A DNA stretch of 36,771 nt from an uncultured Bacilli bacterium. GTDB taxonomy: Bacteria; Bacillota_I; Bacilli_A; RF39; UBA660. The notes beneath the pieces are model-generated. The model was not told the DNA's origin and made no database searches. It worked only from the letters and a program-made list of their open reading frames with translations. Where the stretch lies: contig CALVIU010000009.1 in the NCBI GenBank assembly GCA_944331835.1, forward strand, positions 1 to 36,771, in the 5' to 3' direction. Positions 1-36,771 of the stretch are shown one piece after another (the first letter of the stretch is position 1; each line of letters begins with the position of its first letter). The position numbers were made by a program, and so were the translations under genes.

Positions 1-75
1 AAAGTCCAAAGGACTCTGTGAAGTAGAAATGCCTTGTAGTGATGCAAGGTCAGTCAAACTTGTTTGACTTTTTGT
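1..75 (+). ncRNA. 3' end of a structured ncRNA (copy 1) with its terminator
   Basis: Bases 1-49 match 32095-32143 at 46 of 49 positions. Both copies then run into a terminator hairpin and a T-run. Conserved stems are AGTCC/GGACT here versus AGTTC/GGACT in the other copy, and CCTTG/CAAGG in both. The terminator stem is AGTCAAAC (52-59) with GTTTGACT (62-69), against GCCAAAC/GTTTGGC in copy 2, so a base pair is kept although both bases changed. The 5' part lies outside the window. The RNA family is not identified with certainty. Confidence 0.7.
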
Positions 76-142
76 TCAATTACATTATAATAAAAAAGTT
101 ATAAAAAGTGTAAAATTAATGTGAATTTTGTTGATTTTATGG

Positions 143-148
143 TATAAT
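143..148 (+). promoter_or_regulatory. Possible -10 box upstream of the SPFH gene
   Basis: A TATAAT hexamer lies about 120 bases before the SPFH start codon. I see no good -35 hexamer at the right distance, so the call is tentative. The rest of 75-269 is AT-rich and shows no gene. A strong GGGAGG ribosome binding site precedes the ATG at 270. Confidence 0.35.
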
Positions 149-269
149 GGTAAAGAATAGGTGTGGTAAAAGTAATAATAAGAGTATTCTTGATGATTAG
201 TTTATTAAAAGAATATAACAAAATTTATACTATTCCTATATAATAAATCGTTTTTGGGAGGTAAGAATT

Positions 270-1508
270 ATGGGATTTATTAAAGCTTTTGGTGGAGCGT
301 TAGGTGGTACTTTTGCTGACCAATGGAAGGATTTTTATGGTCCAAGACAAGGAGTTCCTGGAACAGCTGCGTTATTTCAAGCTGTTCCTCAAGGGACAAA
401 TGCTGGAAGAGGCGAAAATACTGAAGGCTCTGAAAATATTATTACAAATGGTAGTAAAATAATAGTTCCAGAAGGAACAGCTCTTATTACTTTACAAGAT
501 GGAGCAATAACTGGTTTTATTGCAGAACCGGGAGGATATGAATTTAAATCTGATGATCCAAATTCAAAGTCGTTGTTTAGTGGTGGAGGTATTTTATCAT
601 CAACTATTGGAATGTCTTGGGAAAGATTTAAATTTGGTGGTCAACCAGGTGCACAACAATTGGCATTTTATGTTAATTTAAAAGAAATTCCAAATAATAG
701 ATTTGGCACTCAATCAGAAATTTATTGGGATGATGCTTACTTTGGGACTCAAGTAGGTTGTGTTACGAGAGGAACTTATACTTTAAAAATTGTTGATCCG
801 CTTTTATTTGTTAAGAATTTTGTACCTGCTAAATATTTGCAACCTGGAGCACCAGTTTTTGATTTTGCTGATATGGATAATGATGCTGCTACGCAATTAT
901 TTAATGAAGTTGTAGGAACTTTATCTGCAGCGTTTTCAAATTATACGAATGACCCTAGTAAAGGTAATAGAATATCTAAAATTCAAGGCGATCAAATTGG
1001 TTTTGCTCAGGCAATGGCAAAAGCTGTAGAAGATGCTTATCAATGGAAATCATCAAGAGGATTAGAAATAGTTAAAACTGCAATATTAGCTATTGAATAT
1101 GATGAAGATACTAAGGCTTTGATGAGTGACGTTAAAAAGGCTGATGCACTATCTGGAGCAAGAGGAAATGCTTTTATGCAACAAGCTGCTGCTAGAGGAA
1201 TACAAGCAGCTGGAGAAAACGGCGGTGGTGCTGGTATGGCATTTATGGGTATGGGTATGAATGCTGCTGGTGGTGTAATGGGAGGAATGCAACAACCAAG
1301 TACACAATCAAGTTATCAACCAGCATTTAATCAACCGGCTCAAAATTCGCAAGCTGCACCATCTTCACAAAATGTACAAAATGGTGGAAGTCAACCTGCA
1401 CAAGCTGATGTATCAACTAAATTGTTAGAAATGAAAAAACTTCTTGATGCTGGAGCTATAACCCAAGAAGATTACGATAAAGTCAAAAATCAATTGTTAG
1501 GAATTTAG
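270..1508 (+). CDS. SPFH-domain protein with C-terminal SHOCT domain (YdjI-like, 'virion core protein' family)
   Basis: The 412-residue protein begins MGFIKAFGGALGGTFADQW, which is characteristic of the YdjI/COG4260 SPFH family. The SPFH-like domain covers about residues 60-290. A Gly/Ala/Gln-rich linker of about 70 residues follows. The last ~35 residues (TKLLEMKKLLDAGAITQEDY...) form a SHOCT oligomerisation motif. No transmembrane helix is visible, so it is probably cytoplasmic or peripheral to the membrane. In Bacillus subtilis, YdjI works with PspA, YdjG and YdjH in envelope-stress scaffolds at the membrane. Here the next two genes are zinc-ribbon membrane proteins, 3 bases and then -4 bases apart, which supports a YdjGHI-like module. 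No pspA is present in the window. The start has a GGGAGG Shine-Dalgarno sequence (SD). Confidence 0.85.
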   Translation: MGFIKAFGGALGGTFADQWKDFYGPRQGVPGTAALFQAVPQGTNAGRGENTEGSENIITNGSKIIVPEGTALITLQDGAITGFIAEPGGYEFKSDDPNSKSLFSGGGILSSTIGMSWERFKFGGQPGAQQLAFYVNLKEIPNNRFGTQSEIYWDDAYFGTQVGCVTRGTYTLKIVDPLLFVKNFVPAKYLQPGAPVFDFADMDNDAATQLFNEVVGTLSAAFSNYTNDPSKGNRISKIQGDQIGFAQAMAKAVEDAYQWKSSRGLEIVKTAILAIEYDEDTKALMSDVKKADALSGARGNAFMQQAAARGIQAAGENGGGAGMAFMGMGMNAAGGVMGGMQQPSTQSSYQPAFNQPAQNSQAAPSSQNVQNGGSQPAQADVSTKLLEMKKLLDAGAITQEDYDKVKNQLLGI

Positions 1509-1511
1509 ATT

Positions 1512-3017
1512 ATGCAAAATGGTTATGATAATAATCTAGCCTCTACTACTACTAATAATACCCAAACAAACCAAACGACAGTAATTCAAACAGATGTAGG
1601 TGCTAAGGATGGTCAAAATAAATGCCCAAAATGTGGAGCAACCGACATTTCTTTGAATGTTAGTAATAGTAAATTGCGTTGTAATTTTTGCCGGTTTGAA
1701 TTTGATCCAGTAAAATTATCTAATATGCAAAGTGATATAAGTGAGTTGGAAGGACAAATAGTTGGTTCGGGAGCAACTGATATAATCGCTGATACAAAAG
1801 ATGTTATTACATTTAAATGTAGTAGTTGTGGAGCAGAAGTAGTAATTGATACTGCTTCTGCTACTCAAGCAAGGTGTCACTGGTGTCGAAATATCTTGTC
1901 GGTTAATCAACAAATACCTAATGGAAGTATTCCGGATATTGTCTTACCATTTGGTATATCAAAAGATATAGCCAAAACGCAAATAGAAAAATTTGTTAGT
2001 AAAAGAAAGTTTTTTGCTAATCCTAAATTTAAAAAAGAGTTTACAACTGAAAATATAATGGGTGTATATTTTCCTTATATGTTAGTTGATATTAATTCGC
2101 ATGTTCATTTGGCTGGTTATGGTGAACACCAAACTAGAAAATATTACAGAGGTAGTGGAGATAGAAAACGAGTTTATTATGATGCAGATTTATATGCAGT
2201 AGAAAGAAAATTTGATTTAGTTATCGAAGGATTAACTATTGAATCTTCTTTAGATAAATTGAGTAGATCTAGTGATAAAACGAATAATATTATTAATTCT
2301 ATTATGCCATTTGATTTGGAAAATTGTGTAAAATATAATGCCAATTATTTAAGGGGTTATACTTCTGAAAAAAGAGATGTTAATATAGAGCAATTAAGAC
2401 CAATTGTAGAAACGCAAGCTAAAGATATTGCTAGATTTTCAGCTAATAGTACTTTAAAAAATTATGATCGTGGAGTTGCTTGGTCAACTGAACAATTAGA
2501 TATAAAAGGTGAGCAATGGAAAGCTGCTTATTTACCGGTATGGTTATATAGTTATCAAGAAGTTAAAGGAAATAAAAAGATTTTGCATTATGTGGCAGTA
2601 AACGCAAGAACGAAAGAAACTATGGGAAGTGTTCCTATTCATATGCCAATGTTATTGGGAATTTCTGCTTTAATTGAATTTTTAAGCTTTGGAGCTGTAG
2701 TTCTTGTAGATTTTGAATATGATTGGGTATTTTTATCTTTTGGTTTTATTTATTTCTTTATTATGTATGCTAAATATCGTAATTCAAATGCTAGACATAA
2801 ATATGAAAAGGAAACAAAAACAGAAATGGATAATTTAGCAACAATTGATAATTTTGTTCAATCAAGAACAGGATTGTCTAGTGCTCGAATGGAAGGAGCA
2901 AATAATACTTTCGTATCTGGTCAAAGTATCGGAAGTAAATTTTTAGATTCTTTAACACAGAATAGTTCTTTGACTAATTTTATTAATGATGATAATCAAG
3001 ATGGAGGAAAAAAATGA
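1512..3017 (+). CDS. Double zinc-ribbon membrane protein (YdjG-like)
   Basis: The 501-residue protein has a low-complexity Asn/Thr N-terminus and then two TFIIB-type zinc ribbons. The first uses C38, C41, C57 and C60; the second uses C103, C106, C122 and C125. A long soluble region follows to about residue 375. Two hydrophobic segments lie near 380-400 and 405-425, then a charged tail. This layout fits YdjG of B. subtilis, which works with the SPFH protein YdjI and PspA at the membrane. The gene starts 3 bases after the SPFH gene and its stop overlaps the next ATG, so the three form one operon. The zinc ribbons most likely mediate protein contacts rather than DNA binding; that is inference. 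Confidence 0.75.
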   Translation: MQNGYDNNLASTTTNNTQTNQTTVIQTDVGAKDGQNKCPKCGATDISLNVSNSKLRCNFCRFEFDPVKLSNMQSDISELEGQIVGSGATDIIADTKDVITFKCSSCGAEVVIDTASATQARCHWCRNILSVNQQIPNGSIPDIVLPFGISKDIAKTQIEKFVSKRKFFANPKFKKEFTTENIMGVYFPYMLVDINSHVHLAGYGEHQTRKYYRGSGDRKRVYYDADLYAVERKFDLVIEGLTIESSLDKLSRSSDKTNNIINSIMPFDLENCVKYNANYLRGYTSEKRDVNIEQLRPIVETQAKDIARFSANSTLKNYDRGVAWSTEQLDIKGEQWKAAYLPVWLYSYQEVKGNKKILHYVAVNARTKETMGSVPIHMPMLLGISALIEFLSFGAVVLVDFEYDWVFLSFGFIYFFIMYAKYRNSNARHKYEKETKTEMDNLATIDNFVQSRTGLSSARMEGANNTFVSGQSIGSKFLDSLTQNSSLTNFINDDNQDGGKK

Positions 3018-3898
3018 ATTGTTCAAAATGTGGAACTTTAAATAGTTCAGATGCTAAATTTTGTATTAAGTGTGGAAACGCTTTACAAAGTTCAAATATT
3101 TTTTCAAATAATAATGTTATAAACAATCAAATGGCAACATCTCAAGGTGTTGAACCACCAACTAATCAACCAGTGTCTCAAAATACTGTTATACAACAAG
3201 GGGTACAAGTAAATGCACAGCCTGTGGTACCTAATACTTCTTCTTTTAATTATCCTAAATACATACTTAATGCTTTGCTACATCCAATGCAAAATTTTAA
3301 AAAGGAAGAAGAAAAATTAAATAGCGCAAAAGTATCATTTATATTATTGTTAATCATGGTAGCAGTTATGTTAGTTTCTAATGTTGTTCAGACTGTTCTT
3401 TCTACTGTTAGAGTTACTGAATATAGTTGGACTGATGGGTATGTAACTACGTGGAAATGGGAAAAATTAGGAGAAATTAACTGGCTTGAAACTATCGGTA
3501 AAAACTTTTTAATATATGCTGGTATTATTTTAATTATTGCGGTATTATTTTATATTGTTAGTCTAATATTTAAGAAAAATTTAAACTTTATAAAAATTTT
3601 ATCAATTTCTGCTAGTGCAGTAATTCCAGCAGTATTGGGTGTAATGGTTTTATCACCGATTCTTGGTGCAATATGGGAACCACTTAGTATAATATTTAGT
3701 ATACTTGGCTTAGTATATTCGGTGATTGTTTTGTATGAACTTATAAATTCTAATTTGGATTTGGATTCTGATATGAAAATTTATTTTAATTTGTTATGCT
3801 TTGGAATTTTGTTAGTTGCTGGCTATTTTGCTTATATCAATTTATTTGTTACTGTTGATGCTGGAGATTTAGAAAGTATATTTGATTTATTTGGATAA
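3014..3898 (+). CDS. Zinc-ribbon polytopic membrane protein (YdjH/Yip1-like)
   Basis: The 294-residue protein starts with a single zinc ribbon (C3, C6, C17, C20). A Gln/Asn-rich linker runs to about residue 75. Roughly five membrane helices follow, near 106-130, 163-186, 195-220, 223-245 and 255-280. A loop rich in Trp and Tyr lies between helices 1 and 2. The ATG overlaps the previous stop (ATGA) and has a GGAGG SD at 3003-3007. Function is unknown. By position it is the third member of the YdjI-YdjG-like operon. The layout of one cytoplasmic zinc ribbon plus a Yip1/DUF6574-like membrane block is common in Bacillota. Confidence 0.7.
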   Translation: MNCSKCGTLNSSDAKFCIKCGNALQSSNIFSNNNVINNQMATSQGVEPPTNQPVSQNTVIQQGVQVNAQPVVPNTSSFNYPKYILNALLHPMQNFKKEEEKLNSAKVSFILLLIMVAVMLVSNVVQTVLSTVRVTEYSWTDGYVTTWKWEKLGEINWLETIGKNFLIYAGIILIIAVLFYIVSLIFKKNLNFIKILSISASAVIPAVLGVMVLSPILGAIWEPLSIIFSILGLVYSVIVLYELINSNLDLDSDMKIYFNLLCFGILLVAGYFAYINLFVTVDAGDLESIFDLFG

Positions 3899-3908
3899 AA
3901 ATATGGAG

Positions 3909-3942
3909 GCTGCTTAATAGAATTTTTTAGCAGCTCTTTTTT
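3909..3942 (+). terminator. Rho-independent terminator after the zinc-ribbon operon
   Basis: Inverted repeat GCTGCT (3909-3914) with AGCAGC (3929-3934), followed by TCTTTTTT. It ends the SPFH/zinc-ribbon operon 15 bases before the next start, so the protease gene may depend on read-through. Confidence 0.65.
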
Positions 3943-3956
3943 AGAAAGGGGAAAAT

Positions 3957-6422
3957 ATGTATTGTCAAAATTGTGGAAGCCAAATAGATGAAAAAGTTGA
4001 TTTTTGCCCACAATGTGGGGCAAAGTCGCATCAAAATAAAAGATTATCTTTAGATAAGAAAAAGATATTATTAATTGCTTTAATTATAGTTGTAATAGTT
4101 GTAGTTATAATATTATTGGTTAGAATATTTTCTGATGATTCTACTTCAAATGAAGAATATAAGAATTATGGGACCGATAGTTATAATGAAGAGTTGTCAT
4201 ATACTTATAGTGATGATGGTACTCTTAAATTTATTGATGGTACCTTTAGTGATATTACAGTTAATTCTAGTCAAGATGCATTAGAAGCTTTAAATGAATT
4301 AAAGAATGAAGTAGGCTTTAATGATGTATTTGAAGAATTAGAATTAGATTATCAAGAAACGAGTGAAGATTTAACTTATTATCGTTTTAATCAAATGTAT
4401 GAAGATATTCCTGTTTTAAATCAAAATGTAATTGTTAGTGTAGATAATGATGGTAATGTATTAAGTTTTAGTGGCTATTTTGTAGATGATATAGGTATTG
4501 ATACTACTCCAGCTTTGAATTTGGAACAAGTGGAAGAGATAATTAATAATAATCTTGGTGAAAATCCCAATATAGTTAGTAATGATTTATATATATGGGA
4601 TGATTATGATAATCAGTATTTAGTTTATGTTGCTATAGGTTATTCTGATACAAAAGTAGTTCAATTAATTATTGATGCTAATAGTGGTGAAATATTAGCA
4701 GAAACAAGTATTTTGGAAAATGCTCAAGTTTATTCTTATACCGGTGTTGGAATGGATGATAAAACTTATACAATAAATTTGGAAGAAGAATACGATTATT
4801 TATTGTTAAAAAATAGATATAGCTTTTTTGATTCATCGCGAAATATATCTGTTACAGATTGTAGGTATTTAGATCGTACGGGATCTGTTTTAGCTAGTTT
4901 TATTACTGGAGCTTCTCCAATTACGGTAGATATAGTTGATGGAGATATTTTTATGGCGTATGAAAATGAAGAGTTTATAAGAAGCGCTGTAACAGCAATG
5001 GCAAATTATGAACATATCTATGATTATTATTTAGATGTATTGGGAAGAAATTCCTTTGATAATAAAGGAAGTAAAATAATAATAAATTTAGGCGTTAATG
5101 ATAAAATGTTTTCAGGAGAAGATTTAAATAATGCTAGTTGGCTACCTAGTCCTTTTAATCAAATGGTAATTGGTGATTATGAAGGAAAGTCATTTGCTGC
5201 ATCATTAGATGTTTTAGCTCATGAATTTACGCATGGAGTTGTATCATATACAGCTGATTTTGCAAATACTCCTAAAGAAGAAGATATAAATAAAGCCTTT
5301 GAATCAGGGGCACTTAATGAAGCTTATTCTGATATTTTAGGATCTTTAATTGAAGGTGAAAATTGGACAATTGCGGAGAATAATGAAACTTTGAGAAATG
5401 CTATTAATCCTGAAAGTTATGGAAATCCTAGTGTTAAAAATGGAGAATATTATTACCCAGATGGGTATTTAACCGATGATTTTACTTTGGAAGATTTTTT
5501 GGAAAGAAATAATTTAGAATATGTCGTTGATTATGATAATGGAGGGATACATCAAAATGCTAATGTTGTCTTCCATGCGGCATACTTAATGTATGAATCA
5601 GGAGCTTTTAGTAGTAAAGAGGAAATGGCTAAAGTTTGGTATAATTCTTTGTTTTTACTATCTTCATATTCTAACTTTGAGGATTGTGCTTTGGCCGTTA
5701 TTAAAACTGCTAAAAATATGGGGCTAAGTGATACGGCAGTTGCTAAAATTACGCAAGCTTTTATTGATACCAATATGTTAGAAGATGGTTCTTATACTGT
5801 TTCTGGTGAAGTTAGAAGTGGTGAGGAATTATTAGAAAATATAACCGTAGAAGTTTATACTTATTATGAAGATGAATTTGTAATAAGTGCTGTAACTGAT
5901 GGCGATGGTAGATATGAATTGGAATTAGAAACTGGCATATATAAAGTCAAAATCACTAATGAGGAGTTTGAAGAATTTACTGGGGCTTTAATTGTTAGGG
6001 GAGATACCGAATATAATATAGTTTTAGCAAGTAAGGGAGCTATTCCTGGAAATGTTGTAAATATGTGTAATACTGATAATTGTTATTCTTTTAAAATTTA
6101 TTATATGGAAGGTTCTGGAGATAATGATATAGATGAAAAAGTAGACACTTATATTTTAAATGCTGGTACTATTTTTGATAGTGAATCATTAGTAAATAAT
6201 TTGAATGAAACTGTTGGTAGTGAAATGTTTAGGACTGATGGGGTATCATTTTATATTAGTATGGCTGGTATTGAGATGGAAGTAGCTTGGTATTATAAAG
6301 ATACAAATACTAAATTTGATTGGAATAAGCCAATTAATAGTGATGTTGAAATAGAAATGAAAGTGCTGAATGGCCTTTTGGATAATGATTTTTTTCAAGA
6401 TATTAATGATTATTTTAATTGA
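3957..6422 (+). CDS. Membrane-anchored M4 (thermolysin-family) metallopeptidase with N-terminal zinc ribbon
   Basis: The 821-residue protein begins with a cytoplasmic-type zinc ribbon (C3, C6, C17, C20) and one transmembrane helix at about 33-56. A FTP/PepSY-like propeptide region spans about 100-260. The M4 catalytic domain follows, with HEFTH at 422-426 (zinc ligands H422 and H426, catalytic E423). The third ligand is E455 in GALNEAYSD, and the probable transition-state His is H532 in NGGIHQNAN. After the protease, about 610-690 is a carboxypeptidase-regulatory/Cna-B-like beta sandwich, and a further beta-rich domain runs to the end. With the N-terminus inside, the protease faces outward. 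Typical M4 enzymes are secreted with a cleavable signal; the zinc ribbon plus TM anchor is unusual and matches the neighbours. SD is AAAGGGG. Confidence 0.88.
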   Translation: MYCQNCGSQIDEKVDFCPQCGAKSHQNKRLSLDKKKILLIALIIVVIVVVIILLVRIFSDDSTSNEEYKNYGTDSYNEELSYTYSDDGTLKFIDGTFSDITVNSSQDALEALNELKNEVGFNDVFEELELDYQETSEDLTYYRFNQMYEDIPVLNQNVIVSVDNDGNVLSFSGYFVDDIGIDTTPALNLEQVEEIINNNLGENPNIVSNDLYIWDDYDNQYLVYVAIGYSDTKVVQLIIDANSGEILAETSILENAQVYSYTGVGMDDKTYTINLEEEYDYLLLKNRYSFFDSSRNISVTDCRYLDRTGSVLASFITGASPITVDIVDGDIFMAYENEEFIRSAVTAMANYEHIYDYYLDVLGRNSFDNKGSKIIINLGVNDKMFSGEDLNNASWLPSPFNQMVIGDYEGKSFAASLDVLAHEFTHGVVSYTADFANTPKEEDINKAFESGALNEAYSDILGSLIEGENWTIAENNETLRNAINPESYGNPSVKNGEYYYPDGYLTDDFTLEDFLERNNLEYVVDYDNGGIHQNANVVFHAAYLMYESGAFSSKEEMAKVWYNSLFLLSSYSNFEDCALAVIKTAKNMGLSDTAVAKITQAFIDTNMLEDGSYTVSGEVRSGEELLENITVEVYTYYEDEFVISAVTDGDGRYELELETGIYKVKITNEEFEEFTGALIVRGDTEYNIVLASKGAIPGNVVNMCNTDNCYSFKIYYMEGSGDNDIDEKVDTYILNAGTIFDSESLVNNLNETVGSEMFRTDGVSFYISMAGIEMEVAWYYKDTNTKFDWNKPINSDVEIEMKVLNGLLDNDFFQDINDYFN

Positions 6423-6444
6423 TAAGAAAGGTTGATAGGTTAAG

Positions 6445-7290
6445 ATGAATAATAATTTAAATAATCAAAATAACAATCAAAACTTTGGTTATTATATAAA
6501 TGATAACCAAAACAATAATGTTCCAAAGAAAAGTAATAAAAAAGTTTTAATAATAGTTTTAGCTGTATTAATTGTAATTGTAGGAATTTTGGTATTTAAT
6601 AAATTTTTGGCTAATGAAAATAACAGTAATAATATGAGTAATAACTCTGAACAATTAGATAATCAAAATGGAAATGTTAATGATAGACCAGATGATAGTA
6701 ATAATAATCAAATAGATTCAACTGTTGATAATGTGGATAAGCCTTTTTTACTATATATAACAGATATACTTTATTTTTTAGATAAGGGTACAACTGTAAC
6801 TGGTAAAATTGAAAGAGGGAGTATTAATGTAGGTGATACTGTTTCTATTGTAGGTTTTGATCGTTCAAATATTAGTACTACTATTACACATATTAAAATG
6901 AATGGGAATTCTGCAGTTTCAGCCGAAGCTGGGGATGATGTTGAACTTAGTTTAGATAATGTTGATAAAGATGATTTGGTATCAGGTCAAGCTTTAATTC
7001 AACCTGGTTCTCTTGAATCTAGGAAAAAATTTACGGTTGATTTAAAATTGTTTGCTGGTATCAATGCTGATGAACTTTTTAGTAATAATAAATTACTAGT
7101 ATATATAGGTACTACTGATACAATGGGTACTTTAGAATTTGCTGATAACGTGGAAGTAGGAGAACCTATGCCTGTTACAATTACTTTGGATTCATCAGTT
7201 GTAATTGATACAGGAATAACAATTTTTATTAGAAATAATAATCATAATACTATTGCATATGGTGCTGTAACTTCTTTATTCGATGATTAA
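6445..7290 (+). CDS. Membrane-anchored protein with EF-Tu domain II/III-like beta barrels and no GTPase domain
   Basis: The 281-residue protein has an Asn-rich N-terminus, a TM helix at 33-52 and an Asn/Asp-rich linker. From about residue 98 it matches the order of EF-Tu domain II: KPFLLYITDILYFLDKGTTV then TGKIERGSINVGDTVSIVGF, then a segment ending SGQALIQPGS. In EF-Tu these read KPFLLPIEDVFSI...GTVVTGRVERG and RGQVLAKPGS. Domain III hallmarks follow: a TTDTMGTLEF segment like EF-Tu's TTDVTG, and a final IAYGAVTSLF like GAGVV. The G domain (P-loop, NKxD) is absent. The barrels would lie outside the membrane. Function is unknown; binding of a ligand or neighbour is possible. The gene follows the M4 protease by 22 bases, so it is probably co-transcribed. 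The similarity was read by eye. Confidence 0.72.
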   Translation: MNNNLNNQNNNQNFGYYINDNQNNNVPKKSNKKVLIIVLAVLIVIVGILVFNKFLANENNSNNMSNNSEQLDNQNGNVNDRPDDSNNNQIDSTVDNVDKPFLLYITDILYFLDKGTTVTGKIERGSINVGDTVSIVGFDRSNISTTITHIKMNGNSAVSAEAGDDVELSLDNVDKDDLVSGQALIQPGSLESRKKFTVDLKLFAGINADELFSNNKLLVYIGTTDTMGTLEFADNVEVGEPMPVTITLDSSVVIDTGITIFIRNNNHNTIAYGAVTSLFDD

Positions 7291-7298
7291 AATTTAAG

Positions 7299-7325
7299 TT
7301 GCTAATTAATTTTAGCAATTTTTTT
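7299..7325 (+). terminator. Rho-independent terminator after the EF-Tu-like gene
   Basis: Stem TTGCTAA (7299-7305) with TTAGCAA (7312-7318), loop of six, then a run of seven T. It closes the protease/EF-Tu-like unit. Confidence 0.75.
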
Positions 7326-7425
7326 GACTTAAAAAAGGAAATAGAGAATTTTTGGGGTATATAATTATGAAAGGAGGATTTTTATGTTTTGAATAAATTA
7401 CAAGTATATTAATTGAAGGGAGGAT

Positions 7426-9135
7426 TTGGTTATTAAAAAGATTATTTTGGTAGTATTTATTTTTATAGTGGGTATGATTAGTGTTAATGCTAAAACTGAT
7501 GATATTTATGCTGCTGAGAAGATTGATGGCATGTATATAAGAAAAATATCAAGTTCTGGAAAAGAAGTGAGTAAACAAGGAGGTTTTATTAGAAGAACTA
7601 GTGATAATAGCTTTGTTTATTGTGTAGAACCATTTGTCGATTTAATTAATTATTACACATATGATGTTTATAATAATAATCAAGCAAATTATTTAGAAAT
7701 TGATGAAAAAACATGGGAAAGAATATCCTTGATAGCATATTACGGTTATCAGTATGGTAATCACACTGAGGATTATTGGTATTATATTACCCAAGTAATG
7801 ATTTGGAGAACTGTTGATCCGGAGGCTAGTTTTTATTTTACTAACACTTTGGGAGGAGAAAATGATGAACGCTTATATGCTAAAGAAATTGAAGAGATTG
7901 AGAGTTTAGTTAGTAATCATTATGTTACTCCAGAATTTGATGAGATAGTTTTAAAAGAGGGAGAAACCAAGCGCTTTTCTGATAAAAACAATGTATTAAG
8001 TAATTATGTTGTTGTAGGTAATTCAAATGTAACAATTGAAGATAATGAATTAGTAGTTACTAAAGATACTATAGGAAATGAAGACATTATACTTAGAAAA
8101 GATAGCAATAATTTTTCTGATGTACCACTTGTATATATAAATCCTGATAGTCAAAAGGTTTTAGCTGTTGGTAATTTAGAACCTGTTAGTTGTAAGGTAA
8201 ATGTTAAAGTAACTGGTTACTCTTTAAAAATAATTAAAGTGGATGCATTAACTGGGGATGCCTTAAAAATGACTGGTATTAAATTTAATATATATGATGC
8301 CGATACCAATGAATTTATAATGGAAGTAATAACTGATGATAATGGAGAAATTATAATAGATAAACTTTTAAGTAAGGGAAATTATAAAATTAAGGAAGTT
8401 AATAATCAGACAATAGATGGTTATGAGATTAATGATGAAGAAATTTATTTTGAAATAACTGGAGAAGAAGATCTTGTTACTATTGAATTTCCTAATAATC
8501 CAGTTTTGGGAGCGATAAAAGTTTTAAAGACTAATGAAGATGGAAATGCTCTTGCCGGAGTAACCTTTGGGCTTTATCAAAGTGATGGCACTTTAGTAGA
8601 TATTGTTATTACTGATGAATTAGGTATTGCTTTATTTGAAAACTTGCAAGCTAGTACATATCAGTTAAAGGAACTGGCAACTCTTGATGGATATTTATTA
8701 GATGAGACTGTCCATGAAATAGAACTGAAATTAGAAAATAATAAGTTAGAAACTGTAACTATTAAACTAGTAAATTATCAACCTAAAGGAAGTTTAGAAA
8801 TAATCAAAGTAGATACAAATAATAATCCTTTACCAGAAACGGAATTTGTTTTATATGATAGTAATAGGAAAGAAATAAAAAAGACTAAGACTGACAGTGA
8901 AGGCAAAATTATAATTGATAATTTATTATTAGGGAAATATTATTTAGAAGAAATTACTCCAGCTGAAGGTTATCAATTATTAGATGATATTATCGAATTT
9001 GAAATTAATAATAATAAAGAAGTTATTACAATAACTGTTACTAATGAAAAAATAGATATCGATATTCCTGATACAGAGATTAGTATGAATATTGATGATT
9101 ATATCTTAGAAAAAAGGAAAAATTTACTAAAATAA
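7426..9135 (+). CDS. Surface adhesin: thioester (TQXA) domain plus three Cna-B repeats
   Basis: The protein is about 569 residues. A signal peptide (VIKKIILVVFIFIVGMISVNA) is followed by a thioester domain with Cys66 in FVYCVEP and Gln123 in the TQVMIW motif, the pair that forms the internal thioester in Gram-positive adhesins. Three Cna-B/SpaA-type repeats start near 265, 363 and 455, each with the Lys/Glu pattern of intramolecular isopeptide domains and a GxYxLxE-type strand. The end reads IDIPDTEISMNIDD and then a charged tail. PDTE recalls a sortase motif, but no membrane helix follows, so wall anchoring is doubtful. The start is uncertain: TTG at 7426 lies only 2 bases after GGGAGG, and an ATT at 7432 has normal spacing. 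No ATG fits. Confidence 0.82.
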   Translation: MVIKKIILVVFIFIVGMISVNAKTDDIYAAEKIDGMYIRKISSSGKEVSKQGGFIRRTSDNSFVYCVEPFVDLINYYTYDVYNNNQANYLEIDEKTWERISLIAYYGYQYGNHTEDYWYYITQVMIWRTVDPEASFYFTNTLGGENDERLYAKEIEEIESLVSNHYVTPEFDEIVLKEGETKRFSDKNNVLSNYVVVGNSNVTIEDNELVVTKDTIGNEDIILRKDSNNFSDVPLVYINPDSQKVLAVGNLEPVSCKVNVKVTGYSLKIIKVDALTGDALKMTGIKFNIYDADTNEFIMEVITDDNGEIIIDKLLSKGNYKIKEVNNQTIDGYEINDEEIYFEITGEEDLVTIEFPNNPVLGAIKVLKTNEDGNALAGVTFGLYQSDGTLVDIVITDELGIALFENLQASTYQLKELATLDGYLLDETVHEIELKLENNKLETVTIKLVNYQPKGSLEIIKVDTNNNPLPETEFVLYDSNRKEIKKTKTDSEGKIIIDNLLLGKYYLEEITPAEGYQLLDDIIEFEINNNKEVITITVTNEKIDIDIPDTEISMNIDDYILEKRKNLLK

Positions 9136-9137
9136 AT

Positions 9138-9167
9138 TTGTAAATATCGTTTTAAACATGCTATAAT
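9138..9167 (+). promoter_or_regulatory. Promoter of mutS
   Basis: TTGTAA (9138-9143) and TATAAT (9162-9167) with an 18-base spacer, immediately after the adhesin stop codon. It gives a leader of about 15 bases containing the AGGAG SD. Confidence 0.7.
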
Positions 9168-9188
9168 ACTACTTAGGAGTTTTGTAGT

Positions 9189-11741
9189 ATGAAACGTAGT
9201 GAAGTTGATAGAAGTAAATTAAGTCCTATGATGGCGCAATATATGGAAATTAAAGATGAGTATCCTGAGGAACTTGTCTTTTATCGCTTAGGGGATTTTT
9301 ATGAAATGTTTTTTGATGATGCTTTAATTGCCTCAAGAGAATTAGAATTAACTCTTACAGGAAGAGTTGCAGGGCTAGAAGAACGAGTTCCTATGTGTGG
9401 AGTTCCGCACAACAATGTTAAAACATATATTGAAAAACTAGTTAATAAGGGTTATAGGGTTGCTATTTGTGAACAATTGGAAGACCCTAAAACAACAGGA
9501 AATAGAATGGTAAAAAGAGGGATAGTTGATGTAATAAGTAAAGGAACTATTGCTGATAATGACCTTTTAAATGAACGAGATTCATCTTATATAGCTAGTA
9601 TTTTGTTTTTTCAAGATATTATTAATATAACAATCCTTGATATTTCCACTAGTTATTTAGCAAACCTTAGTATTCCTAATAATATGGATACATTATTAAA
9701 TGAAATACTTAATTATAATATTAAAGAAGTAGTATTAATAGATAATTTAAATACTTCTTTTATAGATTTACTTAAAAATACTTATAATATTGAAGTAACA
9801 ATTAGTAGTGAGTTTTTAAAAGATAAATATCAAGATTTTTTTAGTACGATACCTGATGTTAGAGTAAGAAGTGGAGTAGAACATTTATTTTATTATTTAA
9901 GTGTACGTCAGTTAAAAGATTTAAGTCATATTAACAGTATAGAAATAATTAAGAAAAATGATTATGTTGAAATGGATGTTCATACGGTTAGAAATTTAGA
10001 ATTAGTGGAAACGATAAGATTAAAAGAAAGAACTTATTCTCTAGTATGGTTACTTGATAAATGTAAAACTGCCATGGGAAGTAGAAAACTAAAAAGTTGG
10101 ATATTAAATCCTTTAAAGAATAAAGATGTAATTGAAAAACGTTATGAAAGAATTGAAAAATTAAATAATGAATTTATTTTAAAAGATGAGTTACGTAACT
10201 TATTATATGAAGTATATGATATTGAAAGATTATCTGGGAAAGTTATTAATGGTAGTTTAAATGCTAGAGATTTATTACAACTTAAAAATAGTTTAGCAGT
10301 TTTACCTAAAATTAAAGAGATAAATGATAAATTAGGTTTTGATTATGAAATTGCTAGCCATAGTGATATTTATGAATTGCTAGATAATGCTATTGCCGAA
10401 GATCCACCGATAAGTGTTAGAGAAGGATACATTATAAAAAGTGGCTTTAATAGTGAGTTGGATGAACTTCGTAGTATTCGTAGTGGTGGTAAAGATTTTG
10501 TGGCTAGTTTTGAGGCTAAAGTAAAAGAAGAAACGGGAATTAAAAATTTAAAAGTTGGTTTTAATAAAGTGTTTGGTTATTATATTGAAGTACCAAACGG
10601 TAGTAAAGATCAAGTTAAAGATGAATTTAATTGGTATCGTAAGCAAACACTAACTAATTGTGAAAGATATATTTCACCAGAATTAAAAGAAAAAGAATCT
10701 CTTATTTTGAATGCTGAAGAAAATATAATCGATTTAGAATATAATTTATTTTGCGATATCCGAAATAAAATTAAGTTAGAAGTTCCGTTGTTAAATAAGA
10801 CTGCTGATGCATTAAGTGAACTAGACTGTATTTTATCCCTAGCAGTTTGTAGTGAAGAATATAATTTAGTAAGACCAGTTATTAATGATAATGGTATTAT
10901 TAATATTAAAGATGGTAGACATCCAGTTGTAGAAATTGTAAGTAAAGAAGAATATGTTCCTAATGATTGTGTTATGGAAAATGGCATTAATACCCTTTTA
11001 ATTACCGGACCGAATATGAGTGGTAAATCGACTTATATGAGGCAACTAGCTATAATTATTATAATGGCTCAGATTGGGTCTTTTGTTCCGGCATCTAGTG
11101 CAAACTTGCCAATAATTGATAAGATATTTACCCGTATTGGGGCTAGTGATGACTTAGTAAGTGGTGAATCAACATTTATGGTGGAAATGAAAGAAGCAAG
11201 AAATGCGATATGTAATGCAACAGAACATAGTTTGATATTATTTGATGAATTAGGTCGTGGTACTGCTACTTATGATGGTATGAGTTTAGCTCAAGCAATA
11301 CTTGAATATATCAGCGAAAATATTAAATCATACACTTTATTTTCAACCCATTACCACGAACTTACGAGATTAGATAAGAAATTTAAGAATATTAAAAATG
11401 TGCATGTAAGTGCGGTTGAAAATGGCGATACGATAACATTTTTACATAAAGTTAAAAGTGGGGCTGTTGATAAAAGTTATGGTATTCATGTAGCAAGACT
11501 TGCTCATATGCCTACAAGTTTACTTGCAAGAGCAGATGAGATACTTAGTGAATATGAAACTAATGCTAAGAAAAAAAATCCGGAAGAAAAAGTACAACTT
11601 AGCATGGATTTCTTCCAAGAAACTAAAAATAGTGATATAATTAAAGAGAAGTTAGAAAGTATTGATTTGATGAATACAACACCAATTCAAGCACTTAACT
11701 ATTTATTTGAATTAAAAGAAGAAATAAAAAAGGGTGAGTAA
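9189..11741 (+). CDS. mutS: DNA mismatch repair protein MutS
   Basis: MutS recognises mismatches and small loops and recruits MutL. The 850-residue length is usual. The mismatch-contacting Phe-X-Glu is F37-Y-E39 in GDFYEMF. Connector, lever and clamp regions follow. The C-terminal ABC-type ATPase has the Walker A motif GPNMSGKST from about G607, the STFMVEM segment, DELGRGTATYDG (Walker B and signature; most family members have GTST) and the STHYHEL histidine switch. The C-terminus ends with the usual helical dimerisation segment. The gene has its own promoter. mutL is not next to it; an ABC exporter gene follows, starting one base after the mutS stop. Confidence 0.98.
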   Translation: MKRSEVDRSKLSPMMAQYMEIKDEYPEELVFYRLGDFYEMFFDDALIASRELELTLTGRVAGLEERVPMCGVPHNNVKTYIEKLVNKGYRVAICEQLEDPKTTGNRMVKRGIVDVISKGTIADNDLLNERDSSYIASILFFQDIINITILDISTSYLANLSIPNNMDTLLNEILNYNIKEVVLIDNLNTSFIDLLKNTYNIEVTISSEFLKDKYQDFFSTIPDVRVRSGVEHLFYYLSVRQLKDLSHINSIEIIKKNDYVEMDVHTVRNLELVETIRLKERTYSLVWLLDKCKTAMGSRKLKSWILNPLKNKDVIEKRYERIEKLNNEFILKDELRNLLYEVYDIERLSGKVINGSLNARDLLQLKNSLAVLPKIKEINDKLGFDYEIASHSDIYELLDNAIAEDPPISVREGYIIKSGFNSELDELRSIRSGGKDFVASFEAKVKEETGIKNLKVGFNKVFGYYIEVPNGSKDQVKDEFNWYRKQTLTNCERYISPELKEKESLILNAEENIIDLEYNLFCDIRNKIKLEVPLLNKTADALSELDCILSLAVCSEEYNLVRPVINDNGIINIKDGRHPVVEIVSKEEYVPNDCVMENGINTLLITGPNMSGKSTYMRQLAIIIIMAQIGSFVPASSANLPIIDKIFTRIGASDDLVSGESTFMVEMKEARNAICNATEHSLILFDELGRGTATYDGMSLAQAILEYISENIKSYTLFSTHYHELTRLDKKFKNIKNVHVSAVENGDTITFLHKVKSGAVDKSYGIHVARLAHMPTSLLARADEILSEYETNAKKKNPEEKVQLSMDFFQETKNSDIIKEKLESIDLMNTTPIQALNYLFELKEEIKKGE

Positions 11742-11742
11742 T

Positions 11743-13467
11743 ATGAAGTTTAAAGAAATAATAAGATTTTTTAAGAGGTATTTTAAACAAGAAAAAACAC
11801 TTCTTATTAAATCTTTTATTTTTATATTTATTAGTTCTTTGTTAGGAGTATTATATGGCTATTTAATTGGTGAAGCAACTCAAAATGCTACTGAAAGTCA
11901 TTTTTTTATAGCAGTTATGATTTTGCTTTTTTATCTTTTTATGGCTTTACTTGATAATTTAATATTTAATCGATTAGGTAAAATATGTATTAAAAAGGCT
12001 TGTAGTAATATTATGGAAAGAATTAGTTATGATGTTTACTACAAAGTAGGTTTGCTTCCTGCACGGGCATTTGAAGAAAAAACTAGCGGAGAACTTATTA
12101 ATCGCATAGTAAATGATTCAGCGACGATTACAGAAACATTTCAGCAATTTGTAAGAGTAATAACAGTTCTTTTTACAGCACTTTTAATATTTATTTATGT
12201 TTTATTTAATTCTTGGTTAGTTGCTTTAGAAATAGTAATATATTTTGGTTTATTTTATATATATTCTAAGAAGTTTTTACCTTTAATAAAAGAAACCCAA
12301 AAAGAAATATCTAAAGAAAAAGATAATACAGTTGCAGAAGTTAATGAAACAATCCGAGGTATTAGGGAAATAAGAGCTTTAGGGATTAGAAAAAGTGTTA
12401 ATAGTACTGTTAAAAAAATCATCAATATTGTATTTATAAAAACTAGAAAACAAATGGTTGATGAAGAAAATTACTATAGTGCGACAGATTCCTTAAGTAA
12501 TGGCCTTGAAGTAGTAGTATTTGTTACATGTATTATTTTAATGGGTTTAGGTAAATGTGATATTGGCTTTTTCATAGCTATGACTTACTATATATATCGT
12601 TTTACCTATTTAGTTGAATGGGTAATGACTTTGAGTTCTTCAGTACAAAAAATGCGTGTTGCTGTGGAAAGAGTAGATGAAATATTGGGTAATAAAATGT
12701 ATACAGATGTGAAATTTGGAACTTTACATAAGACAGATATTGTTGGAAATATTGAATTTAAAAATGTGACGTTTGGTTATACTAAAGAAGAAGGAAATGT
12801 TTTTGAAAATTTCAATCTAGAAATTCCTAGTAATAAAAAGATAGCGATTGTTGGTAAAAGTGGTCAAGGTAAAAGTACAATATTTAATTTATTGCTTCGT
12901 TATTTTGAACCTCAAAGTGGGGTAATATTAATAGATGATAATCCAATAAATGATTTTGATGAGGATTCATTTCATCAAAATATTGCTATCATTCGTCAAG
13001 ATCCATTTATACTTAATAAGACAATATTAGAAAATTTTCATATAATAGATCCATATATTTCTTTAAATAAGATTAGAAAAGCTTGTAAATTAGCAGAAAT
13101 TGATGAATATATCATGAGTCTTCCTGATAAATATGATACTAAAATTGGGGAAGGGGGAGTCAACTTAAGCGGAGGTCAAAAGCAACGGCTTGCTATTGCT
13201 AGAGCCCTACTTAAAGATAGTAGGATAATTTTATTTGATGAAGCAACAAGTGCTTTAGATAACGAAAATCAAAATAAAATAAAGTTAGCTATTGATAATT
13301 TAGTAGAAAATCATACTATTGTAATAGTTGCTCATAGACTTTCAACAATAATAGATGCTGATATTATTTATTTGATTGATGGCGGTAAAGTTGTTGCTAG
13401 TGGAACGCACAAAGAATTAATGAAGAAAAACAAAATATATAAAACTTTATATAAGAGTGAAAATTAA
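11743..13467 (+). CDS. ABC exporter, fused membrane and ATPase domains (half-transporter)
   Basis: The protein is about 574 residues when started at ATG 11743; a GTG at 11734 is in frame but its SD is weak. About six membrane helices occupy residues 20-300. The nucleotide-binding domain has Walker A GKSGQGKST near 371, signature LSGGQKQR near 475, Walker B RIILFDEATSALD near 494, and the switch His in VAHRL near 529. It works as a dimer that exports an unknown substrate (lipid, drug or peptide). The start is one base past the mutS stop, with GGGTGAG inside the mutS end serving as SD, so translation is coupled to mutS. A bidirectional terminator follows. Confidence 0.93.
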   Translation: MKFKEIIRFFKRYFKQEKTLLIKSFIFIFISSLLGVLYGYLIGEATQNATESHFFIAVMILLFYLFMALLDNLIFNRLGKICIKKACSNIMERISYDVYYKVGLLPARAFEEKTSGELINRIVNDSATITETFQQFVRVITVLFTALLIFIYVLFNSWLVALEIVIYFGLFYIYSKKFLPLIKETQKEISKEKDNTVAEVNETIRGIREIRALGIRKSVNSTVKKIINIVFIKTRKQMVDEENYYSATDSLSNGLEVVVFVTCIILMGLGKCDIGFFIAMTYYIYRFTYLVEWVMTLSSSVQKMRVAVERVDEILGNKMYTDVKFGTLHKTDIVGNIEFKNVTFGYTKEEGNVFENFNLEIPSNKKIAIVGKSGQGKSTIFNLLLRYFEPQSGVILIDDNPINDFDEDSFHQNIAIIRQDPFILNKTILENFHIIDPYISLNKIRKACKLAEIDEYIMSLPDKYDTKIGEGGVNLSGGQKQRLAIARALLKDSRIILFDEATSALDNENQNKIKLAIDNLVENHTIVIVAHRLSTIIDADIIYLIDGGKVVASGTHKELMKKNKIYKTLYKSEN

Positions 13468-13500
13468 AAGAAGTAATCCGAGTTTAGAATTACTTCTTTT
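13466..13500. terminator. Bidirectional terminator between the ABC exporter and the XRE gene
   Basis: Perfect 12-base stem AAAAGAAGTAAT (13466-13477) with ATTACTTCTTTT (13489-13500). The flanking A and T runs allow use on both strands. It covers the stop codon of the minus-strand regulator. Confidence 0.85.
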
Positions 13501-13711
13501 CTTTATCTTTGATTATTATTTCTAAATCATATTTATTGGCTATTTCTATTATATCGTTAAAAAAATATCTGCTTCTACCTGATTCATTAGAATATTGCCA
13601 ATCTTCTGATTTATTAATTCTTTTGGCAAACTCTTTTTGGGTCAAATTCGTATTTTGTCTAATAAATTTAAGTACTTCGTTAGCTTTATATTTGTTTGCT
13701 TTTATTTCCAT
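13490..13711 (-). CDS. Small XRE-family helix-turn-helix regulator
   Basis: The protein has 73 residues when started at the ATG at 13711, which has a GGTGGG SD; two upstream in-frame ATGs lack one. The helix-turn-helix lies in VLKFIRQNTNLTQKEFAKRI, followed by NKSEDWQYSNESGRS, so the protein is essentially only a DNA-binding domain of the Cro/C1 type. It probably represses a nearby or distant gene. Its 5' side directly abuts a truncated lectin-like gene in divergent orientation, which suggests this locus was rearranged. No partner toxin or phage gene is adjacent. Confidence 0.75.
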   Translation of the reverse strand: MEIKANKYKANEVLKFIRQNTNLTQKEFAKRINKSEDWQYSNESGRSRYFFNDIIEIANKYDLEIIIKDKEKK

Positions 13712-13742
13712 TGTACCCACCATTTGCATTATATCAATTTAA

Positions 13743-14375
13743 TATTCTAAAATATTAAAATCCGTATTGACAGGTAGTAATGGCGAATATGCAGGCTCTT
13801 ATTCAAGTTCTACTGCTTTTTATCTCGGAAATATGCTTAAAAACAATATATCTGTTTATTATTATAGAAACTCTAGTAATACTATATGGGGGGAAAGCGA
13901 ATTGAATTTGATAAATTTAAATAATATTTTTTTAAATTATATTGGTGAACAATTTGCGAATAAAATTGCAATTCATCCTTGGGTTGTTAGAGGTAATGAT
14001 TATTTAATTAATTCTATTGCTAAAAATATTGTTCAATTAGAGGTTATAAATCCTGGATTAAATACTATATTTGAGGGTAAAATTGGACTAATGTATGTAA
14101 GCGATTATGCTTATGCGGCGGATTCGAATTATTGGAATCTTACAGTATCACGCTATACTGATATTACAGGAGATAATTGGATGTATATGGGGTTATATGA
14201 GTGGACTATAACAGATTATTATAGTTCATCTTCGATTTATTTTTTAGCTGATCAAGGTCGGGTGTCATCGGGTAGTTCTTCAGCGTATGCAGTAAGACCG
14301 GTTTTCTATCTGAATTCTGATGTTATTTATGTTTCAGGTACAGGTACTCAAACTGATCCATATCAAATTCAATAA
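13743..14375 (+). pseudogene. 5'-truncated remnant of a lectin-like surface protein (paralogue of the 33-34.8 kb gene)
   Basis: The open frame runs from just after a TAA (13740-13742) to 14375. Its first residues, YSKILKSVLTGSNGEYAGSY, line up with the middle of the 33.2-34.8 kb protein (KLIKADYTTSAMLGTDG...YYGAYSSSTS). The C-terminal domain shares NWMYMGLYEWTIT, then an A-poor segment, then AVRPVFYLNSDV and a GTGTQTDPYQ end. The signal/TM segment and the TasA-like domain are missing. The only start codons are a TTG at 13767, without an SD, and internal ones. It is probably a decayed copy whose 5' part was lost where the XRE gene now lies. It could act as a donor for recombination with the intact paralogue; that is speculative. 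Confidence 0.7.
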
Positions 14376-14399
14376 AAAAGGTAAGCATTTTGCTTATCC
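14374..14399 (-). terminator. Terminator of the ZIP transporter gene (minus strand)
   Basis: Stem GGTAAGCA (14380-14387) with TGCTTATCC (14391-14399). On the minus strand it is followed by six T (14379-14374). It overlaps the stop codon of the ZIP C-terminal fragment. Confidence 0.65.
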
Positions 14400-14808
14400 T
14401 AGTGCTACATCGAAAATCATCATGATGATGAATCCGAGTATTGTGAATAGGGCCATAAGGTCCTTTTTTTGGTTGGTTTGGCTTTCAGGTATTAATTCTT
14501 GGACGACGACATATATCATGGCACCACCAGCAAAAGCTAGTAGTATTGGTAATAAAAATTGAATTTTTAAAACAAGTATTGCTCCGATTACTGCAGATAT
14601 TGGTTCGACGATACCACTTAGATTGCCAAACAAAAATGCTTTACTTCTACTCATTCCTTCACGCCTTAGAGGAAGTGATACTGCAGACCCTTCTGGAAAG
14701 TTTTGAATTCCTATACCTAATGCTAGCATGAGAGCTGCACTAAGTGTTGCTCCTTCGATTCCATAAGCAATTGAACCAAATGCTACACCAATTGCCATAC
14801 CTTCTGGT
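14394..14808 (-). pseudogene. C-terminal part of an interrupted ZIP-family metal transporter
   Basis: The frame covers the ZIP C-terminal half, reading PEGMAIGVAFGSIAYG and onward. It includes the second metal-binding helix (GIQNFPEGSAVSLPLRREG) and the last two or three membrane helices, ending IMMIFDVALG. The N-terminal half lies 3.5 kb away at 18301-18702 on the same strand. Joining the two at the shared CCAGA/GGT sequence restores HNIPEGMAIG in frame, the usual ZIP (gufA/ZupT-like) Zn/Fe-uptake motif. Neither half has other stops, so the interruption is recent or the gene is kept functional by excision. The fragment has no own SD. Confidence 0.88.
14799..14808. other. Left attachment-site core (att junction)
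   Basis: ACCTTCTGGT at the border between the ZIP C-terminal fragment and the element. It matches 18301-18310 at 9 of 10 bases. Confidence 0.7.
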
Positions 14809-14815
14809 TTAGATT

Positions 14816-16066
14816 TTATGTAATGTTTTGGAAATTAAAAAAAATAGTTACTTCTTTTGATTGTGATATTTCTATTTCGGATATAAGTTTTTTAATTAAA
14901 TAATCTGGTTGAAATTCTAAATTTATTAATTTAGTTATTAATTTTTTTTCTTTAGGAAATTTTGCGTATAGTATGTTGTAATCTATTTTGGCTAATATTT
15001 TAGATACTATATTTAGAATATCTTGTTCTAGTGTTTCATAATTAAATGAGTGGGCGGTGCATAGTTTTTTTTGATAATTAGCTCGGTAGTAGTTGCAACA
15101 AAGATACTTTTTATTGTATTTATTTTTACTTTTAATAATTATAGGATGTTTACATTCATAACAAAATAATAGGTTATCTAGTAAATTGTATTCTTTTTTC
15201 TGTTTTTTTCTTTTTAAGTATGTTTGAATGATATTAAATTTATCTTTGGATACTAAAGCAGGGTGGTCATTAGGTGTTATTATCCAATTTTCTTTTTTGA
15301 TATTTATTATCTTGCGATATTTATAACTTAATCTTTGATGCTTGTTTTGAACTAAATCACCGATATAAATTGGATTGGTAAGTATTTTTCTAATTGATAT
15401 TTCTTGCCATTTAGTTTCTTTATTTTTTCTAATTTTGCTAAACGTGGGAATAGAATTATTATTTAAATAATTCTTTATGGATGATAAAGGAACTTTGTTA
15501 TAGGCAAGTTCAAAAATTTTTTTAACTATATTAGCTTCTTTAGGATTTATGATAATTTTGTTTTTTACTTTGGGATTTCTTTGGTAACCTAAAGGAAGAC
15601 ATCCTCCGGTCCAAAGGCCTTGATGTTGCATAGTTTTTATGGCTGTTTTAATTTTCTTGGATAAATCTTTAGCATATAAATCATTAATTATTGCTTTAAA
15701 TGGAGCAATATCGTTATTCGAATTATCTAAAAATGTATCGATATTATCCGTAATAGCTATAAATCTGATATTATTGATTGGAAAGAAGTGCTCAACAAGT
15801 TCACCAGTTTTAATATAATCTCTTCCTAAACGCGATAAATCTTTGACTATAACGGTATTTATTTCTTTGTTTTGTATATCTGTTAGTAAAGAGTTAAAAG
15901 CTGGTCTATTAAAATTTGTTCCAGTATAACCATCATCAACGTATATTTTTTTAATTTCATAATTTAAATTATTGGCATAGTCAATTAATAAATTTTTCTG
16001 GTTTTTAATGCTATCATTTTTATCCTCTTTAGATAATCTTATATATAAGCCAGCTTTAAATTGCAT
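14816..16066 (-). CDS. Large serine recombinase (site-specific integrase/resolvase family)
   Basis: The 416-residue protein has the N-terminal resolvase domain with catalytic Ser12 in LYIRLSKED, DDGYTGTNFNRPAF, and Arg residues in VKDLSRLGRDYIKTG. The recombinase domain follows (IRKILTNPIYIGDL...), then a zinc ribbon with CYEC and CC/C ligands (about 300-340), and a short C-terminal segment. It is somewhat short for the family (often 450-550), with little coiled coil, but ends with the usual final strand (EVTIFFNF). It would catalyse integration and excision of the surrounding element at the ACC(T/A)TCTGGT sites. The ATG overlaps the 3' end of a 32-residue ORF by 11 bases and has no SD of its own, so translation is probably coupled to that ORF. 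Confidence 0.95.
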   Translation of the reverse strand: MQFKAGLYIRLSKEDKNDSIKNQKNLLIDYANNLNYEIKKIYVDDGYTGTNFNRPAFNSLLTDIQNKEINTVIVKDLSRLGRDYIKTGELVEHFFPINNIRFIAITDNIDTFLDNSNNDIAPFKAIINDLYAKDLSKKIKTAIKTMQHQGLWTGGCLPLGYQRNPKVKNKIIINPKEANIVKKIFELAYNKVPLSSIKNYLNNNSIPTFSKIRKNKETKWQEISIRKILTNPIYIGDLVQNKHQRLSYKYRKIINIKKENWIITPNDHPALVSKDKFNIIQTYLKRKKQKKEYNLLDNLLFCYECKHPIIIKSKNKYNKKYLCCNYYRANYQKKLCTAHSFNYETLEQDILNIVSKILAKIDYNILYAKFPKEKKLITKLINLEFQPDYLIKKLISEIEISQSKEVTIFFNFQNIT

Positions 16067-16154
16067 TATTTTTTAATATGTTTGTAATAATTTCTTCTAA
16101 TATTTTTTCTAAAGAGTTATTATTAAATTTAAATTTATAAGTATATTTTGCCAT
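16056..16154 (-). CDS. 32-residue leader/accessory ORF overlapping the recombinase start
   Basis: ATG at 16154 with a strong GGAGG SD. The product reads MAKYTYKFKFNNNSLEKILE and continues to ...TNILKNNAI. It overlaps the recombinase ATG by 11 bases in another frame, and the recombinase start lacks an SD. It could be a coupling leader or a small directionality or regulatory peptide. I do not recognise the family. Confidence 0.55.
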   Translation of the reverse strand: MAKYTYKFKFNNNSLEKILEEIITNILKNNAI

Positions 16155-16176
16155 ATTATCCTCCATTAAAATATAT

Positions 16177-16202
16177 AAAAAAGAAGCAATTTTATGCTTC
16201 TT
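16177..16202 (-). terminator. Terminator between cargo genes and recombinase unit (minus strand)
   Basis: Stem AAGAAGCA (16181-16188) with TGCTTCTT (16195-16202). On the minus strand a T-run follows (16182-16177). It overlaps the stop of the 86-residue gene and separates the element into two transcription units. Confidence 0.75.
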
Positions 16203-16452
16203 CTAAATAATCTTCTTGGTAATCTTCAGAGTATTCTTGAATTAATTTACTAAGAATAATTGGATCATTGATTTTTTGCGCATATATTTCATTATCCTCA
16301 TTAATTTCTTTTAAAACGATGTAGTCATTTGTTGGTTCATCAGAATCATTTAGAGCTACTGCTAAAAAGTAGTTAGAGTTATCAACTAGACTTTCTAGTA
16401 AAAGAAGATAACTTTTACCATTTTCTAAATCAATTATTTCGTCAACTTTCAT
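16192..16452 (-). CDS. Small acidic DUF1292-like protein (element cargo)
   Basis: The 86-residue, strongly acidic protein starts MKVDEIIDLENGKSYLLLLE and contains LAVALNDSDEPTNDYIVLKE. That pattern recalls the DUF1292/YrzB-type small beta proteins of Bacillota, but the match is weak. It has no membrane segment and no Cys. It begins 3 bases after the stop of the 593-residue gene and is certainly co-transcribed with it. A terminator overlaps its stop. Function is unknown; it may be a partner or immunity-like protein of the large cargo protein, by position only. Confidence 0.7.
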   Translation of the reverse strand: MKVDEIIDLENGKSYLLLLESLVDNSNYFLAVALNDSDEPTNDYIVLKEINEDNEIYAQKINDPIILSKLIQEYSEDYQEDYLEEA

Positions 16453-16455
16453 ATT

Positions 16456-18237
16456 TTACCTTCCCATTCTTTCTTCTTTTTCATTATCGATGATTGGTTC
16501 ATATTCTAAAGATGTATCGATAACTTTTCGTGCTTTATTAGTTAGTCTTTGTTTTTCACGGTCAGTTAAATTTGGATTATTAATTATTTCAACAATTAAG
16601 TTATTTATTATTTGTTCTACATCTTGATGTTGCATATTAGGAACATTTTGGTTAATATTTTTAATTTTTTCCTTGAAGTTCGTGTATTCTTCGCTTTTTT
16701 TATTTGGAAGTATTGCTCCAAGTCCTGTTAAACCAAGTCCAGTAATACCTAAACCTAATACACTATTACTTATAGCAGTTACGGCACTAGCAGCAGAGGC
16801 AGCTTCGGCGATTTTGGCAGCTGCAAATGGTCCTAATTCAATTCCTCCGAATGTCCAAATACCAGAACCGACGTTAAATATTGCTTCAGATCCAGTTAAT
16901 GTTTGAATAGTGGATGCTAAAGCTGTATTAGCACTATGTAGAGCAACTTGTTCACTGGCAATTGCATTTCCCCATAAGGCTCCATTATTCATCATTGCTG
17001 ATGAAAGACTAGCGATTTCACTAGTATGAAGCATTGTAGTTATAGCAGGTATTAAATATTGTAAAGCTATGATGGTAGCTACGATAAGTAGAGAAATACC
17101 TACAGCAATTAAAATTTGCTTTTTGTGTTTATTTAACCATTTGCAAGTTCTTCTAGCTATAACTTTAATTTTTGGTTCTTCATTTTTTTCTTTAGATATA
17201 TCATTAGTAATAGCTAATTGTTCGTTTCCGTTAACTGCTTCTGTGTAGCTAGGATTTATGGCTGGGGTTGGTTCTGCTATCTTTTTTTCATTATCTTGTT
17301 TATTTTCTTTTTGAGGTTCTAAAATAGCTAATTGTTCTTCTTTTTTTACAGGCCCTGTATATTCTGGGTGAGAAGTCAAAGCAACATTTTCACTTGGGAA
17401 TGGACTTTTTAATTCTTTGTCATTTTTAATATTATTTTGTGTAAAATGATATGCTTCGTCACTCATTCTTTTAGTAGCTTTAATATTTTCGTCATATGCT
17501 ATGCCATAACTTTGGCATAAACTTTTTAATTGTTCTTCTTTTTTAATGCTATCTTGAGCAAAAAGAGATACTTCATTACTCATGTTTTTAATGGTATCTT
17601 CTATAGCTTTTCTGTTTTCTTCATTCAAGACTAAATCAGCGACATCTGTACTTATAATTCCAATATTTTGAAGTAGGGAAGCTTTAAGTTCAATTATATT
17701 AATGCCATAATTATTACTTTGTTCTCTTTTAAGACTTTCATATTTCTTTAAAGAATCATAGTATAACTTACTGTAAGCTTTAGCATTGCCATTTAAAAGC
17801 GCAATAGTTCTTTGATTTTTTTCCGCAGCACTCAAATTAGAATTTTTATCAAGTTCATAAATTTCTTTTTTAGTTTGAAGCATTCTTTCTTTGTTGTAAA
17901 GCATTTGGGCTTCTGCTTGCTGAAATTCTTTGATAAAATTAAATGTTCTTTCAAGGCTTAATAAATCTTTATTGAATTTATCTTTAGCTGTAGGGCTTGA
18001 TTTGACAAAATATTCATCATCAAAAGTAAGTTTTTTAATTTTTTCGATACTTGGTAATATAGCCTCATAAAGTTTTGTTACATCAATATTATTAATTTCT
18101 TTTTGTAAATCTAATAATTGATTTAACAAATCATAAGGGCTTATACTAGTATTATCTAATTCTTTTATAAATTTATTGGTATCAGTTATAATAAAACCGT
18201 TATTAGTAAACTCTTTACCTAAATCAACTTCTTGCAT
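16456..18237 (-). CDS. Large cargo protein of the element: coiled-coil, membrane helix, Ala/Gly-rich hydrophobic domain
   Basis: The 593-residue protein is unrecognised. Residues 1-260 are charged and helical, probably coiled coil. About 215-345 holds degenerate repeats (KKEEQLKS, KNDKELKS, KKEEQLAI, NGNEQLAI) separated by short variable linkers. A clear membrane helix lies near 372-396 (ILIAVGISLLIVATIIALQY), preceded by basic residues. From about 400 to 515 the sequence is rich in Ala, Gly and Ser and ends with LGLGITGLGLTGLGAIL, resembling a glycine-zipper or hairpin membrane segment. The C-terminal ~80 residues are charged and helical. It is the main cargo of the serine-recombinase element, and its promoter lies just inside the right end. 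A pore-forming or surface role is possible but unsupported. Confidence 0.75.
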   Translation of the reverse strand: MQEVDLGKEFTNNGFIITDTNKFIKELDNTSISPYDLLNQLLDLQKEINNIDVTKLYEAILPSIEKIKKLTFDDEYFVKSSPTAKDKFNKDLLSLERTFNFIKEFQQAEAQMLYNKERMLQTKKEIYELDKNSNLSAAEKNQRTIALLNGNAKAYSKLYYDSLKKYESLKREQSNNYGINIIELKASLLQNIGIISTDVADLVLNEENRKAIEDTIKNMSNEVSLFAQDSIKKEEQLKSLCQSYGIAYDENIKATKRMSDEAYHFTQNNIKNDKELKSPFPSENVALTSHPEYTGPVKKEEQLAILEPQKENKQDNEKKIAEPTPAINPSYTEAVNGNEQLAITNDISKEKNEEPKIKVIARRTCKWLNKHKKQILIAVGISLLIVATIIALQYLIPAITTMLHTSEIASLSSAMMNNGALWGNAIASEQVALHSANTALASTIQTLTGSEAIFNVGSGIWTFGGIELGPFAAAKIAEAASAASAVTAISNSVLGLGITGLGLTGLGAILPNKKSEEYTNFKEKIKNINQNVPNMQHQDVEQIINNLIVEIINNPNLTDREKQRLTNKARKVIDTSLEYEPIIDNEKEERMGR

Positions 18238-18262
18238 ATCAATATTTCCTTTCTTATTATTT

Positions 18263-18291
18263 ATTTTAGCATATTTAATAATAAATTACAA
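18263..18291 (-). promoter_or_regulatory. Promoter of the cargo operon at the right end of the element
   Basis: On the minus strand TTGTAA (18291-18286) and TAAAAT (18268-18263) have a 17-base spacer. It lies about 10 bases inside the attachment core, so the cargo is expressed independently of the ZIP promoter. Confidence 0.65.
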
Positions 18292-18702
18292 TTAAATTAA
18301 ACCATCTGGTATGTTATGTAATGTAATCGAAGATATGAGCATGATTGATCTTTTTAGTTTGTTTTTTTCATCTGTTTTTTTAATACTTTTTTTAGTTAAG
18401 AAGTCAAATAGTTTATCTCCGAGATAAAGAAGAAGACCTCCCCCTAGAAAACTTAGAGAAACTACTAACCAAGGAATCATTTCTAGGGATTCAGCCATTT
18501 CAATTGCAGGAGATAAAAGCGAGAAAAATGTTGCTGCAATCATTACTCCAGCTGCAAAGCCTAACATGGCATCTAATATGCTTTTATTAACTTTTTTAAA
18601 TAAAAAAACTACTGATGCTCCGATGGCTGTTATTCCCCAGGTAAAAAGAGTAGCAATAAAAGCTTGAATAGGATGAGATAAATTTATAAACCAATCTAGC
18701 AC
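18292..18702 (-). pseudogene. N-terminal part of the interrupted ZIP-family metal transporter
   Basis: The GTG start at 18702 has an AAGGAGG SD. The frame encodes the first ZIP helices, reading LDWFINLSHPIQAFIATLFT, then a charged cytoplasmic loop (KKSIKKTDEKNKLKRS), and stops in the metal-binding helix at TLHNIPDGL. The final Ile and the stop come from element DNA. Genuine ZIP sequence ends at about 18301. Rejoined to 14394-14808, the two halves give a ZIP protein of about 270 residues, a usual length. If translated alone, the fragment of about three helices should be inactive. Confidence 0.88.
18301..18310. other. Right attachment-site core (att junction)
   Basis: ACCATCTGGT at the border between the element and the ZIP N-terminal fragment. 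It pairs with 14799-14808. Confidence 0.7.
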
Positions 18703-18761
18703 GTATTAAACCTCCTTATTCATTAGTAGTGTATGTCCTAAAAATTTTTGAGTGATTATTC

Positions 18762-18790
18762 TTTACAAAAGTTTTTAAAACTATTATAAT
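18762..18790 (+). promoter_or_regulatory. Promoter of lon
   Basis: TTTACA (18762-18767) and TATAAT (18785-18790) with a 17-base spacer, 26 bases before the lon ATG. I see no CIRCE or CtsR heptad repeat overlapping it. Confidence 0.75.
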
Positions 18791-18816
18791 AACTTTTGAG
18801 TTCGGGAGGTATAATC

Positions 18817-21078
18817 ATGTTTAATGTGCCAGTAATTATTTTAAAAAATTTAGTTATCCTTCCTAAACAGGAAATAAAATTAGAATTAAATAACTTAATT
18901 AGTGAAAAGACAATAAAAGAAGCAACTTTAAATTATAAGGGAGAGGTATTAGTTATTGCTCCGATAGATGCTAAAGAGGAAGAACCTAGTGTCGATGATT
19001 TACCAAAAGTAGGTGTTATTGCTCATATAAGAAGTAAATTGGCTGTCGATAAAGGGATTCAAGTAAAATTACAAGGCATTAAAAGAGTTGCTGTTACTAG
19101 ATATTATAGTAATAATGATGATGTATTATTTAGTGAGGCAATGTATATTGATTTGCCTCCTTTAATTGAAGAAGAAGGTAACGCAATATTAAGAAAACTA
19201 ATTGATACATTGAAAAAATATATTGAAGCTACTGATAGTGCTTCAAATGATATTTTGGCATATTTAATGAATAATAAAGACTTAAATAGAGTGACTGATA
19301 TTATTGCATCTTATTTGCCTTTTGGAGTTGCTAAAAAACTTGAATATATGCAAAATATAAATCCTATTAAAAGAGCTAAAGCTTTGATTAAAGATATGAA
19401 CGAGGAAATAAAGGTATCAGAATTAGATCAAGAATTGGATGAAAAAGTTGATGCAATTTTAGTTAATGATCAAAGAAAGTTTGTCTTAAAAGAGAAAATT
19501 AAAGTAATTAAAAAAGAGCTAGGGGAAACTTCTTTACAAGAAGAAGAGACTCTTAGATTTAGAAAAATTTTGGAAAAGTTAAGAATTGATAAGAAAATTA
19601 AAGAAAAAATTAGCTCAGAAATTACTAAATATGAATTTATGAATGAATCGAGTCCAGAAATTAGTGTATTACGTAATTATATCGAGTATGTTTTAAATTT
19701 ACCATGGACAAAGAGTACAAAAGAAAATGCCAATTTTAATAATGTTTTAAAAGTATTAAATGAAAGTCATTATGGGTTAGAAAATATAAAGACAAGAATC
19801 ACAGAATATGTTGCTGTAAAAAATATTAATAAAAATATTGCTAGCCCAATAATTTGTTTGGTTGGTCCTCCGGGTGTTGGTAAGACAAGCATAGCTCTTT
19901 CAATAGCTAAAGCTTTAAATCGGAAGTTTTATAAAATAAGTGTTGGGGGATTAAATGATTCAACTGAACTAATTGGTTCAAGAAGAACTTATTTGGCGGC
20001 TTCTCCAGGTAAAATTATTCAAGGAATTAGTAAGAGTGGAAGTAATAATCCTGTTATTTTAATCGATGAAGTAGATAAAATGGTTAAAGATTATAAGGGA
20101 GATCCTGCTAGTACTTTACTTGAGATATTAGATCCAGTACAAAATAAATATTTTGTCGATAATTATGTTGAGGAACCTTTTGATTTAAGCAATGTATTAT
20201 TTATTTTAACTGCTAATTATTTAGGAGATATTCCTAGTGCTTTAATTGATAGAGTAGAAGTAATAGAATTAAATAGTTATACAATATTTGAAAAAAAAGA
20301 TATTGCTAAGAAGTATTTATTACCTAGGATATATGCTGAACATATTATTGTTGATCAAAAAATTCATATAAGTGATGAACTGTTGTATTTTATTATTAAT
20401 TCTTATACCAAAGAAGCTGGGGTAAGAGAGTTAGAAAGAGTTCTTAGTTCTCTTATTAGAAAAATGGCTATTAATAATATTAAGACTATTAATCAGGATA
20501 AAGTTATTAAATTATTAGGTAATCCTAAATATAGGGTGGAATTAGTTAAAGAAAATACACCAGGGGTAGTAAATTCATTAGCTTATACTAATTTAGGTGG
20601 GTTAGTAACTAAAACAGAAGTTTTAGAATATAAAGGTAATGGTAATGTTTTGATTACTGGTAGTGTTGGTAAAATAATGGAAGAAAGTATTAAAGTAATA
20701 ATTTCTTTTGTTAAGAGTCACTACAAATATAATTTAAATAATGTCGATTTGCATTTCCATTTTTTGGATGCGGCGACGAAAAAAGATGGTCCATCAGCAG
20801 GTCTTAGTATTGTTGTTGCTCTTTTATCTTTGCTTGAGAAAAAAGTTATTCCGGAGGATGTTGCTTTTACCGGAGAGTTAACTTTAAATGGAAGTATTTT
20901 AAAAATAGGCGGGTTAAAAGAAAAATTAATTGGAGCATATAATGAAAATATAAAGACAGTATATATTCCTGTTAGTAATATGGGAGATTTAGAAGATGTT
21001 CCTAAAGAAGTTCGAGAAAATTTGGAAATTGTTGCGATTGAACATTTTGAAGAATTGTATACAAATTTCTTTAAATAA
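18817..21078 (+). CDS. lon: ATP-dependent protease Lon (LonA type)
   Basis: The protein is 753 residues from the ATG at 18817 (SD GGGAGG); an upstream in-frame TTG is less likely. Lon unfolds and degrades damaged and regulatory proteins in the cytoplasm. It has the N-terminal LonA substrate domain (starts FNVPVIILKNLVILP), then AAA+ with Walker A GPPGVGKTS, Walker B ILIDEVDK and the sensor region LTANYLGDIP. The S16 protease domain has Ser660 in KDGPSAG and Lys703 in GGLKEK. It is slightly short for LonA (about 770-800). Followed 34 bases later by murF. Confidence 0.97.
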   Translation: MFNVPVIILKNLVILPKQEIKLELNNLISEKTIKEATLNYKGEVLVIAPIDAKEEEPSVDDLPKVGVIAHIRSKLAVDKGIQVKLQGIKRVAVTRYYSNNDDVLFSEAMYIDLPPLIEEEGNAILRKLIDTLKKYIEATDSASNDILAYLMNNKDLNRVTDIIASYLPFGVAKKLEYMQNINPIKRAKALIKDMNEEIKVSELDQELDEKVDAILVNDQRKFVLKEKIKVIKKELGETSLQEEETLRFRKILEKLRIDKKIKEKISSEITKYEFMNESSPEISVLRNYIEYVLNLPWTKSTKENANFNNVLKVLNESHYGLENIKTRITEYVAVKNINKNIASPIICLVGPPGVGKTSIALSIAKALNRKFYKISVGGLNDSTELIGSRRTYLAASPGKIIQGISKSGSNNPVILIDEVDKMVKDYKGDPASTLLEILDPVQNKYFVDNYVEEPFDLSNVLFILTANYLGDIPSALIDRVEVIELNSYTIFEKKDIAKKYLLPRIYAEHIIVDQKIHISDELLYFIINSYTKEAGVRELERVLSSLIRKMAINNIKTINQDKVIKLLGNPKYRVELVKENTPGVVNSLAYTNLGGLVTKTEVLEYKGNGNVLITGSVGKIMEESIKVIISFVKSHYKYNLNNVDLHFHFLDAATKKDGPSAGLSIVVALLSLLEKKVIPEDVAFTGELTLNGSILKIGGLKEKLIGAYNENIKTVYIPVSNMGDLEDVPKEVRENLEIVAIEHFEELYTNFFK

Positions 21079-21112
21079 GATATAATATATAAAAATAAGG
21101 AAGTGAGTTTAT

Positions 21113-22489
21113 TTGAATTCATTAGCTATATATGAAAATCTTGATATTATAAAAATATATAACAAGATTGATGCTAATATTAACTTTGTCAAAACTGATA
21201 CTCGAAAAATTGGAGAAAATGATTGTTATGTAGGAATTAAAGGAAATAGTAATGATGGCAATCTTCTTTATATGGAAGCTTTCTTGAAGGGAGCTTCCAT
21301 AGTTGTCCTAGATAAGTATGAGTATAAAAAGGAAGATGAAGAATATTTAAGAAGAAATAATAAAAGTATAATTTTAGTTAAGGATACGATTAAAGCGTTG
21401 GGGGATTTAGCTAAATATAAAAGAGATACATTTACTAATCCAGTAATAGCTATAACAGGTAGTGCTGGTAAAACTTCAACTAAAGATATTGTTTATAGTG
21501 TTTTAAAAGAAAAATATAATGCTCATAAGACTATAGGAAATCAAAATAATCATATTGGGTTGCCTCTTACAGTTTTAGCTTTGGACAGTAAAACGGAAGT
21601 TTTAGTTTTAGAAATGGGAATGAACCATTTAGGAGAAATAAGATATCTTACTAATATTGCTAAACCAGATGTAGCTATTATTACTAATGTTGGGACAGCT
21701 CATATTGGTAACTTAGGAAGTAGAGAAAACATTTTAAAGGCTAAATTAGAGATATTAGAGGGATTAAAACCAGGTGGAACAGTAATAATTAATAATGATA
21801 ATGATTTATTACATGAATGGTATTTAGAAAATAAAGATGAGTATAAAGTTATAACTATTGGTATTAATAATCCTAGTGATTATCTAGCTACTGATATAGA
21901 CTGTGGAGAAGATGGCAGCACATTCAAATGCCAAAATATTGTGTATAAAGTCCCTGTTGGGGGAGAACAATTTATCTATAATGCTTTAGTAGCTATTGCT
22001 GTTGCTAATATTTTTGCGGTTGAAACTGAAAATGTTCAAAAAGGAATTTTGAATTTTGAATTAAGCAGTAATAGAATGCATATAATTAATAACGAGAGTA
22101 CTAATATCACCATAATTGATGATTCTTATAATGCTAATTATGATTCTATGAGTTATGCAATTAAGTATTTAAGTAGTTTAAATGGTAGATTGATTGCTGT
22201 TTTAGGAACTATGAATGAATTAGGAGAATATTCACAAGATTTACATCGTAAGTTAGGTAAATTGGTGTATGAAGAAAAAATAGATGTTTTAATAACCGTT
22301 GGTAATGATGCTAAATATATTAATGAAGAAGCCATAAATGAAGGATTTGATGCTAGGAAAAGTTATCACTTTGATAATAATAATGATGCTATAAATTTGC
22401 TTAAAGAAATATTGGAAAATGGTGATGATGTTTTAGTCAAAGCTAGTAACTCTTTAAATTTCAAAGATATAGTGGAAGCTATTAAATAA
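21113..22489 (+). CDS. murF: UDP-MurNAc-pentapeptide synthetase MurF
   Basis: MurF adds D-Ala-D-Ala to UDP-MurNAc-tripeptide in peptidoglycan precursor synthesis. The 458-residue protein has the N-terminal domain with DTRKIGENDCYVGIKG, the ATP loop ITGSAGKTSTKD at about 115, QNNHIGLPLTVL, and the MurF hallmark LEMGMNHLGEI followed by ITNVGTAHIGNLGS. The C-terminal domain has DDSYNANYDSM. Most relatives have GSNGKT or GSVGKT in the P-loop; GSAGKT is a mild variant. The start is TTG with an AAGGAAGTGAG SD. ddl follows after 8 bases, so substrate and ligase genes are coupled. Confidence 0.96.
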   Translation: MNSLAIYENLDIIKIYNKIDANINFVKTDTRKIGENDCYVGIKGNSNDGNLLYMEAFLKGASIVVLDKYEYKKEDEEYLRRNNKSIILVKDTIKALGDLAKYKRDTFTNPVIAITGSAGKTSTKDIVYSVLKEKYNAHKTIGNQNNHIGLPLTVLALDSKTEVLVLEMGMNHLGEIRYLTNIAKPDVAIITNVGTAHIGNLGSRENILKAKLEILEGLKPGGTVIINNDNDLLHEWYLENKDEYKVITIGINNPSDYLATDIDCGEDGSTFKCQNIVYKVPVGGEQFIYNALVAIAVANIFAVETENVQKGILNFELSSNRMHIINNESTNITIIDDSYNANYDSMSYAIKYLSSLNGRLIAVLGTMNELGEYSQDLHRKLGKLVYEEKIDVLITVGNDAKYINEEAINEGFDARKSYHFDNNNDAINLLKEILENGDDVLVKASNSLNFKDIVEAIK

Positions 22490-22497
22490 GGAGTGTT

Positions 22498-23529
22498 ATG
22501 AAATTAGGAGTAATTTTTGGAAGTAAATCGACGGAACATGATGTTTCTGTTGTAAGTGCTTCTTATATAATTAAAAATTTAAATAAGAAAAAATATGATA
22601 TATATCCAATATATATTGATAAAAATAATGATTGGTATGAAGTGTTGGATACTCCAAAAATTTATAAGATTGGAGAAGTTCCAGGTGATATTAAGGCTAT
22701 CAATAATGTTTTAAAATATTTAAAAGGAATGGATGTTATAATTCCGGCGATGCACGGATTATATGGTGAAGACGGGGCAATTCAAGGATTTTTAAAAATT
22801 GTGGGAGTTCCATGTGTAGGTTGTAATATTTTGGCAAGCAGTGTTTGTATGGATAAAGTTTATACAAAGATTTTACTGAAAAATGCTGGTATTAATGTAA
22901 CTCCAGATCTTTATATTAGATATGAGAATAATAAGTTTTATTACGTTAATCAAAACTTTGATTTAGTTGATGTTACGGTTTTGGATATCGATAAACTAAT
23001 TCTTAAAAATTTGAGCTATCCAGTTTATGTTAAGCCATCTAATTCTGGTTCTTCAGTAGGTATTAGTAAAGCCAGTAATAAAGATGAACTAAATGTTGCT
23101 TTGTATGAAGCAAAAAAATATGATGAAAAGATTTTGATAGAAAAGGCCATAGATGCTAGAGAAATTGAATGTGCAGTATTGAATGATTTGGTAGCTATTC
23201 CTGGTGAAGTTTTATCAGCGACTGAATTTTATAGTTATGATTCTAAATATAAAAATAGTAAGTCAAAGACTGTTATTCCTGCTCTAATTAGTGATGATAT
23301 GATTCAAGATATTCAAGATGTTGCTAAAAGAGCATTTAGGGCAGTTGATGCTAAGGGAATGGCTAGGATAGATTTCTTTATCGATAAAAAGACTAATGAA
23401 ATATATTTAAATGAAATTAATACTATTCCGGGATTTACAGAAATAAGTATGTATCCAAAATTGATTGAAAATATGGGAATAAGTTATACCGAACTTTTAG
23501 ATAAATTAATTGATAGTGCTATAAAATAA
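22498..23529 (+). CDS. ddl: D-alanine--D-alanine ligase
   Basis: The 343-residue ATP-grasp ligase makes the D-Ala-D-Ala used by MurF next to it. It shows GVIFGSKSTEHDVSVVSA, MHGLYGEDGAIQG, CMDKVYTK, KPSNSGSSVGISK and NEINTIPGFT. The omega-loop region reads FYSYDSKYKN; a Tyr here is typical of D-Ala-D-Ala rather than D-Ala-D-Lac ligases, so I infer a vancomycin-sensitive type. It follows murF by 8 bases with a GGAG SD inside the gap. A strong terminator follows. Confidence 0.96.
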   Translation: MKLGVIFGSKSTEHDVSVVSASYIIKNLNKKKYDIYPIYIDKNNDWYEVLDTPKIYKIGEVPGDIKAINNVLKYLKGMDVIIPAMHGLYGEDGAIQGFLKIVGVPCVGCNILASSVCMDKVYTKILLKNAGINVTPDLYIRYENNKFYYVNQNFDLVDVTVLDIDKLILKNLSYPVYVKPSNSGSSVGISKASNKDELNVALYEAKKYDEKILIEKAIDAREIECAVLNDLVAIPGEVLSATEFYSYDSKYKNSKSKTVIPALISDDMIQDIQDVAKRAFRAVDAKGMARIDFFIDKKTNEIYLNEINTIPGFTEISMYPKLIENMGISYTELLDKLIDSAIK

Positions 23530-23534
23530 ATGGG

Positions 23535-23561
23535 CTGTGAGGTTTAAACCTTACAGTTTTT
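23535..23561 (+). terminator. Rho-independent terminator after ddl
   Basis: Near-perfect palindrome CTGTGAGG...CCTTACAG (23535-23556) with a G-T wobble, followed by five T. It ends the murF-ddl unit. Confidence 0.8.
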
Positions 23562-23574
23562 GCTTTCGACAAAA

Positions 23575-23700
23575 CTAGACAAAATCTCCTATAGACTATA
23601 GGTTTATTGTGTGGTAGCATAACTAATCAAGGAAGAAACGCTAATAGAAATTCTTTAATAAACCTGGGTAATTAGCTAGTTCTTTCTTAAAAATTAAGGA
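23575..23700 (+). ncRNA. Candidate structured leader upstream of the Rpn-type gene
   Basis: The ~150 bases before the Rpn-type gene hold several nested inverted repeats. CCTATAG/CTATAGG spans 23588-23602. GGTTTATT (23601-23608) pairs with AATAAACC (23657-23664), and an AAGAA/TTCTT stem lies inside it. GACAAAA also occurs twice just upstream (from about 23568 and 23578). The leader could be a 5' UTR regulatory RNA or the end of a mobile unit. I do not recognise a known family. Confidence 0.4.
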
Positions 23701-23711
23701 GGTTTTGATTA

Positions 23712-24572
23712 ATGACCAAAAAAGAAAAAGAAGCAGTAGGGTCAGGTGATGATTTTTTTAAAGCAGTAATGTTATCAAAAAAAGGGAAAAAAATACTTGA
23801 ACAAATAATTGGACAAGTATTAGGTAAAACGGTAGAAATAATAGATTTTATTAATACGGAACTTGGTAAAATCCAAAAAATAGAAAAAGGAAAAAGAATA
23901 GATGTAATAGTAAAAATAGATGGAATAATAGCTAATGTCGAAGTAAATACTAATGATTATAATTATGTTAAGTTTTTTAGAAACTTTGCTTACTTAGTAA
24001 ATTTATTTAATAGATATTCTGTAACAGAAAATAAAGATAATGAAAAGATATACGATTTAAAAACGGAAATAATTCAGATAAATTTAAATTTTGGAAAAGT
24101 AAATACCAAAGAAGCAATATTAATAAATGAATTTGGTAATGATAAAGGAATGAAAATAAAGACACTAAAATCATACGATATTTTTATGGACAACTTTGAG
24201 AAATTTTGCTATGATAATGGTGAGGTAGATAAGTATAAATATATACTTATGTTAAATAAGTCGGAGGAAGAATTAGGAAGTTTTTATCCTGAGGATGAAA
24301 TAGTAAAGGATTATGGTGAAGCATTAATGAAATATAAGAGTGAAGGTTTTATATATCCATATACACACGATGAAGAAAAAGACATGATACATAATACAGA
24401 AAAACAACTAGCATATGATGAAGGAGTTGATGCTGGAGTTGAGCAAACTAAAATAGATGTAATAAAAAATATGCTTACAGCAGGAAGTAAAATAGAAAAT
24501 ATTGCTATAGCCCTTGGTATTAATGTAGATGAAATAGAAAAAATAATAAATGAAAATAATCTCGATAACTAA
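23712..24572 (+). CDS. Rpn-family PD-(D/E)XK nuclease / 'putative transposase'
   Basis: The 286-residue protein starts at an ATG with a GGAGG SD. Its N-terminus (SGDDFFKAVMLSKKGKKILE) and the core KRIDVIVKIDGIIANVEVN match the PDDEXK_2/Rpn family. Likely active-site residues are D64 and E77, with N79 where many members have Gln (E-x-Q). The C-terminal part (YGEALMKYKSEGFIYPYTHD...) ends in a helix-turn-helix-like tail (IENIAIALGINVDEIEKII). Rpn proteins are nucleases linked to recombination and anti-phage defence. In Escherichia coli an internal start yields a short inhibitory RpnS. Here an in-frame ATG at 24327 has a GGTGAAG SD and would give an 81-residue C-terminal form. Codons are richer in A than in neighbouring genes, suggesting transfer. 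Confidence 0.82.
   Translation: MTKKEKEAVGSGDDFFKAVMLSKKGKKILEQIIGQVLGKTVEIIDFINTELGKIQKIEKGKRIDVIVKIDGIIANVEVNTNDYNYVKFFRNFAYLVNLFNRYSVTENKDNEKIYDLKTEIIQINLNFGKVNTKEAILINEFGNDKGMKIKTLKSYDIFMDNFEKFCYDNGEVDKYKYILMLNKSEEELGSFYPEDEIVKDYGEALMKYKSEGFIYPYTHDEEKDMIHNTEKQLAYDEGVDAGVEQTKIDVIKNMLTAGSKIENIAIALGINVDEIEKIINENNLDN
24291..24431 (+). repeat. Direct repeat, copy 1 (Rpn C-terminal segment)
   Basis: About 135 bases almost identical to 24591-24731, at an offset of exactly 300. It encodes the segment from DEIVKDYGEALMKY to KQLAYDEGV. Confidence 0.9.
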
Positions 24573-24590
24573 ATAGAAGATTTTTATTTA

Positions 24591-24731
24591 AGTGATGAAA
24601 TAGTAAAGGAATATGGTGAAGCATTAATGAAATATAGTAGTGAAGGTTTTATATATCCATATACACATGAAGAAGAAAAAGAAATGATACATAATACAGA
24701 AAAACAACTAGCGTATGATGAAGGAGTCATT
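24591..24731 (+). repeat. Direct repeat, copy 2 (detached Rpn C-terminal segment)
   Basis: Second copy, differing from 24291-24431 at only a few positions. The sequences diverge after the shared KQLAYDEGV codons, so the two copies carry different tails. Confidence 0.9.
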
Positions 24732-24857
24732 CAGGATATTGAGCAAAAAGAAATAGAGATGATAAAAAACTTAGAAGGTAAATTATCTGTTGAAGATATT
24801 GCTGAAGTTGCTAAATTAAGTGTAGATAAAGTAAAGGAAATATTAAAAGAAAAATAA
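24627..24857 (+). CDS. Detached Rpn C-terminal segment with an alternative tail (76 residues)
   Basis: The product reads MKYSSEGFIYPYTHEEEKEM and continues to KQLAYDEGV, matching residues 206 onward of the upstream Rpn-type protein. It then diverges into a different tail ending LSVEDIAEVAKLSVDKVKEI. Open frame in the same register begins before the ATG (DFYLSDEIVKEYGEAL), so it may be a recombination remnant. The ATG does have GGTGAAG at proper spacing, as does the matching internal ATG of the full gene. It lacks the nuclease core. It could be a free RpnS-like inhibitor, a silent cassette for tail exchange, or debris from a duplication. Confidence 0.6.
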   Translation: MKYSSEGFIYPYTHEEEKEMIHNTEKQLAYDEGVIQDIEQKEIEMIKNLEGKLSVEDIAEVAKLSVDKVKEILKEK

Positions 24858-25030
24858 TATATTAAAATATGTCAATAATTGTAAATTTTTATATGATTTA
24901 TATTTTGACGTATATCCAGGATAAAATAACTGTTTTGTTCAATACTATTGTTGGATAATATAGTTGTTTTTTTATTTTCCAAAATATAAAAAATTAAATT
25001 TAATAAAATAAGTAGATTTTATTTCTACGA

Positions 25031-25036
25031 TATAAT
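25031..25036 (+). promoter_or_regulatory. Probable -10 box of the pflB-pflA operon
   Basis: TATAAT lies 30 bases before the pflB ATG. No good -35 is visible. Instead an inverted repeat GTAGA (25012-25016) with TCTAC (25024-25028) sits just upstream, which could be an operator. The rest of 24858-25030 is AT-rich and shows nothing else clear. Confidence 0.45.
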
Positions 25037-25066
25037 ATAATAAAAATGCACGAAAGGATGAAGAAA

Positions 25067-27289
25067 ATGGAAGAATGGAAAAATTTTAAAAATGGTACAT
25101 GGAATGAAGAAATTAATGTTGAAGAATTTATTCAACTTAATTACTCAGGATATGATGAAGATGAATCTTTCTTAGTTGGTCCTACAGATAAAACTAAGAA
25201 AGTATGGAGCAAATGTGAGGATTTGCTTAAGGAAGAACTAAAGAAACATGTTTTAGATATCGATGTTGATCATGTTTCAGGTATTAATAATTATGAAGCC
25301 GGTTATATTGATAAAGATAACGAAGTAATTGTTGGGCTTCAAACTGATGCTCCCCTTAAGAGAATTGTTAACCCGTATGGGGGAATTAGAATGGTTTATC
25401 AAGAACTTGAGGCTTATGGATATAAGTTAAATCCGGAGATTGATAAATATTTTAATGCCTACCGAAAGACTCACAACCAAGGAGTATTTGATGCTTATAC
25501 TACAGAAATAAAGAAAGCTAGACATGTAGGTTTACTTACAGGATTACCTGATGCTTATGGAAGAGGACGTATTATTGGGGATTACCGTAGAGTTGCTTTG
25601 TATGGTATTGACTTTTTGATGGCAAAGAAAAAGGAAGACTTTGAAAGTCTTACCGGGGAAATGACTGATGAATTAATTAGGCTCAGAGAAGATGTATCAA
25701 TGCAATATAGAGCCTTAGATGAAATGAAAGAAATGGCTTTAAAATATGGTTTTGATATAAGTAAACCTGCTAAGAATGCTTTTGAAGCAATTGAATGGAC
25801 TTATTTAGCATACTTAGCTGCTGTTAAAGAAAATAATGGCGCAGCAATGAGTTTAGGTCGTGTTGATGCATTCTTTGATATTTATATTAAAAGAGATATG
25901 GATGCTGGTGTGTTAAGTGAAGAAGAAGCGCAAGAATTAATTGATCAATTTGTTATTAAACTTCGTTTAGTTAGACACTTAAGAACTCCGGATTATGATG
26001 AATTATTCTCAGGAGATCCAACTTGGGTAACATGTTCTATTGGTGGGGTAAGTGAAAATGGTAAATCACTTGTAACTAAGACAAGTTATCGTATTATTCA
26101 TACACTTACTAATTTGGATCCAGCACCAGAACCTAATATGACTATTTTATGGAGTGAAAAATTACCAGAAAACTTCAAAAAATATTGTGCTCGTATGAGT
26201 ATTAAGACTGATGCTATCCAATATGAAAATGATGATATCATGCGTCCTATTTATGGCGATGATTATGCAATTGCTTGTTGTGTATCAGCAATGCGAGTTG
26301 GTAAAGATATGCAATTTTTTGGAGCTCGTTCAAACTTAGCTAAGGCACTTCTTTATGCAATCAATGGTGGAGTTGATGAGATTAAAGGAGATAAAGTCTT
26401 AGATGTTCCGGCGATAACTGATGAAGTACTAGATTATGAAACAGTTAAGAAAGCTTATTTTAAAGTACTTGAAGAAGTAGCACGCATTTATGCTGGGGCT
26501 ATGAATATCATTCATTATATGCATGATAAATATGCTTATGAAGCAGGGCAAATGGCTCTACATGATACTAATGTAAGACGTTTGATGGCTTATGGTGTTG
26601 CAGGTCTTTCTGTTGTTGCTGATAGTTTATCTGCTATTAAGTATGCCAAAGTAAAACCAATTCGTAATGAAGATGGTATAGCAATCGATTTTGAAATAGA
26701 TGGGGAATTCCCTAAGTATGGTAATGACGATGATAGAGTAGATACAATTGCTCAGGAAGTAGTTCAAAAATTCTATGATGAATTATGTAAACATAAACCA
26801 TATCGTGATGCAGTTGTAACATTATCAGTTTTGACAATCACTTCCAATGTGGTATATGGTTCAAAGACTGGATCAACTCCAGATGGACGTAAGGCAGGTG
26901 TAGCATTTGCACCAGGAGCTAATCCAATGCATGGTAGAGATGCTAGTGGAGCTTTAGCATCACTAAACTCAGTTGCTAAGATTAAATATAAAGATTGTTG
27001 CCAAGATGGTATATCTAATACTTTCTCAATTGTCCCAGCAACTTTAGGTAAGACTGAAGATGAAAGAGTAGAAAACCTAGTCAATGTTTTATCAGGGTAT
27101 TTCTCTCAAGGGGCACATCACTTAAATGTTAATGTATTAAATAGAGAAACTTTAATTGATGCGATGAACAATCCTGATAAATATCCGCTTTTAACTATTA
27201 GAGTATCTGGTTATGCCGTTAGATTTAATCGTTTAACTAGAAAACAACAAGAAGAAGTGATTGCTAGGACATTCCATGAAAAATTATAA
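25067..27289 (+). CDS. pflB: Formate acetyltransferase (pyruvate formate-lyase)
   Basis: PflB converts pyruvate and CoA to acetyl-CoA and formate in anaerobic fermentation, using a glycyl radical. The protein is 740 residues from the ATG at 25067, chosen because GAAAGGATG gives a good SD. Catalytic Cys404-Cys405 lie in AIACCVSAM. The radical Gly715 lies in RVSGYAVRF, 26 residues from the end as in other PFLs. The true-PFL context of the CC pair distinguishes it from other glycyl-radical enzymes. Its activase gene follows with a 14-base overlap. Confidence 0.97.
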
Positions 27290-28007
27290 GAATCTAAGTG
27301 CTAGTGTCAATTCAATTGAATCATTTGGTTTGGTTGATGGTCCCGGTATTAGAACAGTCATATTTTTTAATGGTTGCTTACTTCGCTGTAAGTTTTGTCA
27401 TAATCCAGAAATGTTTCAGATGCAAGAAGCAAATACAACTGTCGAAGAATTGGTAGAAAAAATTAAAAGATTTAAACCATATTTTAAAAATAATGGGGGA
27501 GTAACTTATTCGGGGGGAGAACCATTATTACAAGTGGATTTTTTGATAGAATTGTCCAAAGCCTTGAAAGAAGAAAACGTTCATATTGCTTTAGATACTG
27601 CTGGAGTAGGAATCGGTAAGTATGACGAAATTTTAGAACTAGTTGATTTAGTGATATTAGATATTAAACATTTGACGAATGCCGGCTATGAAGAATTAGT
27701 TAGCCATAAGATGGATGAATTTTTAAAATTTGTCGATGTATTAAAAAAACATAATAAGGATTTATGGATAAGGCAAGTAGTAGTTCCTGGGATTCATGAT
27801 AATAAAGAATATATGGAAATGTTAGTTGGTTATTTAAAGACATTGCCTAATATTAAAAGAATAGAATTTTTACCTTTTCATAAAATGGGGGATGAAAAAT
27901 ACGAAAAATTGGGAATCCCTAATCCTTTAAAAAATACGCCGGAGATGGATGGGGTTAAATGTCGAAGACTTTATGAAAAATATATTGAAGCAAACTTTGA
28001 TTTATAA
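27276..28007 (+). CDS. pflA: Pyruvate formate-lyase activating enzyme (radical SAM)
   Basis: PflA installs the glycyl radical on PflB using S-adenosylmethionine and a 4Fe-4S cluster. The 243-residue protein starts at the ATG at 27276, inside the pflB end. It has C34-x3-C38-x2-C41 in [16 protein letters not shown] and the [13 protein letters not shown] motif. A further in-frame TTG at 27261 is less likely. The overlap with pflB suggests coupled translation. A terminator covers its stop codon. Confidence 0.96.
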
Positions 28008-28018
28008 GTTTGCTTTTT
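27988..28018 (+). terminator. Terminator of the pflB-pflA operon
   Basis: Perfect 10-base stem AAGCAAACTT (27988-27997) with AAGTTTGCTT (28006-28015), ending in a T-run. It overlaps the pflA stop. Confidence 0.85.
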
Positions 28019-28035
28019 AAGTTTATTAAAGATGT

Positions 28036-28064
28036 TTGCAATTATTAGATGTATATGTTAGAAT
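28036..28064 (+). promoter_or_regulatory. Promoter of the 169-residue gene
   Basis: TTGCAA (28036-28041) and TAGAAT (28059-28064) with a 17-base spacer. The start codon at 28083 would be only about 12 bases from the transcript start, with no clear SD, so translation may be nearly leaderless. Confidence 0.6.
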
Positions 28065-28082
28065 AAAAAACAGTGATTTATT

Positions 28083-28592
28083 ATGAGAAAAGTTATATTA
28101 AGTGAAGAAGCAAATGAGGAAATTACCAATCTTTTAAAATGTATTATTGATAGTAATGCTGTTAATCCAGATGTTGATGGTATTTATATGAAAGAATATG
28201 ATTTTTGTGGAATGGAATACCCAACAATTGAATTAGTTTTAATAGTTAAAGATGAATCATTTCCTTTAGAGAAAATTAGAAAATTTTATTCTAAAAATAT
28301 TAAAACTATTTTAAATAAATTTGGAATAGATATTATGATTGGGGCTGTTTTGAGTGACCATTTAGCATATTTTCCTGAAATGACTTTTTCTGGAATGGAT
28401 ACGCTTGATATTGTTCTGCGTTATGATATCTGCCGTAATTTAATGAATGGACGTATAGTATATGATCCAGAAGATAAATATGAAAATCTAAAATTAAAAA
28501 TGATTTCAGCTTATGATAAAGATTCATTAGCATATGAGAATTTGATAGAATTTGTTCCACCGATTAAACTAGAAAGAAAAAAACCATCCTAG
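28083..28592 (+). CDS. Unrecognised 169-residue protein (possibly nucleotidyltransferase-like)
   Basis: A soluble, mixed alpha/beta protein with no signal or membrane segment. It starts MRKVILSEEANEEITNLLKC and ends with LERKKPS. The segment YDICRNLMNGRIVYDPEDKYENLK loosely recalls the end of small nucleotidyltransferase or polymerase-beta-like domains. The ELVLIVKDES strand could be the central strand, but the GS...D-x-D signature is not visible. No SD precedes the ATG. It converges with the minus-strand gene behind it, with a 4-base overlap of ends. I cannot assign a function. Confidence 0.65.
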   Translation: MRKVILSEEANEEITNLLKCIIDSNAVNPDVDGIYMKEYDFCGMEYPTIELVLIVKDESFPLEKIRKFYSKNIKTILNKFGIDIMIGAVLSDHLAYFPEMTFSGMDTLDIVLRYDICRNLMNGRIVYDPEDKYENLKLKMISAYDKDSLAYENLIEFVPPIKLERKKPS

Positions 28593-28604
28593 AATAGGAA
28601 TGGT
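28577..28604 (-). terminator. Terminator of the DUF3592-like gene (minus strand)
   Basis: Interrupted stem with arms ACCAT (28583-28587) and ATGGT (28600-28604). On the minus strand a run of seven T follows (28583-28577). It overlaps the end of the convergent gene. Confidence 0.55.
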
Positions 28605-28969
28605 ATAATTAAAAGAATAATTCCAAATAATAGATAAATTTTAGAATAGTATATTTCTAATGGCGTAATGCAGTTATTAGGGTTTTTAGGATTAATGTAT
28701 ATCTTAAAAACTTTTTTAATTTTAGGATTAAATCCTGGAATTAAAAATTTTGTTTTATCGGCGGTTTTATATTCTTCATTTTTATAAATATAAGTATAAT
28801 AATATATTCTAATATTTTTTTGATAAGTTGTTTTAAGAGTAGTATCTGTGCAAGTAGCATCAATAAGTTCCATGTTTTTAATCTTATTTTTAAATTTAAT
28901 AAATTGATATAATAAAATAATTGCAACTGAGAAGCAAATTACAAATAAAATAGTTTGTTCATTAGACAT
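28589..28969 (-). CDS. DUF3592-like membrane protein
   Basis: The protein is 126 residues from the ATG at 28969, which has an AAGGTGAT SD; an upstream in-frame start at 28996 lacks one. The first helix is ILFVICFSVAIILLYQFI. A beta-rich middle follows with YYYTYIYKNEEYKTADKTKF and IYINPKNPNNCI, then a second helix IYLLFGIILLIIPFLF. Two helices around a YxYxYxxxxY...NPxNP region are the pattern of DUF3592. The domain between the helices probably faces outside. Function is unknown. The gene is single, convergent with the 169-residue gene and divergent from tgt. Confidence 0.7.
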   Translation of the reverse strand: MSNEQTILFVICFSVAIILLYQFIKFKNKIKNMELIDATCTDTTLKTTYQKNIRIYYYTYIYKNEEYKTADKTKFLIPGFNPKIKKVFKIYINPKNPNNCITPLEIYYSKIYLLFGIILLIIPFLF

Positions 28970-29046
28970 GTTATCACCTTGATTTAAGGTTAGCATAAGA
29001 AAATGTTTTTGTAAATACTTTAAATTGTCTAAAATTTTAGATATAA

Positions 29047-30213
<1,167 letters not shown>

Positions 30214-30215
30214 TC

Positions 30216-30521
30216 ATGAATAAAATATGTATTACTGTAACTATCATAATTATAATTACTTTGGTAATTGGGGTTACTACTTACAAAGTAGTAGATAAAC
30301 ATAATGATAAACTTATGGAAGTAGAAGAAAAATATATAATTGAAATTGCTAAAAAATGTCTAAATGAAAAAAAGTGTTCGGGTAGTAAGATAACTCTTCA
30401 AACACTTTATGATTTAGAGTTTTTAGATATGCAAGCTAATCCTGTAACTAAAGAGTATTATAATCCAGAATCTTATGTGGAAATAAAAGATGCTAATTAT
30501 ACATTTATTGTTGTGCGTTAG
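30216..30521 (+). CDS. Small single-pass membrane protein with pilin-like outer domain
   Basis: The 101-residue protein has an N-terminal TM helix (ICITVTIIIIITLVIGVTTY) and an outer domain with the Cys pair CLNEKKC. TLYDLEFLDMQANPVTKEYY resembles the end region of minor pilin-like domains (a short helix, then 'np.t...y'). It is not YajC, which often sits beside tgt. It starts 2 bases after tgt and is probably co-transcribed. Its end overlaps the convergent TIGR04086 gene by 17 bases. Function is unknown. Confidence 0.65.
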   Translation: MNKICITVTIIIIITLVIGVTTYKVVDKHNDKLMEVEEKYIIEIAKKCLNEKKCSGSKITLQTLYDLEFLDMQANPVTKEYYNPESYVEIKDANYTFIVVR

Positions 30522-30870
30522 CTTCTTTTTTATTGATTCCCATCATGCTACCAGCAGTACCTGCAAGAACTAATACAATATAATAAATAATAGTAGCTAG
30601 ATTGAAGAAGTTCTTGGCGGTAAATAAATTGATTATGATTAAAACTAATAGAAATAGTCCGGACATTTTAAGACCGGCGATATATCCTTTGCTACTAACT
30701 TTTTTACCGTTTTTAAAACCTAATATGAAAAATGCTAATAAATTAAATATAAATATTATTAAGTTTGTGATAGTAGAATTAACTCCAATTAAATTGAGTA
30801 AGCTACAAACAAATGTAACAAGTATAATAAATATAGCATAATATCCTAATGTTTTAAGTAAATATTTCAT
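30505..30870 (-). CDS. TIGR04086-family membrane protein (YrzE-like)
   Basis: A 121-residue protein with four predicted helices, Gly-rich in the second half (KNGKKVSSKGYIAGLKMSGL, AGTAGSMMGIN). This matches the TIGR04086/YrzE family. The ATG at 30870 has a GGTGAG SD. In Bacillus the family member lies near tgt and a DUF421 gene, as here, which supports the call. Function is unknown. Confidence 0.75.
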   Translation of the reverse strand: MKYLLKTLGYYAIFIILVTFVCSLLNLIGVNSTITNLIIFIFNLLAFFILGFKNGKKVSSKGYIAGLKMSGLFLLVLIIINLFTAKNFFNLATIIYYIVLVLAGTAGSMMGINKKEANAQQ

Positions 30871-30941
30871 CTTCTCACCTAATAAATTTTATGTAGTGAT
30901 TAAAATATTATGAATATTACCATAATATAAGTGGTGATATT

Positions 30942-31589
30942 ATGGAACTTTTTACAGTTTTATTTAGAACAATATTCTTTTACTTCTTTGTTCTTCTTGC
31001 ATATCGTATAATGGGTAAAAGAGAAATAGGACAACTGGGTGTAATAGATTTAATTGTTTCAATACTTATTGCAGAATTAGTGGCAATCTCTATCGAAGAA
31101 ACAGAAAGTCCTATATATTTAACTATTGTACCAATTGCTATGTTAGTTATACTTGAAATTGTTTTTGCCTTTATTTCAATTAAATCAAGAAGATTTAGAA
31201 CGGTATTTGATGGTAAACCATCTTTAATTATTTGCAATGGTAAAATAAATTATAAAGAAATGATTAAACAAAGATATTCATTAGATGATTTACTTATTAG
31301 TTTAAGGCAGCAAGGTATAAAAGATCTTGAAACAATAGAATATGCTTTTTTAGAACCAAATGGTCAATTGTCGGTGTTTAAATATAATATATTTAAATTA
31401 AAAAGTAATTATCCAATGGCTTTAATATTAGATGGTTTTGTTCAAAAGGAAGCTTTAAAACATATAAAGAAAAGTGAAGAGTGGTTAATAGATGAACTGG
31501 CAGATAAAAACTTAACTCCCAAAGATATCTTCTATGCTTTTTATAAGAAAAATAAAATATTTATTATAAAGAAAACAGAAGTAAAGTAA
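30942..31589 (+). CDS. DUF421 membrane protein (YetF/YrbG family)
   Basis: The 215-residue protein has three N-terminal membrane helices. MGKREIGQLGVIDLIVSILI is a hallmark of DUF421. A C-terminal soluble domain follows, with GKINYKEMIKQRYSLDDLLI, SLRQQGI and the FLEPNGQLSVF strand. Spore-former relatives such as SpoVAF-associated YetF and YrbG have the same layout; function is poorly known. SD GGTGAT. It is divergent from the TIGR04086 gene with 71 bases between. The first sRNA promoter begins at the base after its stop. Confidence 0.85.
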   Translation: MELFTVLFRTIFFYFFVLLAYRIMGKREIGQLGVIDLIVSILIAELVAISIEETESPIYLTIVPIAMLVILEIVFAFISIKSRRFRTVFDGKPSLIICNGKINYKEMIKQRYSLDDLLISLRQQGIKDLETIEYAFLEPNGQLSVFKYNIFKLKSNYPMALILDGFVQKEALKHIKKSEEWLIDELADKNLTPKDIFYAFYKKNKIFIIKKTEVK

Positions 31590-31618
31590 TTGACATTAAA
31601 TGAACTTTATAGTATATT
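31590..31618 (+). promoter_or_regulatory. Promoter of small RNA A
   Basis: TTGACA (31590-31595) and TATATT (31613-31618) with a 17-base spacer. It is nearly identical to the promoter of RNA C at 31802-31830. Confidence 0.8.
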
Positions 31619-31623
31619 TTAGC

Positions 31624-31694
31624 AGAAAAGGAAATGGTTTTTTTTAAAATGAGAGACGCACAGTAGTGCTAGGTACTCTGACGTTTCCTTTTTG
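31624..31694 (+). ncRNA. Small hairpin RNA A (~70 nt)
   Basis: The closing stem is AAAAGGAAAT (31626-31635) with GTTTCCTTTT (31683-31692), ending in T-rich sequence that doubles as terminator. Inside, GCAC...GTGC forms a small hairpin. The segment after the closing stem starts GGTTT and the segment before its return starts CTCTGAC. RNA C has the same plan with different but paired bases. No ORF. Family unrecognised. Confidence 0.7.
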
Positions 31695-31702
31695 TTGATT
31701 TA

Positions 31703-31791
31703 GAAAAGAACTGGTTTCTCTTGCACGTTTAGAGCGTTTGTTTAAGGCTTGGCATTAAACGCAGTGACAGAAGTTCTTTTCATTTTTTTTT
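31703..31791 (+). ncRNA. Small hairpin RNA B (~85 nt)
   Basis: The closing stem is GAAAAGAACT (31703-31712) with AGTTCTTTTC (31772-31781), then A and nine T, a strong terminator. GGTTT follows the 5' arm and GTGACAG precedes the 3' arm, as in A and C. An inner GCGTTT/AAACGC hairpin replaces the A/C core. No promoter is seen directly upstream, so it may be transcribed by read-through of A. Confidence 0.6.
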
Positions 31792-31801
31792 GTAAAAGCA
31801 A

Positions 31802-31830
31802 TTGACATTAAATAAACTTTATAGTATATT
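31802..31830 (+). promoter_or_regulatory. Promoter of small RNA C
   Basis: TTGACA (31802-31807) and TATATT (31825-31830) with a 17-base spacer. Confidence 0.8.
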
Positions 31831-31836
31831 ATTTAT

Positions 31837-31906
31837 AGAAAAAGAAGCGGTTTTATTGAGGAGTGACGTACTTATAGTACCAGGTACTTTGACGCTTCTT
31901 TTTTTA
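31837..31906 (+). ncRNA. Small hairpin RNA C (~70 nt)
   Basis: The closing stem is AAAAAGAAGCG (31839-31849) with CGCTTCTTTTT (31893-31903), then more T. The core aligns with RNA A: GAGTGACGTAC against GAGAGACGCAC, then AGTACCAGGTACTTTGAC against AGTGCTAGGTACTCTGAC. The inner stem is GTAC/GTAC here and GCAC/GTGC in A, a compensatory change. Family unrecognised. Confidence 0.7.
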
Positions 31907-31941
31907 TCTTATAGGAAATTGCATTATTTAGTAAAAATCAA

Positions 31942-31970
31942 TTGACATACATACGTTTGTTTGTTATAAT
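31942..31970 (+). promoter_or_regulatory. Consensus promoter of the structured ncRNA (copy 2)
   Basis: Perfect TTGACA (31942-31947) and TATAAT (31965-31970) with a 17-base spacer. It is the strongest promoter in the window, suggesting abundant expression. Confidence 0.85.
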
Positions 31971-31976
31971 TGGTTT

Positions 31977-32166
31977 ATCAACTAAAGGGGGGGAATAGAA
32001 TATAGTTGAAATAATAAGAAAAAATATGTATTAATTGAGTGTTATAATAATGGAACATATAGTAGGGTGGCGACCATCCGAAACTGGTCTATGGAGAGTT
32101 CGAAGGACTCTGTGAAGTAGAAATGCCTTGTAGTGATGCAAGGATGCCAAACTTGTTTGGCTTTTG
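31977..32166 (+). ncRNA. Structured ncRNA (~190 nt), copy 2 of the element at 1-75
   Basis: The RNA runs from a consensus promoter to a terminator: GCCAAAC (32146-32152) with GTTTGGC (32155-32161), then TTTT. Visible elements are a run of seven G near 31987, a GGGTGG-CGA-CCATCC hairpin (32065-32079), ACCA/TGGT, AGTTC/GGACT and CCTTG/CAAGG stems. No convincing ORF is present. The 3' 50 bases match 1-49 closely. Size, promoter strength and structure fit an abundant Bacillota ncRNA such as raiA, but I cannot confirm that name by eye. Confidence 0.75.
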
Positions 32167-32169
32167 TTC

Positions 32170-33009
32170 TTACCTTGAAATGGTGATGTCATAAAAAATA
32201 TTATCTATTTTTCCAATTCTAATTATATATATAAATATTATGTTATCTATCTTTACTTTGCCTTGATAGCTGTTAAAGCCACTTTTAAATGTTTTGTTAT
32301 AATGTTTTAATGGTGAATAGTATTTTATAGTGGAATTTTCTAATAAATCTGATAAACTCGGAAGAATTCGAATTTTTTTGTTAAAGATTTCATGACTCAA
32401 TTTTTGGGAATTCGATCCCATAGTATATTCTTTTGCTGACAGTTTTATAAATTTGATTTTTTTATTATCTATTGGATCAATTAAATCTTTAAAATTGATA
32501 TTTCCATTTAAAATGTATTTATAGGCTTGTTTTCTTAATTCACTTCTTGTTATACCCTTAAATATATCTTTGCTATCTTCTATTTCCCAGTATCTTCCAT
32601 ATTTTTTATCATCGACTAATTTATAATTAACTTCGTTAGTTAATATAAATTTATTATTGAATATTAAATACATCCATAAATTTTTAAAGTTAGTAATAAA
32701 ATTATTATCACTAATAATTTTATTACTAAAAAGTAAACCTGCTATATCACAAATAAGTTCATCACTTATTTGATTATCAATAGCATTTACTTCTAATTCA
32801 TTAGAAATATAATTTATAAATAATTCTTTTAAATATTTTAAATCTAATAAATGAGTTAATTCATGTATTAGTATAAATGATATATTTTCTTTACTATCCT
32901 GATTAATTTTAATGGTTATTTCATTGTCATAAGAATAAATTAAACCATTAACGAAATAACCATTAAAATTAATATAATTTTCAAATATAATATTAATTGT
33001 TTTATTCAT
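32170..33009 (-). CDS. Putative zincin (HELTH) protein with phage-type nuclease-like C-terminus
   Basis: The 279-residue protein has a zincin-type motif H49-E50-L-T-H53-LLD after a beta-rich start, and downstream acidic residues in ISDELICDIAG that could give a third ligand. The C-terminal ~80 residues (KIRILPSLSDLLENSTIKYY ... YQGKVKIDNIIFIYIIRIG ... YDI) recall the barnase/EndoU/RelE-like (BECR) domains found in phage and mobile-element polyvalent proteins. That resemblance is weak and was read by eye. No signal peptide, so cytoplasmic. It has its own promoter and GGGGGT SD. Neighbouring genes are not phage-like, so it may be an isolated effector or toxin-like gene. Confidence 0.55.
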   Translation of the reverse strand: MNKTINIIFENYINFNGYFVNGLIYSYDNEITIKINQDSKENISFILIHELTHLLDLKYLKELFINYISNELEVNAIDNQISDELICDIAGLLFSNKIISDNNFITNFKNLWMYLIFNNKFILTNEVNYKLVDDKKYGRYWEIEDSKDIFKGITRSELRKQAYKYILNGNINFKDLIDPIDNKKIKFIKLSAKEYTMGSNSQKLSHEIFNKKIRILPSLSDLLENSTIKYYSPLKHYNKTFKSGFNSYQGKVKIDNIIFIYIIRIGKIDNIFYDITISR

Positions 33010-33031
33010 TGTACCCCCATAATTTAAATAA

Positions 33032-33060
33032 ATTATAACATTTAATCTTGTTGTTTACAA
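33032..33060 (-). promoter_or_regulatory. Promoter of the HELTH protein gene
   Basis: On the minus strand TTGTAA (33060-33055) and TATAAT (33037-33032) with a 17-base spacer. Confidence 0.75.
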
Positions 33061-33154
33061 TGAATAAATTATTGCTTTATAATTTTTTCTAAAAGGGACT
33101 AGAACTTTTTATATATTTTTGTTATACTATTGTAAGAATAGTAGGGTGAGTCAA

Positions 33155-34765
33155 GTGAAACTTATGAATAGAATAAAAAATAATAAGTTATTATATTTTT
33201 TAGGAGTATTAATTGTAGGGGTTTTTATTGTGTTAATTGTTAGGTTTACTTATGCTTATTTAGGTGCAAGTATTAATGATGCTCAAGGAAATGTAACTAT
33301 TAATAGTGATGAGACTGATAGATTGGATTTTGAAATTGGAGATCCTTTATCAGTTGATGCAACTCCGACGACATTACCTGAGAATGGAACTAATTTAGTT
33401 GATACAACTACTGCTAAAGCAATTTTAACTGCTAATACTACTAATAATACAGCAAATTATTCTTATTGGGTATATTTTAATATTTCTAATAATACTTTTA
33501 CTTATTCTGATGGCTCAACACCTGAGATAATTCTTACAGTGACTGGTCCAGATGGAAATCCTGTTACTAATGTTGAAGGTCTTACTTATGGAACATATAA
33601 TGGAGTTGCAGGTTTTGATATTACTACAGAAAATGGTGTGTTTACTATTGCTAGTGATTATGCTATTGCTGTAAATTCAAATACTGAGCCTACAGAACAA
33701 ACTTGGAATTTTACTTTGACTTATTTGAATTTAGATTTTGATCAATCAGGAAATTACGGTAATAGTATGACTACAGAAATTATTATGACGAAAGAAGAAA
33801 ATATTCCGACGTTGGCAGATTTGTGTTCTGGAAAAACTTTAGCTGAATGCATAACAACAGAAGTATATACAGAAGATGGAGCAGAGGGAATATATTATCA
33901 CGACGGGGTAGGAAGTTATACGAATGCCGATCAAGAAGCAGGAGATAACTCATATAGATTTAGTGGAGCAAACCCAAATAATTATGTATGTTTTGGAAGC
34001 GATGAAGAAACATGTCCAGCAGAAAATCTATATCGTATAATTGGCGTATTTGACGATGATAAAGATAGTAATTATCAAATAAAATTAATAAAGGCTGATT
34101 ATACAACAAGTGCAATGTTAGGAACTGATGGAAGAGATTATTATGGTGCTTATTCAAGCAGTACATCAAATTATAAAGGAAGTATGGATACAAGTACAAT
34201 AGCAGGATATAGATGGAATTATGATACAAGTGTAAGTACGTATGGATCAAATAATTGGACAACAAGTGAATTTAATACAATAAATCTAAATACAAATTAT
34301 TGGAATTATTTAGGTGCAATATGGCAAAACTTAATAGTAGAAACAACTTGGCACCTAGGAGGAATGACATCATATAATAATACAGCAAAAGCATTTTATG
34401 ATGGAGAAAGAAATAATACAGGATATGGAAGTAATCCAACAACATATAGTGATGAAATAGGATTAATGTATCCAAGTGATTATGGATATGCAGCAAGTCC
34501 AGAAGCGTGGATAACAGATTTATATGATTATGAAAGTTCAGCAATAACATCAAACAATTGGATGTATATGGGGTTATATGAATGGACCATTACTCCGTTT
34601 TCGTCGCGCAGTGTCAGCGTGTTTTTTGTGTTCAACAGTGGCTACTTGAGCAGCAGCAACGCTTACCTCGGGAATGCCGCTAGACCTGTCTTTTATCTGA
34701 AATCTAATGTAGAATTTAATGGAGGAACAGGAACTTCAAGTGATCCATATCGCCTTGCGGTGTGA
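33155..34765 (+). CDS. Surface protein: TM anchor, TasA/camelysin-like domain, lectin-like C-terminal domain (candidate DGR target)
   Basis: The GTG start at 33155 follows AGGGTGAG; ATG 33164 is the alternative. The protein is about 536 residues. An N-terminal TM helix (LLYFLGVLIVGVFIVLIVRF) precedes TYAYLGASIND, the start of a Thr/Asn-rich beta sandwich like TasA/CalY proteins (to about residue 220). A long C-terminal domain has CFGSDEETC, NLYRIIGVFDDD, NNWMYMGLYEWTIT and RPVFYLKSNV, and ends GTGTSSDPYRLAV, like DUF6273/C-type-lectin-fold modules. Within that end (34591-34680) GC rises to 48/90 and A falls to 15/90. In the preceding 90 bases GC is 29/90 and A is 35/90. Many codons there end in C (GTC, AGC, AAC, TAC, CTC), as expected of a DGR variable region. 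No reverse transcriptase is in the window. Confidence 0.82.
   Translation: MKLMNRIKNNKLLYFLGVLIVGVFIVLIVRFTYAYLGASINDAQGNVTINSDETDRLDFEIGDPLSVDATPTTLPENGTNLVDTTTAKAILTANTTNNTANYSYWVYFNISNNTFTYSDGSTPEIILTVTGPDGNPVTNVEGLTYGTYNGVAGFDITTENGVFTIASDYAIAVNSNTEPTEQTWNFTLTYLNLDFDQSGNYGNSMTTEIIMTKEENIPTLADLCSGKTLAECITTEVYTEDGAEGIYYHDGVGSYTNADQEAGDNSYRFSGANPNNYVCFGSDEETCPAENLYRIIGVFDDDKDSNYQIKLIKADYTTSAMLGTDGRDYYGAYSSSTSNYKGSMDTSTIAGYRWNYDTSVSTYGSNNWTTSEFNTINLNTNYWNYLGAIWQNLIVETTWHLGGMTSYNNTAKAFYDGERNNTGYGSNPTTYSDEIGLMYPSDYGYAASPEAWITDLYDYESSAITSNNWMYMGLYEWTITPFSSRSVSVFFVFNSGYLSSSNAYLGNAARPVFYLKSNVEFNGGTGTSSDPYRLAV
34580..34700 (+). repeat. Candidate DGR variable region (VR)
   Basis: The segment from the EWTIT codons to the FYLKS codons is abruptly GC-rich and A-poor compared with the rest of the gene. 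Variable-looking codons match a pattern in which AAC or AAT codons of a template had A replaced. The truncated paralogue at 13743-14375 differs most at the same residues, between EWTIT and RPVFYL. The template repeat and reverse transcriptase must lie elsewhere if this is real. Confidence 0.55.
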
Positions 34766-34775
34766 GAACCTTTAA

Positions 34776-34809
34776 GCCTCCGCTGGCGGCTCTCAATCCG
34801 CCCGGAGGC
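34776..34809 (+). other. GC-rich hairpin just after the lectin-like gene
   Basis: GCCTCCG (34776-34782) pairs with CGGAGGC (34803-34809), and GGCGG (34785-34789) with CCGCC (34798-34802). This is a 12-pair stem with a CT bulge and an eight-base loop. No T-run follows, so it is a poor terminator. Stem-loops in this position mark DGR variable regions and assist template-directed homing. Confidence 0.7.
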
Positions 34810-34867
34810 CGCGAGTTATCAACTAAAAATTAAATTTACAATATAAAAATTATGAAAGGATGATATT

Positions 34868-35866
34868 ATGAAAGTATTATGTATAGGACATTCTAGTTGG
34901 GATATAACTGTTCCGGTTGATGATTATCCAACTGAAAACACTAAATATCGTTATAGTGAGAAATATGCTGCTGGTGGTGGACCTGCGAGTAATGCAGCAT
35001 ATTTATTAGGTAAATGGGGAGTAGATACAGTCATTGCTACATCAATTGGTAGTGATGATTTTGGAACAAAAATAAAAAAAGAATTTCAAGAAGTTAATGT
35101 TGCAACAGAATATATTGAAACTAGCTATGAAAGAGATACATCATTTTCTTTTATATTAGTTAATAAAAAGAATGGATCTAGAACAGTATTTAATGTAGCG
35201 ACTGAACATCCACCATTGAAAAAATTAAATTATGAATTTACTCCGGATATTATATTTACTGATGGACATGATTATGGTGCTAGTCAAAATGCTTTAAGTA
35301 AATATCCTCATGCAATAACAGTAATTGATGCAGGAAGAGTCACTCAGGAATTGTTAGAATTATGTAAGTATATTAAATATATCGTATGTAGTAAAGGATT
35401 TGCAGAAACTGTTACTAATTTGAAATTTGATTTTAATAATCCACAAAGTTTAGTAAATGTTTATACAAAATTACAAAATAAGTATCCTAATGCTAATATA
35501 GTAGTAACACTTGAAGAACATGGTGCTTTATATCAAGTTGATAATCAAATTAAAATTATGCCAGGACTTAAATGTAATGCGGTTGATACAACTGGGGCTG
35601 GGGATATATTTCATGGAGCTTTTGTATATGGCCTTGCTAATAATTTTGATATGGAAAAGATTATAACACTTGCTAATATTGCTGGTGGTTTGTCAGTACA
35701 AAAAATGGGATCAAGATTATCTGTTCCAAATTTATCTGAAGTGCTTGATTATTATACGCAAAAAATGGGGATGGTTAATCAAATGCCTACGGATGGAACT
35801 AATACAGGGCAAGTACAACAAACTCAACAACAAGTTCCTCCGCAAAATTCAGTTGGCGGCCAATGA
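34868..35866 (+). CDS. PfkB-family carbohydrate kinase
   Basis: A 332-residue ribokinase-like sugar or nucleoside kinase. The N-terminal MKVLCIGHSSWDITVPVDDY and AAGGGPASNAAYLLGKWG form the substrate motif. DTTGAGDIFHGAFVYG near residue 240 holds the anion hole and catalytic Asp. The last ~30 residues are a Gln/Pro-rich tail (QVQQTQQQVPPQN) not usual for the family. The substrate cannot be told from sequence. SD GAAAGG. The stop overlaps the ATG of the Smr gene (ATGA), so the two are co-translated. Confidence 0.92.
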   Translation: MKVLCIGHSSWDITVPVDDYPTENTKYRYSEKYAAGGGPASNAAYLLGKWGVDTVIATSIGSDDFGTKIKKEFQEVNVATEYIETSYERDTSFSFILVNKKNGSRTVFNVATEHPPLKKLNYEFTPDIIFTDGHDYGASQNALSKYPHAITVIDAGRVTQELLELCKYIKYIVCSKGFAETVTNLKFDFNNPQSLVNVYTKLQNKYPNANIVVTLEEHGALYQVDNQIKIMPGLKCNAVDTTGAGDIFHGAFVYGLANNFDMEKIITLANIAGGLSVQKMGSRLSVPNLSEVLDYYTQKMGMVNQMPTDGTNTGQVQQTQQQVPPQNSVGGQ

Positions 35867-36111
35867 TAACTAGTAAAACCCCTAAACTTGACTTACATGG
35901 GGAAGTAGTTGCTATGGTGGAAGTACTAGTAAATGAATTTATAAATGATAATAAAAAAATGAAAAATGAATATATAATTATTATCCATGGTAAAAGTACT
36001 AATATTTTAACTGAAGAAGTAAGTAGAGTATTAAATAAAAATAAAGATGTTTTAGAATATCGTAGAAACAATTGGAATTTAGGTGAAACAATAGTCAAAC
36101 TTAAAATATAA
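35863..36111 (+). CDS. Stand-alone Smr-domain protein
   Basis: The 82-residue protein is a single Smr (small MutS-related) domain. LDLHG is at 9-13 and the second motif IIHGKS at 40-45, where most members have HGKGxG. Smr domains bind or nick structured nucleic acids. The altered second motif (HGKSTN) may mean reduced nuclease activity. Usually the domain sits at the C-terminus of MutS2 or in longer Smr proteins. The 4-base overlap with the kinase gene shows coupling. Confidence 0.78.
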   Translation: MITSKTPKLDLHGEVVAMVEVLVNEFINDNKKMKNEYIIIIHGKSTNILTEEVSRVLNKNKDVLEYRRNNWNLGETIVKLKI

Positions 36112-36139
36112 CCAATTGTTTTTCTTTATAGGGGGATTT

Positions 36140-36715
36140 ATGGGAACTTTTGTTTTAACTGTAATGGAGAGTTGGGGTTACATTGGTATTTGCTTTTTAA
36201 TAGCAATCGAAAATATATTTCCGCCGATTCCGTCGGAAGTAATACTTACTTTCGGAGGATTTCTTACAACTTACACTAAATTAGGTCCTGTAGGGGTTAT
36301 AATTAGTGCTACAATTGGTTCTTTAATTGGAGCTATAGTTTTATATTATTTAGGTTATTTTTTTAGTGATAGATTAGATAAACTATTTAAAAGCGATGAT
36401 ATTACCAAAGCCAATGATTGGTTTAAAAATAAAGGCTGTAAGGCCGTACTTTATTGTAGATTTGTACCAATAGTTAGAAGTCTAGTTTCTATTCCTGCCG
36501 GAATTAATAAAATGAATATGACTATATTTTTATTGTATACTAGTATAGGAACAATCATTTGGAACACAGTTCTCGTTTATGCTGGTGTAATTCTTGGAAG
36601 TAATTGGTCTTACTTTGCAAGTATTATAAGTAGATACTCTAAGGTAGTACTAGTAAGTATAATACTTGTTATTTTAGTTAAAATATGGATAAATGGGTGT
36701 AAAAAATTTTTGTAG
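36140..36715 (+). CDS. DedA-family membrane protein
   Basis: A 191-residue protein starting at the ATG at 36140 (SD AGGGGG, 4 bases away). It has the DedA/SNARE-associated pattern: ENIFPPIPSEVILTFGGFL near the N-terminus, FKNKGCKAVLYCRFVPIVRS and SIPAGINKMN in the middle, and closing helices. DedA proteins are membrane transporters or scramblases linked to undecaprenyl-phosphate and phospholipid recycling and to proton-force maintenance. It follows the Smr gene by 28 bases and probably shares its operon. Confidence 0.93.
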   Translation: MGTFVLTVMESWGYIGICFLIAIENIFPPIPSEVILTFGGFLTTYTKLGPVGVIISATIGSLIGAIVLYYLGYFFSDRLDKLFKSDDITKANDWFKNKGCKAVLYCRFVPIVRSLVSIPAGINKMNMTIFLLYTSIGTIIWNTVLVYAGVILGSNWSYFASIISRYSKVVLVSIILVILVKIWINGCKKFL

Positions 36716-36720
36716 GTAAA

Positions 36721-36749
36721 TTGTCATTATATGGTATACTTATTAATAT
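36721..36749 (+). promoter_or_regulatory. Promoter of the gene running off the window
   Basis: TTGTCA (36721-36726) and TAATAT (36744-36749) with a 17-base spacer, followed by an AGGAGAA SD. Confidence 0.55.
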
Positions 36750-36765
36750 AGGAGAATAGATAAGT

Positions 36766-36771
36766 ATGAAT
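36766..36771 (+). CDS. Start of a truncated gene at the window edge
   Basis: ATG AAT after an AGGAGAA SD and a promoter-like pair. Only two codons are in the window, so nothing can be said of the product. Confidence 0.4.

Follow-up and report, generated by a model that had tools for sequence, protein, structure and literature searches.

In the convergent type I systems of Firmicutes, such as txpA/RatA and bsrG/SR4, an antisense RNA converges on the 3′ end of the toxin gene, and type I toxins are typically small hydrophobic peptides. Polymorphic toxins (CDI, Rhs and MuF) combine a constant N-terminus with an exchangeable tail and partner, and orphan immunity genes occur among them. In type III systems (ToxIN, CptIN, TenpIN and AbiQ) a small structured RNA is paired with an RNase-type protein, and the two are mutually specific. 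The accessible part of PMC4147584 describes the type III antitoxin RNA as short tandem repeats upstream of the toxin, in one operon and with a terminator between the two. The polyvalent proteins are treated in PMC5512222 (Iyer et al. 2017), whose accessible text presents their PBECR domains as predicted, phage-injected RNases and leaves their targets and control unexplained.

Here, we describe small structured RNAs encoded opposite genes of the latter kind, the PBECR and LPD domains in the accessible text of PMC5512222 being the protein half of the present system. Type III RNA antitoxins are the closest systems. The pairing of a structured RNA with a matching RNase-type protein (predicted as such here) is common to both; the differences concern the order of the genes, the strand, the structure of the RNA unit and the toxin domain. 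Instead of a tandem-repeat operon we find single units of 70–90 nt on the opposite strand, convergent or antisense to the tail and usually with their own promoter, and the protein domains are PBECR3 or LPD3. The antisense RNA converges on the 3′ end of the presumed toxin gene as in type I systems, but the partners are proteins of 280 to >2000 aa with PBECR3 or LPD3-type domains rather than small hydrophobic peptides, their tails are of a predicted nuclease type, and there are orphan RNAs without a target gene. Like polymorphic toxins, the loci have, as judged from sequence, a common N-terminus, differing putative toxin tails, a matching partner that is swapped along with the tail, and leftover orphan partners; the partner is an RNA here, whereas theirs is an immunity protein. 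In the accessible text of PMC5512222 the terms ‘antisense’ and ‘small RNA’ occur 0 times and no RNA partner is described, and such RNAs go unmentioned in the accessible parts of the journal literature on PBECR, MuF and RelE-type toxins (PMC5512222, PMC5576092, PMC4147584 and PMC11980606). Owing to this silence and to the differences from type III, we refer to the system as a probable new variant of RNA antitoxin.

An RNA array between convergent genes

The window, that is, the whole stretch of 36,771 nucleotides analysed from an uncultured Bacilli bacterium (contig CALVIU010000009.1), holds three hairpin RNAs, A–C, in a gene-free stretch, as a preliminary description had reported. A DUF421 gene, whose stop is at 31589, lies on one side of them and a minus-strand gene on the other, and the features are as follows:

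31590–31618, plus strand: promoter of RNA A, read directly (TTGACA at 31590–31595, 17-nt spacer, TATATT at 31613–31618)
31624–31696, plus strand: RNA A, type AC; fold z −3.1; training member of the R1 model
31702–31786, plus strand: RNA B, PBECR3-associated type (R2/R3 family), an orphan here; fold z −1.8
31802–31830, plus strand: promoter of RNA C, read directly (TTGACA at 31802–31807, 17-nt spacer, TATATT at 31825–31830)
31837–31906, plus strand: RNA C, type AC; fold z −3.6; the AC member closest to the LPD3-tailed gene
32050–32170, plus strand: dispersed high-copy structured repeat, outside the RNA families, between RNA C and the gene at 32170–33009
32170–33009, minus strand: convergent gene of 279 aa, presumed effector, with an N-terminal zincin-like domain (HELTH motif) and a C-terminal LPD3-like tail

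Direct reading bears out the near-identical promoters of A and C, as well as the compensatory changes in the closing and inner stems and the common GGTTT and TGAC letters on which the preliminary description had based its case. By the z-scores above, A and C fold better than their shuffles and B less so. The promoter of RNA A is present in homologues, and the closing stem of this RNA, with its U run, is also an intrinsic terminator. RNA B lacks a promoter of its own where one would be expected (score 6, lower than its shuffles), and its pairing is the weakest among 23 RNAs of its type (14 of 20 pairs). A comparison with Rfam at gathering score gave 0 matches both in the window and in 11 related loci; the matches at a permissive threshold (miRNA, lncRNA and similar) were discarded as chance and point to no family.

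RNA C lies ~260 nt past the stop of the convergent gene, with the repeat inserted between them. This repeat has 14 matches in the window's genome, is present in 15 of 59 genomes, in many cases at the end of a contig, and gives a sub-threshold match to RAGATH-18. The surroundings hold two further elements. At 31900–31920, TTATCTTATAGGAAATTG follows a terminator-like sequence, as it does at several places in this and related genomes, and may represent a repeat specific to the genus, for example an uptake signal. At 31943–32012 there is a TTGACA-17-TATAAT promoter plus leader (AACTAAAGGGGGG..TATAGTTGA), with similar copies on contigs C17 and C25 of G000 and a partial copy on C24.

Two RNA families and the tails they accompany

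A DNA search of 58 other genomes gave true homologues (E ≤ 1e-7) in seven, which belong to the same genus (G002, G007, G012, G013, G019, G022 and G029). In the copies that were inspected, the promoter is of the kind seen in the window and the closing stem doubles as the terminator. The RNAs fall into two families, A and C together (type AC, alignment A1) and B apart from them (A3). Covariance-model searches, as the preliminary description had suggested, recovered homologues far beyond chance: among 241 genomes of the order, the AC model found RNAs in 4, with G255 representing a second genus, and the B model in 13, spread over 9 of 92 genera. The two models find different places. Hence, of the single selected RNA family that had been proposed, the selection, structure and covariation hold and the singleness does not.

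Covariation is strongest for type B, for which 94.5% of cells pair in a structure-blind MAFFT alignment of 23 RNAs, compared with only 31–52% in slid controls. Fifteen of the 20 pairs change on both sides, giving 58 double-sided cells vs 16.3 in shuffles (reached by 0 of 500). For the eight AC sequences, 5 of 18 pairs change on both sides, a number that 3 of 500 shuffles reach. A TTKACN-17-TAnnnT-like promoter lies 6–10 nt upstream of 16 of the 23 B-type RNAs (hand count), and in L102, L105 and L107 it is located further upstream. Strong promoter-like sequences are also located within phage-type genes themselves.

The partner genes lie on the opposite strand, converge on the RNAs and share the HELTH N-terminus, followed by either an LPD3-like or a PBECR3 tail. 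AC-type RNAs adjoin LPD3-type genes in the window and in G002, and broken genes in G013, G029 and G255; homologues of RNA C stand beside LPD3-tailed genes in G002 and G029, and that of RNA A in G013 adjoins the remnant of one. B-type RNAs adjoin PBECR3 genes in G007, G012 and G019, the G007 copy being the closest relative of RNA B (91% identical). Overall, RNA type follows tail type by 5:0 against 0:19, so that tail and RNA change together on a constant N-terminus. This contradicts the earlier view that the RNAs are not tied to a downstream gene: each type goes with a particular nuclease-type tail, encoded just 3′ of the RNA on the opposite strand, and the array looks unlinked because its members are copies away from, or without, a partner gene.

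The LPD3 assignment of the window gene is sub-threshold (PF18798, E 0.027, 15.1 bits against a Pfam cut-off of 27), and so is that of its 61% identical homologue in G002 (E 1.4e-5, 25.7 bits); the tail is alignable with the polyvalent-type proteins of L109 and L110. PBECR3 (PF18812) is matched over the cut-off in L009 (4e-10) and L015 (9e-13), and at E values of 4e-10 to 9e-26 in L142, L163, L151, L106, L087, L089, L085, L125 and L126. Its structure is predicted with confidence (pLDDT 94.7), and the best structural neighbour of the model is BrnT (Z 6.9, 2.1 Å, 73 residues), followed by a Salmonella toxin (6.5) and then by RelE, YoeB, HigB and CDI toxins. The predicted fold is thus RelE/BrnT-like, with modest single Z-scores and one fold class at the top of the list. 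Foldseek with the same model gave no match at E ≤ 1e-3, and a sequence search of the PDB returned nothing credible. The model of the window protein is too poor for a structure search (pLDDT 51.6), and profile comparison showed no relation between LPD3 and PBECR3; we therefore infer the nuclease nature of the LPD3 part.

The association was also approached from the protein side. A search with a PBECR3 alignment alone gave 5 viral and 18 genome loci, and the B model matches 19 of these 23 (18 at E ≤ 2e-5 and L100 at 0.03), among which L090–L092 hold training sequences and L086, L097 and L098 are near-identical. The matches always lie on the strand opposite the PBECR3 gene and within ~20 nt of the domain end, and there is no comparable match elsewhere in 139 kb, only weak reverse-strand shadows of two of them. 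The four loci without a match are L087, L088, L089 and L106 (Hyphomicrobiales). When viral sequences were scanned again with an alignment of greater diversity, 11 PBECR3 loci emerged, some on already-found contigs, and by eye CGTTTCGGACGTT or a variant of it lies antisense and 3′ of the domain in all 11.

Scored against control windows, a 16-base core in antisense beats every window in 13 of 23 non-training PBECR3 loci, including L106 on a Hyphomicrobiales contig and L177 of Rhizobium phage RHph_N28_2 (L171 and L174, also among the 13, were found by the IMG/VR motif scan as well). It is weak in four (L087, L088, L089 and L176, the last from Helicobacter) and absent in six (L121–L124, L128 and L129), these six being the loci without RNA among the nine of the Pfam PBECR3 search. 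Motifs picked by eye in L087–L089 do not beat the control windows and were dropped. A refitted model, R3, run with no filters, matches at the motif site in 8 of 21 of these loci, several of the matches being weak (L178, L126, L106, L167, L125, L171, L168 and L127). Scanning IMG/VR with a 15-base motif returned 35 stretches, mostly chance; clear PBECR3 cases are only L142, L151, L160 and L163, and the same tail occurs in L148 and L155. No PBECR3 was found in plasmids, and PBECR2 occurs in 1 of 245 genomes of the phylum, where its position coincides with L124.

For LPD3, two loci from the alignment search (L109 and L110) and seven from the Pfam model (L111–L117, in 6 of 296 genomes) were scored with a promoter-plus-stem detector. 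All nine have a promoter-like sequence followed by a hairpin RNA, antisense at the domain end (score ≥ 24), a score reached by 1 of 139 control ORF ends. Eight of the nine lie above all of their own control windows; at L114, 5 of 134 windows score equally high. The RNAs differ from AC in sequence, and AC model matches there are weak. A two-row alignment search of IMG/VR found no LPD3. PBECR4 loci have no antisense RNA at a score ≥ 22 (0 of 11), so the RNA is not a property of all such domains. At this score the detector finds 14 of 42 PBECR3 loci and 3 of 139 controls; because it is strict, the case for PBECR3 rests on the covariance model and the motif.

Orphan RNAs and longer arrays

A PBECR3 search of 15 genomes found the domain only in G007, G012 and G019. 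It was not found in the window's genome, and RNA B is for this reason called an orphan. B-type RNAs without a detectable PBECR3 occur in the window's genome and in G013, G016, G029, G079 (a weak match, E 0.002), G109, G127, G132 and G220, in drafts rated ~90–100% complete, in which partner genes may be absent from the assembly. Seven orphan B-type RNAs keep 127 of 137 pairs vs 305 of 320 in partnered RNAs. Longer arrays with AC, B-like and further hairpins are found in L052 (G012:C7) and L054 (G019:C3); among the diverse types of the former is hairpin type D (L052:3609–3691, minus strand).

The orphan of G016 lies beside an AbiEii toxin gene, a neighbourhood that recurs in G013 and G029; the loci with an orphan B-type RNA next to such a gene are L077 (Pfam E 1e-37 for AbiEii), L079 and L080. 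In L074 (G220:C56) a B-type RNA lies at the 3′ end of an ORF unlike PBECR3, as might follow from an exchange of the tail alone. In L154 and L157 from IMG/VR, the B-type motif lies within a CCGCCA/TGGCGG stem with no PBECR3 seen alongside, and these are possible orphan RNAs in phage-like contigs.

Proposed antidotes and rival explanations

RNA families, covariation, position, promoters, tail–RNA pairing, orphan status in the drafts and the PBECR3 fold are all computed results. We infer transcription, nuclease activity, RNA–protein binding and a role of the RNA as antidote. The RNAs probably act as antitoxins, or immunity RNAs, against the nuclease-like tails that polyvalent effectors of phage type carry, with cassette exchange and orphan arrays. 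The tail would be a growth-inhibiting RNase delivered by phages (as the accessible text of PMC5512222 has it for PBECR) or by other elements. Each tail family would have an RNA family of its own, encoded on the other strand either across or just beyond the tail-coding end, usually with a dedicated promoter and with a final stem that doubles as terminator. Once folded, the RNA would neutralise the nuclease, most likely as a type III-like decoy that binds the domain, and so protect the producer. Tail and RNA would be exchanged as a single cassette, and RNAs left behind or captured would form orphan antidote arrays that could protect against the nucleases of other elements. More tentatively, though it could well hold, this may amount to RNA immunity against phage- or element-borne polymorphic nucleases, with at least two tail families that have coevolving, antisense-encoded RNA antidotes and a trans-acting orphan bank.

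The main rival to an antidote role is type I-like cis-antisense repression, in which base pairing of the RNA to the effector mRNA at its 3′ end would block or destroy that message, and in which structure would matter solely for stability and pairing kinetics. The RNA lies opposite the effector 3′ end in nearly all partnered loci, with the geometry of the convergent type I systems of Firmicutes, and since in most loci it is antisense to the effector mRNA, mRNA pairing is equally possible there. However, such complementarity is possible in partnered loci with antisense overlap and not for orphans in genomes without a detected PBECR3, where the RNAs nevertheless keep their pairing. Compensatory changes maintain the helices, for which perfect cis-complementarity has no need, the loop motif is kept from Bacilli to a Rhizobium phage, and RNA C of the window stands well past the gene stop behind an inserted repeat. 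The orphans, the covariation and the insertion near RNA C argue against antisense repression and none of them is decisive; we regard it as unlikely. That the RNA is instead a natural substrate, cofactor or timing switch of an injected nuclease, for example an early RNA from the incoming phage genome that silences the nuclease or is cleaved as a signal, would suit both the predicted virion delivery of PBECR RNases (accessible text of PMC5512222) and the strong promoter-like sequences inside phage-type genes. It is compatible with an antidote function, as its phage-side use, but alone it does not account for chromosomal orphan arrays and is improbable as the whole explanation.

A closing stem with A and U runs would terminate transcription both ways, and the elements might thus serve the convergent genes merely as two-way terminators, the promoters being incidental and the RNA itself without function. 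Covarying inner helices, a conserved internal loop motif, the near-fixed promoter spacing and the match of RNA type to tail type all speak against this; we rejected bare terminators on the covariation of the B-type helices and consider them very improbable. Least credible of all is that the stretch is conserved for a peptide at the end of PBECR3 proteins (TSETNSG and similar), with the RNA signal as by-product. Among 28 loci the core is read in one frame in 17, but in another frame in 5 and past the stop codon in 6, and orphans have it without any PBECR3 reading frame. This frame test refuted the peptide; the motif, read in different frames or after the stop, is conserved as nucleotides.

For PBECR3 and LPD3 proteins, the odd conserved peptide (TSET or NVRN) after the domains is explained as the shadow of an RNA, and the work supplies RNA families that are missing from Rfam. 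If an RNA antidote does lie opposite each PBECR3 or LPD3 3′ end, the means by which the producer is protected can be tested directly, polymorphic effectors would join the targets of RNA antitoxins, and hosts would have a new form of protection in their orphan RNA arrays.

Follow-up and report, generated by a model that had tools for sequence, protein, structure and literature searches.

The window analysed here, a stretch of 36,771 nucleotides forming contig C9 of an uncultured Bacilli genome (G000; 58 contigs totalling 1.25 Mb, with a completeness of 90.8%), raises the question of whether the 3′ part of one lectin-like gene is the variable region (VR) of a diversity-generating retroelement (DGR) encoded elsewhere in the genome. 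An initial annotation, made from the window alone, had proposed such a remote target with no reverse transcriptase (RT) or template repeat (TR) nearby; the window indeed carries neither, and both are present elsewhere in the genome. The related records used for comparison are MAGs of uncultured Bacilli, some of which come from rumen. The features under discussion are as follows.

33155 to 34765, forward strand: putative DGR target gene (536 aa; ORF with GTG start, AGGGTGA upstream)
33953 to 34762, forward strand: C-terminal target domain, common to 22 paralogous places in the genome
34592 to 34684, forward strand: VR of the TR3 class, with 20 A and 4 non-A mismatches against the template of the sister species G010 (94 nt)
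34670 to 34684, forward strand: GGGAATGCCGCTAGA, the IMH-like 3′ terminus of the VR, at which TR/VR homology ends
34685 to 34762, forward strand: conserved coding tail from VR to stop, which sets the hairpin structure 77-78 nt past the VR in nearly all members
34763 to 34821, forward strand: outer inverted repeat TGAGAAC/GTTATCA, surrounding the hairpin, its first arm containing the stop codon
34776 to 34809, forward strand: GC-rich target hairpin, GCCTCCG/CGGAGGC (7 bp) plus GGCGG/CCGCC (5 bp), 8-nt loop
13758 to 14369, forward strand: paralogous domain in the same window, not a target; no template match, no hairpin

The target protein starts with a hydrophobic segment (transmembrane or signal) that is read directly off the sequence, and by this segment it is probably secreted or membrane-anchored; the GTG start is kept at the same point in the G010 ortholog. 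Searches of the protein against Pfam and NCBIfam, and a sequence search of the PDB, gave no match. DUF6273 (PF19789), to which the gene had been assigned, was not detected by Pfam in the window protein and appeared only for the local target of a DGR operon on contig C32, with E 0.19. The AlphaFold2 model of the target domain (33953-34762) is of low confidence (pLDDT 57.9, pTM 0.65), and just three structures match it with Z of at least 2: the IgA peptidase of Thomasclavelia ramosa over residues 32-304, in its N-terminal region (Z 11.0, 14% identity; the top structural neighbour), 2y3c, a T. denticola DGR variable protein (Z 3.1 to this low-confidence model), and mannose-binding protein (Z 2.0). 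With Foldseek, only chance-level matches to the model were obtained past the IgA peptidase. The domain is plausibly C-type-lectin-like, a fold that the model supports weakly, and the target may have a lectin-like ligand-binding role. The model also suggests that the target domain and the T. ramosa IgA peptidase may have an N-terminal module in common.

The segment had been singled out by its base composition, and this stood up well to recounting: A drops from 34/90 at 34490-34579 to 17/90 at 34580-34669 (35 and 15 in the earlier count), and among all 36,771 bases the 90-base windows with a GC content of at least 48/90 start only at 34591-34603, in the VR, and at 34715-34745, in the hairpin. 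The candidate region is real but was drawn too wide, the VR being confined to 34592-34684. Mutation at template A had been proposed as the source of this composition, together with a GC-rich template. The former agrees with the data, in that A is low because the A of an A-rich template has been replaced; the latter does not, the G010 template having A at 36/94 bases and being not especially GC-rich.

In the own genome, RVT_1 matched three places, C3, C32 and C40. The search for a DGR-type RT thereby succeeded outside the window: C32 and C3 each carry a DGR operon in which a DGR-type RT is accompanied by local targets, a TR and an Avd-like gene. Besides the target gene, the layout includes a pair of small ORFs, one of them Avd-like, as well as the RT and a non-coding A-rich repeat. 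The RT motifs are IGNMTSQ or IGNQSSQ, plus YMDD. Among solved structures, the C32 RT has its best relative in the group 8ub7-8ube, described as 'Reverse transcriptase' (E 1.9e-14), which we take to be the DGR RT of BPP-1. The Avd-like ORFs of both operons hit NCBIfam DivGenRetAVD at E 8e-12 and 2e-6, below the cut-off. TR1, directly behind the C32 RT, differs from its local VRs by 14 A and 0 non-A and by 11 A and 1 non-A mismatches, and TR2, ahead of the C3 RT, differs from its local VR by 17 A and 0 non-A mismatches; with these local pairs, and with the TR3 template of G010, A-biased templates do exist. The C40 match (G000:C40:4358-4930) was rejected as a DGR RT, as it is broken and retron-like, with QGAPTS, YSDD and an internal TAA. 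Within the C32 operon, an IS110-like transposase gene separates the upstream target gene from the Avd genes (G000:C32, L060, 13281-14618). Three species of the genus have C3-type RTs that are 100% identical (G000:C3:6990-8057, G006:C1:1169-2236 and G004:C34:1138-2205), which suggests that this DGR was recently transferred horizontally or that the bins have contigs in common.

Neither TR1, with about 15 concordant non-A mismatches, nor TR2, rejected by template matching, is the template of the window VR. A template was predicted by writing A at the variable columns of five near-identical remote VRs of G000, the window VR among them, that form a third class (TR3), and the genus was then searched with this prediction. 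The best match, G010:C41:4317-4407, is 96% identical and lies directly behind an RT. Against this natural template the window VR is mismatched at 20/36 A but at 4/58 other positions (p=2e-7), and with the same template as reference the five paralogous VRs vary in 31/36 template-A columns versus 7/58 non-A columns (p=4e-13). The search for a matching repeat with A-biased mismatches, as the initial annotation had suggested, was successful in the sister species; the own assembly lacks such a repeat, only TR1 and TR2 being found in its 58 contigs, and four mismatches lie outside template A. No TR3 template was found in viral contigs. In G010, a remote VR differs from the TR of that genome by 18 A and 1 non-A mismatches.

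The five VRs also record how they were written. Between paralogues, A columns differ by 57.5% and non-A columns by 3.9%, as compared with 13.7% in the upstream and 10.9% in the downstream flank; because the non-A columns differ so much less than the flanks (3.9% versus 11-14%), the VRs were evidently recopied from one template after gene divergence. At third codon positions the difference is 4.6% in the VR versus 20% in the flank, and under protein-level selection alone silent positions would not be conserved. Such a pattern is what remains when a single template is copied and its A positions are changed at random. The domain is found at 22 paralogous places, the window gene counted, and after sorting by template match, three belong to the TR1 class, six to the TR2 class (C3 and C16 with the same VR, four decayed or partial), and five to the TR3 class (C9, C11, C19, C23 and C5), while eight match no template. 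The TR2-class VR shared by G000:C3:5138-5644 and G000:C16:23090-23596 is accompanied by a common downstream flank and represents a recent duplication or copy.

Differences at the syntenic ortholog of the window gene (G010:C22, with the same neighbours on both sides) are likewise concentrated: the VR is 63% identical, versus 82% and 86% for the flanks (p=3e-4). The differences, which would have been spread evenly over the gene if no DGR were involved, thus lie at template-A sites among paralogues and in the VR rather than the flanks between orthologs. The G010:C22 VR belongs to the TR1 class, with 3 non-A mismatches to TR1 and 9 to the TR3 of G010 itself, and the alignment indicates that the VR of the window gene or of G010:C22 has been replaced since divergence. 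At the DGR locus, C32 is syntenic with G010:C41 (target, two small ORFs, RT, TR, small ORF, target, SNF2 helicase), and yet the two differ in template, TR1 versus TR3. The two genomes are mirror images, since G000 has its own TR1 and a TR3-class VR, and G010 its own TR3 and a TR1-class VR at the ortholog. A further genome, G012, combines a TR1 of its own with a TR3-class VR at a remote site, and no TR3 template was found in it. The DGR template repeat of three genomes is interrupted by an element at an identical site (GGCAAC/TTGAA): in L131 (G008:C43) at about 4975-8471, in L134 (G005:C17) with TR halves near C17:14277-14338 and 17870, and in L168 at about 200. The insert of G008 and L168 carries three consecutive tyrosine-recombinase ORFs (recombinase-in-trio-like), and the interruption in G005 is about 3.5 kb long with similar end sequences.

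Behind the stop codon, the GC-rich stem-loop without a T-run described at first is confirmed as a stem of 7 plus 5 bp at 34776-34809, more stable than 199/200 shuffles (DNA fold, z -3.0). Across 16 sequences, 89% of the pair cells of the outer inverted repeat are paired, and the window copy has one mismatch. A covariance model, R1, built from 16 target hairpins, matches exactly 8 sites in the own genome, 8/8 behind genes with TR1- or TR3-class VRs, which are all such targets; it found the hairpin neither behind the eight unmatched paralogues nor elsewhere in this genome. In nearly every case in the genus the structure sits 77 nt (74-80) behind the VR. The inner stem shows a compensated double change in C19, and in G007 the stem is swapped for a different paired sequence; among the 16 closest hairpin sequences formal covariation is weak because the stems hardly vary. 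At G010:C8:5406-5467 (L187) the hairpin occurs with only the final codons of a target gene and with the same downstream flank as G000:C19, and is the remnant of a deleted target gene. By analogy with BPP-1, the hairpin may take part in homing. Its place right behind the stop codon would also suit a mere transcription terminator or dispersed repeat, which we regard as improbable given the missing T-run, the restriction to template-matched targets just described, and the paired changes in G007 and C19.

Altogether, with RTs in the genome, A-biased templates and differences concentrated at template-A sites, the remote-target proposal is upheld, and the segment is very probably a VR acted on in trans. 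DGR RT and Avd, encoded far off in a C32-type operon, would make cDNA copies of the template RNA, with errors falling at A; this cDNA would pair at the IMH-like VR end, with the hairpin past the stop codon assisting, and would take the place of about 93 bp that code for the ligand-facing end of the secreted protein. As the C32 operon carries TR1, the last template to write the window VR would have been one of the TR3 class, either unassembled or since replaced there, and DGR activity on it is presumably recent rather than present. Ordinary diversifying selection or recombination among lectin-like paralogues could be expected in a large paralogous surface family, where selection is likely; we nevertheless consider a history without any DGR extremely improbable, as it is contradicted by the variation at template-A columns, by synonymous non-A sites more conserved than the flanks, and by an A-specific pattern that holds against an independent natural template.

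Where the TR3 template went can be answered in two ways. The chances are about even that the window gene is orphaned, the TR3-class template of C32 having been overwritten by a TR1 allele and the two VRs local to it, so that the window VR and its four sister VRs are now frozen. Every genus genome with this DGR type carries one template copy, as judged from TR 3′ flank matches, which agrees with such an overwriting, as do the different templates at the syntenic C32 and G010:C41, the same state in G012, the reversed state of G010 at the ortholog, and the published precedent of Treponema denticola SP32 (PMC4891356). Less easily reconciled with it, the VRs are little decayed at non-A sites (3.9%) with open frames, and all five have G000-specific bases in common (34615 C, 34663 T); TR3 therefore existed recently in this lineage. 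That the target is still live, served by a second operon with a TR3-class template missing from the assembly, is a serious possibility that we rate somewhat short of even: the VRs appear recently homogenised, the assembly is incomplete and in many contigs, and repeats break assemblies, but no other genus genome clearly has two templates of this flank type, and G012 is also without TR3.

Several of these properties have precedents. The TvpA DGR of T. denticola has one RT/TR set for up to seven scattered targets, and in strain SP32 the VR of a remote target fits the template of another strain and not its own (PMC4891356); remote targets and a VR fitting another genome's template are shared with the present case, which differs in having two operons, three template classes, five orphan-class targets and a reciprocal state at orthologous loci of two species. 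For Bordetella phage BPP-1, the effect of mutating the downstream inverted repeat has been examined (Guo et al. 2011, PMC3240598), and in the published phage set the stem is 7-10 bp, the loop a 4-nt GRNA and the spacing 4-34 bp (PMC3240598). A-specific VR replacement, an IMH-like 3′ end and a GC-rich inverted repeat behind the VR are common to BPP-1 and our case, whereas here the 12-bp stem comes in two blocks, with variable loops of 5-8 nt, about 91 nt past the VR, and the targets are chromosomal and remote. The DGRs of Thiohalocapsa PB-PSB1 also have trans-diversified targets and one locus whose VRs lack a matching template in the rest of the genome; in that bacterium, variants in which the locus has an intact DGR came to light in long reads (PMC10907252), whereas our case is known from assemblies. 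Cyanobacterial remote variable proteins (PMC7517822) are similarly dispersed lectin-like paralogues, some with and some without VR/TR homology; in our case the presence of a hairpin separates target from non-target paralogues for two template classes. Remote targets, many targets per template (PMC6642488) and template-less targets are thus all already published. The hairpin and its spacing are unusual, and the reciprocal template and target classes of two sister species go beyond the precedents found; among the papers listed when the literature was searched for DGRs of this lineage, none was relevant.

A DGR can thus be recognised from the 'fingerprint' of a lone target far from any RT, and paralogous VRs allow its template to be predicted and then located in sister species. 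Template class, target class and hairpin can be compared across the genus as a natural series, through which it becomes testable what marks remote targets and what becomes of them upon template change. We put forward, tentatively and as a rather unlikely possibility, that a single C32-type DGR locus in the genus swaps template alleles between lineages. If so, each swap would silence one subset of hairpin-marked targets and re-arm another, and the genome would hold a frozen library of old variants beside live ones.
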